This document shows positions 1 to 64,000 of a DNA stretch of 64,000 nucleotides, in pieces. Below the pieces are notes generated by a model that was not told the DNA's origin, made no database searches, and worked only from the letters and a program-made list of their open reading frames with translations. How positions within the stretch are numbered: position 1 is the stretch's first letter; the number at the start of each line of letters is the position of its first letter. A program made the translations under genes and the position numbers. This DNA comes from Acidimicrobiaceae bacterium (GTDB taxonomy: Bacteria; Actinomycetota; Acidimicrobiia; Acidimicrobiales; Poriferisodalaceae): positions 1 through 64,000 of the forward strand of contig PAHW01000035.1 in the NCBI GenBank assembly GCA_002705305.1. The letters run 5' to 3'.

Positions 1-2
1 AC

Positions 3-197
3 ATCACCACCCTCACGTCAAAGGTTTTCAACACCCAAACATTGAACGGTCAGTTGGTTGATGTCACCCCAGCAGGAACCGGTTTATGTGCGCTTGGTGC
101 AGACGGCGGACTGTTCGACCTCCTCGGCGCAACCCACAACAGCGTGCTGCGGGCCCACACCAACCCCAACACCACGGCCATCGACGTCATCGGCTAG
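3..197 (+). CDS. C-terminal fragment of an unrecognised protein (cut by the window edge)
   Basis: An open frame runs from the window edge to a TAG at 195-197 and gives the last 64 residues of a protein. It is rich in Thr, Asn, Gly and Ala and ends in AIDVIG. No motif is recognisable, and there is no membrane segment or charged tail. The composition resembles the C-terminus of a secreted or cell-surface protein, but that is only an impression. The next gene starts about 100 nt downstream on the same strand. Confidence 0.4.
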   Translation: MTTLTSKVFNTQTLNGQLVDVTPAGTGLCALGADGGLFDLLGATHNSVLRAHTNPNTTAIDVIG

Positions 198-295
198 TCC
201 TACCGTCAGCGAATAGCCCTTAGAGGTTGGGTGAAACGGGTGTTGTGCTCAAGTAAAGCGAAACCGTGTGATGCCTGGGGCGATACCTGCTATTC

Positions 296-1033
296 ATGTT
301 CTTTATGAGTAGCGATGATTACGACATCGAGTTCTTTTGGGATCCCATTTGTCCCTTTGCCTGGGTTACTTCTCGCTGGGTCGAAAAGGTGGCTGAACAA
401 ACTAATTATTCAGTCGACTGGCGGTTTATTTCATTGAGAATTCTCAATAAAGACAAGGACTATGAAACGGACTTTCCGCCGGGCTACGAACAGGGACACA
501 CAGCGGGGCTCAAGTTTTTGAGAGCAGCGGCGAAGGTTCGAGAGGAATGCGGACGTGATGTTATGGCTGCCCTCTACTCAGCGTTCGGCACCCACTATTG
601 GGAACTGGACCGACAGCCGGGCTTAAGGAAGCAGCTAGGGACTGTTGAACATACCGAACGATGTCTCGCGACCGCTGGACTGCCAACCCAGTACGCGTCG
701 GCAGTTGATGATCAACTTTGGGACAACGTTATTGAAGCCGAAACCGAGCTCGCTCTTTCGCGAACCGGTCGCGATGTTGGTACGCCAATCATCTCGTTTC
801 AACCTCCAGATGGTTTATCTTTTTTCGGGCCGGTCATTTCCCGGGTACCAAGTGACGAACAGGCAGTGCCTTTGTGGAACGCCGTTATCGAACTGGCGAG
901 CTTTCCAGGCTTTGCTGAGATGAAACGTTCGCTGCGCGAATCGCCTCAGATCAACGTGCTGGGAACTCTCGAATCTGCTCCGCTCATGGAAGACTGGGAG
1001 GCGGGTTCACGCAAGGATCACAAACCCAGTTAG
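296..1033 (+). CDS. DsbA-family thioredoxin-fold protein, mycothiol-dependent nitroreductase-like
   Basis: A 245-residue protein whose whole length resembles the mycobacterial mycothiol-dependent nitroreductase Rv2466c from memory: an N-terminal WDPICPFAW segment, ITSRW-like VTSRW, a cis-Pro DVGTP loop and an FFGPVISRVP segment. Family members reduce substrates at an active-site cysteine using mycothiol. Here the motif is C19-P-F-A22 where the reference has CPWC, so the nucleophilic Cys is kept and the resolving Cys is lost. That favours a monothiol mechanism or another chemistry. The mycothione reductase gene at 21.8 kb supports a mycothiol background. The start is ATG 296 or ATG 305. The 3' end overlaps the convergent crotonase gene by 4 nt. 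Confidence 0.8.
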   Translation: MFFMSSDDYDIEFFWDPICPFAWVTSRWVEKVAEQTNYSVDWRFISLRILNKDKDYETDFPPGYEQGHTAGLKFLRAAAKVREECGRDVMAALYSAFGTHYWELDRQPGLRKQLGTVEHTERCLATAGLPTQYASAVDDQLWDNVIEAETELALSRTGRDVGTPIISFQPPDGLSFFGPVISRVPSDEQAVPLWNAVIELASFPGFAEMKRSLRESPQINVLGTLESAPLMEDWEAGSRKDHKPS

Positions 1034-1818
1034 CGTCCAGTGAACTTCGGTTCCCGTTTTTCTTTGAAGGCTAAGAGGCCCTCTTGGAAGTCTTCCGATG
1101 CAAGCGCTTTCGCCTGACCCCAACTCTCCAACAGTGCCGCCTCGAAACTATCTCCCTGCATTCCCTTGAACACCGCCTGTTTGGTCATCGCGTGATGAGC
1201 AGTCGGACCGGCAGCCAAACGATGCGCAAGTTCCATGGTTCGAGCTAACACTTCATCGGGGTCAACGACGTGATTAATCATGCCCGCCTGGAGTGCAACG
1301 CTGACCGGAATTTCTTCGGCTTCGTACAACCACTCGAGGGCTCGGCTATAACCGACGAGTCGAGGAAGAGTCCATGTGATCAGGTCATCAGGATGGATGG
1401 CCCTTTTCATCCAGATTGGTAAGAGACGTGCTTCAGATGAGCAAATCCTGATGTCGAACAGTAAAGACAGACCCAGTCCCCCACCCGCTGCCAACCCGTT
1501 GAGAGCACAAATTGTGGGTTTGGGCATTTCCAAAAGGTCGCTGCACCAGCCGAACATCGGTTCGTGGGTTCGGATCGGCCAGCCTCTTCGATCCTCTGCC
1601 GTGAGGTCGGCTCCGGAGCAAAAGGCCCGTCCCGCTCCGGTCATCACAAAAACGCGGGCTTCGTCATCGGAAGAAACCTCGCCTAACAGGCGGTGAATGT
1701 CTTGTCGCATTTGGCCATCAAAGGCGTTAAGTCTGTCGGGGCGATTCAAAGTACAGACAACAACACCATCATCATGAACTTCCACCTCAACCCCGGTGTA
1801 GCCGTTGTATCGAGTCAT
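1030..1818 (-). CDS. Enoyl-CoA hydratase/isomerase family protein (crotonase fold)
   Basis: 262 residues with the crotonase oxyanion-hole segments GRAFCSGADL and NGLAAGGGLGLSLLFD. The two glutamates of classical enoyl-CoA hydratase are absent: GGG is followed by LGL where the first Glu should be, and the second position lies in LLPIWM. This argues for an isomerase or other crotonase reaction on an acyl-CoA thioester rather than simple hydration. Start ATG 1818 lies 7 nt after a TACGCT -10 element on the minus strand, so the mRNA is probably leaderless. It is transcribed divergently from the PNPOx-like gene at 1842 and is convergent with the DsbA-like gene. Confidence 0.85.
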   Translation of the reverse strand: MTRYNGYTGVEVEVHDDGVVVCTLNRPDRLNAFDGQMRQDIHRLLGEVSSDDEARVFVMTGAGRAFCSGADLTAEDRRGWPIRTHEPMFGWCSDLLEMPKPTICALNGLAAGGGLGLSLLFDIRICSSEARLLPIWMKRAIHPDDLITWTLPRLVGYSRALEWLYEAEEIPVSVALQAGMINHVVDPDEVLARTMELAHRLAAGPTAHHAMTKQAVFKGMQGDSFEAALLESWGQAKALASEDFQEGLLAFKEKREPKFTGR

Positions 1819-1825
1819 GGTTCCA

Positions 1826-1835
1826 AGCGTAGGGT
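1826..1835. promoter_or_regulatory. Overlapping divergent -10 box AGCGTAGGGT
   Basis: The plus strand reads TAGGGT (1830-1835), ending 6 nt before ATG 1842. The minus strand reads TACGCT (1826-1831), ending 7 nt before ATG 1818. The two -10 hexamers share the central TA, so both leaderless promoters fit into 10 bp and two polymerases could not occupy them together. Confidence 0.65.
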
Positions 1836-1841
1836 GTGATC

Positions 1842-2444
1842 ATGGCTGACACTGTTGGGGAACTGTATGGAGCCGGTGCACGTCGTCTGCAAGACCACTT
1901 CGATAGTCGCCGTCTCGCCGATCGACTGAACGAAGTAACGGTAGGCGAATCCATTGATGGTCCAACCGCCGCTTACATTGAGAGGGCCGCCCATTTTTTC
2001 TTGGCGACGGTTGACGCGACTGGATTCCCGGATGTGTCCTACAAGGGAGGCCGACCCGGCTTCGTCAAGGTCGTTGACGAACATACGCTGCGCTTCCCCT
2101 CATATGACGGCAACGGGATGTTTCGGTCACTCGGCAACATCAATGAAACCAACAAAGTGGCTTTGCTGTTCATCCGACAAACCAGCAAGGCCAATCGGAT
2201 TCGTATACATGGGACAGCGGAGGTCCTTCTTGACCCATCCGACACAGCCGATTTTGTGGGTGCTGAAGCGGTCATAGAAATCACGGTTGGCAGGATCTTT
2301 CCCAACTGCCCTCGTTACATTCATGACCTGGAATCCGGGACGCTCTCCGAGTTCGCTCCTGGTGGTTCAACCCTGCCCCCACAGCCAGAGTGGAAAAACT
2401 GGGACGAATTCGTTGATGTGCTTCCCCGAGAGCAGCATCCATGA
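1842..2444 (+). CDS. Pyridoxamine 5'-phosphate oxidase family protein (FMN-binding split barrel)
   Basis: 200 residues. The N-terminal helix is followed by a typical split-barrel stretch: HFFLATVDATGFPDVSYKGG, then RFPSYDGNGMFRSLGNINE and ALLFIRQ. Proteins of this group bind FMN or F420 and act on small substrates; substrate specificity cannot be read here. ATG 1842 is preferred over an in-frame GTG at 1836 because TAGGGT lies exactly 6 nt upstream of it, the spacing of a leaderless promoter. The last four bases overlap the start of the LLM oxidoreductase gene as ATGA, so the two are co-transcribed and translationally coupled, which suggests a shared redox job. Confidence 0.8.
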   Translation: MADTVGELYGAGARRLQDHFDSRRLADRLNEVTVGESIDGPTAAYIERAAHFFLATVDATGFPDVSYKGGRPGFVKVVDEHTLRFPSYDGNGMFRSLGNINETNKVALLFIRQTSKANRIRIHGTAEVLLDPSDTADFVGAEAVIEITVGRIFPNCPRYIHDLESGTLSEFAPGGSTLPPQPEWKNWDEFVDVLPREQHP

Positions 2445-3475
2445 AGGTGTACACCACATTTCCCCAAGCGGATCTTCGCGATGTTCCTGAGGCTGTCCAC
2501 CGGATTGAAGCGGACGGCTATGACGGAATTGTTGCTCTCGAAAATAGGCATGACCCGTTTATGTCTCTTGCCGTAGCGGCGGTGAACTCTCAGCGTCTTG
2601 AACTCGCGACAGGTGTAGCGATCGCGTTTCCGCGGAGTCCGATGATCGCGGCCAACATTGGTTGGGACCTACAACAAGCAAGCGCGGGGCGTTTTGAACT
2701 TGGGCTCGGCAGCCAAGTGCGCGGTCACAACGAACGGCGATTCAGCGTGAGTTGGTCCGCTCCAGCTCCACGCATGCAGGAATACGTCCAATCGGTGAGG
2801 GCGATCTGGCATACGTGGCAGACAGGTGAAGAACTCAACTACGAAGGTAACTTTTATCGCTTCAATTTGATGACTCCGAACTTCACCCCAGAACCTTTAA
2901 CTGTGCCCCCGCCGACTATCTCCATGGCGGCTGTCGGACCCGCGATGCTCCGGGCGGCTGGCCGAGTCTGTGATGGAGTTCGGCTTCACGCATTTTGCAC
3001 CCGCGAATACCTCGAAGGAGCTGTTCTACCGCAGTTGGTGGCGGGCTTATCGCATGCCGGTAAGGCTCGAGAAGCGTTTCAAATAAGTGGCGGCGGATTT
3101 GTTTGCACAGGACCAGACGACGAGTCGGTAATGGCAATGATGGACTGGGTTCGTTACCGCATCGGCTTTTATGGAAGCACTAAGGCGTATTGGCCGGTTC
3201 TTGAGCAGCATGATCTTCTTGACCTAGGCGAAGAACTTAATTACCTCTCGAAAAATGATGGTTGGGGGGAAATGGCTTCTCGGATCAGCGATGACGTGGT
3301 GAGACAGTTTGCGGCTGTCGGAAGACACGACGAAATAGTTACCGCTATCGAAGAAAGATTCGGCGGTTTGACCGACGCGATTGGAGCTAGCGCGTCTCCC
3401 GAACTTCCCGCTGATTTACCGCAAGGAGTTATTGAAGACATCCAGGGCATCCCGACGCTATATGAAGCTCCATGA
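2441..3475 (+). CDS. LLM-class flavin/F420-dependent oxidoreductase
   Basis: 344 residues of the luciferase-like monooxygenase TIM-barrel superfamily. Visible hallmarks are the N-terminal EADGYDGIVALENRHDPF segment, LATGVAIAFPRSPM, and the ASAGRFELGLGSQVRGHNERRF signature. The full pattern fits the actinobacterial TIGR03617-type subgroup, whose members are predicted to use coenzyme F420. The substrate is unknown. The start overlaps the stop of the PNPOx-like gene by 4 nt, so the two form a bicistronic unit. A convergent serine hydrolase gene lies 15 nt downstream. Confidence 0.85.
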   Translation: MKVYTTFPQADLRDVPEAVHRIEADGYDGIVALENRHDPFMSLAVAAVNSQRLELATGVAIAFPRSPMIAANIGWDLQQASAGRFELGLGSQVRGHNERRFSVSWSAPAPRMQEYVQSVRAIWHTWQTGEELNYEGNFYRFNLMTPNFTPEPLTVPPPTISMAAVGPAMLRAAGRVCDGVRLHAFCTREYLEGAVLPQLVAGLSHAGKAREAFQISGGGFVCTGPDDESVMAMMDWVRYRIGFYGSTKAYWPVLEQHDLLDLGEELNYLSKNDGWGEMASRISDDVVRQFAAVGRHDEIVTAIEERFGGLTDAIGASASPELPADLPQGVIEDIQGIPTLYEAP

Positions 3476-3490
3476 GCGTCAGCCGTTTAG

Positions 3491-4651
3491 TTATTTTCCA
3501 ATGGCAGCGTAGGTCGCGGCAATCAGGTTGAAAGCTCGGGCGTCGCCTACCAAACCTCCAGCCATTTTGTTCATGGCATAAGAAACGGTGATTTTTTCGT
3601 CGAGGTCCATGACTCCCATGGATCCACCCCATCCGAACCAGTAAAGGGTGCGATCGCTTGGCGTCAGAGGGATCCGTTCATGGTTGATACCGAAACCGGT
3701 TCCATACGGCACATTCAGTCCCAGCACTAGGTCTCGGTCAAAGGTTTGGCGATGCAAAGCGGCCTCTATGGTTTCGGGTTTCATCAATGTGACCCCGTCG
3801 ATAGTTCCGCCGCAGGCGATCGCTGAGTGCACCCGTGAAATTGATCGAGCGTTGCCAATTCCTCCACCTGCTGGAATTTCGGCGCTGCGCCATTCATCTG
3901 TCTCGGTTTCAGTGCCGTCCAAGCGGCAACTGCGAAAGGTTCTTGCAGCTATCGAGTCGGGGTCGGACTCCACTATCTGATCTATTCCCTCTTGCGGAAC
4001 GTCTAGTTGAGCCACGCGGTGTCCCTCAGATAACGGCAACCCGATGTGAAAATCAGCACCAAGGGGAGCGGTTACTTCGTCTCGAAAGAACGTGCCTAAA
4101 GTGCGTCCGTCGATGCGGCGCATTAGTTCAGCTTGGAGGGTTCCTTGAGTTATCGCGTGGTACCCCGGGGCTGTGCCGGGCTCCCACCAGGGTTCCATCC
4201 CAGCTAGAAGGTCAGCCATAAGGTCGTGGTCGTAGAGCTCTTCGGGGGTTACCGGCCTTGGGAATCCTGAACAACCAGTCTGGTGGGTCATGACGTGGCG
4301 CACCAGAACAGAATCTTTCCCGTTGCTAGCAAATTCCGGCCAATATTCGGCAACAGGCTTTTGGAAATCGATTACTCCTCTATCGGCCAGCATGAGAATG
4401 CAAATAGATGCCATCGTCTTCGTCGTCGAGTAGACGTTGACGATGGTGTCTCTCTCCCAGGGGTCACCGTTGTGGTTACGTTGGCCTGCCCACAAGTCGA
4501 CTACGTATTGACCGTCAACAGTGACTGCGGCACTTGCACCGAGTTCTTCGTCAGCCAAAAAGTTTGCTTCGAATGCGTCTCGAACCACCGAAAAACGTTC
4601 GTCGCAGTGACCATTGATTTCCATTTCTGCTCTCTCCATATCGCGGGCCAT
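3491..4651 (-). CDS. Serine hydrolase of the beta-lactamase (class C)/esterase family
   Basis: About 386 residues with the S75-T-T-K78 nucleophile motif in NVYSTTKTMAS, a conserved Tyr in PGYHAITQGTL, and a C-terminal WFGWGGSMGV strand in place of the KTG motif. This pattern is that of EstB-like esterases and beta-lactamase-related hydrolases rather than of true beta-lactamases. No signal peptide is visible, so a cytoplasmic esterase or amidase role is likely. A TTG 27 nt upstream (4678) also opens the frame; ATG 4651 begins closer to the conserved region. The substrate is unknown. Confidence 0.8.
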   Translation of the reverse strand: MARDMERAEMEINGHCDERFSVVRDAFEANFLADEELGASAAVTVDGQYVVDLWAGQRNHNGDPWERDTIVNVYSTTKTMASICILMLADRGVIDFQKPVAEYWPEFASNGKDSVLVRHVMTHQTGCSGFPRPVTPEELYDHDLMADLLAGMEPWWEPGTAPGYHAITQGTLQAELMRRIDGRTLGTFFRDEVTAPLGADFHIGLPLSEGHRVAQLDVPQEGIDQIVESDPDSIAARTFRSCRLDGTETETDEWRSAEIPAGGGIGNARSISRVHSAIACGGTIDGVTLMKPETIEAALHRQTFDRDLVLGLNVPYGTGFGINHERIPLTPSDRTLYWFGWGGSMGVMDLDEKITVSYAMNKMAGGLVGDARAFNLIAATYAAIGK

Positions 4652-4699
4652 TGAATCACCGGTGAACGAGACACCCAAGAGTGGCCTAGAAACGCAAGA

Positions 4700-5485
4700 C
4701 TATCGGCCCTGCCATGTCGGCTTTTGGCCTGATTTAGTTGCGTCGCGAAATGCCTTTGCGTCTTCGGTGGCACCGGCCACCTTACGCATCGTTTCGCCGA
4801 AGCGAATGGCTTCAACAAAACCCATTTCTTGGCTTCGTCTAGCTATTTCTTTGGTGGCTCGAACGGCAAGTGGCGCCGAATTAGTGATCAGTCTCTCCGC
4901 AAGCTCGGCCGCCGCTGCCATCAGCTCATCGTGCGGTACCACCTTCATCACCAAACCCATCTCTTTGGCCCGTTGCGCACTTACGCGGTCCCCGAGCAGT
5001 AGCAATTCCATTGCGTTTTGCCAACCGATGCGTTTGGGCATTCTCACGGCCCCTTGAACAGTCGGTACCCCAAGCTGAACCTCGGGAAAGCCGAATTCAG
5101 CACGGTCCGACGCGATCACAAAGTCGCAGCTCGCAACCATTGTCAGCCCAAACCCGATTGCGTAGCCATTGACGGCCGCTATGACGGGTTTGAAAATCTC
5201 TTTGCCTGACTCCAGGGAGGTAAAGCTCGGAACTTCCCAAAACGAATGGTCATCATTACCAACGGAACTACCAGGATCCTTTAGATCTGCTCCAGCGCAG
5301 AACGCTTTTCCTTCACCCGTGACGATTGCCACCCAGGCCTCGTCGTCGGTGCGTAGCGTCTCCCAGGCCCGATTGAGGTCTTTACGTAACTGACCGTTCA
5401 CCGCGTTGAGGGCTTCAGGGCGATTGTAGGTAATGACTGCAACACGCCCAGTGCGTTCGTACGTAACCGTGGAATCTGCGCTCAT
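4700..5485 (-). CDS. Enoyl-CoA hydratase/isomerase family protein
   Basis: 261 residues. Crotonase landmarks are GEGKAFCAGADLKDP and NGYAIGFGLTMVASCDF. Of the two hydratase glutamates, the second is kept (FGFPEVQLG) while the first is replaced (FGLTM). The protein therefore acts on acyl-CoA, but hydratase activity is uncertain. ATG 5485 gives the family-typical N-terminus. An upstream in-frame GTG at 5500 is preceded by TACCGT at a 5-nt spacing and is a credible alternative start. Its neighbours are a serine hydrolase and a molybdoenzyme operon, all on the minus strand with short gaps. Confidence 0.82.
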   Translation of the reverse strand: MSADSTVTYERTGRVAVITYNRPEALNAVNGQLRKDLNRAWETLRTDDEAWVAIVTGEGKAFCAGADLKDPGSSVGNDDHSFWEVPSFTSLESGKEIFKPVIAAVNGYAIGFGLTMVASCDFVIASDRAEFGFPEVQLGVPTVQGAVRMPKRIGWQNAMELLLLGDRVSAQRAKEMGLVMKVVPHDELMAAAAELAERLITNSAPLAVRATKEIARRSQEMGFVEAIRFGETMRKVAGATEDAKAFRDATKSGQKPTWQGR

Positions 5486-5528
5486 ACTGCATGATCGCAC
5501 GTTCGACGGTAGTCATATAACGCGAAAC

Positions 5529-8411
5529 TCAAGAAAGACGGTAGGCCTCCGCTGTGGGTTTCAGCGGTCGTGCGTACCACAGTGGACGACGAAGTCCATG
5601 AGGCCCGGGCGCGGGTCTGGTCTTGGACAGCCACTCCAGATATGCCTCGCGCGATTTGGCGGTGTCAACGAGTACATCACCATAGGAGTCGCCTTCTTCG
5701 GCGGGAGTTACACGAACTCTCTGATGCCAGCATTGCATGCCTGATACGGGGTCCGGTTGAACGGCAAACGTGAGGTTTTGGTGGACGCCGGTGTCGCTCC
5801 ACCAGATTCGCTCGCTGTCGGGGTCGTCAGATGGATAGGCGTCCATTCCGCCACGACGGCTGAGTTCCCAGGTAGTGCCATCATTTTGGATGTCGGCTCG
5901 GCCGTTGCTCCAAGATCTTCCTTGATCTTGACCCGTACGCCATCGCCCCATGTGATGAGAAGCGGCGACGACGCCTGGACGTATCCCTTCTGTACGCCAT
6001 GCTTGAATAACAAAATGTCCGAGACGAGTAGTGATTCGAACCAACTGATTTTCGCCGATATTTAGTTTTTCGGCGTCCTCGGGGTGAATCCATAAGGGGT
6101 GGCGGTGGCTGATCTCGTTTAGCCACTTCGAATTAGCCGATCGAGTGTGAATCAATGTCGGGATCCGAAAGGTCGGCAAGAGAATTCTCTCATCGCCGTC
6201 GAGATCGAGATCCTCCCAATGAACGTGGCTTGGAATCCAGGTCGGCGTGGCGTATTCCGGCCAACCCCAATCGGCCAAAGTCGTGGAGTACAACTCAAGT
6301 TTTTTCGATGGCGTGGGGAAGCCTTCCTTGATTTCTCCGTCAATTTCTACGGCTGGGGACCCATCTCCTAGAGGAGACAACGACGTTTCAGCGAATGCTT
6401 CTTCTGATCCATCGAAAAGCCCGGCCGTTCCCGGCTTTCTAAAGACGCCGTCGTTGTCGCGTACGCAATCTTCCACCGATGCGGGATCAACCACGCGTTC
6501 GTAAGGCAAATATGAGTCGGTGGGGACCGCGAAAGCACCCCTGTCGCGCATGAATTCGAGGGCTGTCTGATTCGCTGCGGCCGCGGCTTCTGCAAGGCCA
6601 GGAACCTCTTCGGCGAAGATACGTCCGTAGTACTCGTCGACCGACATTGGCTTGCCCGGATTCGAGCGACTCTCGAAGTGTTCCCTCACTCCGAGCGTTC
6701 CGTCGGGGTCTATGCGCCAAGAAAGATCCATCCAAAATTCGTTTTCTTCCCACACTTCACCGGGATTGAATTCGTGGGTACGAGAATCGTTGTCGATTGA
6801 CTTACCCTCAAGTTCAGCGAATCGACGCATCACAGGTTGTCGAAATCCGATCCACCGTCCCGCGTGAGTCTCGAACGAAGCCAGGTCGTGACGTTCAGAA
6901 CCGACACCCATGGGCAACACATAATCGGCAAATAGAGCCGTTTCCGACCAAGTCGGAGTCAGCGCTACGTGACATTCCACCTTGGATGGGTCAAGGAGCG
7001 CTTCTATCCAACTGAAGCCGTCGGGATTCGTCCAAACGGGGTTGTACACACGAGTGAAGTAGGTATCTAGCTTGCCTCGCCTTTCGTTCAAAAAATGGGG
7101 CAGAAGAATCGACATCTCGTGGTAACTGAGTGGGTACTCGCGAGGCCACGACATCTCGTTCCAGTGCTCAATTTTTTGGGCCCCGAGAGGTGCGTTTGGT
7201 TTGAATTTATTCCAGCCGTTACCACTTGTTCCTCCGATCGTTCCCACCGAGCCGGTCAGCACGTTTAGGAAGAACAAGCACCGGGCTGTTTGCCAACCGC
7301 CGAGGTTGCCGGCGCCGGCAGCTCGCCAGTTGTGGGAGGCGAACTTTGTGGGATGAGCACCAATAACTGACGCGATCTCACGGAGCTGTTCAGCGGGCAC
7401 TCCCGTTACGTACTCAGCTCTTTCGGGCGTGTACTGCTCGTATTCGTCAAGCAATGCCCTTTCTAGGAGTTCGAATTTCACCTCTAAATCAGGGCGGGTT
7501 TTAGCGAGGTATGTTTCCCAATTGGTCCATCGCCGTACGAAATCACGTTCCCAAGTGCCGTTCTCTAATAAAAGCCGGACCAGAGCCAAGAGTAAAAACG
7601 GTTCTGTTCCCGGCCATGCAGGCAGCCAGTGATCAGCCTTTGAACCTGTGTTCGACAGCCGCGGGTCCACGCAGATAACAGTGGCTCCTTTTTCCTGCGC
7701 CTCAATGATTCGCTGCGCGTGTGGATTGAAGTAGTGACCTGCTTCAAGATGTGAAGAAATTAAGAATATGACCTCAGCATTGGCGTAATCGGAGGAGGGA
7801 CGGTCATGACCCATCCAAGATTGGTACCCAATCCGTGCGTTCGAGGAACAAATGTTTGTATGGCTGTTGTGTCCGTCGATTCCCCAACCCTGCAGTACCC
7901 GCTCGGTATATCCGTCCTCGCCCGGCCGACCAACGTGATACATGATCTCGTCGCGTCGGTCCTCAAGTAAAGCGGTTCGAATGCGCGCTCCGATCTCATC
8001 GAGCGCTTGGTCCCAAGTGATCTGTTCCCAGTCGCCACCACCGCGTTCACCAATCCGCTTCAATGGAAACAAGATGCGCTCTGAATCATTGACCTGATTC
8101 AGCGTCGCTGGGCCTTTGGCGCAGTTCCTTCCCCTTGACGCTGGATGCTCGGGATTACCTTCGAACTTGGTTACTTCGCCTGTGTCGCGATCAACATAGG
8201 CAACTAACCCGCACGCTGCTTCACAGTTAAAACACGTCGTGGGGATAAGTCGATAATGGCGCTCGACTCGCTGAGGCCACGCTTTGGCGTCTAACTCGGT
8301 CCAGTTATGCCATTGGTCATGCGGGGGGTAATTTGTGAGGCCCGCGTTGGGAGAGGGGTTCTTGTAGAAGCTGTCGTCGCCCAAGTACCGAGACTCGCTT
8401 GTATCTGACAT
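5529..8411 (-). CDS. Molybdopterin-dependent oxidoreductase catalytic subunit (DMSO reductase family)
   Basis: 960 residues. An N-terminal [4Fe-4S] motif has Cys at about 60, 63, 67 and 97 (CFNCEAAC, then GRNCAKG). Molybdopterin-oxidoreductase segments follow (WDQALDEIG, then a C-terminal dinucleotide-binding domain with HTRSANSKWLNEI and EDAEKLNI). The likely Mo ligand is the Cys in NICSSNARIG near residue 188, as in polysulfide or arsenate reductases. There is no twin-arginine signal, so the enzyme is predicted to face the cytoplasm. ATG 8411 has AGGAG upstream and lies 8 nt after the stop of the FeS/NrfD gene, so the pair is one operon. The substrate cannot be deduced. Confidence 0.88.
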   Translation of the reverse strand: MSDTSESRYLGDDSFYKNPSPNAGLTNYPPHDQWHNWTELDAKAWPQRVERHYRLIPTTCFNCEAACGLVAYVDRDTGEVTKFEGNPEHPASRGRNCAKGPATLNQVNDSERILFPLKRIGERGGGDWEQITWDQALDEIGARIRTALLEDRRDEIMYHVGRPGEDGYTERVLQGWGIDGHNSHTNICSSNARIGYQSWMGHDRPSSDYANAEVIFLISSHLEAGHYFNPHAQRIIEAQEKGATVICVDPRLSNTGSKADHWLPAWPGTEPFLLLALVRLLLENGTWERDFVRRWTNWETYLAKTRPDLEVKFELLERALLDEYEQYTPERAEYVTGVPAEQLREIASVIGAHPTKFASHNWRAAGAGNLGGWQTARCLFFLNVLTGSVGTIGGTSGNGWNKFKPNAPLGAQKIEHWNEMSWPREYPLSYHEMSILLPHFLNERRGKLDTYFTRVYNPVWTNPDGFSWIEALLDPSKVECHVALTPTWSETALFADYVLPMGVGSERHDLASFETHAGRWIGFRQPVMRRFAELEGKSIDNDSRTHEFNPGEVWEENEFWMDLSWRIDPDGTLGVREHFESRSNPGKPMSVDEYYGRIFAEEVPGLAEAAAAANQTALEFMRDRGAFAVPTDSYLPYERVVDPASVEDCVRDNDGVFRKPGTAGLFDGSEEAFAETSLSPLGDGSPAVEIDGEIKEGFPTPSKKLELYSTTLADWGWPEYATPTWIPSHVHWEDLDLDGDERILLPTFRIPTLIHTRSANSKWLNEISHRHPLWIHPEDAEKLNIGENQLVRITTRLGHFVIQAWRTEGIRPGVVAASHHMGRWRTGQDQGRSWSNGRADIQNDGTTWELSRRGGMDAYPSDDPDSERIWWSDTGVHQNLTFAVQPDPVSGMQCWHQRVRVTPAEEGDSYGDVLVDTAKSREAYLEWLSKTRPAPGPHGLRRPLWYARPLKPTAEAYRLS

Positions 8412-8419
8412 CAAGGCTC

Positions 8420-9934
8420 CTAAGACAGGGGAACGGACTGACCGGCGAGCACATAGCTATGTTCGTAAGACCACATTCCAACCAGTGCCGAGGCGCCAGC
8501 AACGAATGAAAGGGTGGTTGCTGCGCTGTCGAACAACAGGCTCCCCGCTAGCAGGATGATTGGCAGGATCAGCCCCCCAAGGACGCCTGTAAGAAAAAGC
8601 TTTCTCTGGTCACCGCGCGTCATGGAACGCACAGCCATCGCGACATGCGGCGAATGATCGCCGAAGACTTCGAGCAGGACCAAGATGCCGCTTGCGGTCA
8701 AAGCGCCGATGGTTATCCACCGCACCACTGTCGGTTCGGGCATCCCAACTAGCACGTCCGATATCAACCAAACCGAGCCCCCCGCCGCAACGGCTTGAAC
8801 GAGCAACATCGGCAAAAGAATTCGGCTCTGCCATAGGTCACGACCCTCACACTGACCGAACAGGAAGGCCGTGTATCCGGCGGTGCACGCAGCGAGCACT
8901 GCCACCGGCACAGCCAAAACCGACAATATTTGAGATGATTCGATCAACGCTGCTAGCAACCATCCCCCTAGCGAAACAGCGTAAATACCAAGAATGTATG
9001 CTCCTCGCACTAACCAACTAGAGGTGTTCCCTCGGGTAAGTACTAGATGAAACCGAGTCGGTTTTTTTAGGTCGGCAACCAACAAAATCCCGGTAACCAA
9101 TAGAAATAGTGCCCCTAGTAATCCTGGGACAAATCCAACTTTCGCTGTCTGGTCGGCATGGCCAAGCAACACCATGAGAGACGCGAAAAACATGATCCCC
9201 GCGGCAATAGCTTTAGTGACGAGGTAGCCGGACACCTTGGCTTTCCAGGTGGTTATGTGGGCCGTGGTGTATGTCGTCCGAGCTATCAAATCTGCTTCAT
9301 CTGTCGGCGGCGTCGGATGGTCCGGAGTGACGTCAGCCCAAATAAGCCCGTCGCCGCGAATAGCCGTCCGCAACGGATCTAGTGAGGCTTCGTCAGCTCC
9401 TCGGTAATACACCTTCGGCGCCGTTCCTTGCTCTGGAGACCGGACCGCCAAGTGTTCTCTCCTTAAGATCCCGAGGGCTTCATTATCAGCGTCGTCGAAA
9501 TCGACCACTTTGATGGAGTGGGTGGGGCACACGACTACACAGGACGGTTCGAGACCCACTTCGACGCGGTGGTTACAAAAGTTGCATTTGTTAGCAGTAT
9601 TGGTCTCCGGGTTGATGTAAATCGCGTCATACGGGCATGCATTCATGCACCCCTTACAACCAATGCAGCTGTTGTCGTCGAAGTCCACCACCCCATTGGG
9701 AGCTCTAAACAACGCCGAGGTTGGACAAATGTCCATACACGGTGCATTCTCACATTGGTTGCAACGCATGACAGAAAAGTGTCGAGCGGTGTCAGGGAAC
9801 TCACCCTTTTCGATGTATTTAACCCAAGTGCGATTTACACCCAGGGGGATATCGTGTTCGCTCTTACACGCGACGGTGCACGCGTGGCACCCAATGCAAG
9901 TCTCGCTATCGAGAAGAAATCCGAGGCGAGTCAC
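8420..9934 (-). CDS. Fused iron-sulfur (DmsB-like) and NrfD-type membrane subunit
   Basis: 504 residues. Residues 1-190 hold four ferredoxin-type cysteine clusters (CIGCHACTVAC, CNQCENAPCMDIC, CIGCKGCMNAC, then CNFC with two later Cys), as in DmsB or PsrB electron-transfer subunits. Residues from about 225 contain roughly eight hydrophobic helices of NrfD/DmsC type, which exchange electrons with quinone. The two subunits are normally separate genes. The GTG start 9934 has a strong GAGGAGG ribosome site. Together with the downstream molybdoenzyme it forms a two-polypeptide respiratory complex linking quinone to the Mo site. Confidence 0.9.
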   Translation of the reverse strand: MTRLGFLLDSETCIGCHACTVACKSEHDIPLGVNRTWVKYIEKGEFPDTARHFSVMRCNQCENAPCMDICPTSALFRAPNGVVDFDDNSCIGCKGCMNACPYDAIYINPETNTANKCNFCNHRVEVGLEPSCVVVCPTHSIKVVDFDDADNEALGILRREHLAVRSPEQGTAPKVYYRGADEASLDPLRTAIRGDGLIWADVTPDHPTPPTDEADLIARTTYTTAHITTWKAKVSGYLVTKAIAAGIMFFASLMVLLGHADQTAKVGFVPGLLGALFLLVTGILLVADLKKPTRFHLVLTRGNTSSWLVRGAYILGIYAVSLGGWLLAALIESSQILSVLAVPVAVLAACTAGYTAFLFGQCEGRDLWQSRILLPMLLVQAVAAGGSVWLISDVLVGMPEPTVVRWITIGALTASGILVLLEVFGDHSPHVAMAVRSMTRGDQRKLFLTGVLGGLILPIILLAGSLLFDSAATTLSFVAGASALVGMWSYEHSYVLAGQSVPLS

Positions 9935-10031
9935 CGTCCTCCTCGACTAATCCAGGTCGCGCTCATTACGGCAAATGTATTGCCTGAACGACACAAACAT
10001 TGGAAATGAGGCGCGTTCTGAACGCATCTCG

Positions 10032-10041
10032 ACGATACGGT
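10032..10041. promoter_or_regulatory. Overlapping divergent -10 box ACGATACGGT
   Basis: TACGGT (10036-10041) ends 7 nt before the GTG start of serB at 10049, so that mRNA is probably leaderless. On the minus strand TATCGT (10032-10037) shares the TA. It would start a transcript about 90 nt upstream of the molybdoenzyme operon, which has its own Shine-Dalgarno site. Confidence 0.55.
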
Positions 10042-10048
10042 CGGAGTT

Positions 10049-11248
10049 GTGTCAGCGCCGCAAACCATTCTCGTACGCGTCACTGGCTTGGATCGTCCGG
10101 GCATCACGAGCGATCTGTTGTCTTTATTAGCGAGCCTCGACGCTGAACTCCAGGACATAGAACAGGTCGTGGTCAGACGCCAGCTGACCTTGGGACTAGC
10201 GGTTCTCGTCCCCGCGGGAAGAGATCTCGTGAAAGAACTTCTCCTTTTTGGTTGGGAACGAAGCCTTGACGTCGACTTCGAGATCGTTGATGCCACCCCT
10301 ACGCGACACGCGAAACGTCACGTGATCACCGCCCTCGGCCCTGAGCTTTCTCCCGATGCCCTAGCTCGGACAAGTGGTGCTATAGCGGCAAGTGGAGGCA
10401 ACATAGACCGAATACACAGACTTTCTCGCTTTCCGGTTTGGAGCTACGAGTTCCTTGTTGAGGGCGGAGACTCGAACAAACTTCAAGCATCACTTATGGA
10501 TGTTGCAGTTGAAGAGTCGATCGATATCGCGGTTCAACCCTACGGACTGTCACGTCGGTCGAGTCGTTTAGTGGTTCTCGATGTCGATTCGACGCTCATC
10601 CGAAACGAAGTCATTGACCTCTTAGCTGACGAAGCGGGCTGCAAGGAGCAGGTCGCCGCGTTGACCGATCAAGCGATGAGAGGCGACCTCGATTATGCAG
10701 ATGCTCTTGAGCAACGGGTAGCTCTTTTGCAGGGCACTCCCGTTAGTGCGGTCGATCGGGTCATTACCCAAATGGTTCTTACCCCTGGAGCTAAAACTTT
10801 CGTACGAACTCTTCGACGACTCGGTTATCGAATTGCGATTATTAGCGGCGGCTTTACTCATTTCACTGATCATCTCGCAACACAACTTGACCTAGATCAC
10901 GCTTATGCGAATCGTCTTGAAATCGTCGATGGGGTGATTACGGGACGTATTGAAGGCGACATCGTCGACGCCAAAGCAAAAGCTGAATTGCTTGAATCGA
11001 TAGCCGAAATCGAGGGGGTGCCGCTAGAGCAGACCGTCGCAGTTGGTGATGGAGCCAACGACCTCCCGATGCTTCAAAAAGCCGGTCTGGGTATCGCATT
11101 CAACGCAAAACCGGTCCTTCGCGGAGTTGCGGATACAACGGTGAACGTTCCCTATCTGGACGCCATCTTGTTCATGCTCGGAGTCACTCGCGAGGAGGTC
11201 GAGGCCGCCGACGCGTCGGACACACCCGACAATTCACGCGCGGCCTAA
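10049..11248 (+). CDS. serB: Phosphoserine phosphatase SerB with two ACT-like domains
   Basis: 399 residues. Two ACT-like regulatory domains occupy about 5-80 and 90-165. The HAD phosphatase domain follows, with the nucleophile motif D178-V-D-S-T, the serine loop IISGGFTH and the metal-binding VGDGANDLPML. It hydrolyses O-phosphoserine in the last step of serine synthesis, upstream of glycine and one-carbon metabolism, which fits the glycine-cleavage genes nearby. Twin ACT domains are known in actinobacterial SerB and suggest feedback by serine. GTG 10049 is chosen because TACGGT lies 7 nt upstream and the ACT domain begins at once. Confidence 0.93.
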   Translation: MSAPQTILVRVTGLDRPGITSDLLSLLASLDAELQDIEQVVVRRQLTLGLAVLVPAGRDLVKELLLFGWERSLDVDFEIVDATPTRHAKRHVITALGPELSPDALARTSGAIAASGGNIDRIHRLSRFPVWSYEFLVEGGDSNKLQASLMDVAVEESIDIAVQPYGLSRRSSRLVVLDVDSTLIRNEVIDLLADEAGCKEQVAALTDQAMRGDLDYADALEQRVALLQGTPVSAVDRVITQMVLTPGAKTFVRTLRRLGYRIAIISGGFTHFTDHLATQLDLDHAYANRLEIVDGVITGRIEGDIVDAKAKAELLESIAEIEGVPLEQTVAVGDGANDLPMLQKAGLGIAFNAKPVLRGVADTTVNVPYLDAILFMLGVTREEVEAADASDTPDNSRAA

Positions 11249-11281
11249 GACCCCAGTCTGACGGTGTGGCAGGCTGTCTCA

Positions 11282-12034
11282 ATGAACAATTCTGACGTTC
11301 CGCTGGTGGTGCGTACCGACCGTGACGGAGTCAGTACCCTCACTCTGAATCGACCCGAAGCTCTCAACGCTCTCAGCCCTTCGTTGTTCGAAGAGCTTCG
11401 ATTGCATCTAGATCAATTAGCCGCTTCTCCTGAACAAGTCGGCGTGGTGGTGTTGACAGCCGAGGGGCGCTCGTTTTCTGCAGGGAATGACCTGAAGGCA
11501 ATTGAGCGCGGTGAACGTTCAAGCTCGCCTCATCAACAAGCAGAAACCCTTGACTTCATCGAAGTTATGCCACAACCGGTTATAGCTTCTGTTCGCGGTC
11601 ACTGCTACACCGGCGCTTTGGAATTAGTTCTCGCTTGTGACCTTCTGATATGCGCAGATGACGCCCTCTTTTGCGACACACATGGCAAGTGGGGAATGGT
11701 GCCCACATGGGGTATGACCAGCCGGCTACCGGAGCGAGTTGGACCGCTCTTCGCTCGAGACATGATGTACAGCGGCCGAGTCGTCGGAGGCGGCGAAGCC
11801 GTCAGCATCGGCTTAGCAAACAATTGTGTCCCTGAGAACGAGCTGGCCGAGGAAACAGATGCCTGGGCCGCACGCATTGCTGCTAACTCGTGGCACACGT
11901 TGCGGGAGGAAAAACGTCAAATGAACCGTCTTGCCGAGCTCAGTCGTGAGGCGGGAATGAAATGGGCTCGCGAAAAAGGTCCGGGACCTGCTGCGGACAT
12001 GGTTGAACGGATCCAGGCGGGCTTTAAACGCTGA
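11282..12034 (+). CDS. Enoyl-CoA hydratase/isomerase family protein
   Basis: 250 residues from ATG 11282; an in-frame GTG at 11264 is possible. Crotonase landmarks are GRSFSAGNDLKAI and CYTGALELVLACDL. The first hydratase glutamate is present (GALEL), but the second position is occupied by the HGK region of FCDTHGKWGMVP, so the reaction is uncertain. It is followed on the same strand by the ArsC-like selenoprotein gene, whose probable promoter overlaps this stop codon. Confidence 0.83.
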   Translation: MNNSDVPLVVRTDRDGVSTLTLNRPEALNALSPSLFEELRLHLDQLAASPEQVGVVVLTAEGRSFSAGNDLKAIERGERSSSPHQQAETLDFIEVMPQPVIASVRGHCYTGALELVLACDLLICADDALFCDTHGKWGMVPTWGMTSRLPERVGPLFARDMMYSGRVVGGGEAVSIGLANNCVPENELAEETDAWAARIAANSWHTLREEKRQMNRLAELSREAGMKWAREKGPGPAADMVERIQAGFKR

Positions 12035-12062
12035 TACGGTCATACCGATCGAGTGTGAGGAG
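12035..12062 (+). promoter_or_regulatory. Promoter -10 (TACGGT) and GAGGAG ribosome site of the ArsC-like selenoprotein gene
   Basis: TACGGT at 12035-12040 would start transcription near 12047 and leave a leader of about 20 nt. GAGGAG at 12057-12062 sits 5 nt before TTG 12068 and fixes that start. An in-frame TGA just upstream rules out an earlier start. Confidence 0.55.
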
Positions 12063-12067
12063 TCACG

Positions 12068-12424
12068 TTGACCGGTGTCACGATCTATCACAATCCCCAT
12101 TGAGGCTCATCGAAAAACGCCTTAGCGGTCGCTGAGGAACACAATGTGGACGCCGAAGTGGTCCTCTATATGAAGACTCCGCCCGATCGAGCAACCTTGG
12201 AGCAAATCGTCTCTGTTCTTGAGGACCCCGTCGAGGATCTGGTGCGAAAGGATTCCAAATTCAAAGAACTTGGGTTGAACCCTGAGGACTATGTCGGAAA
12301 CGCGCGAGCTGTTGTCAACCTGTTGACTGAACGAAAAGCGCTGATGCAACGACCTCTACTCGTAAAATCTGACCGAGCCATCATCGGTCGACCGAAGGAC
12401 CGTATCGCTGAGTTCCTCGGTTAG
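12068..12424 (+). CDS. ArsC-family (glutaredoxin-type arsenate reductase-like) selenoprotein, TGA = Sec12
   Basis: 118 residues if TGA 12101-12103 is read through. The frame starts at TTG 12068 and reads GVTIYHNPH-U-GSSKNAL, placing the TGA exactly at the catalytic Cys12 of E. coli ArsC. The rest is a full ArsC fold with the arsenate-binding arginines equivalent to R60, R94 and R107 (here R60, R95, R108, in LVRKD, QRPLL and GRPKD). A hairpin with a GGTC loop lies 16 nt after the TGA, as expected for a bacterial SECIS, and selD is in the same window. Family members reduce arsenate via thiol chemistry; related YffB/Spx-like proteins do not, so the substrate is not certain. A conventional gene caller would start at GTG 12146 and lose the active site. 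Confidence 0.88.
12120..12137 (+). promoter_or_regulatory. Candidate bacterial SECIS hairpin of the ArsC-like gene
   Basis: A 7-bp stem, CCTTAGC with GCTGAGG (one G-U pair), closes a GGTC loop. The loop guanines lie 24-25 nt after the TGA. A short hairpin with G and U in its apical loop at about this distance is what SelB recognises in known bacterial selenoprotein mRNAs. Confidence 0.72.
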
Positions 12425-12486
12425 AAGCGGCCCACCTGAGATTGGCATTCTGCCTGACCATCACCATCACCTGCCGTTGCCGAGTT

Positions 12487-12492
12487 TAGGAT
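12487..12492 (+). promoter_or_regulatory. Putative -10 element of the riboswitch-gcvTP transcript
   Basis: TAGGAT stands about 25 nt before the first glycine aptamer and matches the TANNNT form used elsewhere in the window. No clear -35 is seen. Initiation would fall near 12499. Confidence 0.4.
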
Positions 12493-12514
12493 GAGGGTCG
12501 CTGCTGAAGCCCAG

Positions 12515-12700
12515 TGGGAGAGTTCGACCTATTTGTAGACCTCGGTTGGTCGGCGCCAAAGGAGCAACCGCCCCGGGAATCTCTCAGGCACCAGGACCGC
12601 AGGGACCAAGCAACGCTGGAGAGCGAGAGGGGCTTGGGCACCTCTCCACCGAAGGGGAAAACTGCGAGTAGCGGCCAATCTCTCAGGTTCCATGACAGCG
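12515..12700 (+). ncRNA. Tandem glycine riboswitch upstream of gcvT
   Basis: Two consecutive glycine aptamers are visible. The first (about 12515-12600) has GGGAGAG, then GCGCCAAAGGAGCAA, then AATCTCTCAGGCA. The second (about 12613-12698) has GGAGAGCGAGAGG, then CACCGAAGGGGAAAAC, then AATCTCTCAGGTTCCATGACAG. These are the conserved blocks of the gcvT RNA motif. Glycine binding normally switches on glycine-cleavage genes. A short hairpin directly after it (12706-12721) borders the gcvT ribosome site, suggesting translational control. Confidence 0.93.
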
Positions 12701-12705
12701 CGGGG

Positions 12706-12724
12706 CGTCTCAACGGACGCGGGG
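12706..12724 (+). promoter_or_regulatory. Putative expression-platform hairpin and ribosome site of gcvT
   Basis: GCGTC and GACGC form a 5-bp stem with a 6-nt loop, immediately followed by GGGG, which lies about 10 nt before ATG 12735. Pairing that extends into the G-run would hide the ribosome site. No U-tract terminator is present, so control of translation rather than termination is inferred. Confidence 0.4.
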
Positions 12725-12734
12725 ACCGACACAT

Positions 12735-13883
12735 ATGGCTAAAGCTTCTCCAACCGAAAATCGAAACGATGGGCACCTCAAGCGAACCCCTCTCGATAAA
12801 TTCAACCGCGAGCTCGGAGCCAAAATGGCCGCCTTCGCCGGTTTTGAACTACCGCTCAGCTTTGAAGGGGTAATCGTTGAGCACGTAGCGACGAGAACGT
12901 CCGCTGGACTTTTCGATATCAGCCACATGGGAATTGTTGATCTGCTTCCCGCCAAGGGCCACGACCTCGGTATAGCAGCGGAACGCCTGGAAAAGATATC
13001 GCCAATTTCGATTACCGATCTCCGACTCGAACGCATGAGATACGGGCTATTGACCAATGACGAAGGTGGCGTTGTCGATGACCTAATTATCAGTCGACAC
13101 GACGACCGGTTACGTCTGGTATTGAATGCCGCGCAGACCGAAGAGGATCTCGACTACATACAGCAACGAACTTCGAATTTAGCGAAGGTCGAGGTCCGCG
13201 GTGACCTAGCACAGCTAGCCCTTCAGGGCCCTAAGTCTTCCGAAGTGCTCTCACAGTTCTCGGACAAAATAGATGACCTTAACTTCATGCAACGACATGA
13301 GTTTCAGATCGATGGAATCGATTGCGATATCAGCCGCAGCGGATATACCGGCGAGGACGGTTTTGAACTGATCGTCCCGGCGACCAGTGTCGAACGGCTC
13401 GCAGACAAACTTTTACAAGACGAGAGAGTTGTTCCCTGCGGTCTCGGTGCAAGGGATAGCTTGCGCCTAGAAGCCGGTTTATGTCTCTATGGCCACGAAT
13501 TGACTGCTCGCACCACCCCAATTGAAGCTGGACTCGCCTGGACTATTCAGCAACGGCGCCGGGTGGACGCCGCCTTTGCCGGTGCTCAAATAATTTTGCG
13601 CCAACTGTCTTCGGGCCCGACGCGAACGCGTGTTGGAATTTCAGCTCTGACCAGACGCCCAATTCGCGATGGAGCTGAACTTAAGTCAACGGAAGACGTT
13701 GCCGTGGGCACCGTGACTAGCGGGGGCTTCGGACCCACTTGCGAGCGGCCGGTGGCTATGGGCTACGTGCAAACAGAGTTCGCCGACGCCGGAACTTCAT
13801 TAATAGCCGATGTTCGAGGAAAAGAAGTTCCTTGTGAAGTCACCACACTTCCTTTCGTCCCCCACCGATATCAACGAAATTGA
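12735..13883 (+). CDS. gcvT: Glycine cleavage system T protein (aminomethyltransferase)
   Basis: 382 residues. It transfers the methylene group from aminomethyl-lipoyl GcvH to tetrahydrofolate and releases ammonia. Family segments are visible: TPLDKFNRELGAKMAAFAGF, SAGLFDISHMG, RMRYGLLTNDEGGVVDDLI, SRSGYTGEDGFE and LCLYGHEL. The C-terminal beta-barrel ends in VTTLPFVPHRY. The N-terminal 17 residues before the conserved core are poorly conserved. It sits directly behind a glycine riboswitch and 9 nt before gcvP, forming a glycine-induced operon. The partner gcvH is 20 kb away. Confidence 0.95.
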   Translation: MAKASPTENRNDGHLKRTPLDKFNRELGAKMAAFAGFELPLSFEGVIVEHVATRTSAGLFDISHMGIVDLLPAKGHDLGIAAERLEKISPISITDLRLERMRYGLLTNDEGGVVDDLIISRHDDRLRLVLNAAQTEEDLDYIQQRTSNLAKVEVRGDLAQLALQGPKSSEVLSQFSDKIDDLNFMQRHEFQIDGIDCDISRSGYTGEDGFELIVPATSVERLADKLLQDERVVPCGLGARDSLRLEAGLCLYGHELTARTTPIEAGLAWTIQQRRRVDAAFAGAQIILRQLSSGPTRTRVGISALTRRPIRDGAELKSTEDVAVGTVTSGGFGPTCERPVAMGYVQTEFADAGTSLIADVRGKEVPCEVTTLPFVPHRYQRN

Positions 13884-13892
13884 GGCCGCTAG

Positions 13893-16742
13893 ATGAGCAC
13901 TAACCACTCCCAAAGTGACTTCGTCGACAGACACGTGGGCCCTCGGAATGCAGACATCGAAGCGATGCTTTCCGCCCTGGGTTATTCGAGCCTTCGCGAA
14001 CTCTGCGACGCAGCTATTCCAAGATCAATTCGGGCCGACCACGAGCTCCAACTTCCCCCAGCCCTAGATGAGGTTCAAGCAATATCTCGCATCCGCGAAC
14101 TCGCCGATCTGAATCAGCCGCTGAAGTCGCTGATTGGTATGGGCTATCACGGCACATGCACCCCCGCAGTAGTTGTTCGACGGATACTTGAAAGCCCTGC
14201 CTGGTACACCGCCTACACCCCCTATCAGCCCGAAATTAGCCAGGGAAGATTAGAAGCATTATTGAACTATCAAACGATGGTCTGTGACCTGACGGGCATG
14301 GAAATAGCAAATAGTTCACTCTTAGACGAAAGCACTGCTGCTGCTGAAGCAATGACGATGGCGAGACGTCTCAGTAAAAGCAAGGGCGCAGGTTTCTTCC
14401 TTGACGTCGATTGTCACCCTCAGACCATTGACGTTGTAGCTACTCGCGCACAAGCACTCGGCGTGGAAGTACAAATAGGAAACCCTTCAGAAGACCTCAA
14501 CCCGGAGACCTGTTACGCAGTTTTGCTCCAGTATCCGGGATCTTCAGGCGAGATCGGCGATATCGAAGAAATTGCGGCCAACATTCATAGCTACGACGGA
14601 TTGGTCTGTGTCTCGGCCGATCTGTTATCCCTCTGCTTACTCACACCTCCGGGGGAACTCGGCGCTGACCTGGTAGTAGGAACTTCACAACGGTTCGGAG
14701 TCCCCTTGGGTTTCGGCGGTCCTCACGCGGGCTACCTGGCAGCGTTGGAAAGTCACAAACGATCAATGCCGGGTCGTCTAGTTGGCGTTTCAGTCGACAG
14801 CAGCGGACGCCCTGCAACGCGGTTGGCCCTACAAACCCGCGAGCAACATATTCGGCGAGAAAAAGCGACGAGTAACATTTGCACTGCCCAAGTGCTTCTA
14901 GCGGTAATCGCCTCTATGTATGCGGTTTGGCACGGACCTGACGGTTTAAAGAAAATCGCTCAAAGGGTGCATGACCTTACTTCGGTGCTCGCAGAAGGTC
15001 TTCGAAGGTCAGGTCTCGAAGTATTGAACGACACATTTTTTGACACGCTGACCGTGAGCGTTCCCGACGTAGCAGATCAAGTTCTAGAACGAGCGCTGGC
15101 AGAGGGCATAAATCTGCGCCCGATCGATTCAAATACCGTTGGCGTGTCACTCGATGAGACCTGTGATTCGGAGGTTGTCGAATCGTTGCTACAAGCTTTC
15201 AACTGCCCGAACCAGACTCCAGATATCGCCGAAAGCCCATCGGGCATACCGCTCAAGGTTCAACGCACATCAGACTTTTTGACCCATCCAGTGTTTAATT
15301 CATACCGTTCTGAGACAGAAATGCTCCGATACATCCGCCGTCTGGCTGATAAGGACGTTGCTCTTGATCGGGGAATGATTCCGCTCGGTAGTTGCACGAT
15401 GAAACTGAATGCAACAAGCGAAATGGAACCGATTACGTGGCCCGAATTTTCAGATATTCACCCGTTCGCGCCACTCGATCAAGCCAAGGGATATCTCACC
15501 TTGATCGCAGAGTTAGAGGAGTGGCTGCTCGCCTGCACCGGCTACGACGCAATTTCCCTTCAACCCAATGCCGGGTCCCAAGGCGAATTTGCCGGTCTAC
15601 TAGCAATAAGGCGTTACCACGACGCAAACGACGAGCAAGGCCGAGATGTTTGTTTAATCCCGTCCTCCGCCCACGGAACAAATGCCGCCTCCGCTGTCAT
15701 GGCAGGCCTTCGAGTGGTGGTCATTGACTGTGACGAGAGCGGCGATGTTGATCTCGTCGATCTCGAGCAGAAGTTGGGGGCAAACCGAGAGCACATAGCG
15801 GCAATCATGGTTACCTACCCATCCACTCATGGGGTCTTCGAGGACAGCATCGGAAAAATTTGTGAACTTGTGCATGATGCTGGCGGACAGGTTTACGTTG
15901 ATGGCGCCAATCTCAACGCGCTAGTGGGCCTCGCTCCCCCAGGCAAATTTGGTGCCGACATCAGTCACCTCAACCTGCACAAGACATTCTGCATTCCCCA
16001 CGGAGGAGGAGGTCCCGGAATCGGCCCTGTGGCCGCAAAAAGCCACCTGGCACCTTTCTTGCCCAACCACCCGGTGGTACCGCAAGCCGGACCCTCGTCT
16101 GGTCCTGGAGCCATTTCTGGTGCCCCTTGGGGTTCGGCAGGAATTTTGCCTATCCCTTGGATGTACATCGCGATGATGGGGTCGCAGGGGTTAGAGAAAG
16201 CCACGAGTGTGGCGATCCTCAGCGCCAACTACATCGCTTGCCGGTTGGAAGACACTTACCCTGTGCTCTATCGCGGCAAAAACTCTCTCGTCGCTCATGA
16301 GTGCATCATCGACCTGCGACCTCTTTCCGATGTCGTCACCGTCGACGATGTATCAAAACGCCTCATCGATTACGGATTCCACGCGCCAACTATGTCCTTC
16401 CCTGTTGCTGGCACATTGATGGTCGAGCCAACTGAGAGCGAATCTAAAGAGGAAATCGATCGTTTTTGCGATGCCATGATCAATATTCGTGCAGAAATTT
16501 CTCGCATTGAATCTGGTGAGTGGCCCCATGAGGACAATCCGCTCGTGAACGCTCCGCACCCAGCCGAAGATCTTCTAAGAACGAATTGGCGGCATCCCTA
16601 CACGCGAGAAGAAGCTGCTTACCCACTGTCATCAATTCGAAAAGACAAATATTGGCCGCCCGTGGGCAGGATTGACGGCGCCCACGGAGACCGAAATCTT
16701 GTTTGTAGTTGTCCGGACCCGAGAGCATACGAAGAACTCTGA
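13893..16742 (+). CDS. gcvP: Glycine dehydrogenase (decarboxylating), glycine cleavage P protein
   Basis: 949 residues, a single-chain P protein (the two halves are separate in many other bacteria). It decarboxylates glycine with PLP and passes the aminomethyl group to lipoyl-GcvH. Visible landmarks are [30 protein letters not shown], the C-terminal-half entry [32 protein letters not shown] and the PLP lysine in [18 protein letters not shown]. It lies downstream of gcvT with a 9-nt gap and is presumably under the same riboswitch. Confidence 0.96.
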
Positions 16743-16772
16743 CGGTAGCGGCCTCGATAACTCACTCACGAC

Positions 16773-16778
16773 TAGCGT
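16773..16778 (+). promoter_or_regulatory. Leaderless -10 element TAGCGT
   Basis: TAGCGT ends exactly 6 nt before ATG 16785, so transcription would begin at the start codon of the DinB-like gene. This separates it from the gcvTP operon. Confidence 0.55.
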
Positions 16779-16784
16779 CATGGC

Positions 16785-17501
16785 ATGGCGTTGACCGACC
16801 CGAAAATTCTGGAAATGCCCGCGGACCCCGCTTCGGGAGCTATGCCCTGGTACCGCCACATCGTCGATTGGGCACAGGCGGAAACGGCGGGCTTATCGGA
16901 CGAGCAGCTCGACTTTCACGACCCCTCACCTGAGAAGGAGTGGATGTGGTGGTCCTGCAGAAGGCAAATATCTCACATCGCATGGGATGCGTTGGTATTC
17001 ACCAAAAGAAGGGCCGGGCATCTGTTGTGGCCCGACGGGGACATACCGCAGCCCATTAATTGGCTCGAGCACCAAATGGGTCCTCAGAACAAGTGGGACC
17101 GAGTACTCGATCAAACCCTTTATTGGGAACTTCCTGACTTATTCACCCATCTCCGAACTGGGGTGGAATGGCTTCATCACGTCGTTCAAGACCAACCTAT
17201 TGAGATTCTGCGATCCGATTTTCGGACCGTGAGAGGTACCCAATTTTGGAAATATGTGATTGGGACACTTCCGAGGGGCGCCATCGTTTCAGCCGAAGAT
17301 GAAAGAGATATCGTTTATGACCTCGAGGGGTCCTTGTGGATGGTTTTCTACGAGATGTTGACTCACATCCGAACCATTCAAAGACTCAAGATTTACCAGG
17401 GGTTAGAACCCGCAATTGAACTCCCAAGGGTCGGCTACCTACGCCTTCCGCATTACTGGGGCGATACCGACGAAAACGGGCCCGGAATGGAAAGACTGTG
17501 A
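16785..17501 (+). CDS. DinB-like four-helix protein of unknown function
   Basis: 238 residues. Helical segments carry histidines at 64 (QISHIAWD), around 131-132 (WLHHVV) and 194 (MLTHIRTIQR). This is the three-His layout of the DinB/YfiT metal-binding superfamily, which includes mycothiol-dependent transferases and isomerases. Assignment to the superfamily rests on pattern, not on a close match, and no substrate is implied. Start ATG 16785 is set by the leaderless TAGCGT element. Its stop overlaps the GTG start of the nucleoside hydrolase gene as GTGA, so the two are translationally coupled. Confidence 0.6.
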   Translation: MALTDPKILEMPADPASGAMPWYRHIVDWAQAETAGLSDEQLDFHDPSPEKEWMWWSCRRQISHIAWDALVFTKRRAGHLLWPDGDIPQPINWLEHQMGPQNKWDRVLDQTLYWELPDLFTHLRTGVEWLHHVVQDQPIEILRSDFRTVRGTQFWKYVIGTLPRGAIVSAEDERDIVYDLEGSLWMVFYEMLTHIRTIQRLKIYQGLEPAIELPRVGYLRLPHYWGDTDENGPGMERL

Positions 17502-18421
17502 CGCCAAAAATCATCATTGACTGCGATCCCGGACACGATGACGCAATAGCAATCATGATGGCCGGGCGCCTCACAAAGATTCTCGGAATCACCACGGTTT
17601 CAGGTAACGCTCCCTTAAGCCTTACAACCGAGAACGCGCTAATACTGACAGAACTTCTCGACCTCGACGTTGACGTGCACGCTGGAGCTAACAAACCACT
17701 TATGGTTGCTCCGCGCCACGCCGAGGAGGCCCACGGGCGAACCGGATTAGATGGACCAATAAGGCCAGAGATTAAGAGGACCGCCGCCAGCAATGACGCA
17801 GTCCACTTCATCATCGAGACCGTCCGAAGTAATGACGACGTGTGGTTGGTCCCGATAGGCCCACTGACCAACATTGCTTTAGCCGTGCAACAAGCTCCCG
17901 ACATTGTCGATCGAGTAGCTGGAATCTCGATCATGGGTGGAAGCGCAGGAGCCGGCAACGTCACCGCCACCGCGGAGTTCAACGTGTGGGCGGACCCTCA
18001 CGCCGCCTCGATCGTATTTGATGCTGGGTTTGAGAAACTCTTGATGGCTGGACTCAACCTCACCCATCAATTCGGTGTCGACGAACAAGTGATTTCGGAC
18101 TTGCGAGCTCTGGGGAACCAAGCGAGCCTTTTCGCTGCAGATCTTTTCGACTTTTATCTTGCCGCCTACCAGAAACGAACCCTTGGCACTAGAGCTCCGC
18201 TACACGACCCATGCGCCGTTCTTGCCATCACGCACCCCGAGCTATTCGAGTTCGAATCCAGAAATGTGCGCGTCGAGACAACAGGGACACACACCCGCGG
18301 TATGACCGTTGTCGACGAGAGAAGCTGGGGCCCAGGGCCCGCAAATTGTGAGGTCGAATATGGCATCGATCGAGATCAAGGAATAACGATTCTTCTCGAG
18401 ACGCTCTCGGCATATAGCTAA
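17498..18421 (+). CDS. Nucleoside hydrolase (inosine/uridine-preferring family)
   Basis: 307 residues beginning TPKIIIDCDPGHDDAIAIMMA. The DxDxxxDD calcium-binding signature sits at about residues 8-16, and the WLVPIGPLTNIALA and SIMGGSAGAGN segments are also present. Near the C-terminus the catalytic region carries LHDPCAVLAITHP. The family hydrolyses the N-glycosidic bond of ribonucleosides to ribose and base for salvage. It starts with GTG in a 4-nt overlap with the DinB-like gene. selD follows 42 nt later from its own promoter. Confidence 0.92.
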   Translation: MTPKIIIDCDPGHDDAIAIMMAGRLTKILGITTVSGNAPLSLTTENALILTELLDLDVDVHAGANKPLMVAPRHAEEAHGRTGLDGPIRPEIKRTAASNDAVHFIIETVRSNDDVWLVPIGPLTNIALAVQQAPDIVDRVAGISIMGGSAGAGNVTATAEFNVWADPHAASIVFDAGFEKLLMAGLNLTHQFGVDEQVISDLRALGNQASLFAADLFDFYLAAYQKRTLGTRAPLHDPCAVLAITHPELFEFESRNVRVETTGTHTRGMTVVDERSWGPGPANCEVEYGIDRDQGITILLETLSAYS

Positions 18422-18451
18422 GGATGCATCCGCAGCCTGGATGCGGCCAGA

Positions 18452-18457
18452 TACCGT
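18452..18457 (+). promoter_or_regulatory. Leaderless -10 element TACCGT of selD
   Basis: TACCGT ends exactly 6 nt before GTG 18464. This supports GTG 18464 as the start, upstream of the in-frame TGA, and shows the region before the TGA belongs to the gene. Confidence 0.55.
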
Positions 18458-18463
18458 GGAACT

Positions 18464-19522
18464 GTGACTAGTTTGATTCGACTTACCCAGTACAGCCACG
18501 GCGCTGGTTGAGCTTGCAAGCTCGGTCCGAGCGACCTGGCGCACGTGCTGCGTCACTTACCCAAGCCCGACAACGCGAATTTGTTAGTCGGCTCAGAAAA
18601 TAGTGATGATGCAGCCGTTTGGAAACGCTCCGAAGGTAAAGCTTTGGTCGCGACGGCCGACTTCTTCACACCGATAGTTGATGATCCAGTTCTTTGGGGA
18701 GAAATCTCGGCTGCAAATGCCGCCAGCGACGTCTACGCAATGGGAGGGGAACCGCTCTTCGCTTTAAATCTCGTGGCTTGGCCTAAAGACAAGTTACCCC
18801 TTGAGTTGCTGAACCAAGTGCTGTCTGGTGGCCAGCGAGCAGCCGACAATGGCGACTGGGTTGTAGCAGGCGGTCACACGGTCGATGGGCCTGAACCGAT
18901 GTACGGAATGTCGGTACTCGGAGAAGTTGATCCCGAGGACCTTTTAACCAACCAGGGCGGTCAGTCAGGCGAGACACTCGTCTTGACGAAACCTATCGGA
19001 ACCGGTCTTTTAGCAACGGCGGTGAAGCAATCTCAACCTGACGCTATAGCCATCGGAGGTTCACTCGAGATCACTTATGAGGCTGCAATTCAGGAGATGA
19101 CCAGACTCAACGCGGCCGCGGCGACAGCCGCAACCCGCGTCAAGGCCTCCGCAGCGACCGATGTCACCGGGTTCGGCTTACTGGGTCACCTTCACGAACT
19201 AACGATGGCAAGCGGTCTTATGGCCACCGTTGACACTGACGCAGTGCCTCTGCTGCCCCGGGTTCACGACCTATTTGAAGCCGGTTTCGTAGCCGGAGGA
19301 ACTGAAAGGAATTTGAGCTTCCTCGAACCCCACCTGGAGAACGGTTCGCACATGGAACGAATCATTCTCTCCGACGCACAGACTTCGGGCGGCCTGCTGT
19401 TTTCCTGTGACTCAGGTGCAGCTCTCGATGCAGTGGCTGAACTACGAGAGTCAGGTCATGATGCCGCAGTCGTCGGCACCCTTAACGACGGCCCTGCCGG
19501 AAAAATCTTTCTGGCAAGCTAA
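18464..19522 (+). CDS. selD: Selenophosphate synthase SelD, itself a selenoprotein (TGA = Sec16)
   Basis: 352 residues with read-through of TGA 18509-18511. The frame reads LIRLTQYSHGAG-U-ACKLGPSDL, so Sec replaces the catalytic Cys of the family's GAG(C/U)xCK motif and the essential Lys19 follows. The rest is a complete SelD: SENSDDAAVWK, TADFFTPIVDDP, SDVYAMGGEPLFALNLVAWP, and the C-terminal DVTGFGLLGHL and LSDAQTSGGLLFS. It makes selenophosphate from selenide and ATP for selenocysteine and selenouridine. Sec-containing SelD is well known and is a reliable marker of a Sec-decoding genome. Conventional calling would start at GTG 18545 and drop the active site. Confidence 0.95.
18520..18532 (+). 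promoter_or_regulatory. Candidate SECIS hairpin of selD
   Basis: GCTC and GAGC enclose GGTCC (or GCTCG/CGAGC enclose GTC), with the loop guanines 13-14 nt after the TGA. The loop resembles that of the ArsC-like gene, but the stem is short and closer to the TGA than in typical bacterial SECIS elements. A longer stem with internal loops is possible. Confidence 0.45.
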
Positions 19523-19542
19523 TAACTGGAACTTGGTTTGCG

Positions 19543-20235
19543 GTGAATTCAAAACCTTCTTCTCTCTACGAACGCTTGGGTGTCGCACGCGACGCGACCC
19601 TGATGATCTTGCGACGCGCCTATCGAAGAGAAGCCCTCCGGTATCACCCGGACCGCTCGACCGGCGATTCAGAAACCATGAGCGAATTAAACGATGCTTG
19701 GTTTGTTTTGTCCGATCCCATCCGACGCGCCGCCTACGACAAAACGCTCAAACCCGTGCCTGCCCGACCAGGAGACGAGCCGGAATCGCCCCCAACCTCA
19801 CCGCCGTTACACACAACTAATTGGTTCGATAGCCTCAAATTGCAGGCCGTGAGGTTGGGGCACGAGGCAGCCCTAAGCGCTAGCCAAGCTCTCGCCCGTC
19901 GAAACCACGTTCGGCGCTCCGAATACGAAACTCTCGTCAAGGAGATCGCTGGGTGTTTCGGCGATCGGATCGAACAGCGCGTTCGTCTTGCCAGAACAGC
20001 CGGAGCTACGCCCCTTGACCTCGGGCTGACTGCCGCGTTGATTGGATTAAGAGAGTATTGCGAGAGTTTTCTGCAGGCATCAAACGAGTCCGAGGTGGAT
20101 ACCGAGACGATTCGTAAGGCTCAACTGCTTGATCGCACCTGGGACAATCTCGCCCACAGCATTTCCAGGGAACTCGAGACAGCTCTCGGCGGTAATCCAA
20201 GAACACTGCGCACCCTTACCGGTCGGCGAGTCTGA
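19543..20235 (+). CDS. J-domain (DnaJ-like) protein
   Basis: 230 residues. A J domain covers about residues 8-72 (SLYERLGVARDATLMILRRA, with the H35-P-D37 loop in RYHPDRS and a C-terminal AYDKTL). It therefore should stimulate an Hsp70 partner. No Gly/Phe linker, zinc centre or DnaJ C-terminal substrate domain is present, so it is not a housekeeping DnaJ. The remaining 150 residues are helical and unrecognised. GTG start. The stop is 1 nt before the NadD-like gene, suggesting co-transcription. Confidence 0.8.
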   Translation: MNSKPSSLYERLGVARDATLMILRRAYRREALRYHPDRSTGDSETMSELNDAWFVLSDPIRRAAYDKTLKPVPARPGDEPESPPTSPPLHTTNWFDSLKLQAVRLGHEAALSASQALARRNHVRRSEYETLVKEIAGCFGDRIEQRVRLARTAGATPLDLGLTAALIGLREYCESFLQASNESEVDTETIRKAQLLDRTWDNLAHSISRELETALGGNPRTLRTLTGRRV

Positions 20236-20236
20236 A

Positions 20237-20803
20237 ATGCCTACTGCCGTCTATCCGGGTTCTTTTAATCCGCCGACCGTCGCTCATCTCGAAATCTCTC
20301 GAGCAGTGCGGACTCATTTCGGCATCGACCACGTCGTTTGGGCAATCAGCGAGGTGGCTCTTGGTAAGGAGAAAGTAAACAAGCCACGTTTCCAAGATCG
20401 CGTCGCCGTTCTGGAACGGGTTGCCTCGGATTACGAATGGCTTCAAATTGAGGTGACGGATAGACAGCTATTGGCAGATATTGCATTGGGCTATGACGTG
20501 CTAGTCATGGGTGCCGACAAATGGCACCAGATTCAAGATCCGGCTTTTTACCACGACGACCCCAATCTCAGAGACAAGGCGATAATGGCTCTTCCCCGGC
20601 TAGCAATTGCGCCAAGAGCACCTTTTCGAACTCCACCCGACCAGGCCCTACCAGTTCCCGCAAATCTAGATTCGATCTCGAGCACCGAGGCACGTGGTGG
20701 CGCCACGTCAATGATGCTAGAACCGGCCCGGCAATTCGATGAATTAACCGGAGCTTGGTCCGACCCCGACCGATATGAAGCATGGTTGATTCACCAAAAT
20801 TGA
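20237..20803 (+). CDS. Nicotinate-nucleotide adenylyltransferase-like protein (nucleotidyltransferase fold)
   Basis: 188 residues starting PTAVYPGSFNPPTVAHLEIS. This is the cytidylyltransferase-like N-terminus, in which TVAH takes the place of the usual (H/T)xGH. A DVLVMGADKWHQI segment follows, and a C-terminal ISSTEARGG corresponds to the ISSTxIR substrate motif. The family adenylates NaMN or related nucleotides; the altered motifs leave the exact substrate open. ATG 20237 is preferred because the conserved first strand starts there and it lies right behind the J-domain gene. Confidence 0.75.
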   Translation: MPTAVYPGSFNPPTVAHLEISRAVRTHFGIDHVVWAISEVALGKEKVNKPRFQDRVAVLERVASDYEWLQIEVTDRQLLADIALGYDVLVMGADKWHQIQDPAFYHDDPNLRDKAIMALPRLAIAPRAPFRTPPDQALPVPANLDSISSTEARGGATSMMLEPARQFDELTGAWSDPDRYEAWLIHQN

Positions 20804-20840
20804 TGAACCGCACTGTTCAACCCGCATACCTTTGGTTCTG

Positions 20841-21803
20841 ATGACTGAGATTTTAGACGTCGACCTATTGGCTTTCGAACACGGTGGAAAAGGCGACCGC
20901 CGTGCCACCGTTGACGGAGTGATGCAAAGCCTGCGCACCGGCTTCGTGTACACGAAACATGACATCTCTGAAGGGCTTCTCGACGAGACATACGAAGTCT
21001 TAGAAAAGTTTTTTGATCTACCCGCCGAAACCAAAGCGGATTACGTTGCTCCAGGTTCGAAAGGCCAGAACGGTTACACAGGAGTACTGATCGAGACTGC
21101 CGCTGTGTCAAACACTCCAGACTGGAAAGAAATGCTCAATTGGGGCGCTGCCCTTCCGTCGGGCCATCCTCTCAGAGACCGGTATCCGCACCGATACAGC
21201 GAACCTATCTTTCCATCGGACCGTATTCCCGAAGCCGACCGAATCCTGTCCACGTTTCATGAACATTTGGTCGAACTGCAGACTCGCTTCTTACGTGTCA
21301 TCGCCACAGGTATAGGCGCCAACCCAAGCTTCTTCGACACCATGCTTAAACACGGTTCTCATCTCACTCGAGCAATCCGTTACCCTCCGATGTCCGAGGC
21401 GCCACGCGCAGGACGCGATGGGCACGTCTGGGCCGAAGAACACGGAGACATCAACCTCATTACAGCTCTGCCAAGATCAACCGCTCGAGGCCTGCAAGTC
21501 AAAGTGGGTGAACACTGGGTGGAAGCTACGCCCCCGGATCAACACGTGATTATCAATACCGGGATCATGCTTGAACGCCTCACGAACGGTTTGATTCCAG
21601 TGGGATGGCACCGTGTGGTAGCAGACCCTGAGCAAACAGGCGATCGATTAAGTGTTGTGCAGTTCTGTCACCCGACGCCGTGGACGATCCTTACACCCAT
21701 ACCCTCCACCGTGTCTGCGGAGCGTCCCTGTCAATATCCTGCAATGTCAGCCGGAGATTGCCTCGACCAGGTTCTTTGGGAAATCAACCTCAGCGAGGGG
21801 TGA
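20841..21803 (+). CDS. 2-oxoglutarate/Fe(II)-dependent oxygenase, isopenicillin N synthase-like
   Basis: 320 residues with a complete Fe and cosubstrate set: H201-G-D203 in EEHGDINLIT, H257 in GWHRVV and the R269-x-S271 2OG-binding pair in DRLSVVQF. The N-terminal half has the DIOX_N pattern (LRTGFVYTKHD, FFDLPAETKADY). Such enzymes hydroxylate, desaturate or cyclise small molecules; the substrate here is unknown. TACCTT lies 8 nt upstream of ATG 20841, so the transcript has little or no leader. It stands alone between the NadD-like gene and convergent mtr. Confidence 0.88.
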   Translation: MTEILDVDLLAFEHGGKGDRRATVDGVMQSLRTGFVYTKHDISEGLLDETYEVLEKFFDLPAETKADYVAPGSKGQNGYTGVLIETAAVSNTPDWKEMLNWGAALPSGHPLRDRYPHRYSEPIFPSDRIPEADRILSTFHEHLVELQTRFLRVIATGIGANPSFFDTMLKHGSHLTRAIRYPPMSEAPRAGRDGHVWAEEHGDINLITALPRSTARGLQVKVGEHWVEATPPDQHVIINTGIMLERLTNGLIPVGWHRVVADPEQTGDRLSVVQFCHPTPWTILTPIPSTVSAERPCQYPAMSAGDCLDQVLWEINLSEG

Positions 21804-21832
21804 ATCGTCGGCAGAAGAATCGGCTGCCGATG

Positions 21833-23239
21833 TCAGAGATCTAAAAGAGCGTTCTCCACAAGTTCGCTAAGAGCGGGATGGATGTAGAACTGTCCGGAGG
21901 CGAGCTCATCTACCGTTTGCCCGAATTCCATCCCCTGGATTAACTGCTGAACGAGAGTCGCTGCTTGGGGACCGATTATGTGGGCCCCCAATAGCTTCCG
22001 AGTTTCAGCATGAGCTATGAGCTTGCAAAAGCTCTGGGTGTCTTCCATCGCCCAACCGTAAGCGGTTGCACCGTACTCCTTGATGGCTACCGTTACCGGC
22101 ACCTCTTGTTCGTGAGCGGCTCGTTCGGTGATCCCGACCGACGCCACTTGGGGGTGCCCAAACACGGCATGAGGAACGAAGCGATCATCGACGGTCAGCA
22201 TTGGACCGTCAGATTCGCCTTCGGCAACCAAAAGGTTGTGTCGGAGCGCCCTCACTTCGGCATTAGCGAGATGTTTGAGCTGATGAATATTTGAGAGGTC
22301 ACCAAACGCCCAGACACCCTCAGCGTCAGTCCGGAAGAACTCGTCAACCAGTACTCTCCCACCGTCATGTGAGACCCCGGCTTGTTCGAGTCCTAGTCGA
22401 TCACCGTTAGGGATGCGTCCCGTTGCAACGAGGACAACGTCTGTCTCTATAGTTTCGGCTTCCCCATTCCTCACAATCTCAACGCAAACCGTCTTTCCAT
22501 CTTGGGATACGCGAGTGACTTCGCTTCCGCAACGAAGATTAAATCTGTCTTGCACGAGTCTCGTGAAACATTGGGAGACGTCATCGTCTTCGTGTTTCAA
22601 CAGTCGATCACCACGGTTAATGACCGTGACCTCGGTACCGAATGCAGAAAAGACGTGGCCCAATTCGGCGGCAATGTATCCGCCTCCGAAAATGACCATC
22701 CGTTGGGGCAGCGTGTCAAGACGCATAACCGTGTCAGAGGTGTGAAAATCGATGTCGGCGAGACCTGGGTATGGGGGTATGAAAGGGCGTGCCCCAGCGC
22801 CAAGGACCACGTAACGGCCCGATATTTGACTGACTCTTCCCTCCGGATCGGTCACCTCGAGCATTCGTTTATCGACAAAGCGGCCTTCCCCTTTAAATAC
22901 CGTGATGTTGGGGCACTCGTCGCTTAGTCGATAGCTTTCCCCTCCCTCAACAATTGGATCAATTCGACCGAAGACACGATCTCGTACAGCAACCCAATCC
23001 ACGTTGGTTATGTGGGCGTCGATGCCGTAGACGGAGGCGTTACGGATGGTCTCGGCGACGTCAGCGGCGTAAACGAACATTTTTGAGGGGATGCAACCGA
23101 CGTTTAGGCAGGTGCCACCAAAAAGATCTTTCTCGACGATGGCAATTTTCCAATGGTCGAACTCAGGGCCTGGGATGCTGTTTCCTGATCCAGTTCCGAC
23201 AATGACAAGATCGAACTCTTCTGCTCGCGCATCGCTCAT
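21833..23239 (-). CDS. mtr: Mycothione reductase
   Basis: 468 residues of the pyridine nucleotide-disulfide oxidoreductase family. FAD-binding VGTGSGNSIPG starts at residue 12, the redox pair is in GGTCLNVGCIPSKM, the NAD(P) site is FGGGYIAAELGHVFSAFG, and the C-terminal catalytic region is FYIHPALSELVENALL. The segment FVYAADVAETIRNASVYGID and the TAYGWAMEDT motif match mycobacterial mycothione reductase rather than dihydrolipoamide dehydrogenase. It keeps mycothiol reduced with NADPH. ATG 23239 is preferred over an upstream TTG. It supports the mycothiol-linked reading of the DsbA-like gene at 296. Confidence 0.9.
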   Translation of the reverse strand: MSDARAEEFDLVIVGTGSGNSIPGPEFDHWKIAIVEKDLFGGTCLNVGCIPSKMFVYAADVAETIRNASVYGIDAHITNVDWVAVRDRVFGRIDPIVEGGESYRLSDECPNITVFKGEGRFVDKRMLEVTDPEGRVSQISGRYVVLGAGARPFIPPYPGLADIDFHTSDTVMRLDTLPQRMVIFGGGYIAAELGHVFSAFGTEVTVINRGDRLLKHEDDDVSQCFTRLVQDRFNLRCGSEVTRVSQDGKTVCVEIVRNGEAETIETDVVLVATGRIPNGDRLGLEQAGVSHDGGRVLVDEFFRTDAEGVWAFGDLSNIHQLKHLANAEVRALRHNLLVAEGESDGPMLTVDDRFVPHAVFGHPQVASVGITERAAHEQEVPVTVAIKEYGATAYGWAMEDTQSFCKLIAHAETRKLLGAHIIGPQAATLVQQLIQGMEFGQTVDELASGQFYIHPALSELVENALLDL

Positions 23240-23306
23240 ACAAAGAGTCAACCAGCAAGAAGGGACTGGCGCGGTCCGAAAGCCTGCTAATTCCGAACGG
23301 TTGAGG

Positions 23307-24539
23307 TCAAACCAAAGCTTGGTATACGAGCGATTTCATTTCTGGTCGGATCGGATGGGTGCTCGAAGGAAGCAGTTGGGTCAAGAAGATGACTGTTAGA
23401 TCTTCAACTGGATCCACCCAAAACGCCGTGGATGCTGCCCCGCCCCACGCATATTCGCCTTTTTGGCTTAAGACCTTCGCCTTTGCTGGATCGATCACTA
23501 CCGAGAAACCGAGGCCAAATCCAACGCCGTCGTAAGCGGTCTCCGAGAAGAGAGGCCGCCCGTATTCCGTTAAATCCGCTCCCTCTGGAAGGTGGTTTGT
23601 GGTCATGAACTCAAGTGTCTTTCGTCCGATAATGCGGTGGCCGTTGAGCTCACCCCCATTTAGAAGCGCTTGCGTGAATTGGTGATAATCCCCGAGGGTC
23701 GACACCAAGCCTCCTCCTCCGGAAAGGGCGGTTGGCTCACGCAAATAGCGTGATTTTTGTGCGTCATCAAGGAGAGTTGCCTTTAGCTTTTTCCCTTTCG
23801 GGTAATAGCACGACGCGAAACGGTCGCGCTCGCTGTCAGCTACACAAAACCCGGTATCAACCATGTCCAGGGGTTCAAAAATATGCTCTCGGAAGTACTG
23901 GTCAAGATCAACTCCGGCTACCAACTCAACGATTCTCCCGACTACATCAGTCGAATACGAATAGTTCCATTCCGTTCCTGGGTCGAAGAGCAACGGCAGC
24001 GATGCCACGACGTCGCATTGAGTTTCGAGATCGCCAGGGCTCTTAGTCCAATCAAACCCCGCTCGTCGGTACATCTCGTCGACGGTGTTAGCCATGTGGA
24101 AGTGATACGTAAGCCCACTGGTATGGGTCAGTAGATCATGCACGCAGATTTCCCTGGCTGGCTCGCGTGTTACTGGGTTTGCGGCATCGCCATCTACAAA
24201 GACTTGGGTATCGGCAAACGCCGGTATCCACTTCGAGATTGGGTCCTTTAGCTGAAGTAACCCTTTCTCATACAGCTGCATCAGGGCTATCGAAGTTATG
24301 GGCTTCGTCATTGAATAGATGCGGTAAAGAGTGTCGTTCTCGACAGGTAAGGAGCGCTCCACGTCGCGGTGCCCGTAGACGTCGTGGTAGACCACTTTCC
24401 CGCCACGACTGACGAGAACGTTGGTTCCCGGAAGGTGGCCGTCGTCAACGTAGCGGCGTAGATGGGTGCCCAGTCTCTTCAAACGTGTTGAATCGAACCC
24501 GCCATCAGAAGGGTCCAGCTCCACATCAATAGCTTTCAT
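23307..24539 (-). CDS. Serine hydrolase of the beta-lactamase family
   Basis: 410 residues with the S76-M-T-K79 nucleophile motif in YRIYSMTKPITSIAL, a Tyr motif in WNYSYSTDVVG and a C-terminal EYAWGGAASTAFWVDP strand. It also has the long insert around HTSGLTYHFHMANTVDEMYR seen in esterase-type class C relatives. No signal peptide is visible. The reaction is hydrolysis of an ester or amide of unknown identity. It is the second such gene in the window, after 3491-4651. It is divergent from the histidine phosphatase gene. Confidence 0.83.
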   Translation of the reverse strand: MKAIDVELDPSDGGFDSTRLKRLGTHLRRYVDDGHLPGTNVLVSRGGKVVYHDVYGHRDVERSLPVENDTLYRIYSMTKPITSIALMQLYEKGLLQLKDPISKWIPAFADTQVFVDGDAANPVTREPAREICVHDLLTHTSGLTYHFHMANTVDEMYRRAGFDWTKSPGDLETQCDVVASLPLLFDPGTEWNYSYSTDVVGRIVELVAGVDLDQYFREHIFEPLDMVDTGFCVADSERDRFASCYYPKGKKLKATLLDDAQKSRYLREPTALSGGGGLVSTLGDYHQFTQALLNGGELNGHRIIGRKTLEFMTTNHLPEGADLTEYGRPLFSETAYDGVGFGLGFSVVIDPAKAKVLSQKGEYAWGGAASTAFWVDPVEDLTVIFLTQLLPSSTHPIRPEMKSLVYQALV

Positions 24540-24628
24540 GGTTCGTCATCTCATTCTCACGAATTTCCTAATGCCTTGCAGGCTAGGGGTCACTTCAACT
24601 GAGTCACCCCTCCGTCGCTTCGTGCCCC

Positions 24629-24634
24629 TAAAGT
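24629..24634 (+). promoter_or_regulatory. Leaderless -10 element TAAAGT
   Basis: TAAAGT ends exactly 6 nt before ATG 24641 of the histidine phosphatase gene. Confidence 0.55.
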
Positions 24635-24640
24635 GCCTCG

Positions 24641-25339
24641 ATGGCTGATGCTACGACGACAGACGTCCTCCTCGCCCGCTTCCTCCTTATCCGCCATGGA
24701 GAGTCCAACGTCATGGTCGACGGGATGGTCGGAGGTCCCAAGACCTGTTCGGGTCTTTCTGACCGTGGGCGAGCACAGGCGGAGCGACTGGGTGCAAGGT
24801 TTGCTTCAGGGAGTGAGAATTCGATTGAGATCGCCTACACGTCTCCTCTTCCTCGAGCAGTCGAAACAACCGAAATTGTTCTGTCCTCAGGTTCGTTAAA
24901 CCTCGACATCAACGTTCACGTCGATCTTGAGGAATTCAGGTTGGGAGAAGCAGATGGCCTTACTTGGGAAGAGGTCAGAACAAAATATGATTTGAGTAAT
25001 TTCGAGCAAAGGGATCCATTTACTCCAATAATTCCAGGGGCCGACAGCCGGGCAGGTTTTCGTCACCGGGTCGCTAAGGCCCTTAGCCAAATCGCCGATC
25101 AGCATCGCGGCTGCACCATTCTCGTCGGCTGCCACGGCGGCGTTATTTCCGCAGCCATGGCAACTGCGTTCGGGTTGGGGCCAAATCAATGGCACACGGA
25201 GCTAGCGCCCACCGTTACCTCCATCACCGAATTGGAAATCTTGACGAGCGCTGTTCGAGGTCGCAGATGGTTGTGCCGTCGGTACAACGACTCAGCGCAC
25301 CTGCATGGCACTGATCTAGACCTTCGCGACCATCTCTGA
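24641..25339 (+). CDS. Histidine phosphatase family protein (phosphoglycerate mutase-like)
   Basis: 232 residues with the catalytic LIRHGESN near residue 20, GPKTCSGLSDRGRAQAERLG, and ETTEIVLSS. The second catalytic His is in ILVGCHGGVISAAM, and the acidic proton donor falls in the DLEEFRLGEADG region. This is the actinobacterial broad-specificity phosphatase type rather than glycolytic mutase. The substrate is unknown. Start set by a leaderless promoter at 24629. Confidence 0.85.
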   Translation: MADATTTDVLLARFLLIRHGESNVMVDGMVGGPKTCSGLSDRGRAQAERLGARFASGSENSIEIAYTSPLPRAVETTEIVLSSGSLNLDINVHVDLEEFRLGEADGLTWEEVRTKYDLSNFEQRDPFTPIIPGADSRAGFRHRVAKALSQIADQHRGCTILVGCHGGVISAAMATAFGLGPNQWHTELAPTVTSITELEILTSAVRGRRWLCRRYNDSAHLHGTDLDLRDHL

Positions 25340-25363
25340 TGGACACAACCTGTAGCCCAGTGT

Positions 25364-25549
25364 TTGGCAATTAGTTCGGCGGCCAGAGTCCGCCACCCCT
25401 CCCCAATTCCGAAGGGTGCGAGGGGTTTTGGATTCGTCATCCGGGAAATCATTCTTGCCGGCATCTCTGTGCTGGTGATGGTGACACTCTTCCCAGCGTT
25501 CGCCCCCGATCTCCCCAATATCGACCGATTTGACGACATCAGTGCTTAA
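25364..25549 (+). CDS. Possible small single-pass membrane protein
   Basis: A 61-residue frame from TTG 25364 to TAA. Its second half has one hydrophobic segment (IREIILAGISVLVMVTLFPA), followed by an acidic tail. The codons in this half show a strong third-position C/G preference like real genes nearby. The start is weak, with no ribosome site or -10 at a leaderless spacing, so the N-terminus could be wrong. It fills most of the gap between the phosphatase and the NicX-like gene. No family recognised. Confidence 0.35.
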   Translation: MAISSAARVRHPSPIPKGARGFGFVIREIILAGISVLVMVTLFPAFAPDLPNIDRFDDISA

Positions 25550-25597
25550 GTAGGGCATTCGGCGCTACGTTCGCGCTATCGAAAAGCGGGAGGAACC

Positions 25598-26644
25598 ATG
25601 CTCGTAGAGCGAGTCGAAGGAAAATGGATCGACGCATTTGCTCGCGTCTTCGAAATGTGCGCTGTCGACGCTAGCCAGACCGCAGCGATACTTTCCGAAA
25701 CGCAGAGCCGCGATGTCAACGTGAACTTGGCCGAATTAGCACTTGATCGCCTCGGAATTCGCGCTATCCACATCGTTTTACCGACCCTTCGACAGACCGC
25801 GCCGGTGCCGGTTAGGTCCACAGGCGCGTCTGATGCTATAGCTGGTTCGACCGCGGTGATTCGAGCGCTTTCATCAGTCGATTTCGTGGTCGACTGCACT
25901 GTTGAGGGACTCCTGCACGCTCCAGAGCTTCCAGAAATTCTTTCGGATGGCAGCCGCGTTCTCATGGTCTCAAACGAACACCCCGAGGCCCTTGAACGTC
26001 TTATCCCAACCCATGACCTCGAACCAAAGGTCAAAGCGGGAATCAAAAAGCTGATACAAGCGAAACAAATGCGAGTTACCTCGCTGGCAGGAACAGATGT
26101 AACCGTTGACGTAAGTAAGGCACCTTGCGGCGGCGGGTGGGGCTACACGACTCGCCCTGGAACTATTACCCACTGGCCGGGCGGCCTATGTTTGGCTTTC
26201 CCCGAGGCCAACACAGTCAACGGCACTATCGTCATGGACCGAGGGGACATCAATCTCACCTTCAAACGGTACGTGGAGTCTCCGATAAAACTCACCATCG
26301 AGAACGATTACGTCATCGAAGTGGAAGGTGAGGGGACTGATGCATCTCTTTTCCGGAGTTACACCGACGCGTGGGGCGATCGTGACGCCTACGCCACCAG
26401 CCATGTCGGATGGGGTATGAACCCCGGCGCCCGCTGGGACACCTTGCCCTTATACGACAGAAGTCAAACCAACGGCACTGAGCAACGAGCGTTCGCCGGC
26501 AATTTCTTGTATTCGACTGGCGCTAACGAACACGCTGGGCGACACACGTTGGGCCATTTCGACCTCCCGATGCGCAATCACACCGTCTTACTGGACGACG
26601 AACCAATCGTCGTCAACGGCGTATTGCAAGGGGATTTGGCGTAG
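25598..26644 (+). CDS. NicX-like (2,5-dihydroxypyridine 5,6-dioxygenase / M29 aminopeptidase-fold) metalloenzyme
   Basis: 348 residues, the length of NicX. The C-terminal half carries HVGWGMNPGARWD and GANEHAGRHTLGHFDLPMRN, giving His269, His320 and Asp322. That arrangement matches the Fe ligands His265, His318 and Asp320 that I recall for Pseudomonas NicX. NicX opens the ring of 2,5-dihydroxypyridine in nicotinate breakdown. Homologues of this family are broad and many are unlikely to act on that substrate, and no other nic genes are in the window. GGGAGG lies 5 nt before ATG 25598. It may be co-transcribed with the acyl-CoA ligase 10 nt downstream. Confidence 0.7.
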   Translation: MLVERVEGKWIDAFARVFEMCAVDASQTAAILSETQSRDVNVNLAELALDRLGIRAIHIVLPTLRQTAPVPVRSTGASDAIAGSTAVIRALSSVDFVVDCTVEGLLHAPELPEILSDGSRVLMVSNEHPEALERLIPTHDLEPKVKAGIKKLIQAKQMRVTSLAGTDVTVDVSKAPCGGGWGYTTRPGTITHWPGGLCLAFPEANTVNGTIVMDRGDINLTFKRYVESPIKLTIENDYVIEVEGEGTDASLFRSYTDAWGDRDAYATSHVGWGMNPGARWDTLPLYDRSQTNGTEQRAFAGNFLYSTGANEHAGRHTLGHFDLPMRNHTVLLDDEPIVVNGVLQGDLA

Positions 26645-26654
26645 TAGCTCACAT

Positions 26655-28154
26655 ATGCGGAACGAAGGACGCGACCTCGCATCATGGGTAGATCGCTGGG
26701 CTGGACATCAACCCGATGCACCCGCTATCGAATTCGAAGGAACGGCCGCTAACTTCAGCGAGTTATCACACCAAGTTGGATCCGTAGCCGATTGGCTCTA
26801 TGAACGAAACATCGCCAAAGGTGACCGGGTCGCGTGGTTAGGTCCAAATCGCCCTTTGGTAATCGAATTAATTCTTGGTTGTGCTCGTCTCGGAGCGATC
26901 TTTCTTCCCTTGAACTCTCGACTACTTGTTTCGGAACACCAGTGGATTATTCAGAATGCAAACCCGTCAATCATAATTACCGACCCCTCATTTTCTGACC
27001 ACGCTCACGAAGCGGCGGGAAACATTCCGGTGTACGCGATTGATGAACAAGCATCGCTCAACGGTAATTCCACCGCTCCCCGACTCGGAGATGCGGCCGA
27101 CCCGTTGTTACTGGCCTATACCTCGGGAACCACAGGCGAACCAAAGGGTGCTCTCCTTAAACAAACCGCGCTAATGGCGAATGCAGTCAATAGCGCTCAT
27201 GCACACGATTTAACGCCGACCGATCGATTTCTTACTTTTCTCCCGTTGTTTCACGTGGGCGGACTCAATATCCAGACTCTTCCAGCTCTTATGGGCGGTG
27301 CAGCGGTTCTACTCCACCGAACGTTCGATCCCCAACTGTGGCTTGAGGATGTCGAAAGATGGAGACCAACTTGGTCGCTGTTCGTTCCAGCAACGTTAAA
27401 CGCGGTGAGTACACATCCGAAATTCCCCGATACTGATTTATCTTCGCTGCGCGGTTTAATGGCGGGGTCTTCCGCCATCCCCGAAGCCGCTACGCGGCCA
27501 TTTTTTGAAAGAGGCATCCCCGTAGGTCAGATTTATGGCTCCACGGAAACCGCTCCAACCGCAATCGTTTTAAAGGCGGACCAGGCAGCTAACCATCCCG
27601 GCTCGTGCGGAAAACCGTCGACGTTGTGCGAAGTTCGGATCGTCAACGACAGCGGCATCGACACCCAAGCAGACATTCCCGGCGAGTTATGGATTCGCGG
27701 GCCGAACATCCTCCAGGAGTACTGGGCGAATCCTGAAGCCACCACCGAATCGATTACCGATGGTTGGTTTCATACCGGTGACATCGGACATGCCGACGCG
27801 GACGGCTGGATCTACATCGATGATCGCAAGAAGGACGTCGTGATTTCTGGAGGAGAAAATATCTATCCGGCAGAACTGGAGAACGTGCTCGCCGACAGCG
27901 AGCTCTTTCTTGAAGCGACAGTCGTTGGGCAAGCTGATCAACAGTGGGGTGAAATTCCAGTCATAGTTGGGGTCGCTGCGCAGAGCGCGCCACCAGAAGA
28001 TCAAACGGTCTTGAAGCTCTTTGAAGGTCGGTTAGCTCGCTTTAAACATCCCAGGAAAGTGATCTGGGTAGAGACACTTCCCCGAAACGCTATGGGCAAG
28101 GTTCTAAAACACGAGGTTCGAGATTTAATCGCGGACCTTGTCCGCGATGATTGA
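26655..28154 (+). CDS. AMP-dependent acyl-CoA synthetase/ligase
   Basis: 499 residues of the ANL superfamily. The P-loop LAYTSGTTGEPKGALL covers about 153-168. GQIYGSTETAPTAIV, the hinge region DDRKKDVVISGGENIYPAE and the C-terminal catalytic lysine in LPRNAMGKVLKHEV are all present, so the enzyme is intact. It activates a carboxylate with ATP and CoA; the chain type is not evident. It starts 10 nt after the NicX-like gene without a clear ribosome site, which suggests coupling. It would feed the crotonases scattered in this region. Confidence 0.9.
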   Translation: MRNEGRDLASWVDRWAGHQPDAPAIEFEGTAANFSELSHQVGSVADWLYERNIAKGDRVAWLGPNRPLVIELILGCARLGAIFLPLNSRLLVSEHQWIIQNANPSIIITDPSFSDHAHEAAGNIPVYAIDEQASLNGNSTAPRLGDAADPLLLAYTSGTTGEPKGALLKQTALMANAVNSAHAHDLTPTDRFLTFLPLFHVGGLNIQTLPALMGGAAVLLHRTFDPQLWLEDVERWRPTWSLFVPATLNAVSTHPKFPDTDLSSLRGLMAGSSAIPEAATRPFFERGIPVGQIYGSTETAPTAIVLKADQAANHPGSCGKPSTLCEVRIVNDSGIDTQADIPGELWIRGPNILQEYWANPEATTESITDGWFHTGDIGHADADGWIYIDDRKKDVVISGGENIYPAELENVLADSELFLEATVVGQADQQWGEIPVIVGVAAQSAPPEDQTVLKLFEGRLARFKHPRKVIWVETLPRNAMGKVLKHEVRDLIADLVRDD

Positions 28155-28246
28155 CCGATTCTCATACACCTTCTGAATAACGGAGACGGAACCACGGCAC
28201 GAGCAACCTGATTTCACGGTTGTTGCCTGGTCCTTAATCCCCGGTT

Positions 28247-29371
28247 GTGCACTCGGCTTCTGATCTGAGTACGGTGCCCAGCGTGATTCACAGCGACCGC
28301 ATACTCATGGGCCCCGGTCCAAGTAATCCGTATCCAGAAGTAATCGAGGCGCTCACCCGTCCGGTTCTGGGGCATCTGGACCCAGAGTTCATTTCGCTTC
28401 TCGACGAGACAAATGAACGCTTACGAACTGTGTGGCGAACTTCCAACCTTCTTACGTTTCCAATAAGCGCTACCGGCTCAGCCGGAATGGAAGCCGCTTT
28501 TGTCAATTTCGTACAAACAGGTGACGTAGTGGTCGTTGGAGTCAACGGGGTCTTCGGAAATCGGATGTGCGATGTTGCAGCGCGCGCCGGAGCAACAGTT
28601 ATCCCTGTGGAAGCAGAGTGGGGCCAAGCGATAGATCCCCAACGACTTTTAGACGCTCACCCAAACCCTCAAATAATTGCAGTGGTGCATGCCGAAACAT
28701 CGACCGGTGTGCGCAATGACATCGCCCCGTTAGGTGCCAACAAGGGTGGGGCGCTGTTAGTCGTCGACTGTGTGACTTCTTTGGGGGGTATCCCCGTATT
28801 AATCGATGACTGGAACGTCGATATCGCTTATAGCGGTACCCAGAAATGTCTCGGAATTCCACCAGGTTTGGCTCCATTAACGGTCAGTGAACGAGCGATG
28901 GAACGAGTAGTGCCGACTCCGCAAAGCTGGTATCTCGACCTCAACATGATTAAGGACTACGTGACGGGTGATGGGACTCGCGCCTACCACCACACCGCTC
29001 CTATTTCCATGCTCTATGGGCTACACGCTGGACTGGGTGTCGTATTGGAGGAGGGCCTCGATCAAGCGTGGGAACGCCATCGATTGTGCGGCGACGAACT
29101 ACACCGACGTCTACCCGAAATCGGTTTCGGTTTATGGGCTCAACAAGGCCACCGTCTCCCAGAGTTAACCACGGTCACCTTGCCTGAAGGCCTCGACGAC
29201 GTCGAGGGTCGGCGAACGCTTCTCGAACGTTACGGCATCGAGGTGGGCGGAGGTCTTGGACCGGTGGCCGGCAAAGTTTGGCGCATCGGTTGCATGGGCC
29301 ACACAGCACGAATGCGCAACGTGAAGATGCTGCTCGGCGCGCTCGAAGATTTAGTTACCGCGACCCGATAA
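28247..29371 (+). CDS. PLP-dependent aminotransferase of the alanine-glyoxylate/serine-pyruvate family
   Basis: 374 residues, class V fold. The N-terminal ILMGPGPSNPYPEV, the ATGSAGMEAAFVN loop, the cofactor aspartate D174 in VVDCVTSLGG and the Schiff-base lysine K200 in AYSGTQKCLGIPPG are visible. The C-terminal YGIEVGGGLGPVAGKVWRIG closes the family pattern. It transfers an amino group among alanine, serine, glycine/glyoxylate or a similar pair and could link to the glycine genes of the window. GTG 28247 is preceded by TAATCC at a 6-nt spacing, one base from the leaderless pattern. Confidence 0.88.
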   Translation: MHSASDLSTVPSVIHSDRILMGPGPSNPYPEVIEALTRPVLGHLDPEFISLLDETNERLRTVWRTSNLLTFPISATGSAGMEAAFVNFVQTGDVVVVGVNGVFGNRMCDVAARAGATVIPVEAEWGQAIDPQRLLDAHPNPQIIAVVHAETSTGVRNDIAPLGANKGGALLVVDCVTSLGGIPVLIDDWNVDIAYSGTQKCLGIPPGLAPLTVSERAMERVVPTPQSWYLDLNMIKDYVTGDGTRAYHHTAPISMLYGLHAGLGVVLEEGLDQAWERHRLCGDELHRRLPEIGFGLWAQQGHRLPELTTVTLPEGLDDVEGRRTLLERYGIEVGGGLGPVAGKVWRIGCMGHTARMRNVKMLLGALEDLVTATR

Positions 29372-29397
29372 AGCTGTGCCGCGACCGGTCGACAGCT
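29372..29397 (+). terminator. Possible terminator hairpin after the aminotransferase gene
   Basis: AGCTGT and ACAGCT pair directly after the stop codon around a 14-nt loop that can itself fold (ACCGGT). There is no U-tract, so termination would be of the tail-less type or this is only a hairpin. Confidence 0.25.
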
Positions 29398-29451
29398 GCC
29401 GCATCATTGTCGAGTCCTGCGACGAGTGAACTGCGGTAGAGCCCGACCGAT

Positions 29452-30348
29452 TTATTCCGAATCGGTTTCCCATGGAGCCGGCCCATCCATAGAAGGATCG
29501 GTTCGACCCTCTAGCCAGCCATTGAACTTTGCTTGCCGTTTTTCAATAAAGGCTGCCGCACCTTCGCGGGCATCTGGAAGGTGATCGGTGACCGCTGTTT
29601 TCGCGGCAATCTCGTCAAGAGACTGATCCCAAGTAAGTTCGGCGGCCAGATGGATCGAACGCTTGAGCATTCTCATCGCGACTTGTGGTCCGTCAGCAAG
29701 TTCCCGAGCTAACGCGAGCGCACCCTCCATGAGACTGTCGTCGGCAACGACTTCGTGCACCAGCCCCAGTTGGAATGCGGTTTCGCCATCAACGATTCGT
29801 TTGCGCATCATGAAGTCCATCGCCTTCGCCACGCCCAGATGCTGCACCAACAACCATTGGCCGCCCTCGTCAGGTAATAATCCGAACCTGAGAGTCGCGC
29901 TTCCTAATTTTGCGGATCGTGACGCGATGCGAAAGTCGCACGCCAAAGCGAGAGAAAATCCTGTTTGTATGGCAAAACCGTTGATCGCAGCGATAGAAAT
30001 CTTGTCGAGGTTGCGGACCGCTGTATTTACCGCTTGAGATATAGCCCTCAAGCCGTTGTAGGTACCCGAAGGGTTGTGGTGACCATGATGGATCTGCGGA
30101 ACTTCAACGCTTTCCCCGCCGTGGCCTTTTAAGTCATCTCCTGCCCAAAACGCCGCACCTTCACCAGTAAAGAGAATTATCCGAATCGCGTCATCCATCT
30201 GAGTTTGCGTTAGGAGTTCAACCAAATCACGTTTCATTGCTGCTGTAGAGGCATTAAGGCTCTCGGGACGGTTAAAGGTGATAATCAAGATTCCTGGTTC
30301 TTCGATCGCAGTTCGAAATCCGCAGTAGTCGCCTTCTTGCACTGACAT
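29452..30348 (-). CDS. Enoyl-CoA hydratase/isomerase family protein
   Basis: 298 residues. GEGAAFWAGDDLKGHG and NGFAIQTGFSLALACDF are crotonase landmarks. Both classical hydratase glutamates are replaced (GFSLA and KLGSATLRFG). A PDEGGQW segment in the position where isomerase-type crotonases carry an acid hints at an isomerase. ATG 30348 is chosen over ATG 30360 because GGAGGAG lies just before it and overlaps the upstream ATG. A 29-bp inverted repeat 26 nt upstream is a candidate operator. Confidence 0.83.
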   Translation of the reverse strand: MSVQEGDYCGFRTAIEEPGILIITFNRPESLNASTAAMKRDLVELLTQTQMDDAIRIILFTGEGAAFWAGDDLKGHGGESVEVPQIHHGHHNPSGTYNGLRAISQAVNTAVRNLDKISIAAINGFAIQTGFSLALACDFRIASRSAKLGSATLRFGLLPDEGGQWLLVQHLGVAKAMDFMMRKRIVDGETAFQLGLVHEVVADDSLMEGALALARELADGPQVAMRMLKRSIHLAAELTWDQSLDEIAAKTAVTDHLPDAREGAAAFIEKRQAKFNGWLEGRTDPSMDGPAPWETDSE

Positions 30349-30373
30349 CTTCTCCTCCATGGAGCGATAGCTG

Positions 30374-30402
30374 GTCGTGAGATAAAGAATTTACCTCACG
30401 AC
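30374..30402. promoter_or_regulatory. 29-bp inverted repeat, candidate operator
   Basis: GTCGTGAG and CTCACGAC form perfect 8-bp outer arms, and TAAA and TTTA form inner arms around a GAA centre, with one mismatch between the arm pairs. It lies between the divergent crotonase (start 30348) and the hypothetical gene (start 30439) and covers TAAATT/TTATCT promoter-like sequence on the minus strand. The size and symmetry fit a TetR-type dimer site, but no regulator gene is adjacent. Confidence 0.5.
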
Positions 30403-30438
30403 TTCCAAACAGCGCTCCGGTTGGTACCGTCACTATTT

Positions 30439-30801
30439 GTGACAGATACCTCAGATGGGCCATTTGCCGCTTTTGAGGACTCCCTCATGCTGCGATTCGA
30501 CATACGTGGGTCCGAAGGCACGCGGACCCATTACATAACGCCCTTCGTTACAGATGGTCAGCGACTATACGTGTTCGACGAACCGAGTCACGACGCTGAC
30601 GCATTCACAAAGATGCTGCTCGAACAAACCGTAGAGATCAGCAGCCGATCGACCGGCGACCTACGTGTCGTAGCAACCGGACGACTCCCCCGAGAGGCTG
30701 AAGAACACTGGGCTCGGTCAGCTTGCACAGCAAAATTTCTTTACGACCAGGCTTTGCAAGATCTAGCTCAGTTGGGTCCTCTTGTAGTCCTTGGCACTTG
30801 A
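30439..30801 (+). CDS. Small protein, possibly a deazaflavin-dependent (Ddn-like) split-barrel oxidoreductase
   Basis: 120 residues from GTG 30439, with TACCGT 8 nt upstream. No confident family. The order of segments (MLRFDIRGSEGTRTHYITPF, then DGQRLYVFDEPS, then LEQTVEISSRSTGDLRVVATG and a final EEHWARSAC) is like that of Ddn-type F420-dependent nitroreductases: a GRxSGxxR-like loop, a DG turn, an NPxVxV-like strand and a closing W-R. This is pattern-level inference. It is followed by an LLM oxidoreductase that may also use F420. Confidence 0.45.
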   Translation: MTDTSDGPFAAFEDSLMLRFDIRGSEGTRTHYITPFVTDGQRLYVFDEPSHDADAFTKMLLEQTVEISSRSTGDLRVVATGRLPREAEEHWARSACTAKFLYDQALQDLAQLGPLVVLGT

Positions 30802-30905
30802 AAGACTGACCAGCCTCACCTAGGCCAGTTTCCAGTCAGGGGTTTTGTGCATGTCTCCCGAAAGTAGCGGTGCATTAACTATCTCGGTGCGCTAGGCAAG
30901 GGGTC

Positions 30906-31958
30906 ATGAAGGTTTCTATTGCATATGGAGGGCCCGCTTCGGGTCGAAAACGAGATTGGGATCAGCAAGTTGAGTTTTTGCGAGAAGCGGAACAGATGGG
31001 CGTTGACATCATCTGGTCCGCCGAAGCGTGGGGTATGGACGGAGTAAGCACATTGGCATATCTCGCTGCGGTCACCAAACGAGTGCAGTTAGGTACTGGC
31101 ATATTGCAAATTTCGGCGAGAGCTCCCGTAATGACCGCTATGACCGCCCTTTCTATGGCGGCTATCAGCGGCGACCGCTTCATTTTGGGTTTAGGCGTAA
31201 GTGGTCCTCAAGTAGTGGAAGGCCTCCACGGAGTCGGCTTCAAACAACCTCTCGGGCGTCTACGTGAAACCGTAGACATAGTGAAACAAGCATTTGCCGG
31301 GGAAAAGATCACTTATGACGGAGTCCACCATGTGTTGCCACTTCCCGGCGGGGAAGGCAAGGCCCTGCGTCTAGCTCAGCCGGCAAACGAGCAAATCCCG
31401 ATATGGCTAGCCACCCTCGGACCCAAGTCTCTGGAATACACAGGCGAAGTCGCCGACGGATGGGTGGGAACGTCGTTTGTTCCGTCGGCTTCGCAAGCCA
31501 CGATTGGATACATAGAGGCAGGCGCCGACAAGGCTGGTCGCGATACGAAAAGCTTTGAGTATCAAGCAGGAGGAGCCGTCCAATTCGGAGATGACATCGA
31601 ACAGCTGATAGCTCCTAGAAGACCTGGCGTGGCATTCACTTTGGGTGCTATGGGTTCTCCGACCACAAACTTCTACAACGACGCTTACCGACGGGGCGGC
31701 TTTGAAGATGAAGCGTTAGAAGTTCAGAAGTTGTGGATCGAAGGAGACCGCGAAAAGGCAGCCCAACAAGTTCCCGCCGAACTCATCCTGCAAACCAATT
31801 TTCTTGGATCAGCAGCACAAGTAACAGAACGAGTTCGCGCGTATCGTGATGCCGGGGTTACGGTTCTTCGCGTTCAACCTGAGGGCGGCGATGCGCAACA
31901 GCGACTCGACAGTCTGGGTGGGATCGTAGATATCGTCAGATCCCTCAACCAAGAATGA
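30906..31958 (+). CDS. LLM-class F420-dependent oxidoreductase
   Basis: 350 residues of the luciferase-like monooxygenase superfamily. QMGVDIIWSAEAWGMDGVST, LGTGILQISARAPVMTAM, SGDRFILGLGVSGPQVVEGL and PLGRLRETVDIVKQAFAG are typical of actinobacterial F420-dependent members. The substrate is unknown. AAGGGG lies 3 nt before ATG 30906, and an upstream TATCTC/TAACTA region may hold the promoter, so this gene has a short leader, unlike many neighbours. Confidence 0.87.
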   Translation: MKVSIAYGGPASGRKRDWDQQVEFLREAEQMGVDIIWSAEAWGMDGVSTLAYLAAVTKRVQLGTGILQISARAPVMTAMTALSMAAISGDRFILGLGVSGPQVVEGLHGVGFKQPLGRLRETVDIVKQAFAGEKITYDGVHHVLPLPGGEGKALRLAQPANEQIPIWLATLGPKSLEYTGEVADGWVGTSFVPSASQATIGYIEAGADKAGRDTKSFEYQAGGAVQFGDDIEQLIAPRRPGVAFTLGAMGSPTTNFYNDAYRRGGFEDEALEVQKLWIEGDREKAAQQVPAELILQTNFLGSAAQVTERVRAYRDAGVTVLRVQPEGGDAQQRLDSLGGIVDIVRSLNQE

Positions 31959-32062
31959 GCTCCTTGATAACTCCAGCGTCAACGGAGCAGATTTCGATCG
32001 AAGGCTGGAATAGCCTGTCTGTGATAGATACGTCTTGTCGAAAATCGGTTGGAAGTTAACCC

Positions 32063-32473
32063 ATGAGCCAATATTCAAATACTTTTAGCGACGAAGAACT
32101 GCGCGAACGTCTTAGCCCTCTTCAGTACCACGTGACTCAAGAATCAGGAACCGAACAGGCCTTCACGGGAGAAACCTGGGACGAAAAGAACACAGGGACT
32201 TACCACTGCGTGGTGTGCGGCGCCGCCCTTTTCTCGAGCGAGAACAAATTCGAATCGGGGTCGGGTTGGCCAAGTTTCTGGCAACCGCTCTCCGATGAGG
32301 TCGTCACTACCGAGATCGATAACTCCCACGGCATGGTGCGGGTCGAAGCGTTGTGCCACGCATGTGGAGCGCATCTGGGACACGTCTTCCCCGATGGGCC
32401 AGACCCTACGGGCGATCGTTATTGCATGAATTCAGCATCGATGCGTTTCGACACTGACAATCAGCGAGATTGA
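32063..32473 (+). CDS. msrB: Peptide-methionine (R)-S-oxide reductase
   Basis: 136 residues. Zinc-binding pairs C49-x-x-C52 (HCVVCGA) and C98-x-x-C101 (LCHACGA), the SGSGWPSFW substrate segment, and the catalytic C121 in RYCMNSASMRFD are all present. It repairs R-methionine sulfoxide in proteins. The catalytic residue is ordinary Cys, which is notable because some MsrB proteins use Sec and this genome appears to encode Sec. GGAAG precedes ATG 32063 by 7 nt. Confidence 0.94.
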   Translation: MSQYSNTFSDEELRERLSPLQYHVTQESGTEQAFTGETWDEKNTGTYHCVVCGAALFSSENKFESGSGWPSFWQPLSDEVVTTEIDNSHGMVRVEALCHACGAHLGHVFPDGPDPTGDRYCMNSASMRFDTDNQRD

Positions 32474-32490
32474 CGCTATAGACCGCTGCG

Positions 32491-32988
32491 TCAGCCCGTT
32501 AACCTCACACGGTCCTCGGCTGACGGGAACAAGTCAATAATCGCGTCATCTAATTCTTGTTTGACCCCCGCTAGCGGCAGGACATTAAGGACGCCCTGAC
32601 CTTGACGGATCAGGTCAATAATTTCTTCGCCGGACACAAGTAGGGGGGAAGAACCGTTAATGACCAGATTCGCCGAGGCGACGTCGGTTCCGAGGTTGTC
32701 TCGCAGGTAAGAAAAGACGTCTCTCACCATCTCAAGGCGTATCCCGGCATCGAGGAGCGTCTTTACGACCTTTAGCTCCAACAGATCTTGGTAGGAGTAG
32801 CTTCGTCTACTGCCGCTTCCCTCTGCATCAGCTAGAGACGGCCGGATGAGGTCCGTCCGCGCCCAATAATCCAACTGCCTATAGGTGATCCCTACTAACT
32901 CTGCAGTTCGTTTACCGGAGAAACCGGATTCCACTACGCCCTCAGTCACTGCTTTCGCCTCCGTCTTGGCCCTTTGCACTCTGATCAC
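32491..32988 (-). CDS. MerR-family regulator of the gcvH-FHA cluster (FtsR/Rv1828-like)
   Basis: 165 residues. An N-terminal winged-helix MerR domain (GKRTAELVGITYRQLDYWARTDLIRPS, then SRRSYSYQDLLELKVVKTLLDAG) is followed by a short helical C-terminal domain. In mycobacteria the gene in this position (Rv1828, FtsR) follows gcvH, garA and precedes a bifunctional nuclease gene; here the same set occurs in slightly different order. GTG 32988 is chosen because TAGTTT lies 7 nt upstream. The longer frame from 33045 would start inside the promoter. Confidence 0.85.
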   Translation of the reverse strand: MIRVQRAKTEAKAVTEGVVESGFSGKRTAELVGITYRQLDYWARTDLIRPSLADAEGSGSRRSYSYQDLLELKVVKTLLDAGIRLEMVRDVFSYLRDNLGTDVASANLVINGSSPLLVSGEEIIDLIRQGQGVLNVLPLAGVKQELDDAIIDLFPSAEDRVRLTG

Positions 32989-32995
32989 ATAGATG

Positions 32996-33001
32996 AAACT
33001 A
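32996..33001 (-). promoter_or_regulatory. Leaderless -10 element TAGTTT of the merR gene
   Basis: On the minus strand TAGTTT ends 7 nt before GTG 32988. Confidence 0.5.
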
Positions 33002-33104
33002 CGTCGGTGTGATGCAACAGTACGGCTAAAACCAATCCTCAGCAACCACCTTGCGCGCGATGTTTCGCGCTCTACGCGCGATAATCACCTGTGATTGCGC
33101 CCTC

Positions 33105-33608
33105 CTAGGGCTGAAAGTCGTCTGGAGTAACGTCGTCTAGGAACTGCTTGAACTCGTCCAGCAGTTCGTCAGGATCATTGTCCGATGAGTCATCCGCAGG
33201 ATGTGCCTCGAGAATCTGGCCGGCTTCGGCCAAAACTTCTTCCGACGCATAGATAGGTGTCGCCGTCCTTACGGCAAGCGCTATGGCATCACTTGGTCGA
33301 GCTGAAATCGTGTGGCTTTGGCCCGCAACGCTTAGTTCGATTTCCGCGAAGAACGTCCGCTCACGCAACTCTGTCACCACCACCTTTGCGACCGTTGCAT
33401 CAAGCTCGTCAAGCATTTGGACCAGCAGATCATGGGTCAACGGTCGTGCGAGCCGAATCCCTTCCATCCCTCGATGTATCGCGTGCGCTTCGGGAGTGTC
33501 GATGACGACCGGGAGAACTCTCCCCTGCCCATTAGTCTCCCTCAACAACACAAGTGGACTGTTCGAAGGCAATTCCACTTGCACCCCGAGCAACTCCATC
33601 TCGATCAT
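33105..33608 (-). CDS. Bifunctional nuclease family protein (BFN/DUF151)
   Basis: 167 residues. The DUF151 pattern is clear: LLGVQVELPSNSPLVLLRE, LPVVIDTPEAHAIHRGMEG, RPLTHDLLVQMLDELDA and ISARPSDAIALAVRTATPIYA. Family members have been described with RNase and DNase activity; the cellular role is not settled. The C-terminus is acidic. It lies in the conserved actinobacterial gcvH-FHA-MerR neighbourhood (Rv1829 equivalent) but has its own leaderless promoter. Confidence 0.9.
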   Translation of the reverse strand: MIEMELLGVQVELPSNSPLVLLRETNGQGRVLPVVIDTPEAHAIHRGMEGIRLARPLTHDLLVQMLDELDATVAKVVVTELRERTFFAEIELSVAGQSHTISARPSDAIALAVRTATPIYASEEVLAEAGQILEAHPADDSSDNDPDELLDEFKQFLDDVTPDDFQP

Positions 33609-33614
33609 GAACCG

Positions 33615-33620
33615 ACCCTA
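33615..33620 (-). promoter_or_regulatory. Leaderless -10 element TAGGGT of the bifunctional nuclease gene
   Basis: On the minus strand TAGGGT ends 6 nt before ATG 33608, which favours this start over the ATG four codons later. Confidence 0.55.
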
Positions 33621-33647
33621 GCCGGGCGCCGCATCAAATAATGACCT

Positions 33648-34112
33648 TCAACTCGTCGACGAGACCAAATAGAGCAACTTGAACTTGCCAATCTGCAACT
33701 CGTCCCCGTTGGTTAAAGCAGCGTCGCTCTCCCCTAGGCGTTCACCGTTGAGATAAGTGCCATTTAGCGAACCCACGTCACTGATGACGTAACCCGTGCT
33801 TCCTACCTGCAACTCCACGTGGCGCCGCGAAACAGTGATGTCGTCAAGAAATATGTCACTATCAGGATGGCGACCAACCATCATCTGCTCACCACTCAGT
33901 AAGTATCGAGTTCCAGCTTGATGTCCACTAGTCACGATTAGTACGGCTCCGCTAGACGGCGCCTGCATATCTAGGGTTCCGTCGATCCCTCCAAGAGTCT
34001 CAATTGATTCTGTGGTGATCTCCTCTTCCGCATTCAAGGGTCGACCGCAACTCGAACAGAATCTGGAACCCACAAGATTGACATGTCCACATTCATCACA
34101 TGATTCACTCAT
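33648..34112 (-). CDS. FHA-domain protein with N-terminal zinc ribbon (GarA-like)
   Basis: 154 residues. A zinc ribbon uses C5, C8, C19 and C22. A Thr/Ser-containing linker follows (TTESIETLGG), then an FHA domain from about residue 57 with GRHPDSDIFLDDITVSRRHVEL and SLNGTYLNGERL. The position equals mycobacterial garA, a phosphothreonine-binding switch that controls 2-oxoglutarate enzymes; whether this protein does the same is inference. GarA lacks a zinc ribbon in the form I recall. It starts 3 nt after gcvH with GGAG upstream, so they share a transcript. Confidence 0.88.
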   Translation of the reverse strand: MSESCDECGHVNLVGSRFCSSCGRPLNAEEEITTESIETLGGIDGTLDMQAPSSGAVLIVTSGHQAGTRYLLSGEQMMVGRHPDSDIFLDDITVSRRHVELQVGSTGYVISDVGSLNGTYLNGERLGESDAALTNGDELQIGKFKLLYLVSSTS

Positions 34113-34115
34113 CGG

Positions 34116-34508
34116 TTACTCCGAACTCTCTTCAGCGATAAAGGATTTGTACCCTTCTGCGTCCATCAAGTTTTCGAGATCCAAGCCTTGACTCGGCCGG
34201 ATAACACAAATCCAACCATCCCCGTAAGGGTCTTCGTTTACTAGCTCGGGTTGTTCCTCAAGTTCCTGGTTACTTTCCACTACCTCGCCTGAGACGGGGG
34301 CGAAAATATCGGAGACCGACTTCGTCGACTCGATCTCGGCGAAGGCAGAATTAGCCGTCACTTCCAAACCAACTTCTGGCAATTCGACGAAGACCACGTC
34401 ACCAAGGGCATCTTGAGCAAAATCGGTGATCCCTACGCGCACTGTGGCCCCTTCTACACGCACCCACTCATGGTCTGTGGAGTATCGAAGCTCGGCCGGG
34501 GTATTCAT
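34116..34508 (-). CDS. gcvH: Glycine cleavage system H protein
   Basis: 130 residues with the lipoylation site K63 in [15 protein letters not shown] and the N-terminal [12 protein letters not shown]. It carries the aminomethyl intermediate between GcvP and GcvT. It is encoded away from gcvTP, in the pgsA-gcvH-FHA-nuclease-MerR cluster shared with mycobacteria, and has no riboswitch of its own. TAGGTT lies exactly 6 nt before ATG 34508, so the mRNA is probably leaderless. Confidence 0.95.
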
Positions 34509-34514
34509 GACTCA

Positions 34515-34520
34515 AACCTA
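34515..34520 (-). promoter_or_regulatory. Leaderless -10 element TAGGTT of gcvH
   Basis: On the minus strand TAGGTT ends 6 nt before ATG 34508. Confidence 0.55.
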
Positions 34521-34543
34521 TCCCACAGCACCAACAAGTGAAC

Positions 34544-35146
34544 CTACCCCGCGGCTCGATCTGATCGTCCAGCTCTGCCTTCGATCAGGGCATCTCGAGC
34601 AGCTGGGACATAACCAAAGGCCGACCAGTAATGAATTGGTAGGCCAACAAGAACGCACACCCAAGCGCCTATAGCGAAAAGTGAAGCCACCACCACGTCA
34701 CTCTCACCAGCAAGGAAAAATGGGAAAGCAAACATCAACAGGAAGGTTCCTGTTTTCCCCCACCATGTAACTTCGATTTTTCGGGCACCCACAGCCGCAA
34801 GAACTACGGCGATTACCGCGACCAAGCCTTCCCGTATTAGCGCCAACAGCGCAATCCATCCCGGTACCGAGCCGTCGACCCAAATAGCAAAAACGCCGAC
34901 CAATAGCATTATGCGGTCGGCCGTTGGATCAAGGATCTTCCCCAGTTCGCTTATCTGATTGAAGCGGCGAGCGATGTAGCCGTCTACCCAATCACTAGCG
35001 CCTAAGGCACCAAGCAAAAGCGCAGCGCCCCAACGGTCTTCTTTGGAAAAAAGGAGCCAAAGAAATAGTGGTACGCACCCCAACCGAACGAGGCTAATCA
35101 GGTTTGGAACGGTGAAAGGTCTCCAACCCTCGTGCTGTTCAGACAT
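34544..35146 (-). CDS. pgsA: CDP-diacylglycerol-glycerol-3-phosphate 3-phosphatidyltransferase-type enzyme
   Basis: 200 residues, an integral membrane CDP-alcohol phosphatidyltransferase. The signature DG-x2-AR-x8-G-x3-D-x3-D is read in WVDGYIARRF, ISELGKILD and PTADR, followed by several hydrophobic helices. It makes phosphatidylglycerol phosphate or a related lipid. It sits beside gcvH as pgsA2 does in mycobacteria. ATG 35146 is chosen because TACGAT lies 7 nt upstream; the longer frame to 35167 runs into the promoter. Confidence 0.88.
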   Translation of the reverse strand: MSEQHEGWRPFTVPNLISLVRLGCVPLFLWLLFSKEDRWGAALLLGALGASDWVDGYIARRFNQISELGKILDPTADRIMLLVGVFAIWVDGSVPGWIALLALIREGLVAVIAVVLAAVGARKIEVTWWGKTGTFLLMFAFPFFLAGESDVVVASLFAIGAWVCVLVGLPIHYWSAFGYVPAARDALIEGRAGRSDRAAG

Positions 35147-35153
35147 TGTTTGC

Positions 35154-35163
35154 ATCGTAGGCT
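35154..35163. promoter_or_regulatory. Overlapping divergent -10 box ATCGTAGGCT
   Basis: Minus-strand TACGAT (35154-35159) ends 7 nt before the pgsA start at 35146. Plus-strand TAGGCT (35158-35163) ends 7 nt before the HIT gene start at 35171. The two hexamers share TA, so the whole intergenic region is 24 bp. Confidence 0.65.
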
Positions 35164-35170
35164 CCAACTC

Positions 35171-35572
35171 ATGCCATCAGTTTTCAAAATGATCATTCAA
35201 GGTGATTTACCGGGAACCTTTGTTTGGCGCGATGAGCGCTGCGCTGCCTTCATGTCGATCAACCCCATCGCTCATGGACACACCTTGGTCGTTCCAAATG
35301 AGGAGATCGATCATTGGCTCGACATTCCCTTAGATCTGCAGCAGCATTTGTTCGAGGTTGCTCGTCGTATAGGCGAGGCACAACAGCGTGCTTTCCGAAC
35401 GACAAGAATTGGCCTCATCATTGCCGGTTTCGAAGTGCCCCATATGCATATTCATGTCATCCCGGCCCAGGAGATGTCCGACATGGATTTCGCAAACGCT
35501 GCCAGTTCTGTTGAACAATCTGAACTCGAAAGTGCGGCTAACGCGATTGTCGAACAGCTTGAGGTCGCGTGA
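35171..35572 (+). CDS. HIT-family protein (nucleotide hydrolase/transferase fold)
   Basis: 133 residues with the histidine triad in PHMHIHVIPA and the N-terminal IIQGDLPGTFVWRDERCAAF typical of HIT proteins. Members hydrolyse nucleoside phosphoramidates or adenylated compounds; the true substrate is unknown. Start ATG 35171 is fixed by TAGGCT at 7 nt. It is divergent from pgsA and convergent with the SRAP gene 16 nt downstream. Confidence 0.9.
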   Translation: MPSVFKMIIQGDLPGTFVWRDERCAAFMSINPIAHGHTLVVPNEEIDHWLDIPLDLQQHLFEVARRIGEAQQRAFRTTRIGLIIAGFEVPHMHIHVIPAQEMSDMDFANAASSVEQSELESAANAIVEQLEVA

Positions 35573-35588
35573 CTTTCAACCCCTACAA

Positions 35589-36299
35589 CTAGCCGTGTGG
35601 CATTGGTGTAATGAGTTCGGGGCTGTTATTGCGTGGGTTTCCAACTTTGAGGTCGACGGGGTGGGCTTCAAAAAGAGAGTCGGGCGCTGGAACCAATAAC
35701 TCCTTCAAACGCGTAACGTCTGAATGTAGAGGATCCAACCATTCGTCCCAGGAAGATCTCGGCAATATGACGGGCATGCGATCATGGATTTCTGACATGA
35801 AGCTATTTGCTTCTGTGGTCAAAATCGCGAACGAGACGGTTGGGTTTTCAGCACCAGGGGTTTGATGACTTTCCCATATTCCGGCCATGCACAACGGTTG
35901 CCGGTCCGAGCGAAAAATGAACATGGGCTGCTTCTTATTTTTGGCCGCTATCGAGCCCGTCACCGTCCATTCATAGAATCCATCAGCAGGAATGATGCAC
36001 CTACGACGGGTAAAAGCTTGCGCAAAGCTGACCTTGCTGTCCACAGTTTCCGCTCTGGCGTTGATCAGTAGCTTCTGGCGAGACTTCGCCTGTTTCCACA
36101 TAGGTAGTAGACCCCAAGAAAAGGCTTCGATTCGGCGCTTTGCTCTTTGTTCGTCGGCAGCACGCCCCACGTAAACCCCGTACACCTCAGATGAAGGCGA
36201 AACGTTGTAGCTCGGTCCCAGATCGTCGTTTGAGGTTTCGGCGTCGAACAAGTGGGCTAATTCGCCAACAGATGCCGAGGCGACAAAGCGGCCGCACAT
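35589..36299 (-). CDS. SOS response-associated peptidase (SRAP/HMCES/YedK family)
   Basis: 236 residues beginning MCGRFVAS. C2 is the catalytic residue after Met removal and forms a covalent link with abasic sites in single-stranded DNA. The rest of the family pattern is present: YNVSPSSEV, FSWGLLPMW, LLINARAETV, RRCIIPADGFYEW, LCMAGIWE, ILTTEAN and IHDRMPVIL. It protects replication from abasic lesions. It starts 22 nt after the ThDP enzyme gene on the same strand and may share its transcript. Confidence 0.94.
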   Translation of the reverse strand: MCGRFVASASVGELAHLFDAETSNDDLGPSYNVSPSSEVYGVYVGRAADEQRAKRRIEAFSWGLLPMWKQAKSRQKLLINARAETVDSKVSFAQAFTRRRCIIPADGFYEWTVTGSIAAKNKKQPMFIFRSDRQPLCMAGIWESHQTPGAENPTVSFAILTTEANSFMSEIHDRMPVILPRSSWDEWLDPLHSDVTRLKELLVPAPDSLFEAHPVDLKVGNPRNNSPELITPMPHG

Positions 36300-36321
36300 T
36301 CCTCAGAAATCCCGTTTTTCG

Positions 36322-37971
36322 TCAAACATAGGTTGAGCCCTTCATTTCCCCGCGATCTTGACGAATCTCGACGTTGACTAACGCTGGTTTCCCTGAAGCG
36401 AAGGCCCGAGCGATAGCGGGCGCTATTTCTTCAGCTTCAGTGACATGCTCTCCATGACCACCGAGGGCCTCAACAACCTTGTCGTAGCGGGTTCGGTTCA
36501 GTTCAACGGCAACTAAACGATCTTTGCCGTAGAGCATCCCTTGCGGCCGCATCATCTGCCCCCAAGCTGCGTCATTACCGACAACGCCCACGATCGGAAG
36601 ATCGAATCGAACGGCTGTGTCGTATTCGAATCCGTTGAGTCCGAAAGATCCGTCACCGTAGACGATGAGCACTCGCTTATCGGGGTAGGCCTTTTGTGCG
36701 GCTAAAGCAAACGGCATCCCGACGCCCAGCGTTCCTAAAGGACCGGGATCCATCCATGTGCCTTCCCGAGGCACATTTATCACCTTCGAGGCTTGGGCGA
36801 CGATGTCTCCCCCATCTCCGATCACGATCATGTCATCGGTCACCGCATTTGCAATATCTCGGCAGAGCCTAAGCGGGTCAATCGGTGTCTCATCGCTGTC
36901 CATGCGAGAGCGGCGTTCAGCGTCGAGTTCCGTTTCTCGTTGACGTAGCTGGTCACGATAGGCAAAGACATCGATCGCTACGCCGCGTTCTTTTATGTCC
37001 GCGGACATTGATTCAAAATTCAAGCCAAGATTCCCAACGAGGCCTATGTCGACGCCACGGTTGTCTCCGATCAAAGTCTGCTCCAAATCCATTTGCACAA
37101 TGGAAGCGCCAGAGGGGATGGAACGACCGAACTTCATGCGAAAGTCCAGGGGTGTTCCTGCAAGAATCACCAAGTCGGCGTTTTCGAGCGCTTCTTTTCT
37201 CGTCAATGACAGAAATGACGGATGGTCCCAGGAAATCTCGCCTCTGGCCATTCCGTTTACGAAACACGGAATGCCGGTTGTATCGAGGAACGCGGCGAGT
37301 TGGTCACCACCTTCGCTCCACTTGAGGGAAGTTCCCGCCATCACCATTGGACGTTCGGCGCGATTAACTAGGTCGATCGCCTCAGAGATCAGGTGTCCAG
37401 GTGCGGCTGATGCGACTCGGTAGTCGCGAAACTCAGGAATTGTTACTTCCGCGAGATCGATTTTGCCGTGGAGAACATCGGTAGGGATCTCCAAGAACGC
37501 AGGACCTGGTATTCCGCTGAGGGCCGATCGTATGGCGGATTCGATGTATTCCGCGATACGTGGGGTTTGGTAGCACGAATCCGCCCATTTCGAAACTGGC
37601 CTCATAAGCGAAACATGATCCATTTCCTGCAATGACCCGCGACGCGTATGACGGAAGGGGCCTTGGCCGCCTATCACCAGGATGGGTGAATTGGCTCTCC
37701 ACGCATTTGCGACGCCAGTGACTCCATCGGTCACGCCTGGTCCCGCGGTCAGAATTGCGACTCCTACCTTTCCAGGGTGTAGGCGAGCCCACGCATCAGC
37801 CGCGTGGACGGCGGCTTGTTCGTGCCGTACGTCAACGACTTCGATGTTCTCGTCTAGGCAGCCGTCGTATATGCCCATCACATGCCCACCCGAGAGGGTG
37901 AACACACATTCCACTCCGGCGGCTTTCAGAGCCTTGGCCGCCAACTTTCCTCCATGCGTCACAGCACTCAC
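36322..37971 (-). CDS. Thiamine diphosphate-dependent enzyme, acetolactate synthase/2-hydroxyacyl-CoA lyase-like
   Basis: About 549 residues with the three ThDP-enzyme domains. The catalytic Glu is in VVDVRHEQAAVHAADAWARL. A central FAD/CoA-type domain follows, then the ThDP motif VYGDGSFGLNGFEYDTAVR and GVVGNDAAWGQ. The lack of a nearby small subunit and the C-terminal layout favour a 2-hydroxyacyl-CoA lyase or oxalyl-CoA decarboxylase relative over true acetolactate synthase. The start is GTG 37971 or 37962, with GGGGAAG just upstream; the frame continues to 38127 but would overlap thrB. Confidence 0.78.
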   Translation of the reverse strand: MSAVTHGGKLAAKALKAAGVECVFTLSGGHVMGIYDGCLDENIEVVDVRHEQAAVHAADAWARLHPGKVGVAILTAGPGVTDGVTGVANAWRANSPILVIGGQGPFRHTRRGSLQEMDHVSLMRPVSKWADSCYQTPRIAEYIESAIRSALSGIPGPAFLEIPTDVLHGKIDLAEVTIPEFRDYRVASAAPGHLISEAIDLVNRAERPMVMAGTSLKWSEGGDQLAAFLDTTGIPCFVNGMARGEISWDHPSFLSLTRKEALENADLVILAGTPLDFRMKFGRSIPSGASIVQMDLEQTLIGDNRGVDIGLVGNLGLNFESMSADIKERGVAIDVFAYRDQLRQRETELDAERRSRMDSDETPIDPLRLCRDIANAVTDDMIVIGDGGDIVAQASKVINVPREGTWMDPGPLGTLGVGMPFALAAQKAYPDKRVLIVYGDGSFGLNGFEYDTAVRFDLPIVGVVGNDAAWGQMMRPQGMLYGKDRLVAVELNRTRYDKVVEALGGHGEHVTEAEEIAPAIARAFASGKPALVNVEIRQDRGEMKGSTYV

Positions 37972-38005
37972 ACTTCCCCAGCTGCGCTCGCAGCCGATGG
38001 TCACG

Positions 38006-38015
38006 ACTGTACGCT
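38006..38015. promoter_or_regulatory. Overlapping divergent -10 box ACTGTACGCT
   Basis: Plus-strand TACGCT (38010-38015) ends 7 nt before GTG 38023 of thrB. Minus-strand TACAGT (38006-38011) shares TA and would give a leader of about 28 nt for the ThDP enzyme gene, whose start has a GGGGAAG site. Confidence 0.58.
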
Positions 38016-38022
38016 GCCTTGA

Positions 38023-38829
38023 GTGCGCGTGACTGTTCCTGCTTCCTCCGCAAACATTGGACCCGGCTTCGACTGTCTGGGTGTAGCGATCGATCTCCCG
38101 TTTCATCTTGATGTAGGGCAGTCTCAAGAGCTTGCTGAAGAGTTAGACAAGCGGCATCCCGCCAGTTTGTCCTTTGTAGCCTCCGGGGGCTCAGGTCCGC
38201 TCTTTGCAGAAACTTCCATTCCTCCAGGGAAAGGACTGGGCTTTTCCGGGGCAGCTCGCGTCGCCGGTCTCGCCGCCGCTTCGCTGCAACGTTCAGGTGC
38301 AATCCGATTCCCAGAATTGTTGGCCCAGGCAGGAAAACTTGAGGGCCACTTTGACAATGTTGCCGCATCGATATACGGAGGCCTTACTGCCACCAATAAT
38401 GAGACGGTTGCGAGGCTTCAGTGCCCTCCCGGCCTTAGCATCGTTGTCTGGATCCCAGACAATAAAACTTCGACAAATCTCTCTCGAAGTAGTCTGCCCT
38501 CGTCTGTTTCCTTCGACGACGCCGTGAACGCTGTGGGGCGAAGTTCTCTATTGGTGGCGGCCATTGCTAGTGGTGATTTGGAAGCCATGCGAGCCGCCTG
38601 CCATGACGACCTGCATCAACCGGCGCGTCTGGCGAACTCACCAGACTCAGCGGAAGCGATTGAGGCGGCTTTAGCACATGGTGCGTGTGCCTCGTGGCTA
38701 AGCGGCTCCGGACCCAGCGTTGCGGCATTCGTTGAGCACGAACAGGCCCAGGACCTATCTCTAGCATTACCTAATTCCGGGCATTGCAAGATTCTTCAGG
38801 TGGCTCCTTACGGCATCTCAGTCAGCTAA
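38023..38829 (+). CDS. thrB: Homoserine kinase (GHMP family)
   Basis: 268 residues. RVTVPASSANIGPGFDCLG at the N-terminus and the ATP-binding PPGKGLGFSGAARVAG loop mark a GHMP kinase, and the homoserine kinase pattern continues in GHFDNVAASIYGG and WLSGSGPSVAAF. It phosphorylates homoserine for threonine synthesis. It is shorter than the E. coli enzyme (about 310). GTG 38023 is fixed by TACGCT at 7 nt. Its 3' end overlaps convergent leuS by 8 nt. Confidence 0.9.
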   Translation: MRVTVPASSANIGPGFDCLGVAIDLPFHLDVGQSQELAEELDKRHPASLSFVASGGSGPLFAETSIPPGKGLGFSGAARVAGLAAASLQRSGAIRFPELLAQAGKLEGHFDNVAASIYGGLTATNNETVARLQCPPGLSIVVWIPDNKTSTNLSRSSLPSSVSFDDAVNAVGRSSLLVAAIASGDLEAMRAACHDDLHQPARLANSPDSAEAIEAALAHGACASWLSGSGPSVAAFVEHEQAQDLSLALPNSGHCKILQVAPYGISVS

Positions 38830-41653
38830 CAACTACGTTCACCAGCTTTTTGGGGATCACGATAACTTTTCGGATTTCTTTGCCGCTAAGTAACTCTTTG
38901 ACCCGACCGTCAGACAAGGCTGCTTCTTGTAATGCTTCGTCATTAGAGTCACTCGCCACAACTATTCGACTCCGTACTTTTCCGTTGATCTGAACGGGAA
39001 TCTCTAGTGATTCGTCAACGAGTAGCTCCGGGTCCGCTTCGGGAAATCGTGAGTGAACGATCGAATTCGTATTTCCCAGACGTTCCCAAAGCTCTTCCGC
39101 TATATGGGGGACCAAAGGCCCGAGCATCAGGATCATGCTCTCAGCAACCTCTCGAGGCACGCGTTCCGCACTTCGGCTGAGCTCATTGTTCAGTTCAGTG
39201 ATTCGTGCAATAGCCGAATTGAACCGAAGGCCTTCCATTGCGTCTGCGACTGCTTCAATAGTTCGATGCGACAGTCGTCGCAGCGCATCCGGAGGGGGGC
39301 TATCAACAACTGTTGTCTCACCTGTATTTTCGTCGATCAGATTTCGCCACACCCGCTGAAGAAGCCGATGCGAACCAACAACCGATTTCGTTTCCCACGG
39401 GCGGTCTTGGTCAAGCGGGCCCATGAACATCTCATAAAGTCGGAGCGTGTCAGCGCCGTATGCCGTGTACATCTCATCGGGCGTGATGGAATTCTTCAGT
39501 GATTTGCCCATCTTGCCGAAAGTTCGAGTTACCCGCGATTGCTTGTAGAAGTACTCTCCGCTCGATTCCTCAACTTCTTCTGCCTCGACGTACACGCCTC
39601 TTTCGTCTTGGTATGCAGCCGCCTGGATGTAGCCCTGGTTGTAGAGCCGTTGGAAGGGCTCTGGACCCGACACGTGGTTGAGGTCATAGAGAACTTTGTG
39701 CCAGAAGCGCGCATAGAGCAGATGTAACACAGCGTGTTCCACTCCGCCGACGTAGAGATCGACTCCGCCTACACCCCCTGCGGAATCGGTCATCCAGTAC
39801 TTCTCAATGACGGGGTCAACGAACCGTTCTTCATTGCTCGGGTCCAGATACCGGAGGTAGTACCAGCACGAACCTGCCCACTGCGGCATCGTGTTGAGCT
39901 CGCGTTTGTATGAGAATTCTCCGTTTCCTAGATCGTAATTTGCTTCCACCCAATCGTTGGCTCGACCGAGAGGCGGTTCAGGGTCTGATTCTTCGTCTAA
40001 TGCTCTCGGGGCCCAGTCAATTAACTCGGGGAGTTCGACCGGAAGTTGGTCCTCTGGAACAGCCAGCGCCAAACCGGTGTCGTCGTAAACGATTGGGAAA
40101 GGCTCACCCCAGTAACGCTGGCGAGAAAAGAGCCAATCGCGCAGCTTGTAGGTGACAGTTCTAGCCCCGTGCCCCTCGCGTTCAAGCCAATCGATCATTG
40201 ATCGTTTGGCGTCCTCAATGTAGAGGCCATTTAGAAAATCGCTGTTAATGGCAGGGCCCTCACCAACGTAGGCCTCGCCATCGAAATCCGACGGTGGTTG
40301 GACTGTTCGAATGATGTCTATCCCGAATTCGTTCGCGAAATCCCAATCTCGTTGGTCTTCGCCCGGCACACTCATCACGGCGCCAGTCCCATACCCCATT
40401 AACACATAGTCAGCGATAAAGATCGGAACCTGGAGGTCGTTAACCGGAACGGAACAGTGGGCCCCTACATAAACACCCGTTTTGGTTTGATTCTCTTGTC
40501 GCTCAAGATCAGTCAACTCGGACACTTGCCGCCGATAGTTCGCTACAGCTTCACTAGGTGTCGCCGCATCCCCCGTCCACTGGTGGGGAGTGTTCTCGGG
40601 CCATACGTCAGGCGTTAAAGCATCTACGAGGGGATGTTCTGGGGCCAAGACCATTGCTGTGGTCCCGAATAAAGTGTCCGGCCGGGTAGTAAAGACTTCG
40701 ATCGTTGGACCGGGTGAAGTCGCGAAACTAATCTGGGCCCCTTCGGAGCGCCCAATCCAATTTCTTTGCATCGTCTTGATGGAATCGGTCCAATCAAGCC
40801 GATCCAGATCTTCAAGCAACCTGTCGGCGTAGGCCGTAATTCGCATCATCCATTGCTTCATCGGACGGCGAAAAACTGGATAGTTACCGCGGTCGCTGCG
40901 ACCTTCGGCCGTCACTTCTTCGTTAGCCAGAACCGTTCCGAGGGCGGGACACCAATTAACCGGGGCCTCACCTAGGTAGGCGAGACGCCACTGGTCTAAC
41001 TCTCGCCGTTTTTCGGTTGAGTCCATTTCGAGCCACGCACGGCCGTCTGATGTTAACCGGTCACCCTTTTCGAACAGGTCTTCAAGTTCGGCAATAGGTC
41101 GAGCCCGGCCAGATTCGACGTCATACCAGCTCTGGAAAATTTGAAGGAAAATCCACTGAGTCCACCGATAGTAAGCAACGTCGGTCGTTGCGATCGAACG
41201 TCTCTTATCGTGCCCTAACCCCAAACGGTCAAGCTGTCGCTGCATATTGGCGATGTTGGTCTCAGTGTTTACCCTGGGATGCTCCCCGGTTTGACGGGCA
41301 TGCTCTTCGGCAGGCAATCCAAATGCGTCATACCCCATCGTGTGTAGAACGTTATGGCCGGTCATTCTCTTGTAACGAGCGAAAACATCGGTGCCGATAT
41401 AGCCGAGCGGGTGACCTACGTGCAGCCCAGAACCGGACGGATAAGGAAACATGTCCATTACGAATAATTTGGGACGGTCATCGGCGTCTTGATTTCCGAG
41501 CGGGCCCGAAGGGTTGGGCGCTTCATAGACCCCTTGTTCAGACCATCGACGCTGCCATCCAATCTCGATCCGGTCGGCTAACGCAGCGTCGTAGCGAAAC
41601 GCGGGCTGAAGATCTTCAGTTTCGTTAGCGGGACTGGAAGAGGACGCGTTCAC
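38822..41653 (-). CDS. leuS: Leucine-tRNA ligase
   Basis: About 943 residues. The HIGH-type GLHVGHPLGY follows FVMDMFPYPSGS, the editing domain includes TTRPDTLFGTTAMVLAPEHP, and the KMSKS loop reads GKMGKSLKN (Gly for the first Ser). The anticodon-binding and C-terminal domains are complete. It charges tRNA-Leu. The start is uncertain: GTG 41653 has TTGAGG 3 nt upstream, while GTG 41671 and 41692 are also in frame. It is divergent from mutA. Confidence 0.94.
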   Translation of the reverse strand: MNASSSSPANETEDLQPAFRYDAALADRIEIGWQRRWSEQGVYEAPNPSGPLGNQDADDRPKLFVMDMFPYPSGSGLHVGHPLGYIGTDVFARYKRMTGHNVLHTMGYDAFGLPAEEHARQTGEHPRVNTETNIANMQRQLDRLGLGHDKRRSIATTDVAYYRWTQWIFLQIFQSWYDVESGRARPIAELEDLFEKGDRLTSDGRAWLEMDSTEKRRELDQWRLAYLGEAPVNWCPALGTVLANEEVTAEGRSDRGNYPVFRRPMKQWMMRITAYADRLLEDLDRLDWTDSIKTMQRNWIGRSEGAQISFATSPGPTIEVFTTRPDTLFGTTAMVLAPEHPLVDALTPDVWPENTPHQWTGDAATPSEAVANYRRQVSELTDLERQENQTKTGVYVGAHCSVPVNDLQVPIFIADYVLMGYGTGAVMSVPGEDQRDWDFANEFGIDIIRTVQPPSDFDGEAYVGEGPAINSDFLNGLYIEDAKRSMIDWLEREGHGARTVTYKLRDWLFSRQRYWGEPFPIVYDDTGLALAVPEDQLPVELPELIDWAPRALDEESDPEPPLGRANDWVEANYDLGNGEFSYKRELNTMPQWAGSCWYYLRYLDPSNEERFVDPVIEKYWMTDSAGGVGGVDLYVGGVEHAVLHLLYARFWHKVLYDLNHVSGPEPFQRLYNQGYIQAAAYQDERGVYVEAEEVEESSGEYFYKQSRVTRTFGKMGKSLKNSITPDEMYTAYGADTLRLYEMFMGPLDQDRPWETKSVVGSHRLLQRVWRNLIDENTGETTVVDSPPPDALRRLSHRTIEAVADAMEGLRFNSAIARITELNNELSRSAERVPREVAESMILMLGPLVPHIAEELWERLGNTNSIVHSRFPEADPELLVDESLEIPVQINGKVRSRIVVASDSNDEALQEAALSDGRVKELLSGKEIRKVIVIPKKLVNVVVS

Positions 41654-41742
41654 GGGCCTCAAGGATGCCACGCAATAGCGACCGTGACCCACTTAGGCAC
41701 CATGTATTGCCGGCGTCGTGGCTATCGAGGCGATCAGTGGAA

Positions 41743-41748
41743 TACCCT
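41743..41748 (+). promoter_or_regulatory. Leaderless -10 element TACCCT of mutA
   Basis: TACCCT ends exactly 6 nt before ATG 41755, which selects this start over the 30-codon-longer frame from 41665. Confidence 0.55.
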
Positions 41749-41754
41749 GCTCAC

Positions 41755-43623
41755 ATGCCCGCCGACGATTCTCATTCCAATTCTGTCGATGGGAACGATG
41801 TCGCCTTCGAAGATCACGATTACGCCTCGTGGGAAGAGGCCGCCAATACTGCTCTCAGAGGTCGAGATCTGCGCTCTCTAACCACACAAACGCTCGATGG
41901 GATTAGCAGAGAACCGCTCTATACGCGCGAAATGCATGGGGTTGACAAAACCGAGCCTGGCCTTCCCGGGCGGTCGCCATTCACCCGCGGAAGCCGCGCT
42001 GCAGGAAATGCATTTGGGTGGGAAATTCGCCAAACTCACTTCGCTCAGCGCAGAGATGTCAACAAACGAATCCTCTCTGATCTCGAGAATGGCGTAACTG
42101 GCATCACCCTGAGAGGAGCTCCGACAGAGCCCGATTTGTTGGCTTCCGTCCTCGAAGGGGTTTACCTCGATCTGGCTCCAGTTCATCTAACCCCCGGCAG
42201 TTCCCTAGCTCAGATAAGTGCTCTCATTACTGCTTGTGATCGTCAGGCCGACGACGTCTCTCTACTGCGTAACTGTCTGGGCCTCGATCCGATTGGACGC
42301 TTAGCGCGGACCGGGCGGTCGGTCTCTGAGATCGAAGAGGAGGCCGCTCAAGGCGCTGATCTTGCGGCCCAAATCTCAAAATCCCATCCAAGCATCCGGT
42401 CGATTGCGCTCGACGGCTCAACGTGGGCAGATGCGGGCGCTTCCGACGGGCAGGAACTTGGCGCTGTGCTTTCGGCTGCAGTCATGTGGTTGCGCTCTCT
42501 CACCGCAGCTGGACTTTCCCTCACAGAAGCTTCGCGACAGTTCGAATTGACGCTCTCGGCGGGCCCGGATCAGTTTCTAACAACCGCTAAATTTCGGGCG
42601 GCGCGAGTCTGCTGGGCCAGGATCATCCAAGCATCGGGAGGTGAGCCTGTTACCGCGCCGCTTGCTATTCACGCTACGACGGCACGGTCGATGATGACGC
42701 TCAATGACCCGTGGGTGAACATGTTGCGCACGACTACAGCGTGTTTCGCTGCCGCGCTTGGAGGCGTAGACGCTGTAACCGTTGAACCCTTCGACAGCGC
42801 AGCAGGACTCTCCGATGACACGGGCTTGCGTTTGGCTCGCAACACTCAGCTGATCCTGCACGAAGAAACGAGAGCGTCATCGGTGATCGACCCTGCAGGT
42901 GGAAGCTGGTACCTCGAAGAATTGACTGACGAACTTGCTCGTACGGCGTGGAAGATTTTTCAGCAAATCGAGGAGGTGGGCGGCATAGCGGAGGCTCTCA
43001 AATCTGGGTGGTGGCAGGCGTCGATAGCGGAAACCAGAACGGCTCGGTTCACAGCACTCGCGAACCGGTCGACTTCGATCACGGGGACAAGTGAATTTCC
43101 CGACATTGCCGAAGTAAAGATCCAGCGGGAACCAATACCTCACGATGCGATTGAGCCAGCTGGGGAAAAAAGGTGTGAACCTCTTCCTTTGTTTCGGTGG
43201 TCCACTCCATTCGAAGAACTACGAGAAGCATCCGATACCGCTACTTCACGGCCAACCGTATTTCTCGCAAATCTTGGCCCGATTGTCACTCACATCGATA
43301 GGTCCACATTCGCCAAGAACCTCTTCGAAGCAGGCGGCGTTAGAGCGATAAGCCATGACGGCTTCGAAAATCCAGGCAGAGCTGCTGAAGCCTTCGCGTC
43401 CAGTGGCAGCAAAGTCGCCTGCATTTGTTCATCCGACGACGTTTATTTAGAGTCCGCCCACGAAACAGTTGACGCCCTTCGGGCCGCAGGAGCCGACCTG
43501 ATTTATCTGGCGGGATCTCCCGATTCTCCAGTAATCAGCGCAGCCGAAATCGATGGCTTTGTTTATCGTGGGTGCAATGTGCTCGAAGTGCTCGCGACTG
43601 TCCACCAAACATTGATCAGGTGA
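41755..43623 (+). CDS. mutA: Methylmalonyl-CoA mutase small (beta) subunit
   Basis: 622 residues. It resembles the mutase TIM barrel (LYTREMHGVDKTEPGLPGRSP, SLAQISALITACD, LARNTQLILHEETRASSVIDPAGGSWYLE) but with key changes. The C-terminal B12 domain is degenerate and lacks the DxHxxG motif, as expected for the non-catalytic partner. It pairs with MutB to interconvert methylmalonyl-CoA and succinyl-CoA in propionate, odd-chain and branched-chain breakdown. mutB follows 9 nt downstream. Confidence 0.92.
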   Translation: MPADDSHSNSVDGNDVAFEDHDYASWEEAANTALRGRDLRSLTTQTLDGISREPLYTREMHGVDKTEPGLPGRSPFTRGSRAAGNAFGWEIRQTHFAQRRDVNKRILSDLENGVTGITLRGAPTEPDLLASVLEGVYLDLAPVHLTPGSSLAQISALITACDRQADDVSLLRNCLGLDPIGRLARTGRSVSEIEEEAAQGADLAAQISKSHPSIRSIALDGSTWADAGASDGQELGAVLSAAVMWLRSLTAAGLSLTEASRQFELTLSAGPDQFLTTAKFRAARVCWARIIQASGGEPVTAPLAIHATTARSMMTLNDPWVNMLRTTTACFAAALGGVDAVTVEPFDSAAGLSDDTGLRLARNTQLILHEETRASSVIDPAGGSWYLEELTDELARTAWKIFQQIEEVGGIAEALKSGWWQASIAETRTARFTALANRSTSITGTSEFPDIAEVKIQREPIPHDAIEPAGEKRCEPLPLFRWSTPFEELREASDTATSRPTVFLANLGPIVTHIDRSTFAKNLFEAGGVRAISHDGFENPGRAAEAFASSGSKVACICSSDDVYLESAHETVDALRAAGADLIYLAGSPDSPVISAAEIDGFVYRGCNVLEVLATVHQTLIR

Positions 43624-43632
43624 AGTTGCAAG

Positions 43633-45801
<2,169 letters not shown>

Positions 45802-45810
<9 letters not shown>

Positions 45811-45822
45811 GCGTTAACGCTT
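45802..45822. repeat. Overlapping palindromes across two convergent stop codons
   Basis: AACGCTTAAGCGTT (45802-45815) and AAGCGTTAACGCTT (45809-45822) are both perfect palindromes sharing AAGCGTT. They contain the TAA of mutB and the TAA of the minus-strand gene. There is no U-tract, so this may be a compact bidirectional end signal or just two alternative hairpins. Confidence 0.45.
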
Positions 45823-46365
45823 CCGACGAACGTTCTTTACTTTCTTTTTCGCCCGGTTAGCGCGATAAACCCCAGTCGGGGCCGTCTTAGCTGGCCCTCG
45901 CCCAAGGGACGAGTCCGCTTCGTTAAGTTTCACCTGGAACCGCTTGTGCACCCACAACTTTTCGCCATCTACTGCAATTTGTGACCAAAATTGGCTGCGA
46001 ACGTCAAATTTCGCCGTTCGCTCAATCCTCTTAAGTAACTCAACTGGTTTCGCCGGCCGCCAGCCTCGAGCCCTTAACAGCAAAACATGGTCTGCAGTGA
46101 TAGCAATCACCCGGTACCGGGCAGTGGTCAATACGGCGACAACTGCGAAAACCACAACTGAAATCGTGACGCCCATCACCCAAGAGCGGGGATCTAAGAG
46201 AAGCACCGCTAGCAGAATGAACAAAGCGAAGAACAGCATCGTGAAAGGGTGAAGCCCACCTTGTGCCGGGAGCATCCATTTCACTGTCTCCCCTGACTCA
46301 AGGAACTTTTCGACGGGGTGTGGATACTTTCCCCTTCGCTCGGCTATCCGCTTCGCTATGCCCAT
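45814..46365 (-). CDS. Membrane protein with PH-like domain, function unknown
   Basis: 183 residues. Two adjacent hydrophobic segments (LHPFTMLFFALFILLAVLLL and VMGVTISVVVFAVVAVLTT, about 38-80) precede a YRVIAITADHVLLLRARGW stretch like bacterial PH (bPH2/DUF304) domains, and the protein ends in a very basic tail (KKKVKNVRRKR). The tail could bind anionic lipid or nucleic acid. It is convergent with mutB; no functional link is evident. Confidence 0.65.
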   Translation of the reverse strand: MGIAKRIAERRGKYPHPVEKFLESGETVKWMLPAQGGLHPFTMLFFALFILLAVLLLDPRSWVMGVTISVVVFAVVAVLTTARYRVIAITADHVLLLRARGWRPAKPVELLKRIERTAKFDVRSQFWSQIAVDGEKLWVHKRFQVKLNEADSSLGRGPAKTAPTGVYRANRAKKKVKNVRRKR

Positions 46366-46607
46366 ATGTCCTACTTTCGCAAAAGCATTCCATCAAATAA
46401 TTGACAGACGTCCAACTATCGAGAAGTCCTAGTCAGCAAATGACCTTGAAACAACTAGCAGGCGAAAGAATCTCGATCGAAGAAATGATCGGGATTTACT
46501 CATCCTACAAAGCCAATGTTTAGGCGAAGGACCGCTTTTCGCAGCGATCTTTAGGCCTTTCATCGAATTAAGGTTGAAACACTGACTGAAAAGCAAGGCG
46601 GCACGAA
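46366..46607. other. Intergenic stretch with no supported gene
   Basis: A 242-nt gap between divergent genes. It holds a 27-codon open frame (46440-46523) without a ribosome site and a weak CGCT/AGCG hairpin near 46538. A TAAGGT element around 46568 may be the -10 of the downstream small gene. Nothing else was recognised. Confidence 0.4.
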
Positions 46608-46874
46608 ATGGATCTGGCAGTGGTTATTGAACTCCTCGGAGATTACGACGAGTGGAGAAAAGTTTTTGATGAGGACCTGCCGGCACGGCAGGAGTTTTCT
46701 GAGTCAATGGTTGCCGGTCCTGTTGACGAGGGCAAGGTGGTGATACTTGCCTACGGGGTCGACATAGAGAAAATGGCGGCGTTCATGGGCACCGATGAAT
46801 TTGCCGCACGTACAAGCCGATTTCACGGACCACCGACGATCTACCAGCTGAACGAAATGGTGCCGCCCGCTTGA
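46608..46874 (+). CDS. Small conserved-looking protein, possible dimeric alpha/beta barrel
   Basis: 88 residues. Strand-helix-strand pattern: DLAVVIELLGDYDEWRKVFD, a middle KVVILAYGVDIEKM and a last TIYQLNEM. This resembles ferredoxin-like dimeric alpha/beta-barrel proteins (Dabb/ABM type), but no family is certain. It has an AAGG sequence before ATG 46608 and coding-like third-position bias. It lies among the mutase genes by position only. Confidence 0.55.
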   Translation: MDLAVVIELLGDYDEWRKVFDEDLPARQEFSESMVAGPVDEGKVVILAYGVDIEKMAAFMGTDEFAARTSRFHGPPTIYQLNEMVPPA

Positions 46875-46927
46875 GCATTCAAGATTTTGCTAGCCGATCC
46901 CCGCGGACGGTTTAATCATCTTTCGGG

Positions 46928-47278
46928 TTACGAGGGCAGTTCAGCGGCTGGTTTGTCGACCGGTTGAGTCCACCGTTCCACTGGAATATCGGTTCCAAGC
47001 ACCAGTCGATGGGTGGGACTACTCAGTTCACGATGCAACCAGCCCGCCGGCGCTGTGAGTCGGCATCCAGGTTTCGCTTCGTACACAGTGCCGTCCTCAG
47101 TGGCTAAATTCGCTTCTCCTGAGATCAACCAGATGGCTGCCGCGAATTCATGCCAGTGCAGTTCGTTGTCTTCAGAGGATTCGATATCAATGGCTAGGGC
47201 GTGAAGGCCCATTTTTTCCGCTTCGGCAAGCGCTTCTTCTTCGGTAAGGGGATCGCCTTGCGTAAACGTGAACTCCAT
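46928..47278 (-). CDS. Cupin-domain protein
   Basis: 116 residues. One small cupin barrel: the metal-binding HWHEF (ELHWHEFAAAIWLISGEANL) and the second motif APAGWLHRELSS with a His. The N-terminal helix LTEEEALAEAEKMGLHAL precedes it. Such proteins bind a metal and act as isomerases, dioxygenases or sensors; no substrate is implied. GGAG lies 5 nt before ATG 47278. It is divergent from meaB. Confidence 0.75.
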   Translation of the reverse strand: MEFTFTQGDPLTEEEALAEAEKMGLHALAIDIESSEDNELHWHEFAAAIWLISGEANLATEDGTVYEAKPGCRLTAPAGWLHRELSSPTHRLVLGTDIPVERWTQPVDKPAAELPS

Positions 47279-47438
47279 AGCTGCTCCGGCTCTGTGATGG
47301 TGCTTCAGAGATTCTGCCAGACCGCGCCTCCTTTGTCCTCATATGCCTAAAACTCAACTCTTAGCCCGCCAGAACTCTTGCTTCATTGGATCCGGTCGGA
47401 AACTGGTAAGTCCGCTAAGTCGGTGTTGCACCGGCCTG

Positions 47439-47444
47439 TAACCT
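47439..47444 (+). promoter_or_regulatory. Putative -10 element TAACCT of meaB
   Basis: TAACCT ends 8 nt before GTG 47453, slightly longer than the usual 6-7 nt leaderless spacing in this window. Confidence 0.4.
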
Positions 47445-47452
47445 CAACAGTT

Positions 47453-48439
47453 GTGCCTTCCATCCCCTCAATATTCGACCTAGCCGAAGGTGTCCTCTCG
47501 GCTGACCGCGCCGCACTGGGTCGAGCCATCACTTTGGTGGAAAGCAACCACCCCGACCATCGCTCTCTCGCCCAGGAATTACTATTCGAGCTGTCCTCCA
47601 GTGTGGGCCCAGCACATCGAGTTGGAATCACGGGTGTACCCGGTGTCGGGAAAAGCACTTTCATTGAGACCCTCGGCAAATCATTGACTAGCGCAGGTCA
47701 TCAGGTGGCAGTTCTCGCAGTAGATCCCACGTCATCGGTCAGTGGCGGCTCGATACTTGGAGACAAAACCAGAATGTCGTCTCTAGCGAACGATCCGGCG
47801 GCATTTGTCCGTCCCTCTCCGACAGCGGGGGAACTCGGCGGTGTTAACCGAATGACCAGAGAAACCATCTCGTTGTGTGAGGCAGCCGGGTTCGACGTGG
47901 TGCTGGTCGAGACGGTTGGGGTCGGTCAGAGTGAAACAGTTGTCGCCGACATGGTCGATTTTTTCCTGGTCTTGATGCTTCCTGGTGCCGGCGATGAACT
48001 TCAAGGAATGAAGAAAGGAATTTTGGAACTTGCCGACATGATTGCTGTCAATAAAGCCGACGGCGACAATGCTCAACGGGCCGAAGCCGCGGCGCGCGAA
48101 TACCAAATGGCCCTTCACCTAACCGCCACGGCTTCACCTCTCTGGACGCCCCCAGTAGTCACGTGCGCCGGTTTGACCGGCGAGGGTGTCGACACCCTCT
48201 GGGGTCACATAGAACAGCACCGGCGCCTTCTCAGTGAGGCTGGTGAGTTTCAGCGGCGCCGCGAGGAGCAACGTGTGCGCTGGATGTGGTCAATGCTTGA
48301 TGATCGTCTCTTGGAGACTTTGCGAGCCCATCCCGAGGTAGGCGAACTGTTGCCCGAAATGGAATCCCAGGTTCGTTCCGACACGACTACACCGGTAAAA
48401 GCCGTCGACACGCTTATCGAAGCTTTCCTGCGTCGATAG
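47453..48439 (+). CDS. meaB: Methylmalonyl-CoA mutase-associated GTPase MeaB
   Basis: 328 residues of the G3E (ArgK/MeaB) family. The P-loop is GVPGVGKST, followed by AVDPTSSVSGGSILGDKTRM, AFVRPSPTAGELGGV, the Walker B-like VLVETVGVGQSE and the base-specificity motif AVNKADGDN. It gates cofactor loading and protects mutase from inactivation, using GTP. The C-terminal helix with WMWSMLDDRLLE is the dimerisation arm. The frame is open to 47378, but GTG 47453 precedes the conserved FDLAEGVLSADR. It serves MutAB encoded 1.6 kb upstream. Confidence 0.93.
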   Translation: MPSIPSIFDLAEGVLSADRAALGRAITLVESNHPDHRSLAQELLFELSSSVGPAHRVGITGVPGVGKSTFIETLGKSLTSAGHQVAVLAVDPTSSVSGGSILGDKTRMSSLANDPAAFVRPSPTAGELGGVNRMTRETISLCEAAGFDVVLVETVGVGQSETVVADMVDFFLVLMLPGAGDELQGMKKGILELADMIAVNKADGDNAQRAEAAAREYQMALHLTATASPLWTPPVVTCAGLTGEGVDTLWGHIEQHRRLLSEAGEFQRRREEQRVRWMWSMLDDRLLETLRAHPEVGELLPEMESQVRSDTTTPVKAVDTLIEAFLRR

Positions 48440-48547
48440 GGCTATTCCCGCGGTTAGTCGATCATTGACGGCGAAAAGGATGGCACCAGCAAGTCCATGG
48501 TGGACGAAAACGAGGTGGAACAGTTAGCCCAAGTCGTTGGGCCCGAC

Positions 48548-49639
48548 TCAGAAGTCTTCGTCGAACGCAACGTCGCCTTCCACACCGACCTGGTAAGCCA
48601 CCACAGTCCGTTCAAAGAAATTAGTGAGCTCCTGGACGTCTTGTAGCTCCATGAAATCAAACGGGTTCTTAGCTCCATAACGTTTAGAAAGCCCTAGCTG
48701 CAACAACCTTTGGTCCGCAACGAACTCCAGATACGTCCGCGTATCTGCCGTCGACATCCCTGCTACGCCTCCAGATAAGACGTCTGCAGCAAATTGACTT
48801 TCCACTTCAATGGCTTCCTCGAGCATCTCGACGATGCGTGCCGACAAATCGTCATCAAATAAGTCAGGCTCCTCGTTTCGAATAGTGTTCACGACTTCGA
48901 ATGCGAAGTTCATATGACAAGACTCGTCGCGGAACACCCAGTTGGTGCCGGCGGCAAGTCCGTTAAGGAGACCTTTGCTTCGAAGAAAGTAGACATAGGC
49001 AAATGCAGCGAAGAAAAAAAGTCCTTCGATGCAAGCGGCGAAGCAAACCAGGTTCAAAAGAAATTGTTGGCGATTTTCGCGGGTGCGTAATTCGCCGACG
49101 TCCTCGATGCTGCTCATCCACTTAAAACAGAACTCAGCCTTTTGGCGAATAGATGGAATGTTCTCGATAGCCGCAAACGCTTCGGCCCTTTCGTCTGCGT
49201 CAGGTATGTAGTTGTCCAAGAGGGTGAGATAAAACTGAACATGAAGGGCCTCTTCGTACAACTGTCGACTCAAGTACATACGAGCTTCAGGGCTGTTGAT
49301 GTGTTGGTACAAATTCAACACGAGGTTGTTGGCAACTATCGAGTCCCCGGTCGCGAAGAAGGCCACTAGTCGGTTTATCAAGTGGCGTTCGGCGGGTAGT
49401 AACTTCCGGTCGAGATCTACAACGTCGTCAGAGAAATCTATTTCTTCAACTGTCCAGGTATTTTTTATGGCATCGCGGTACATGTCATAAAAAACCGGGT
49501 ACCGCATCGGACGCAATGTCAGGTTGAATCCTGGGTCGAGGATGTTACCTAGAGATCCGATCTCTTGATCGCTAGCAGGTGCCAACCCTTCGTTGTCGTC
49601 GGGGTTGGCGTAAGTGTCGTCTGGTTCGGTGAGTGCCAT
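48548..49639 (-). CDS. nrdB: Ribonucleotide reductase class I, beta (radical) subunit
   Basis: 363 residues. Diiron ligands include D99 (ATGDSIV), E130 and H133 (YEEALHVQFY) and the later RDESCHMNF Glu/His. Y137, four residues after H133, matches the radical tyrosine Y122 of E. coli NrdB, so a class Ia-type tyrosyl radical is likely. It supplies the radical for deoxyribonucleotide synthesis with NrdA. It follows nrdA by 50 nt on the same strand. Confidence 0.94.
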   Translation of the reverse strand: MALTEPDDTYANPDDNEGLAPASDQEIGSLGNILDPGFNLTLRPMRYPVFYDMYRDAIKNTWTVEEIDFSDDVVDLDRKLLPAERHLINRLVAFFATGDSIVANNLVLNLYQHINSPEARMYLSRQLYEEALHVQFYLTLLDNYIPDADERAEAFAAIENIPSIRQKAEFCFKWMSSIEDVGELRTRENRQQFLLNLVCFAACIEGLFFFAAFAYVYFLRSKGLLNGLAAGTNWVFRDESCHMNFAFEVVNTIRNEEPDLFDDDLSARIVEMLEEAIEVESQFAADVLSGGVAGMSTADTRTYLEFVADQRLLQLGLSKRYGAKNPFDFMELQDVQELTNFFERTVVAYQVGVEGDVAFDEDF

Positions 49640-49689
49640 TCTTGCGTTGTTTCTTGACGGTGGATCAGGACAGGGAAGCGAAGCGGACG

Positions 49690-52119
49690 TTAATCACAGG
49701 CTTCGCAAGTTTCAGGGTTTTCCAGAGAACATGCGATGGCTTCATCGTCGGTGAAGGTGCGAGCGTCACCTGATTCCCCATCTGGCGGTAATGCCGTTGG
49801 GTCATCGTCGACTCCAGTAGTGGTTTGATTAATTCGGGTAGCTGGCCTCGAACGCAAGTAGTAGGTGGTCTTGAGGCCGCTTTTCCAAGCATGCATATAC
49901 ATCGAAGACAATTTGCCGATACTTGGGCTTTCCATGAAAAGATTCAAGGATTGACTTTGATCGATATATGCGCCCCTGTTTGCGGCCAAGTCGATCAATG
50001 ATCGTTGCGGTAACTCCCAAGCTGTTCGGTAAATCTCGCGCAAATCGTCAGGGATCTCTTCGATGCCTTGGATTGAGCCCTCCGCTCTTTTGATCCGTTG
50101 AGACATCTCGTCGCCCCAGAGACCACGCTGCTGAAGTTCGTCCACGAGATAACGGTTGATTTGCAAGAACTCACCGGAAAGTGTCTCTCTCTTAAAGAGA
50201 TTCGATACCTGAGGTTCGATGCATTCGTAGCAGCCAGCAATGGAGGCAATCGTCGCTGTCGGCGCGATCGCGATCATCAACGAGTTACGAAGTCCATGCT
50301 GACTTATGCGGTCCTTCAGAGCCTCCCATCGCGCGGTGTCACTTGGGTCGACGCCCCACAGATCAAACTGGAGGTCTCCCCGCGCTGCTCTCGTCTCAGA
50401 GAAGCCCTCATGGGGGCCATTTTCCGCAGCGAGATCGCAACTAGCTGAGAGAGCCCAGTAGTAGATCTCCTCACTTATGCGGGTGGACAGTTCACAAGCT
50501 TCTGGGCTGTCAAACGCCAAGCCGATTTGAAAGAACACATCTTGAAGACCCATAAGGCCCAGACCAACCGGGCGCCACTTGTTGTTCGAGGAGCCCGCTT
50601 CATCGGTTGGATAGAAGTTGATGTCAATTACTCGATCCAAGAAGGGCACTGCCGTTCGCACGACCTCCCCTAGGCGATCAAAATCGAAAGCTCCGTCTCG
50701 CACCAAACGTCCCAAGTTCACCGAACCGAGATTGCAGACGGCGGTCTCCGCTTGATTAGTGACTTCAAGAATTTCGGTACAAAGGTTCGAGAGATGCACC
50801 ACGTTGCCAGGTTCACCGGTTTGGTTGCATTTGAGATTCGACGCGTCTTTGAACGTGACCCACCCGTTTCCGGTTTGAGCCAAAGTTCTCATCATGCGGC
50901 TGTATAGCTGTCGCGCCGGCACTTGGCGCTCGTATAGTCCGGCCTGTTCCGCCGCAAGATACGCCTGTCGAAACTCGTCTCCATACACGTCTGTTAAGTG
51001 CGGCACGACCTTTGGGTCGAAAAGAGACCACTGCCAGTCATTCTCCACCCGCTCCATGAACAGGTCCGGGATCCAGTTCGCAAGGTTCAAGTTGTGAGCT
51101 CTACGAGCGGTATCACCTGTGTTGTCTCGGAGTTCAAGGAAGTCGTCTAAGTCGGCATGCCACGTTTCCAAATAAACACAGGCCGCGCCTTTCCGTCTTC
51201 CGCCTTGGTTCACGGCTGCGACCGACGAATCTAGAGTTTTTAACCACGGAACTATGCCGTTAGAAAGCCCGTTAGTACCACCAATTAGCGAGCCCTTAGA
51301 TCGAACTCTGTGCCAAGCCACGCCAATCCCACCAGCGAACTTAGAAAGCTTGGCGATATCGGTATAGCGCTTGTAGATACCTTCCAAGGAGTCCTCGGGG
51401 CTGTCGAGTAAATAACACGACGACATCTGAGGGTGGGCTGTACCGGAGTTAAACAAAGTTGGGCTTGAGGTCAGGTATTCGAGGCTCGACATCAACTCAT
51501 AAAGGGTGATGGCCTCGTCAGGTGTACGTGAGAGGCCGCAAGCAACGCGAAGCAGGAAATATTGAGGCGTTTCGATAACGGTTCGTTCAGTTGGATGACG
51601 AAGGAGGTAACGGTCATAGACGGTACGTAACCCGAAGAACTCGAAGAGATTATTTCGATCGTCCAACACCGCGTTATTCAGTTTGCGTGCATGAAACTGG
51701 ACAAATTCGAGCACTCCTTCGTTGATCAACCCGCACTCGGCTCCTAACTCGATCGATTGACTAAACGAATAGACGTTTTGGTTTTGGACTTCTTTGTCGA
51801 TAAAGGTCCCGAGCAGTCTGGCGGCAAGACGCGAGTAATTCGGTTCCTCGATAATCAACGCCGCCGCTGTCCGAATCGACAACTCATCGAGCTCGGTGGT
51901 GGTGGCGCCATCGTGTAAGCCGGAAATCGTTCTCGTGGCGATGCGCATTGGATCAACCCCCGGTAACTCGGTTGCGCACCGTTCGACTGCCCTAACGATC
52001 TTGTTGACATCGACCGACTGCATGCTGCCGTCACGTTTTTGGACCTGCATGCCTGTAGCGGAGGTACCGTCGGCTGCGTCACTAGTTGTTGCAGTCGCCG
52101 CTTGATCCGTGATCGCCAC
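49690..52119 (-). CDS. nrdA: Ribonucleotide reductase class I, alpha (catalytic) subunit
   Basis: 809 residues from GTG 52119. An ATP-cone (VQKRDGSMQSVDVNKIVRAV) gives allosteric control. Catalytic residues appear in MSSCYLLDSPEDS and HLSNLCTEILEVT, and the C-terminal redox pair in ETCEACD. An open frame extends 35 codons further up, but it is low in complexity and crosses strong hairpins, so it is taken as leader. Transcription is from TTGACA/TGTAAT near 52300 through a palindromic operator. It reduces ribonucleoside diphosphates. Confidence 0.94.
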   Translation of the reverse strand: MAITDQAATATTSDAADGTSATGMQVQKRDGSMQSVDVNKIVRAVERCATELPGVDPMRIATRTISGLHDGATTTELDELSIRTAAALIIEEPNYSRLAARLLGTFIDKEVQNQNVYSFSQSIELGAECGLINEGVLEFVQFHARKLNNAVLDDRNNLFEFFGLRTVYDRYLLRHPTERTVIETPQYFLLRVACGLSRTPDEAITLYELMSSLEYLTSSPTLFNSGTAHPQMSSCYLLDSPEDSLEGIYKRYTDIAKLSKFAGGIGVAWHRVRSKGSLIGGTNGLSNGIVPWLKTLDSSVAAVNQGGRRKGAACVYLETWHADLDDFLELRDNTGDTARRAHNLNLANWIPDLFMERVENDWQWSLFDPKVVPHLTDVYGDEFRQAYLAAEQAGLYERQVPARQLYSRMMRTLAQTGNGWVTFKDASNLKCNQTGEPGNVVHLSNLCTEILEVTNQAETAVCNLGSVNLGRLVRDGAFDFDRLGEVVRTAVPFLDRVIDINFYPTDEAGSSNNKWRPVGLGLMGLQDVFFQIGLAFDSPEACELSTRISEEIYYWALSASCDLAAENGPHEGFSETRAARGDLQFDLWGVDPSDTARWEALKDRISQHGLRNSLMIAIAPTATIASIAGCYECIEPQVSNLFKRETLSGEFLQINRYLVDELQQRGLWGDEMSQRIKRAEGSIQGIEEIPDDLREIYRTAWELPQRSLIDLAANRGAYIDQSQSLNLFMESPSIGKLSSMYMHAWKSGLKTTYYLRSRPATRINQTTTGVDDDPTALPPDGESGDARTFTDDEAIACSLENPETCEACD

Positions 52120-52271
52120 TATCGCCCCTTCTTTGGTCACCCATCCCCCAGCGACCGTCCCCCGCACCAGGAACCAAAGCCTCTTCCCCGAGTCACCAGG
52201 CTCACATGAGAGCCTGCACTTCATCGGGTTGGAAAATTCAGTCCGCCGGTATTAGTCGTTTAAGTTCCGGA
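52120..52271 (-). promoter_or_regulatory. Structured, G-rich 5' leader of nrdA (candidate regulatory RNA)
   Basis: About 150 nt lie between the predicted transcription start and GTG 52119. A perfect 7-bp hairpin CAGGCTC/GAGCCTG (52197-52216) and a stem GGTCGC/GTGACC (52135-52156) are visible, with several runs of three to five G between them on the transcribed strand. It does not match cobalamin, glycine or other riboswitches I recognise. Confidence 0.4.
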
Positions 52272-52272
52272 C

Positions 52273-52298
52273 TTGTGATTACACCTGTGTAGTTACAA
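52273..52298. promoter_or_regulatory. 26-bp inverted repeat, candidate nrdA operator
   Basis: The core TACACCTGTGTA (52280-52291) is a perfect palindrome. The outer TTGT and ACAA arms and an inner A/T pair extend the symmetry to 26 bp with two mismatched pairs. It covers the -10 and spacer of the nrdA promoter. NrdR is the usual regulator of nrd genes, but its box is AT-rich and 16 bp, so the fit is loose. Confidence 0.55.
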
Positions 52299-52307
52299 CC
52301 TTGTCAA
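52278..52307 (-). promoter_or_regulatory. Promoter of nrdAB
   Basis: On the minus strand TTGACA (52302-52307) is followed after 18 bp by TGTAAT (52278-52283), one mismatch from the sigma-70 consensus -10. It is the strongest classical promoter seen in the window. Confidence 0.65.
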
Positions 52308-52471
52308 GCATCTGTACCTGTCTCTTTGCTCGCGCGCAAGCACAAATCAGCCTTCATTTTTGATCAAGTATCCGGAATCCCCCTTAACGTCACCACCCTG
52401 CGTGGCAGCCGGTAATCTGCCCGACACACGAGTCAGGAGCTCTCTCGGGCCAGCTAGCGTTCAGGACAGAG

Positions 52472-53683
52472 GTGGAAACAGTGGATCAAATCGTAGTTGT
52501 GGGTGCTTCTCTCGGGGGGATAAGAACTTGCCAGAATCTCCGCCGAGAAGGTTTCGAGGGTACTTTGACCCTTATTGGTTCCGAAAAGCACCTGCCCTAC
52601 GACAGGCCACCCTTGTCTAAGACAATGCTCAGCACGGACCAAGATCCCGGCGAGTTGCAGTTGTTGCCGGAAGACACTTTTAACGATCTCGATCTGAACC
52701 TGTTGTTGGGCGAGCCGGCAACCAGCCTCGACACCGACGGCCGGGTGGTCACGGTGGGTGGCGACCAAATTCGTTATGACGGCCTCATAATTTCGACGGG
52801 CGCCGCGGCAAGAAAACTTCCAAAAACTGACGGGATCGCGGGAGTTCATGTGCTTCGTTCACTCGACGACGCCTTAGCGATCCGGGAGCGACTACTGCCT
52901 GGTGCGTCTGTCGTGATCGTCGGAGCGGGCTTCGTAGGGTCCGAAGTCGCCGCTGCTGCTGCTGGTCGCGCTTGTGAAGTCACCATTGTCGAGGCCGCCA
53001 AGGCACCACTAATCAGAGGGCTCGGTCCCGCTATGGGCCAAGCTTGCGGCGACCTACACCGAGAACACGCTGTCGGTTTGCGACTAGGCGTGGGGATCGC
53101 GTCCGTACTCGGTAGCGATGAAGTTGAGGGGGTCCAGTTGACTGACGGGAGTCAGCTTTTTGCTGACTTGGTCGTTGTTGGGATTGGCGCCCATCCGAAT
53201 ACGGAGTGGTTAAAGGGCTCCGGCCTACAACTCGACGACGGCATTGTGTGCAACGGAACCATGAATGCAGGGGTTCCCGGGGTCTACGCCATCGGTGACG
53301 TCGCCAGAGCACCAAATGCTTGGCTTGGACCCTCGCCGGTACGGATGGAACATTGGACTGCAGTCACCGAACAAGCGATGCTCGTTGCTCGGAACCTGTT
53401 ACACCCCCAAGACAGTCGCGTATATGACTCTGTGCCATTCGTCTGGTCTGACCAATACAACGACAGAATTCAAGTCGCAGGCGACACCAGCGGAGCTGAA
53501 CATGTGGAGGTTTTGGTGGGCTCAGTTGATGAGCAAGCTTTTGTAACCGGCTATCGCCGCGATGACGCACTAGCAGGAGTCATGGCTCTGAACAGCATGA
53601 GACCCTTTGTCCAATATCGACGACTTCTGATGGGTCACCCCAGTTGGGAAGACGCTCTTTCGCTGGCGGCAGAACTCTCGTGA
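52472..53683 (+). CDS. FAD-dependent NAD(P)H oxidoreductase, ferredoxin reductase-like
   Basis: 403 residues. FAD site VVVGASLGGIRTCQNLRREG, the LPYDRPPLSK segment of BphA4/ThcD-type ferredoxin reductases, the NAD site VVIVGAGFVGSEVAAAAAG, and GVYAIGDVARAPN. The C-terminal reductase domain carries VPFVWSDQYNDRIQVAGD. It passes electrons from NADH to a ferredoxin, commonly for a cytochrome P450 or dioxygenase; no such partner is in the window. GTG 52472 is taken; a GTG three codons later is possible. It is divergent from nrdA. Confidence 0.88.
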   Translation: METVDQIVVVGASLGGIRTCQNLRREGFEGTLTLIGSEKHLPYDRPPLSKTMLSTDQDPGELQLLPEDTFNDLDLNLLLGEPATSLDTDGRVVTVGGDQIRYDGLIISTGAAARKLPKTDGIAGVHVLRSLDDALAIRERLLPGASVVIVGAGFVGSEVAAAAAGRACEVTIVEAAKAPLIRGLGPAMGQACGDLHREHAVGLRLGVGIASVLGSDEVEGVQLTDGSQLFADLVVVGIGAHPNTEWLKGSGLQLDDGIVCNGTMNAGVPGVYAIGDVARAPNAWLGPSPVRMEHWTAVTEQAMLVARNLLHPQDSRVYDSVPFVWSDQYNDRIQVAGDTSGAEHVEVLVGSVDEQAFVTGYRRDDALAGVMALNSMRPFVQYRRLLMGHPSWEDALSLAAELS

Positions 53684-53753
53684 TCACCTGGCCTTCACCC
53701 ACCAAATTTATGTTTCGAAGAATTGTCTCGATCTGCGATTGGGGACACCCGTC

Positions 53754-54335
53754 GTGAATACCGGTGACCGAGAAATAACATCGGTAGCCGTCTTCTGCGC
53801 TTCCTCTTTTGGTAACCAACCCAACTTCGCTGACCTAGCAACGGACCTTGGTAAATGTCTCGCTTTGGCAGGCATAACAGTCGTCTTCGGCGGTAGCGAC
53901 GTCGGACTAATGGGAGCTGTCGCCAACGGAGCAATCTCGGAGAATGGTTACGTCGTAGGAATCTACCCGGAGAAGACCTTCTCCCATGATGTGCGCCATG
54001 GCGGCAAAGTCGATTTACGTATCGTCTCATCGATGCACGAACGAAAAGCGTTGATGTACGAATTAAGCGACGCTGTTATCGCCCTTCCCGGAGGGTACGG
54101 GACTCTTGATGAAGTGGCCGAAGTGTTGGCGTGGACGCAACTTGGTCTTCATCATCTTCCAGTCGTTTTGTTAGACACAGGAAAGTTCTGGGACAAATTC
54201 CTTGAGTTCCTCGACCATGGAATATCTGTTGGCGTACTGAGCGAGGACAGCCGCCGTTTGCTAAGCAGAGCATCCGATCCGGAATCGGCCCTACAACAGT
54301 TACGTAACCTCTCCTCAAGAGCCCTCGAAGAATAA
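53754..54335 (+). CDS. LOG-family protein (TIGR00730, cytokinin riboside 5'-monophosphate phosphoribohydrolase type)
   Basis: 193 residues. SVAVFCASSFGNQPNF, VVFGGSDVGLMGAVANGA, SMHERKALMYELSDA and the catalytic LPGGYGTLDEVAEVL (PGGxGTxxE) form the LOG pattern. The family cleaves the ribosyl bond of AMP or cytokinin nucleotides. GTG 53754 has GGGGA 8 nt upstream; a TTG at 53739 is also in frame. It follows the flavoprotein gene on the same strand. Confidence 0.9.
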   Translation: MNTGDREITSVAVFCASSFGNQPNFADLATDLGKCLALAGITVVFGGSDVGLMGAVANGAISENGYVVGIYPEKTFSHDVRHGGKVDLRIVSSMHERKALMYELSDAVIALPGGYGTLDEVAEVLAWTQLGLHHLPVVLLDTGKFWDKFLEFLDHGISVGVLSEDSRRLLSRASDPESALQQLRNLSSRALEE

Positions 54336-54420
54336 TTTAAACATCGGTGTCGACATGTCGGGCTATCAACAACGACGTAGTCGCAATCCGCTGCTTACAG
54401 GCCTGTTTCGATTTTCTCGT

Positions 54421-54494
54421 CGGGCTGAGAGGATTTGAACCTCCGACCCCTGGTCCCCCAGACCAGTGCGCTAACCAAACTGCGCCACAGCCCG
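54421..54494 (-). tRNA. tRNA-Pro (anticodon GGG)
   Basis: On the minus strand a 74-nt cloverleaf reads CGGGCTG at the 5' end and CAGCCCG at the 3' end (7-bp acceptor). The anticodon stem CTGGT/ACCAG encloses CTGGGGG, placing GGG at positions 34-36, and the T arm has GGTTCGAATCC. No CCA is encoded. A TATCGT element about 12 nt upstream may be its -10. Confidence 0.95.
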
Positions 54495-54546
54495 CAGCCA
54501 CGCCACGATATCTGGGATACCGCCCCGATCCGCACGTTGAACTTGC

Positions 54547-54756
54547 TCAAGTGATTTGTTGCAACACCCAAACAATTCCCTCTAGTGCCCGCCACCCGAG
54601 GTATAGGACAGCGCCCGTGACTACCACCCAGAAATGCCAGGGAACGGACCCTCCGCTAGGTGGATCGCCCAGCCATTGTCCGCAGGCGGGACAGCCGCCT
54701 TGATCATCGACGAGGCCAATATCAAACTCGCGATTGCATCGATCGCACCAAGTCAC
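54547..54756 (-). CDS. Small zinc-ribbon membrane protein, function unknown
   Basis: 69 residues. An N-terminal zinc ribbon with CDRC and CPAC pairs (MTWCDRCNREF, GGCPACGQW) is followed by one membrane helix (WHFWVVVTGAVLYLGWRALE). The N-terminus is probably cytoplasmic. It lies between der and tRNA-Pro on the same strand. The clear bipartite architecture makes it a likely real gene despite its length. Confidence 0.6.
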   Translation of the reverse strand: MTWCDRCNREFDIGLVDDQGGCPACGQWLGDPPSGGSVPWHFWVVVTGAVLYLGWRALEGIVWVLQQIT

Positions 54757-54811
54757 GATTCGAGTACCGGTTGGGTCTCAAGCTGCTGAGTAAAACAGTG
54801 CATCGAGTTCC

Positions 54812-56143
54812 TTAACCGCGCCGTCGGAGCCTCATCTTGATCGGCGTTGCGCCGAGATCAAATTCTTCGCGTAAACGACGTTCAAGGTAACGCACATAGC
54901 TCGCTGGCAGCTCCTTGTTGGTGAACAACGTGAAGGTGGGTGGGTGAGTTGCGCCTTGCGTGGCGTAAAGAACCCGACCGCCGTGGGGTGCGGGCTGAGC
55001 GGACTGCGCTAGTTGAATCACTTCGTTTACGCGACGAGTTGGCACTCTTGTTTCGTATGCATCGATAGCCGCCTCCAAAGCGGGTACAAGGCGCTGTATT
55101 CCGCGCCCGGTCAAAGCGCTTATACGCAAGACCGGCGATTCGCCTAAGAAATGGAGTCGTTGCCCTAGCTGATACATCAGTTCATCTTTTTCTTCCTGGG
55201 TGACGACCTCCCATTTGTTCATCAAAATCACTATCGGACATCCCGCGGCATCCACTCGTTCGGCGAGACGTTGATCTTGTGAGGTCACTCCCTCGGATGC
55301 GTCAATCACAAGAAGGGCGACGTCGGCCTTGTCTATTGCTCGCAGGGCGCGAAGGGTGGAGTAGTACTCGGTGTCATCGTCAACCTTCGACTTTCGCCTC
55401 ATGCCTGCCGTATCGATGAAACGCAATGGCCCTAATTCAGTCTCGACAACAGTGTCAATCGCGTCGCGTGTGGTGCCGGGCATATCGTGAACAACGGAAC
55501 GCTCATCGCCAATCAGTCGGTTGAATAGCGTTGATTTCCCAACATTGGGCCTTCCCACAATGGCGACCCCGGGGACTTCTTCGTCAACTGTTGCTTCACT
55601 CGTGGACAGAAGTTCTTCACCAATCGGAGGCTCCGAGGCCGGCAACATCTGAACGATCCGATCAAGTAAATCGCCTGTGTTTCGGCTGTGGAGCGCCGAA
55701 ACGCCAAGAGGATCTCCGAGACCTAACGACATGAACTCCCAGATATCTTGATCTCGAAGCGGGCTATCGATCTTGTTGACAGCGAGGATGACGCGAACCC
55801 CTGAGCGCCTCAATATCCATGCGACACGAGTGTCTTCTTCAGTGATCCCAGTCGCGCCGTCAACCACCATGACGATTAGGTCAGAGGTGTCGATTGCCCT
55901 CTCACTTTGGGCCGATACTTTGCCATCCAGATCAGATCCAGTGGGCATCCAACCACCCGTATCGACGAGAAGAAATGAATGCCCCAACCATTCTGCCTCT
56001 AAGGCTTTCCGGTCGCGGGTAACGCCCGGTCTCTCTTCAACAATTGCTTCACGTCTGCCAAGGATTCGATTAAATAAGGTCGACTTACCCACGTTGGGTC
56101 TGCCAATCACCGAGACCACGGGCAGTGGACTTTGAGTGGTCAT
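54812..56143 (-). CDS. der: Ribosome biogenesis GTPase Der (EngA)
   Basis: 443 residues with two tandem GTPase domains, each with GRPNVGKST as G1 (near residues 14 and 196), and with VDTGGW and IDTAGM as G3 and NKID and NKWE as G4. A C-terminal KH-like domain ends in a basic tail (KMRLRRRG). It assists 50S subunit maturation. The start overlaps the stop of the DUF512 gene as ATGA. Confidence 0.96.
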   Translation of the reverse strand: MTTQSPLPVVSVIGRPNVGKSTLFNRILGRREAIVEERPGVTRDRKALEAEWLGHSFLLVDTGGWMPTGSDLDGKVSAQSERAIDTSDLIVMVVDGATGITEEDTRVAWILRRSGVRVILAVNKIDSPLRDQDIWEFMSLGLGDPLGVSALHSRNTGDLLDRIVQMLPASEPPIGEELLSTSEATVDEEVPGVAIVGRPNVGKSTLFNRLIGDERSVVHDMPGTTRDAIDTVVETELGPLRFIDTAGMRRKSKVDDDTEYYSTLRALRAIDKADVALLVIDASEGVTSQDQRLAERVDAAGCPIVILMNKWEVVTQEEKDELMYQLGQRLHFLGESPVLRISALTGRGIQRLVPALEAAIDAYETRVPTRRVNEVIQLAQSAQPAPHGGRVLYATQGATHPPTFTLFTNKELPASYVRYLERRLREEFDLGATPIKMRLRRRG

Positions 56144-57594
56144 TTAGAAGATTCCTGTTGTGCCCGCAAAGAACCACTGCCTTTCCCAAGCGCCGCGCGC
56201 AAAGCAGCACCGTCAGTGGGGACTACCTCAACGTCCCTTGTCAGGTCGTCCGGCGATAGCCCGTCTAGAAACTTGCCGTTATTGAGACAGACGTCGGGCA
56301 ACAGGTAGCGATGGCCTTCCGGCTCCGATGAAAGAACCCGACGCACGTCCGCACCGACCATGAGTCCACTCACCTTTACGTTGCCACCGAAGAAACGATT
56401 CTCGACCTCCAAAATTCGAATGTCGCTTCGTCCCAAAGAGTCGACTAGTGGTGACAGAACTTCCGCTCCATAAGATCCAGTGAGTATGCCGATCGGTAAA
56501 TTCTTTCGGGCGCGAATTCCAACAGGTACCGGCTCTATACCGCTAGCGGAACTGGGATCGGAGATCTCACCGGCACGGTTTGAACCGCTGCTGTTGCTAG
56601 GTGCTCGGTACCCTTCAGCCGGAGCACCGTCAACCCATTGGAAGAAACCAGAGCGCGGACCAACCCCCGGGAGCAACTTACCGGCGAACCCCGCTTCGAA
56701 AGCTCTTGCGATTCCAATGCCATCTTCATGCATAGGAAAGTCTTCGTAAGTGTCTGCGGCCGGGAATGGTTTCCCCGCCAAGAGGTAATACTCGTCGGCC
56801 GCGAACACCATTCTGCGTCCGATCGCGTCAAGGAATCGCTCCTGCCATCGTTCGACTGTGTGGACTACGTAGATCGCCTCATCTTTGGTGTGAGGACGCA
56901 TTGATGGCTCTCGGTTGTGATCGCTGACTCCCAAGGGCACTACAGCCAACGATCTGAGCTCGGCATAGCGGTCGAGGATGCCGAGCATGGTGTCATCTAG
57001 GACTTCTCCATCGTTTATTCCCGGACATACGACTACTTGTCCGTGAATTTCGATTTCGAAGTCCAGGAGCGCTTTGAGCCAGCGGAGACTGTACCCACCT
57101 CGTCGGTTGCGAAGCATCCGAGTTCGGACCTCCGGATCGGTGGCGTGAATCGATACGTACAAGGGTGAGAGTCTTTCGTTTACGACCCTCTCGAGGTCCG
57201 CTTCGGTGAATCGAGTCAATGTCGTGAAATTTCCGTATAAAAACGAAAGACGATAGTCATCGTCTTTTAGATAAAGGCTTCGGCGCATGCCCTTCGGCAA
57301 CTGATAAATGAAGCAAAACTCGCAGTGATTGTCGCACGTCGTCACGCGGTCAAATATCGAAGCGTCGACCTCAGCACCGAGCGGCTCTCCGGCCACCTTC
57401 AGGACCTTCGTATCTTGTTCTATCCCTCCTCGTTGGATGGTCAGGACCGGATCAGCCTCGTCAACTAACAGTTGCCAGCGAATAACGTCCGTCGGTACTT
57501 CACCGTCAATCGCGATGATTTGGTCGCCTGGGCAGAGGCCAGCCGACTCCGCTGCACTGTCAGGCGCGACTGCGACGACGACCGGCAAGGACAT
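56140..57594 (-). CDS. DUF512 protein: PDZ-like domain plus radical-SAM-like domain
   Basis: 484 residues. An N-terminal PDZ-like domain (APDSAAESAGLCPGDQIIAI) is followed by a Cx3Cx2C cluster (C87, C91, C94 in TCDNHCEFCFIYQLP) and the long DUF512 domain. Family members are conserved next to der in many bacteria; their function is not established. ATG 57594 is selected because TATCCT lies exactly 6 nt upstream. The stop overlaps der by 4 nt, so the two are coupled. Confidence 0.88.
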   Translation of the reverse strand: MSLPVVVAVAPDSAAESAGLCPGDQIIAIDGEVPTDVIRWQLLVDEADPVLTIQRGGIEQDTKVLKVAGEPLGAEVDASIFDRVTTCDNHCEFCFIYQLPKGMRRSLYLKDDDYRLSFLYGNFTTLTRFTEADLERVVNERLSPLYVSIHATDPEVRTRMLRNRRGGYSLRWLKALLDFEIEIHGQVVVCPGINDGEVLDDTMLGILDRYAELRSLAVVPLGVSDHNREPSMRPHTKDEAIYVVHTVERWQERFLDAIGRRMVFAADEYYLLAGKPFPAADTYEDFPMHEDGIGIARAFEAGFAGKLLPGVGPRSGFFQWVDGAPAEGYRAPSNSSGSNRAGEISDPSSASGIEPVPVGIRARKNLPIGILTGSYGAEVLSPLVDSLGRSDIRILEVENRFFGGNVKVSGLMVGADVRRVLSSEPEGHRYLLPDVCLNNGKFLDGLSPDDLTRDVEVVPTDGAALRAALGKGSGSLRAQQESSK

Positions 57595-57600
57595 GGTTTC

Positions 57601-57606
57601 AGGATA
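57601..57606 (-). promoter_or_regulatory. Leaderless -10 element TATCCT of the DUF512-der operon
   Basis: On the minus strand TATCCT ends exactly 6 nt before ATG 57594. Confidence 0.55.
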
Positions 57607-57657
57607 CGGGTGACCGCGTCTGAGACCGAGCACGGATGCTCTGAACAAGCTAAGCGG

Positions 57658-57663
57658 TAACCT
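57658..57663 (+). promoter_or_regulatory. Leaderless -10 element TAACCT of ispH
   Basis: TAACCT ends 7 nt before ATG 57671 and favours it over the preceding TTG. Confidence 0.5.
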
Positions 57664-57670
57664 CGCCTTG

Positions 57671-58705
57671 ATGAACGTGGATCAAGTGCTGTTGGCGTCG
57701 CCTAGGGGTTTTTGCGCCGGAGTAGAGATGGCAATCAAGGCCTTAGCGTGGATGGTGCGCTCGTTTGACCCGCCGGTCTATTGCTATCACGAGATCGTGC
57801 ACAACCAACTGGTGGTTAATCGTTTCCGACAGTTAGGAGTCGTGTTTGTTGATGACGTGAGCCAAGTACCTGAGGGGCGCCCACTGATGCTTTCCGCTCA
57901 TGGCTCAGCTCCCGAAGTAGTACGTGAAGCTCGACTTCGCGGAGGTTACGTAGTCGACGCTGTTTGTCCTCTGGTAACCAAAGTTCATCACGAAGTCCGT
58001 GTTCGTTCCCAAAAGGGTTATCGGATCGTGTACGTGGGACATCAAGGCCACGAAGAAGCCGTCGGAACCATGGCCGTGGCCCCTGACGCGATCAGCCTCG
58101 TCGAGGATGCGGTTCAAGTAGCCAATTTGCCAGAATTTGAAGAGCCGATCGCCATGTTGGCGCAAACGACGCTCAGTCATCGAGATTGGGAGGGCGTGTT
58201 GCAAGCGACGAAAGACCGGTTCCCTGATGTCTGGATGCCAGGACGTAGTGATCTTTGTTTCGCAACTACTAATAGGCAGTCGGCTTTGGCGTCGATTGCT
58301 CAGCGGTGCGACGCGGTTGTCGTCATTGGTTCTGCCAACTCTTCCAACACCATGGCACTTGTGAAACTGGCGGAAGAATCTGGTTGTCGACAGGTCTACC
58401 GCATCAATTCGGCGTCAGAGTTGCCAAGTGATTTAACAGGCACAGTTGGGGTGACCGCTGGCGCTTCAGCCCCTGAGGAACTAGTTGAAGCCGTCATCAA
58501 GAATCTTTCACCGACGACGGGGGTCGAAGAGATACGCATCACCGACGAAGACGAATATTTCCCGCCACCGAGGGAGATTCGAGAACTACTTTCGGCTCTT
58601 GAGACAGCGGTGCACGCGACTCTCGCCGTTCCTGCTGGTTCTCGAATAGCGCCGCTCGATCGCGAAATTGCAGCGAGTGAAGTTCTGGCTTCTCTATCGA
58701 ATTAA
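57671..58705 (+). CDS. ispH: 4-hydroxy-3-methylbut-2-enyl diphosphate reductase
   Basis: 344 residues. The three [4Fe-4S] cysteines are C15 (PRGFCAG), C99 (DAVCPLVTKVH) and C196 (SDLCFATTNRQ). HEIVHN, SAHGS, the GHQGHEE proton-relay loop and the VIGSANSSNT motif are conserved. It makes IPP and DMAPP in the last step of the MEP isoprenoid pathway. It is convergent with plsC 21 nt downstream. Confidence 0.96.
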   Translation: MNVDQVLLASPRGFCAGVEMAIKALAWMVRSFDPPVYCYHEIVHNQLVVNRFRQLGVVFVDDVSQVPEGRPLMLSAHGSAPEVVREARLRGGYVVDAVCPLVTKVHHEVRVRSQKGYRIVYVGHQGHEEAVGTMAVAPDAISLVEDAVQVANLPEFEEPIAMLAQTTLSHRDWEGVLQATKDRFPDVWMPGRSDLCFATTNRQSALASIAQRCDAVVVIGSANSSNTMALVKLAEESGCRQVYRINSASELPSDLTGTVGVTAGASAPEELVEAVIKNLSPTTGVEEIRITDEDEYFPPPREIRELLSALETAVHATLAVPAGSRIAPLDREIAASEVLASLSN

Positions 58706-58726
58706 CAGTCGACCGTTTACTTCTCT

Positions 58727-59449
58727 TTACGGGTTCGTCTGCGGTTCACTGCCGGGCTCATAAACGTTCGGTGTGCCACAAATGATTTGGGCGCGGTCGA
58801 ACAATTCTTGGATTTCCTCTCGCAGACGCTCAGAGGTTTTACGTACCTCTTGTCGCGATAAACGCCCTGTCGCGCTAAGAGGCGGGGGCGGAATGGGTTC
58901 GCCGATGATGACGTGAATACGTTTCGGGTACAAGAATTTAGCGCCTCTCGGCATAGCTGCAGCTGTACCACCAATTCCAACGGGCACTATCGGTACTTGT
59001 GTTTTTGCGGCCAAATAAGCGGCTCCGTCAAATAACGGAAATATTCGAGGGCCGTCTTTGCGCTCTCCCTCGGGGAAAGCAACCACTGGATCTTCACCAT
59101 TCTGAAGAACCGCCAGTGCCGTCAGTAGAGCAGCCCTGTCAGCACTTCCCCGGCTGACAGGGAAACATCCGATCGTGGTAAAAAGCCAGCCAAAGAATCG
59201 GTTATTCCATACCGATTCTTTGCCCATAAAACGTAGTCGTCTAGGGATACACGACTGTAGAGGCGTATCGATATAGCTTCGATGGTTCGGTGCCCACACG
59301 CAGGCGCCGTCAGGGATGTTGGACCGCCCTTCGACGGAGATTCGGTTCCAAAATTTGAAGAGGCCCCAAACCAGATATCTGAGCACGTGATATGTCGCGC
59401 GGTTGTACCAATGCGAGTTGGAGTCCGCTGCCGGCAGCTCGGGCTCCAT
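58727..59449 (-). CDS. plsC: 1-acyl-sn-glycerol-3-phosphate acyltransferase
   Basis: 240 residues with the acyltransferase HX4D motif in APNHRSYIDTPL, FMGKESVWNN, the VAFPEGERKDG glycerol-phosphate site and VPIVPVGIGGTA. It acylates lysophosphatidate to phosphatidate at the membrane. Its start overlaps the aroA-cmk stop by 1 nt (TAATG), so it is translated in tandem with it. Confidence 0.93.
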   Translation of the reverse strand: MEPELPAADSNSHWYNRATYHVLRYLVWGLFKFWNRISVEGRSNIPDGACVWAPNHRSYIDTPLQSCIPRRLRFMGKESVWNNRFFGWLFTTIGCFPVSRGSADRAALLTALAVLQNGEDPVVAFPEGERKDGPRIFPLFDGAAYLAAKTQVPIVPVGIGGTAAAMPRGAKFLYPKRIHVIIGEPIPPPPLSATGRLSRQEVRKTSERLREEIQELFDRAQIICGTPNVYEPGSEPQTNP

Positions 59450-61395
59450 TAGTCCTCCACCACAGAGCGAAACATATTCGCTAACTCCGACACAACTTGT
59501 TCAACTGTGAGGTCGCTCGTGTCGATTACTACCGCCCCAGGTGCTACCTGAAGTGGAGAATCGGACCGCGTCGAGTCAATTTGATCTCGTCGTTCTATAT
59601 CTTCTGCCACGTCTCCCAGTGTCTGGATCGAGGACTGACCATAGCGTCGACGTGCTCGTACTTCCGGCTGAGCAGTAAGAAAAGCCTTGAATATCGCATC
59701 GGGAAATACTTTGGTGCCGATGTCGCGGCCTTCCATCACGCCGCCGCCGAGTTCGGTCGCCCATTTCCTCTGTTGGGCTACAAGAACGCGTCGCACTTTG
59801 GGATTCGCTGCTACAACGCTCACCAGCTGGTCGACCTCGGGAGTCCTGATTTCATCGGTAGCGTCAACCTCGTCAATGAAAGTTCGGTCGCCGATAGCTA
59901 TCTTTGTTTGTTCGGCAAGTTCGGCTGTCGCATCTTGGTCGTCGGGATCGATTTCTGCTCGCAACGCGGCTACAGCAACGGCTCGGTACATGGCCCCTGT
60001 GTCGAAATGTGGAAGTTTTAATTCAGTAGCAAGTAAACGCGCGACCGTTGATTTACCAGATCCTGCTGGGCCGTCGATGGCGGCAACGGCGACGGTGTTT
60101 TCGCGAGATTTCGCTTTCGGTCGAAGCTCTTCGAGCCGTGAGAAGAAATCAGGAAATGTCTTGTTGACACACTCATGGTCGTTGATCTCTATTCGCGGAA
60201 TTCGAAGCGACAATAAGGCCATGGACATAGCCATGCGGTGATCGTTATAGGTGTCAACGCGTGCTCCCTTGAGCGACCACAAATTCGGTCGCACGATGAG
60301 GCCATCTTCGCTTTCCTTTACTTCGACACCGCACTTGGTCAACTCTGTTCTCATTGCAGCTATTCGGTCAGTCTCTTTTCGCCTGATGAAACCGACCCCG
60401 GTGATTTCGATGTCGTTCTCCGCGAAGGCTGCTAACGCTGCCAGTGTCTGTGTTGTATCGGAAAAATCGCGGAGATCAAAGGTACCGCCCCGAATTCGGT
60501 CGCCTTCAACTTCTATGTAATTCTCGCCCCAGACAACTTTGGCTCCGAGCTGTTCCAGCACGTCTACGAATCGAATGTCTCCCTGACGGCTCTCGCTATG
60601 GAGGCCAGTGATTCTCACTCTCCCGTGAGTTATCGCAGCGGCAGCAAAAAAATATGAGGCTGCGGATGCATCCGGTTCGATGTGTACCTCGGCGGCCCGG
60701 TAATGGCCGGGGTTTACCACGTAGGTCGAATCATCTGGTTGTTCAACTAACACACCGAAGTCGCGCATCACTTCGACGGTCAGTTCGATATAAGGTCGGC
60801 TGATCGCAGGGCTCGTCAAATTTATCTTTAAGCCGTTCGAATAGAGCGGTGCTGCTAACAGCAGACCGCTCACGAATTGACTACTTGTTGCAGCTGCTAT
60901 TTCGACCTCGCTCCTTTCTACTCCGCGAGCCGAAACTACGACAGGGAGCCCGCCGCGCTTGTCGAGCTCTTCGATCTCACATCCGAGATCGCGAAGCGCA
61001 TCAATTTGTTCGGAGAATGGGCGTGCCCGTAGTTCTTGATCTCCATCTAAGGTCACCCGACCATTCCCCGCCGCTAATGTCGGCAACAGGAACCGAGACG
61101 TGGTGCCGGATTGTCTCGCGTTGATGGCTAACTCTTGAAACACCGGGGCGCCCGCTATCCCAGTGACCTCGATCTCAAAATTCTGACGATCCTCTTCAAC
61201 CACTGCTCCAAACGAAACGATTGCCTCCAACATTGCTTCGGTGTCCTCGGCATAAAGCACTCCTGACAACCGACTCGTACCTTCGGACAGCGCAGCACAA
61301 AGCAACGCTCTGTTTGTTTGGCTCTTAGAACCGGGCAGCGAAATAATTCCCTCGGCCGGCGCGGCAAATGGTTGCATCAACAGCGAACTGCTCAT
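59449..61395 (-). CDS. aroA-cmk: Fused EPSP synthase and cytidylate kinase
   Basis: 648 residues. Residues 1 to about 425 are 3-phosphoshikimate 1-carboxyvinyltransferase (LPGSKSQTNRALL, ARQSGTTSRFLLP, YNDHRMAMSMALL). From about 435, cytidylate kinase begins with AAIDGPAGSGKSTVARLLA, then FDTGAMYRAVA, EGRDIGTKVFP and RRRYGQ. Both active sites look complete, so it should serve aromatic amino acid synthesis and CMP/dCMP phosphorylation. The genes are adjacent but separate in many bacteria. It overlaps tyrA by ATGA. Confidence 0.93.
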   Translation of the reverse strand: MSSSLLMQPFAAPAEGIISLPGSKSQTNRALLCAALSEGTSRLSGVLYAEDTEAMLEAIVSFGAVVEEDRQNFEIEVTGIAGAPVFQELAINARQSGTTSRFLLPTLAAGNGRVTLDGDQELRARPFSEQIDALRDLGCEIEELDKRGGLPVVVSARGVERSEVEIAAATSSQFVSGLLLAAPLYSNGLKINLTSPAISRPYIELTVEVMRDFGVLVEQPDDSTYVVNPGHYRAAEVHIEPDASAASYFFAAAAITHGRVRITGLHSESRQGDIRFVDVLEQLGAKVVWGENYIEVEGDRIRGGTFDLRDFSDTTQTLAALAAFAENDIEITGVGFIRRKETDRIAAMRTELTKCGVEVKESEDGLIVRPNLWSLKGARVDTYNDHRMAMSMALLSLRIPRIEINDHECVNKTFPDFFSRLEELRPKAKSRENTVAVAAIDGPAGSGKSTVARLLATELKLPHFDTGAMYRAVAVAALRAEIDPDDQDATAELAEQTKIAIGDRTFIDEVDATDEIRTPEVDQLVSVVAANPKVRRVLVAQQRKWATELGGGVMEGRDIGTKVFPDAIFKAFLTAQPEVRARRRYGQSSIQTLGDVAEDIERRDQIDSTRSDSPLQVAPGAVVIDTSDLTVEQVVSELANMFRSVVED

Positions 61396-62459
61396 GCCAG
61401 TTCTCTTGTGGTGGGTCGATATCCTTGCCCCGCCAAAACGGCCAAGAATCTCTGAACGTCAGCCTCAGCAACTACCAGAACGAGAACGCCCTGTGCTCCT
61501 TCAGCCGAATGAGCGACCTCGATGTCGGCAACATTGACATCACAATCGGCGGCCAACATGGTGATATTTGCGATTTGACCTTTCCGGTCCGGTATCGGAA
61601 TTCGAACTTCGACCAACTCTTGGGGTCTGACGTACCGCGAAGGCAAATTGGTGCGCGCCTTTCGCGCCTGGGAAAGCATGTCCGTTAAACCCGTTCGGTC
61701 TGAATGCGCCACGATGTTTCGGATAGCGCTAATACGGTCTGAAAATTCGTCAAGGACCGAGACAATTGCGTCTCTGTTCTCTTCGCAGATGTCTAACCAT
61801 ATTTCGGGGTGGCCCGCGGCAATGCGAGTCATATCTCGGAAACCGCCTGCGGCCAGACGGAGTAGAGGCGCATCGTCCAATGCGCGGTCATCGGCGAGAC
61901 ACATCAAGCTGGCTGCGGTGAGATGGGGTACGTGCGAAACAATCGCCACTAACGCGTCGTGGCGCTCCGGATCCATGGTTACGACGTCGCAACCCACCGA
62001 GGTAAGCACAGTTTGAAGGTCACGTAGTCCGAGATCATCGGTGCCTGAGGTCGGGGTAAGCACCCAGACGGCACCGTCAAAAATTGCATGATTGGCACCA
62101 TCGACGCCTTCTTGTTCCGAGCCCGCCATCGGATGCCCGGGCACGAATCGCGGGTCGTTGACGCTTCGCGCTACCGTCGTTTTCACGCTTCCGGTATCAG
62201 TCACTATGCCGGAAGTGTCACGGAGAGCATTGCGAATCTCTGTCTCCAGGGCGCTCGCTGGTACTGCTACGAATGTCAACTCGGAGTGCGCGTCCATACC
62301 AACGGCGTCTAACACTCCGAGTTCTAAAGCCCGTTCACTCCGATTGACATCAACGTCTCTGCCTGTGACGTGCCACCCCTCGGATCGGAGGGCGAGCGCT
62401 ATCGAACCGCCAATCAATCCAGTTCCCACGATCTGAGCACGACGCGCATTCTTAGTCAT
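61392..62459 (-). CDS. tyrA: Prephenate dehydrogenase with C-terminal ACT domain
   Basis: 355 residues. NAD-binding VGTGLIGGSIALALRSEGW, VTDTGSVKTTV, FVPGHPMAGSEQEGV and VSHVPHLTAASLM mark TyrA. The last 80 residues form an ACT domain (VEVRIPIPDRKGQIANITML) likely to sense tyrosine. It oxidatively decarboxylates prephenate. It is co-transcribed with aroA-cmk through a 4-nt overlap. An 83-nt gap separates it from rluB. Confidence 0.93.
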   Translation of the reverse strand: MTKNARRAQIVGTGLIGGSIALALRSEGWHVTGRDVDVNRSERALELGVLDAVGMDAHSELTFVAVPASALETEIRNALRDTSGIVTDTGSVKTTVARSVNDPRFVPGHPMAGSEQEGVDGANHAIFDGAVWVLTPTSGTDDLGLRDLQTVLTSVGCDVVTMDPERHDALVAIVSHVPHLTAASLMCLADDRALDDAPLLRLAAGGFRDMTRIAAGHPEIWLDICEENRDAIVSVLDEFSDRISAIRNIVAHSDRTGLTDMLSQARKARTNLPSRYVRPQELVEVRIPIPDRKGQIANITMLAADCDVNVADIEVAHSAEGAQGVLVLVVAEADVQRFLAVLAGQGYRPTTRELA

Positions 62460-62542
62460 TGGGAACCAAATCCGTCTGCTGGGAGGAAAGTCCTACGTTC
62501 GGCATGGTACCCAAGGCGTCGCCAAAGCTCAGTGTGAGATTA

Positions 62543-63259
62543 TTAATTGATTGTCGCCGCATATAGAGAACGGACCTCTTCTGCGCTAAGAATTCGCCAC
62601 GCTCCGGCCGCCAATGCTTTATCGCTGATCGGTCCGATTCGCACTCGTACCAGCCGAACTACCGGGTGGCCAACGGCGGCACACATTCGACGCACTTGAC
62701 GGTTGCGACCTTCGCTAATGACAAGCTTGAGTAGGCCATCCTGTGGCATTGAGACTGCGGCGGGGGCAGTAAGCCCATCATCTAGTTCAACTCCCTCCCG
62801 CAGTTGACGAAGGGCGAGCCTGGTCGGGACGCCTTCCACGTGAGCTAGGTACTCTTTGGGGATTCCGAAACTTGGATGCGTCAATCTGTGAGTCAAGTTT
62901 CCATCATTGGTCAGAACAATCAGGCCCTCACTATCGGTGTCGAGCCGGCCAACTGGGAAAACCCTGGATTCGGAATGTATGAGGTCAACGACTGTAGGTC
63001 TCCCCTGCGGATCATGAGCCGTCGAAACGACATCACGCGGCTTATGGAGTAGGTAGTGCACAAGATCCGGGTCGCGAAGAATCGGAACGCTGTCGAGTTC
63101 AATCTGATCATTCGGTCGAACTTTGTCTCCCAGAGTTGCTACCTGGCCGTTTATCGTCACTCGACCTGCCTTAATGAATTCTTCGCCAGCACGTCTGCTC
63201 GCGACTCCAGATCGAGCTAGTGCCTTCTGGAGTCGTTCTGACGACTCCTCAGCAGTCAC
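62543..63259 (-). CDS. rluB: Ribosomal large subunit pseudouridine synthase B family
   Basis: 238 residues. An N-terminal S4 RNA-binding domain (RLQKALARSGVASRRAGEEFI) and the catalytic Asp in VGRLDTDSEGLIVLTNDG are followed by EGRNRQVRRMCAAVGHPV. It isomerises a uridine in 23S rRNA. It overlaps scpB by 4 nt, the usual actinobacterial arrangement of scpA, scpB and rluB. Confidence 0.93.
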   Translation of the reverse strand: MTAEESSERLQKALARSGVASRRAGEEFIKAGRVTINGQVATLGDKVRPNDQIELDSVPILRDPDLVHYLLHKPRDVVSTAHDPQGRPTVVDLIHSESRVFPVGRLDTDSEGLIVLTNDGNLTHRLTHPSFGIPKEYLAHVEGVPTRLALRQLREGVELDDGLTAPAAVSMPQDGLLKLVISEGRNRQVRRMCAAVGHPVVRLVRVRIGPISDKALAAGAWRILSAEEVRSLYAATIN

Positions 63260-63984
63260 GTCGGTGGACTCAAATCGCTAGTGCCGCTGGGCTCCGCCGT
63301 TTCGTCGACACCGCGGAGCGCTACTTCAAGGGTCTCGACTACCTCCGCTTCAGGAACGAAATCGCTCAGCTTGGGAAGGTCTTGAACGGTGTCGAGGCCG
63401 AGGCGTTCAAGGAACAGCGTCGTCGTACCGTACATTGTCGCGTTGCCCGGGCCTGGGTCACGACCAACTTCTTCTATATAGCCTCGTTGCTGCAGTGTTC
63501 GGGCGACGCTGTCAACGTTGACTCCGCGAATCGATGCTATCTGGGCTCTTGAAATTGGTTGTTTGTACGCCACAATGGCCAACGTTTCCAAAGCCGCTGT
63601 GGAGAGACGGGTCGCTCGCCCTTCGAGAACAAAGCGTTCGACGTAGGGAGCTTGGGCGTCTGAAGTTTGATAGCGATAACCGCCAGCGACGCGATTGATG
63701 GTGAATCCACGCTCTTCTTGCGCGTAGCTATCGGTCAAGTATTCGCAAAGCGCGTCGACGGTTTCGACGCCGACTTCTAACAACTGGGCAAGAACCGTTG
63801 GAGGCACGGGATCGGAAGCCACCAAAAGAATTGCTTCAAGAGCAGCGCGCACGTCTGCCGGGACAACGTTGGGGTCAATGTCCGGAAATACGTCATCGGA
63901 AGGTAATGGACTAGAGAGGGACCCTTCATTCTCTAGTTGAGCGGCAAGCTCTTGAAAGACCTCAGCGTCATCCTCAGCCGTCAT
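63256..63984 (-). CDS. scpB: Segregation and condensation protein B
   Basis: 242 residues. Tandem winged-helix domains with LEAILLVASDPVPPTVLAQL, INRVAGGYRYQTSDAQAPYV, STAALETLAIVAYKQPISRAQIASIRGVN and the LGLDTVQDLP end. It is the kleisin-associated subunit of the SMC-ScpAB complex for chromosome compaction. The start is an ATGA overlap with a frame coming from the window edge that reads GGHLV then stop, probably the last codons of scpA. Confidence 0.94.
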   Translation of the reverse strand: MTAEDDAEVFQELAAQLENEGSLSSPLPSDDVFPDIDPNVVPADVRAALEAILLVASDPVPPTVLAQLLEVGVETVDALCEYLTDSYAQEERGFTINRVAGGYRYQTSDAQAPYVERFVLEGRATRLSTAALETLAIVAYKQPISRAQIASIRGVNVDSVARTLQQRGYIEEVGRDPGPGNATMYGTTTLFLERLGLDTVQDLPKLSDFVPEAEVVETLEVALRGVDETAEPSGTSDLSPPT

Positions 63985-64000
63985 ACGAGATGACCCCCGT

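Follow-up and report, generated by a model that had tools for sequence, protein, structure and literature searches.

The gene at 12068..12424 (forward strand) of the window, which is the whole stretch of 64,000 nucleotides analyzed here, is predicted with near certainty to use an in-frame TGA for selenocysteine (Sec) at its catalytic position, and very probably encodes a selenoprotein of the ArsC family (Sec-ArsC). The frame starts with TTG at 12068, ends with TAG at 12422-12424 and encodes 118 residues, and on translation it holds a single TGA, the predicted Sec codon (12101..12103, forward strand), which is residue 12 and is aligned with the catalytic Cys12 of E. coli ArsC, exactly as first noted from the letters of the DNA. 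The read-through product begins with LTGVTIYHNPH-U-GSSKNALAVAEE..., and the residues around the TGA are ...TIYHNPH-U-GSSKNAL..., including both the YHNP and the SKNAL segments that the sequence-only reading had named as flanks. The strong ribosome site claimed by that reading was read directly as GAGGAG at 12057..12062 (forward strand) with a 5-nt spacer to the TTG, and the codon at the position of this TTG in relatives is ATG in 85 and GTG in 21 of the Sec sequences. Under translation table 11, the ORF opens first at GTG 12146 and has 92 aa, so that 26 N-terminal residues are lost, as had been foreseen, together with the active site; in other words, automatic annotation removes the active site of the Sec-ArsC gene.

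Homologues were drawn from two collections, namely 198 genomes of this order and the GTDB species genomes; in the latter, they occur mostly in Acidimicrobiales, plus Verrucomicrobiales and one Kofleriaceae. Among all 169 homologues with a readable codon 12, this codon is TGA in 138, TGC in 29 and TGT in two and nothing else, some of these loci being one species met via both collections (as distinct proteins, there are 128 with Sec and 30 with Cys). An orthologue with neither Cys nor Sec at this position, which would have spoken against the Sec reading, was thus not found among the 169. The TGA is aligned to Cys in homologues with conservation on both sides, and the segment before it is conserved as protein, the third codon positions being the most variable.

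A SECIS hairpin, CCTTAGC-GGTC-GCTGAGG, is located at 12120..12137 (forward strand), with a 7-bp stem that begins 16 nt past the TGA, as initially claimed, and a GGTC loop (12127-12130) 23 nt past it. The 26-nt hairpin piece showed -10.4 kcal/mol (z -2.7, 1/200 shuffles equally good), whereas the 47-nt fold was no better than shuffles (z -0.74), so that the advantage holds only for the 26-nt hairpin. A search of the 201-nt region against Rfam yielded no SECIS up to E 10, which is weak evidence of absence; curated Rfam families include few bacterial SECIS. A single hairpin by itself is weak evidence and proves nothing, because a scan of the window for TGA with GGTC hairpins found five against about four expected, but the comparative evidence lifts it above chance. 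GGTC is present at exactly this site in 86/121 distinct Sec sequences versus 0/30 Cys sequences. Across these 86 sequences, the stem is paired in 98.5% of cells, 33 stem cells are altered on both sides (e.g. G-C to A-U, or U-A to G-C or C-G), covariation scored 0.221 versus 0.121 in shuffles (0/500 reaching it), and shifting the partner columns by 1-3 reduces pairing to 29-67%. Since the 86 were selected for GGTC, loop invariance within the set is circular. In a non-circular test, all of the 85 distinct sequences that encode Ala-Val at the loop use GCG GTC; elsewhere in the same genes, GCG accounts for 85/352 Ala codons and GTC for 344/834 Val codons. Judged from these comparisons of sequences, the SECIS of Sec-ArsC is under selection at the RNA level. 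The other 35 Sec sequences have different downstream hairpins, many of them CAATGC-CGTGC-GCATTG, and the covariation analysis concerns the GGTC set only. The identical GGTC loop occurs in the proven selenoprotein gene fdhF of E. coli, 18 nt past its TGA. Bacterial SECIS elements have a G-containing apical loop 16-37 nt after the UGA (PMC10778597), and the loop found here, at 23 nt and on a covarying stem, lies within this range.

The machinery for Sec is complete in the source genome (94% complete). The tRNA-Sec scored 66.1 bits against a gathering score of 47 and was called SeC with anticodon tca by ARAGORN, and selB was found with selA directly adjoining, so that the selA, selB and tRNA-Sec whose absence might have overturned the Sec reading are all present. 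The selenophosphate synthetase gene selD lies in the window itself (18464..19522, forward strand; scoring above the TIGR00476 cut-off) and contains one TGA, at 18509-18511 in the context SHGAG-U-ACK. This selD is itself a predicted selenoprotein gene, in which the TGA is followed by GCTCGGTCCGAGC, another GGTC hairpin, 6.4 kb from the ArsC gene. Over the 198 genomes, tRNA-Sec was detected in 53/58 genomes with the TGA form versus 33/60 with the Cys form (Fisher p 8e-6, kinship ignored). The five TGA-form genomes with no tRNA-Sec match (G071, G119, G170, G178 and G195) are drafts, and a stricter filter was applied.

With regard to the protein family, the product matched PF03960 over the whole profile (E 7e-15, above the gathering score). 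Its top NCBIfam match is TIGR00014 (E 7e-28), at 97.4 bits with C replacing U, which is below the equivalog cut-off of 106.05; the same model matched 32/32 relatives scanned. The arginines equivalent to R60, R94 and R107 of E. coli ArsC, which had been noted as the three arsenate-binding arginines, are invariant in the 128 Sec and 30 Cys forms, and His8 and Ser15 are nearly invariant in both. Thus, the catalytic Cys12 (here Sec) and Arg60, Arg94 and Arg107 of the Glutaredoxin-type arsenate reductase are all represented. UxxS is found in 127/128 distinct Sec forms and appears as UGSS in the window protein, which therefore combines an ArsC domain with an active-site UxxS, the two marks of the UxxS ArsC selenoproteins. 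The AlphaFold model (pLDDT 94.5) gave 3rdw and 3f0i as its best PDB matches and superposed on E. coli ArsC 1jzw with TM 0.84, while Spx and YffB were lower by E-value. Compared with E. coli ArsC (1jzw, 1i9d), the protein has in common the fold, HNPxC/U, His8, Ser15 and the three arginines, but differs from this Grx-dependent enzyme in having Sec for Cys12, only 26% identity, no ars operon and mycothiol-type redox genes in the host.

Three other explanations of the gene itself have to be weighed. The TGA might be a genuine stop, which would make the gene a pseudogene or restrict its product to the 92-aa ORF that starts at GTG 12146, and this ORF is indeed all that the table-11 reading yields; nevertheless, the residues encoded ahead of the TGA show conservation at the protein level, conservation is found on both sides, and 138 homologues share this TGA and have no other stops, leaving this explanation next to no probability. 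A sequencing or assembly error for TGC or TGT, or decoding of the TGA as a different amino acid, found no support in our data and is about as improbable, because the codon is identical in more than 130 other assembled loci, in independent assemblies of related species, and because SECIS and Sec machinery are present; a misread TGC or TGT is practically excluded by this recurrence. We therefore rejected both the pseudogene reading, on the two-sided conservation, and the error reading. Reading codon 12 as Sec is favored because only TGA and Cys codons occur there, the SECIS covaries, the Sec machinery is complete and tRNA-Sec co-occurs with the TGA form, and the original claim of Sec at the catalytic cysteine is supported on all these counts. 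The third explanation is that the protein is of Spx or YffB type with Sec, i.e. an RNA polymerase regulator or a thiol enzyme. They have the thioredoxin-like ArsC fold in common, Spx and YffB structures align with the model, and the protein is matched by Spx models with E-values from 3e-15 to 2e-11. However, TIGR00014 scored 97 bits versus 57 for TIGR01617 and 22 for PRK10853, the Spx score was 44 bits against a cut-off of 123, the protein has UxxS in place of the N-terminal CxxC of oxidisable Spx, and ArsC structures come first both by sequence and by fold. We consider this identity very unlikely and rejected it on the lower profile scores, the motif and the structure ranking: of the three groups, ArsC is the one nearest to the protein. 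Of the two fates offered by the sequence-only reading, a Sec arsenate reductase or a member of the Spx/YffB branch, the ArsC branch is thus supported by profiles and fold, the Spx/YffB branch is not, and arsenate reduction is putative.

Sec-ArsC of this type was already predicted in 2005 and 2008, so the kind of selenoprotein is not new. Arsenate-reductase selenoproteins with UxxS were found as 14 sequences in the Sargasso Sea set in 2005, under COG1393/pfam03960 (PMC1088965), and the 'ArsC 1' UxxS family counted 77 sequences in GOS in 2008 (PMC2398784), so that the ArsC-like entries in selenoprotein surveys to which the sequence-only reading referred do exist. These first-reported UxxS ArsC selenoproteins were metagenome reads (PMC1088965, PMC2398784). 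Reviews of 2022 and 2026 list the arsenate reductase selenoprotein (PMC9312934, PMC13188914), the latter placing the family under TIGR00014 with UxxS and describing most such selenoproteins as functionally largely uncharacterised (PMC13188914). The window protein is like this family in its ArsC fold family, Sec at the catalytic Cys, UxxS and a SECIS just downstream, but here it is set in an Acidimicrobiales-like genome with Sec machinery, a GGTC SECIS, Cys sisters and a gene neighborhood. The locus thus ties a 20-year-old metagenome prediction to one genome with complete Sec machinery, and the Cys sister forms permit a clean Sec/Cys comparison. No paper combining selenoprotein, selenocysteine and Acidimicrobi was found in the literature searched. 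The ArsC-like UxxC selenoprotein ('Arsenate reductase 2' of GOS; NF041106, PMC13188914) is also Sec-containing and ArsC-like but differs from the UxxS protein described here, and NF041106 gave no match to the window protein at E up to 1.

As for mechanism, the ribosome would initiate at TTG 12068 and reach the UGA at codon 12, where a SelB-GTP-Sec-tRNA complex, tethered by the downstream GGUC hairpin, would put Sec in the position that the catalytic cysteine otherwise occupies. If the reaction is analogous to that of E. coli ArsC, the selenolate may then attack an oxyanion, most likely arsenate, that the three arginines hold in place, and an external thiol would reduce the selenium oxidised in this step. 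Such oxyanion reductase chemistry is rather likely on this analogy. Cysteine is absent altogether from 119/128 distinct Sec forms, and therefore an outside reductant is needed. This role probably falls to mycothiol and mycoredoxin and not to the glutathione/glutaredoxin pair. A mycothione reductase gene is present in the window (21833..23251, reverse strand; NF005884 643 bits, cut-off 501), which suggests mycothiol as the small thiol and redox system of the cell in this lineage, and a mycoredoxin-like protein is encoded elsewhere in the genome data (TIGR02200 at 76.6 bits, below the cut-off of 89.5). Because of these two proteins, the mycothiol chain is a likely source of electrons for the Sec enzyme.

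Chemically, the enzyme probably works as ArsC does, but arsenate as its main physiological substrate has in our judgment only an even chance. The neighbors in the window are serB, an enoyl-CoA hydratase gene (EchA) and gcvT-gcvP, with a glycine riboswitch (12505-12609, forward strand; 59.6 bits) between the last two and the Sec-ArsC gene. Over 79 loci in relatives, the conserved neighbors are an EchA-like gene upstream in 31 (a cluster that mixes paralogues), SerB in 18, GcvT in 17, GcvP in 15 and a CysQ-like gene in 12, and no ars genes were seen among the frequent neighbor clusters, the gene lying outside any ars operon. Acr3 and ArsB are the two common arsenite exporters. Both are absent from the 94%-complete source genome, and a strong Acr3 or ArsB match was found in 7/58 Sec-ArsC genomes versus 49/140 others (Fisher p 9e-4, kinship ignored). 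A genomic link to arsenite export through Acr3 and ArsB or to an ars operon was thus not found, and ArsM-like matches at E 1e-40 occurred in only 3/58 Sec-ArsC genomes. Since the gene does not travel with Acr3/ArsB, the family name may mislead. The alternative that the main job of this ArsC-fold selenoprotein is other than arsenate detoxification, namely that of a housekeeping selenol oxidoreductase which, for example, removes mycothiol from proteins or reduces another oxyanion or a peroxide, comes a little short of an even chance. It agrees with the missing ars operon, with neighbors that are housekeeping genes (EchA, SerB, GcvT/GcvP, CysQ-like) and with exporters that are absent here and rarer in Sec-ArsC genomes. 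On the other hand, an oxyanion substrate is suggested by the retention of the three arginines, His8 and Ser15 in practically every Sec and Cys form, and arsenite may exit by routes besides Acr3/ArsB. Tentatively, the widespread Sec-ArsC branch, conserved in Acidimicrobiia and apparently passed with its SECIS to Verrucomicrobiota, could be a housekeeping selenol oxyanion reductase rather than a device of arsenic resistance, driven by mycothiol/mycoredoxin in those hosts that possess them.

Some other frames with an in-frame TGA were observed in these genomes. ArsM-like matches with exactly one such TGA (G004, G029, G058, G078, G079, G104, G115, G131 and G146) may represent the GOS family of Sec-containing arsenite methyltransferases. 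Moreover, an Acr3-like frame with one in-frame TGA (G142:C22:8292-9245), in a genome with no tRNA-Sec match, is perhaps a pseudogene.

In a tree of 124 sequences, which was built on few columns and has many open forks, the Sec/Cys label changes seven times versus 27 in shuffles. In the same tree, the Sec-ArsC of Verrucomicrobiota (L078, L081, L085, L090, L092-L094, L099, L100, L102, L105 and L109) form one cluster inside Acidimicrobiia with the same GGTC SECIS. This nesting and the GGTC SECIS common to both groups suggest horizontal transfer of a selenoprotein gene together with its SECIS. The Cys forms L119 and L125/L136 have TGC and a decayed hairpin (in L119 and L125, the hairpin lost is that of the CAATGC-CGTGC-GCATTG type, as judged by eye) and are nested among the Sec forms L121, L127 and L128. 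They are likely Sec-to-Cys reversions because of this nested TGC and decayed hairpin, and because the genome of L136 (G102) has no tRNA-Sec match. Finally, genomes of the family f55 possess two diverged Sec-ArsC paralogues (L181-L184 with L040, L042, L132 and L134), both with the in-frame TGA.
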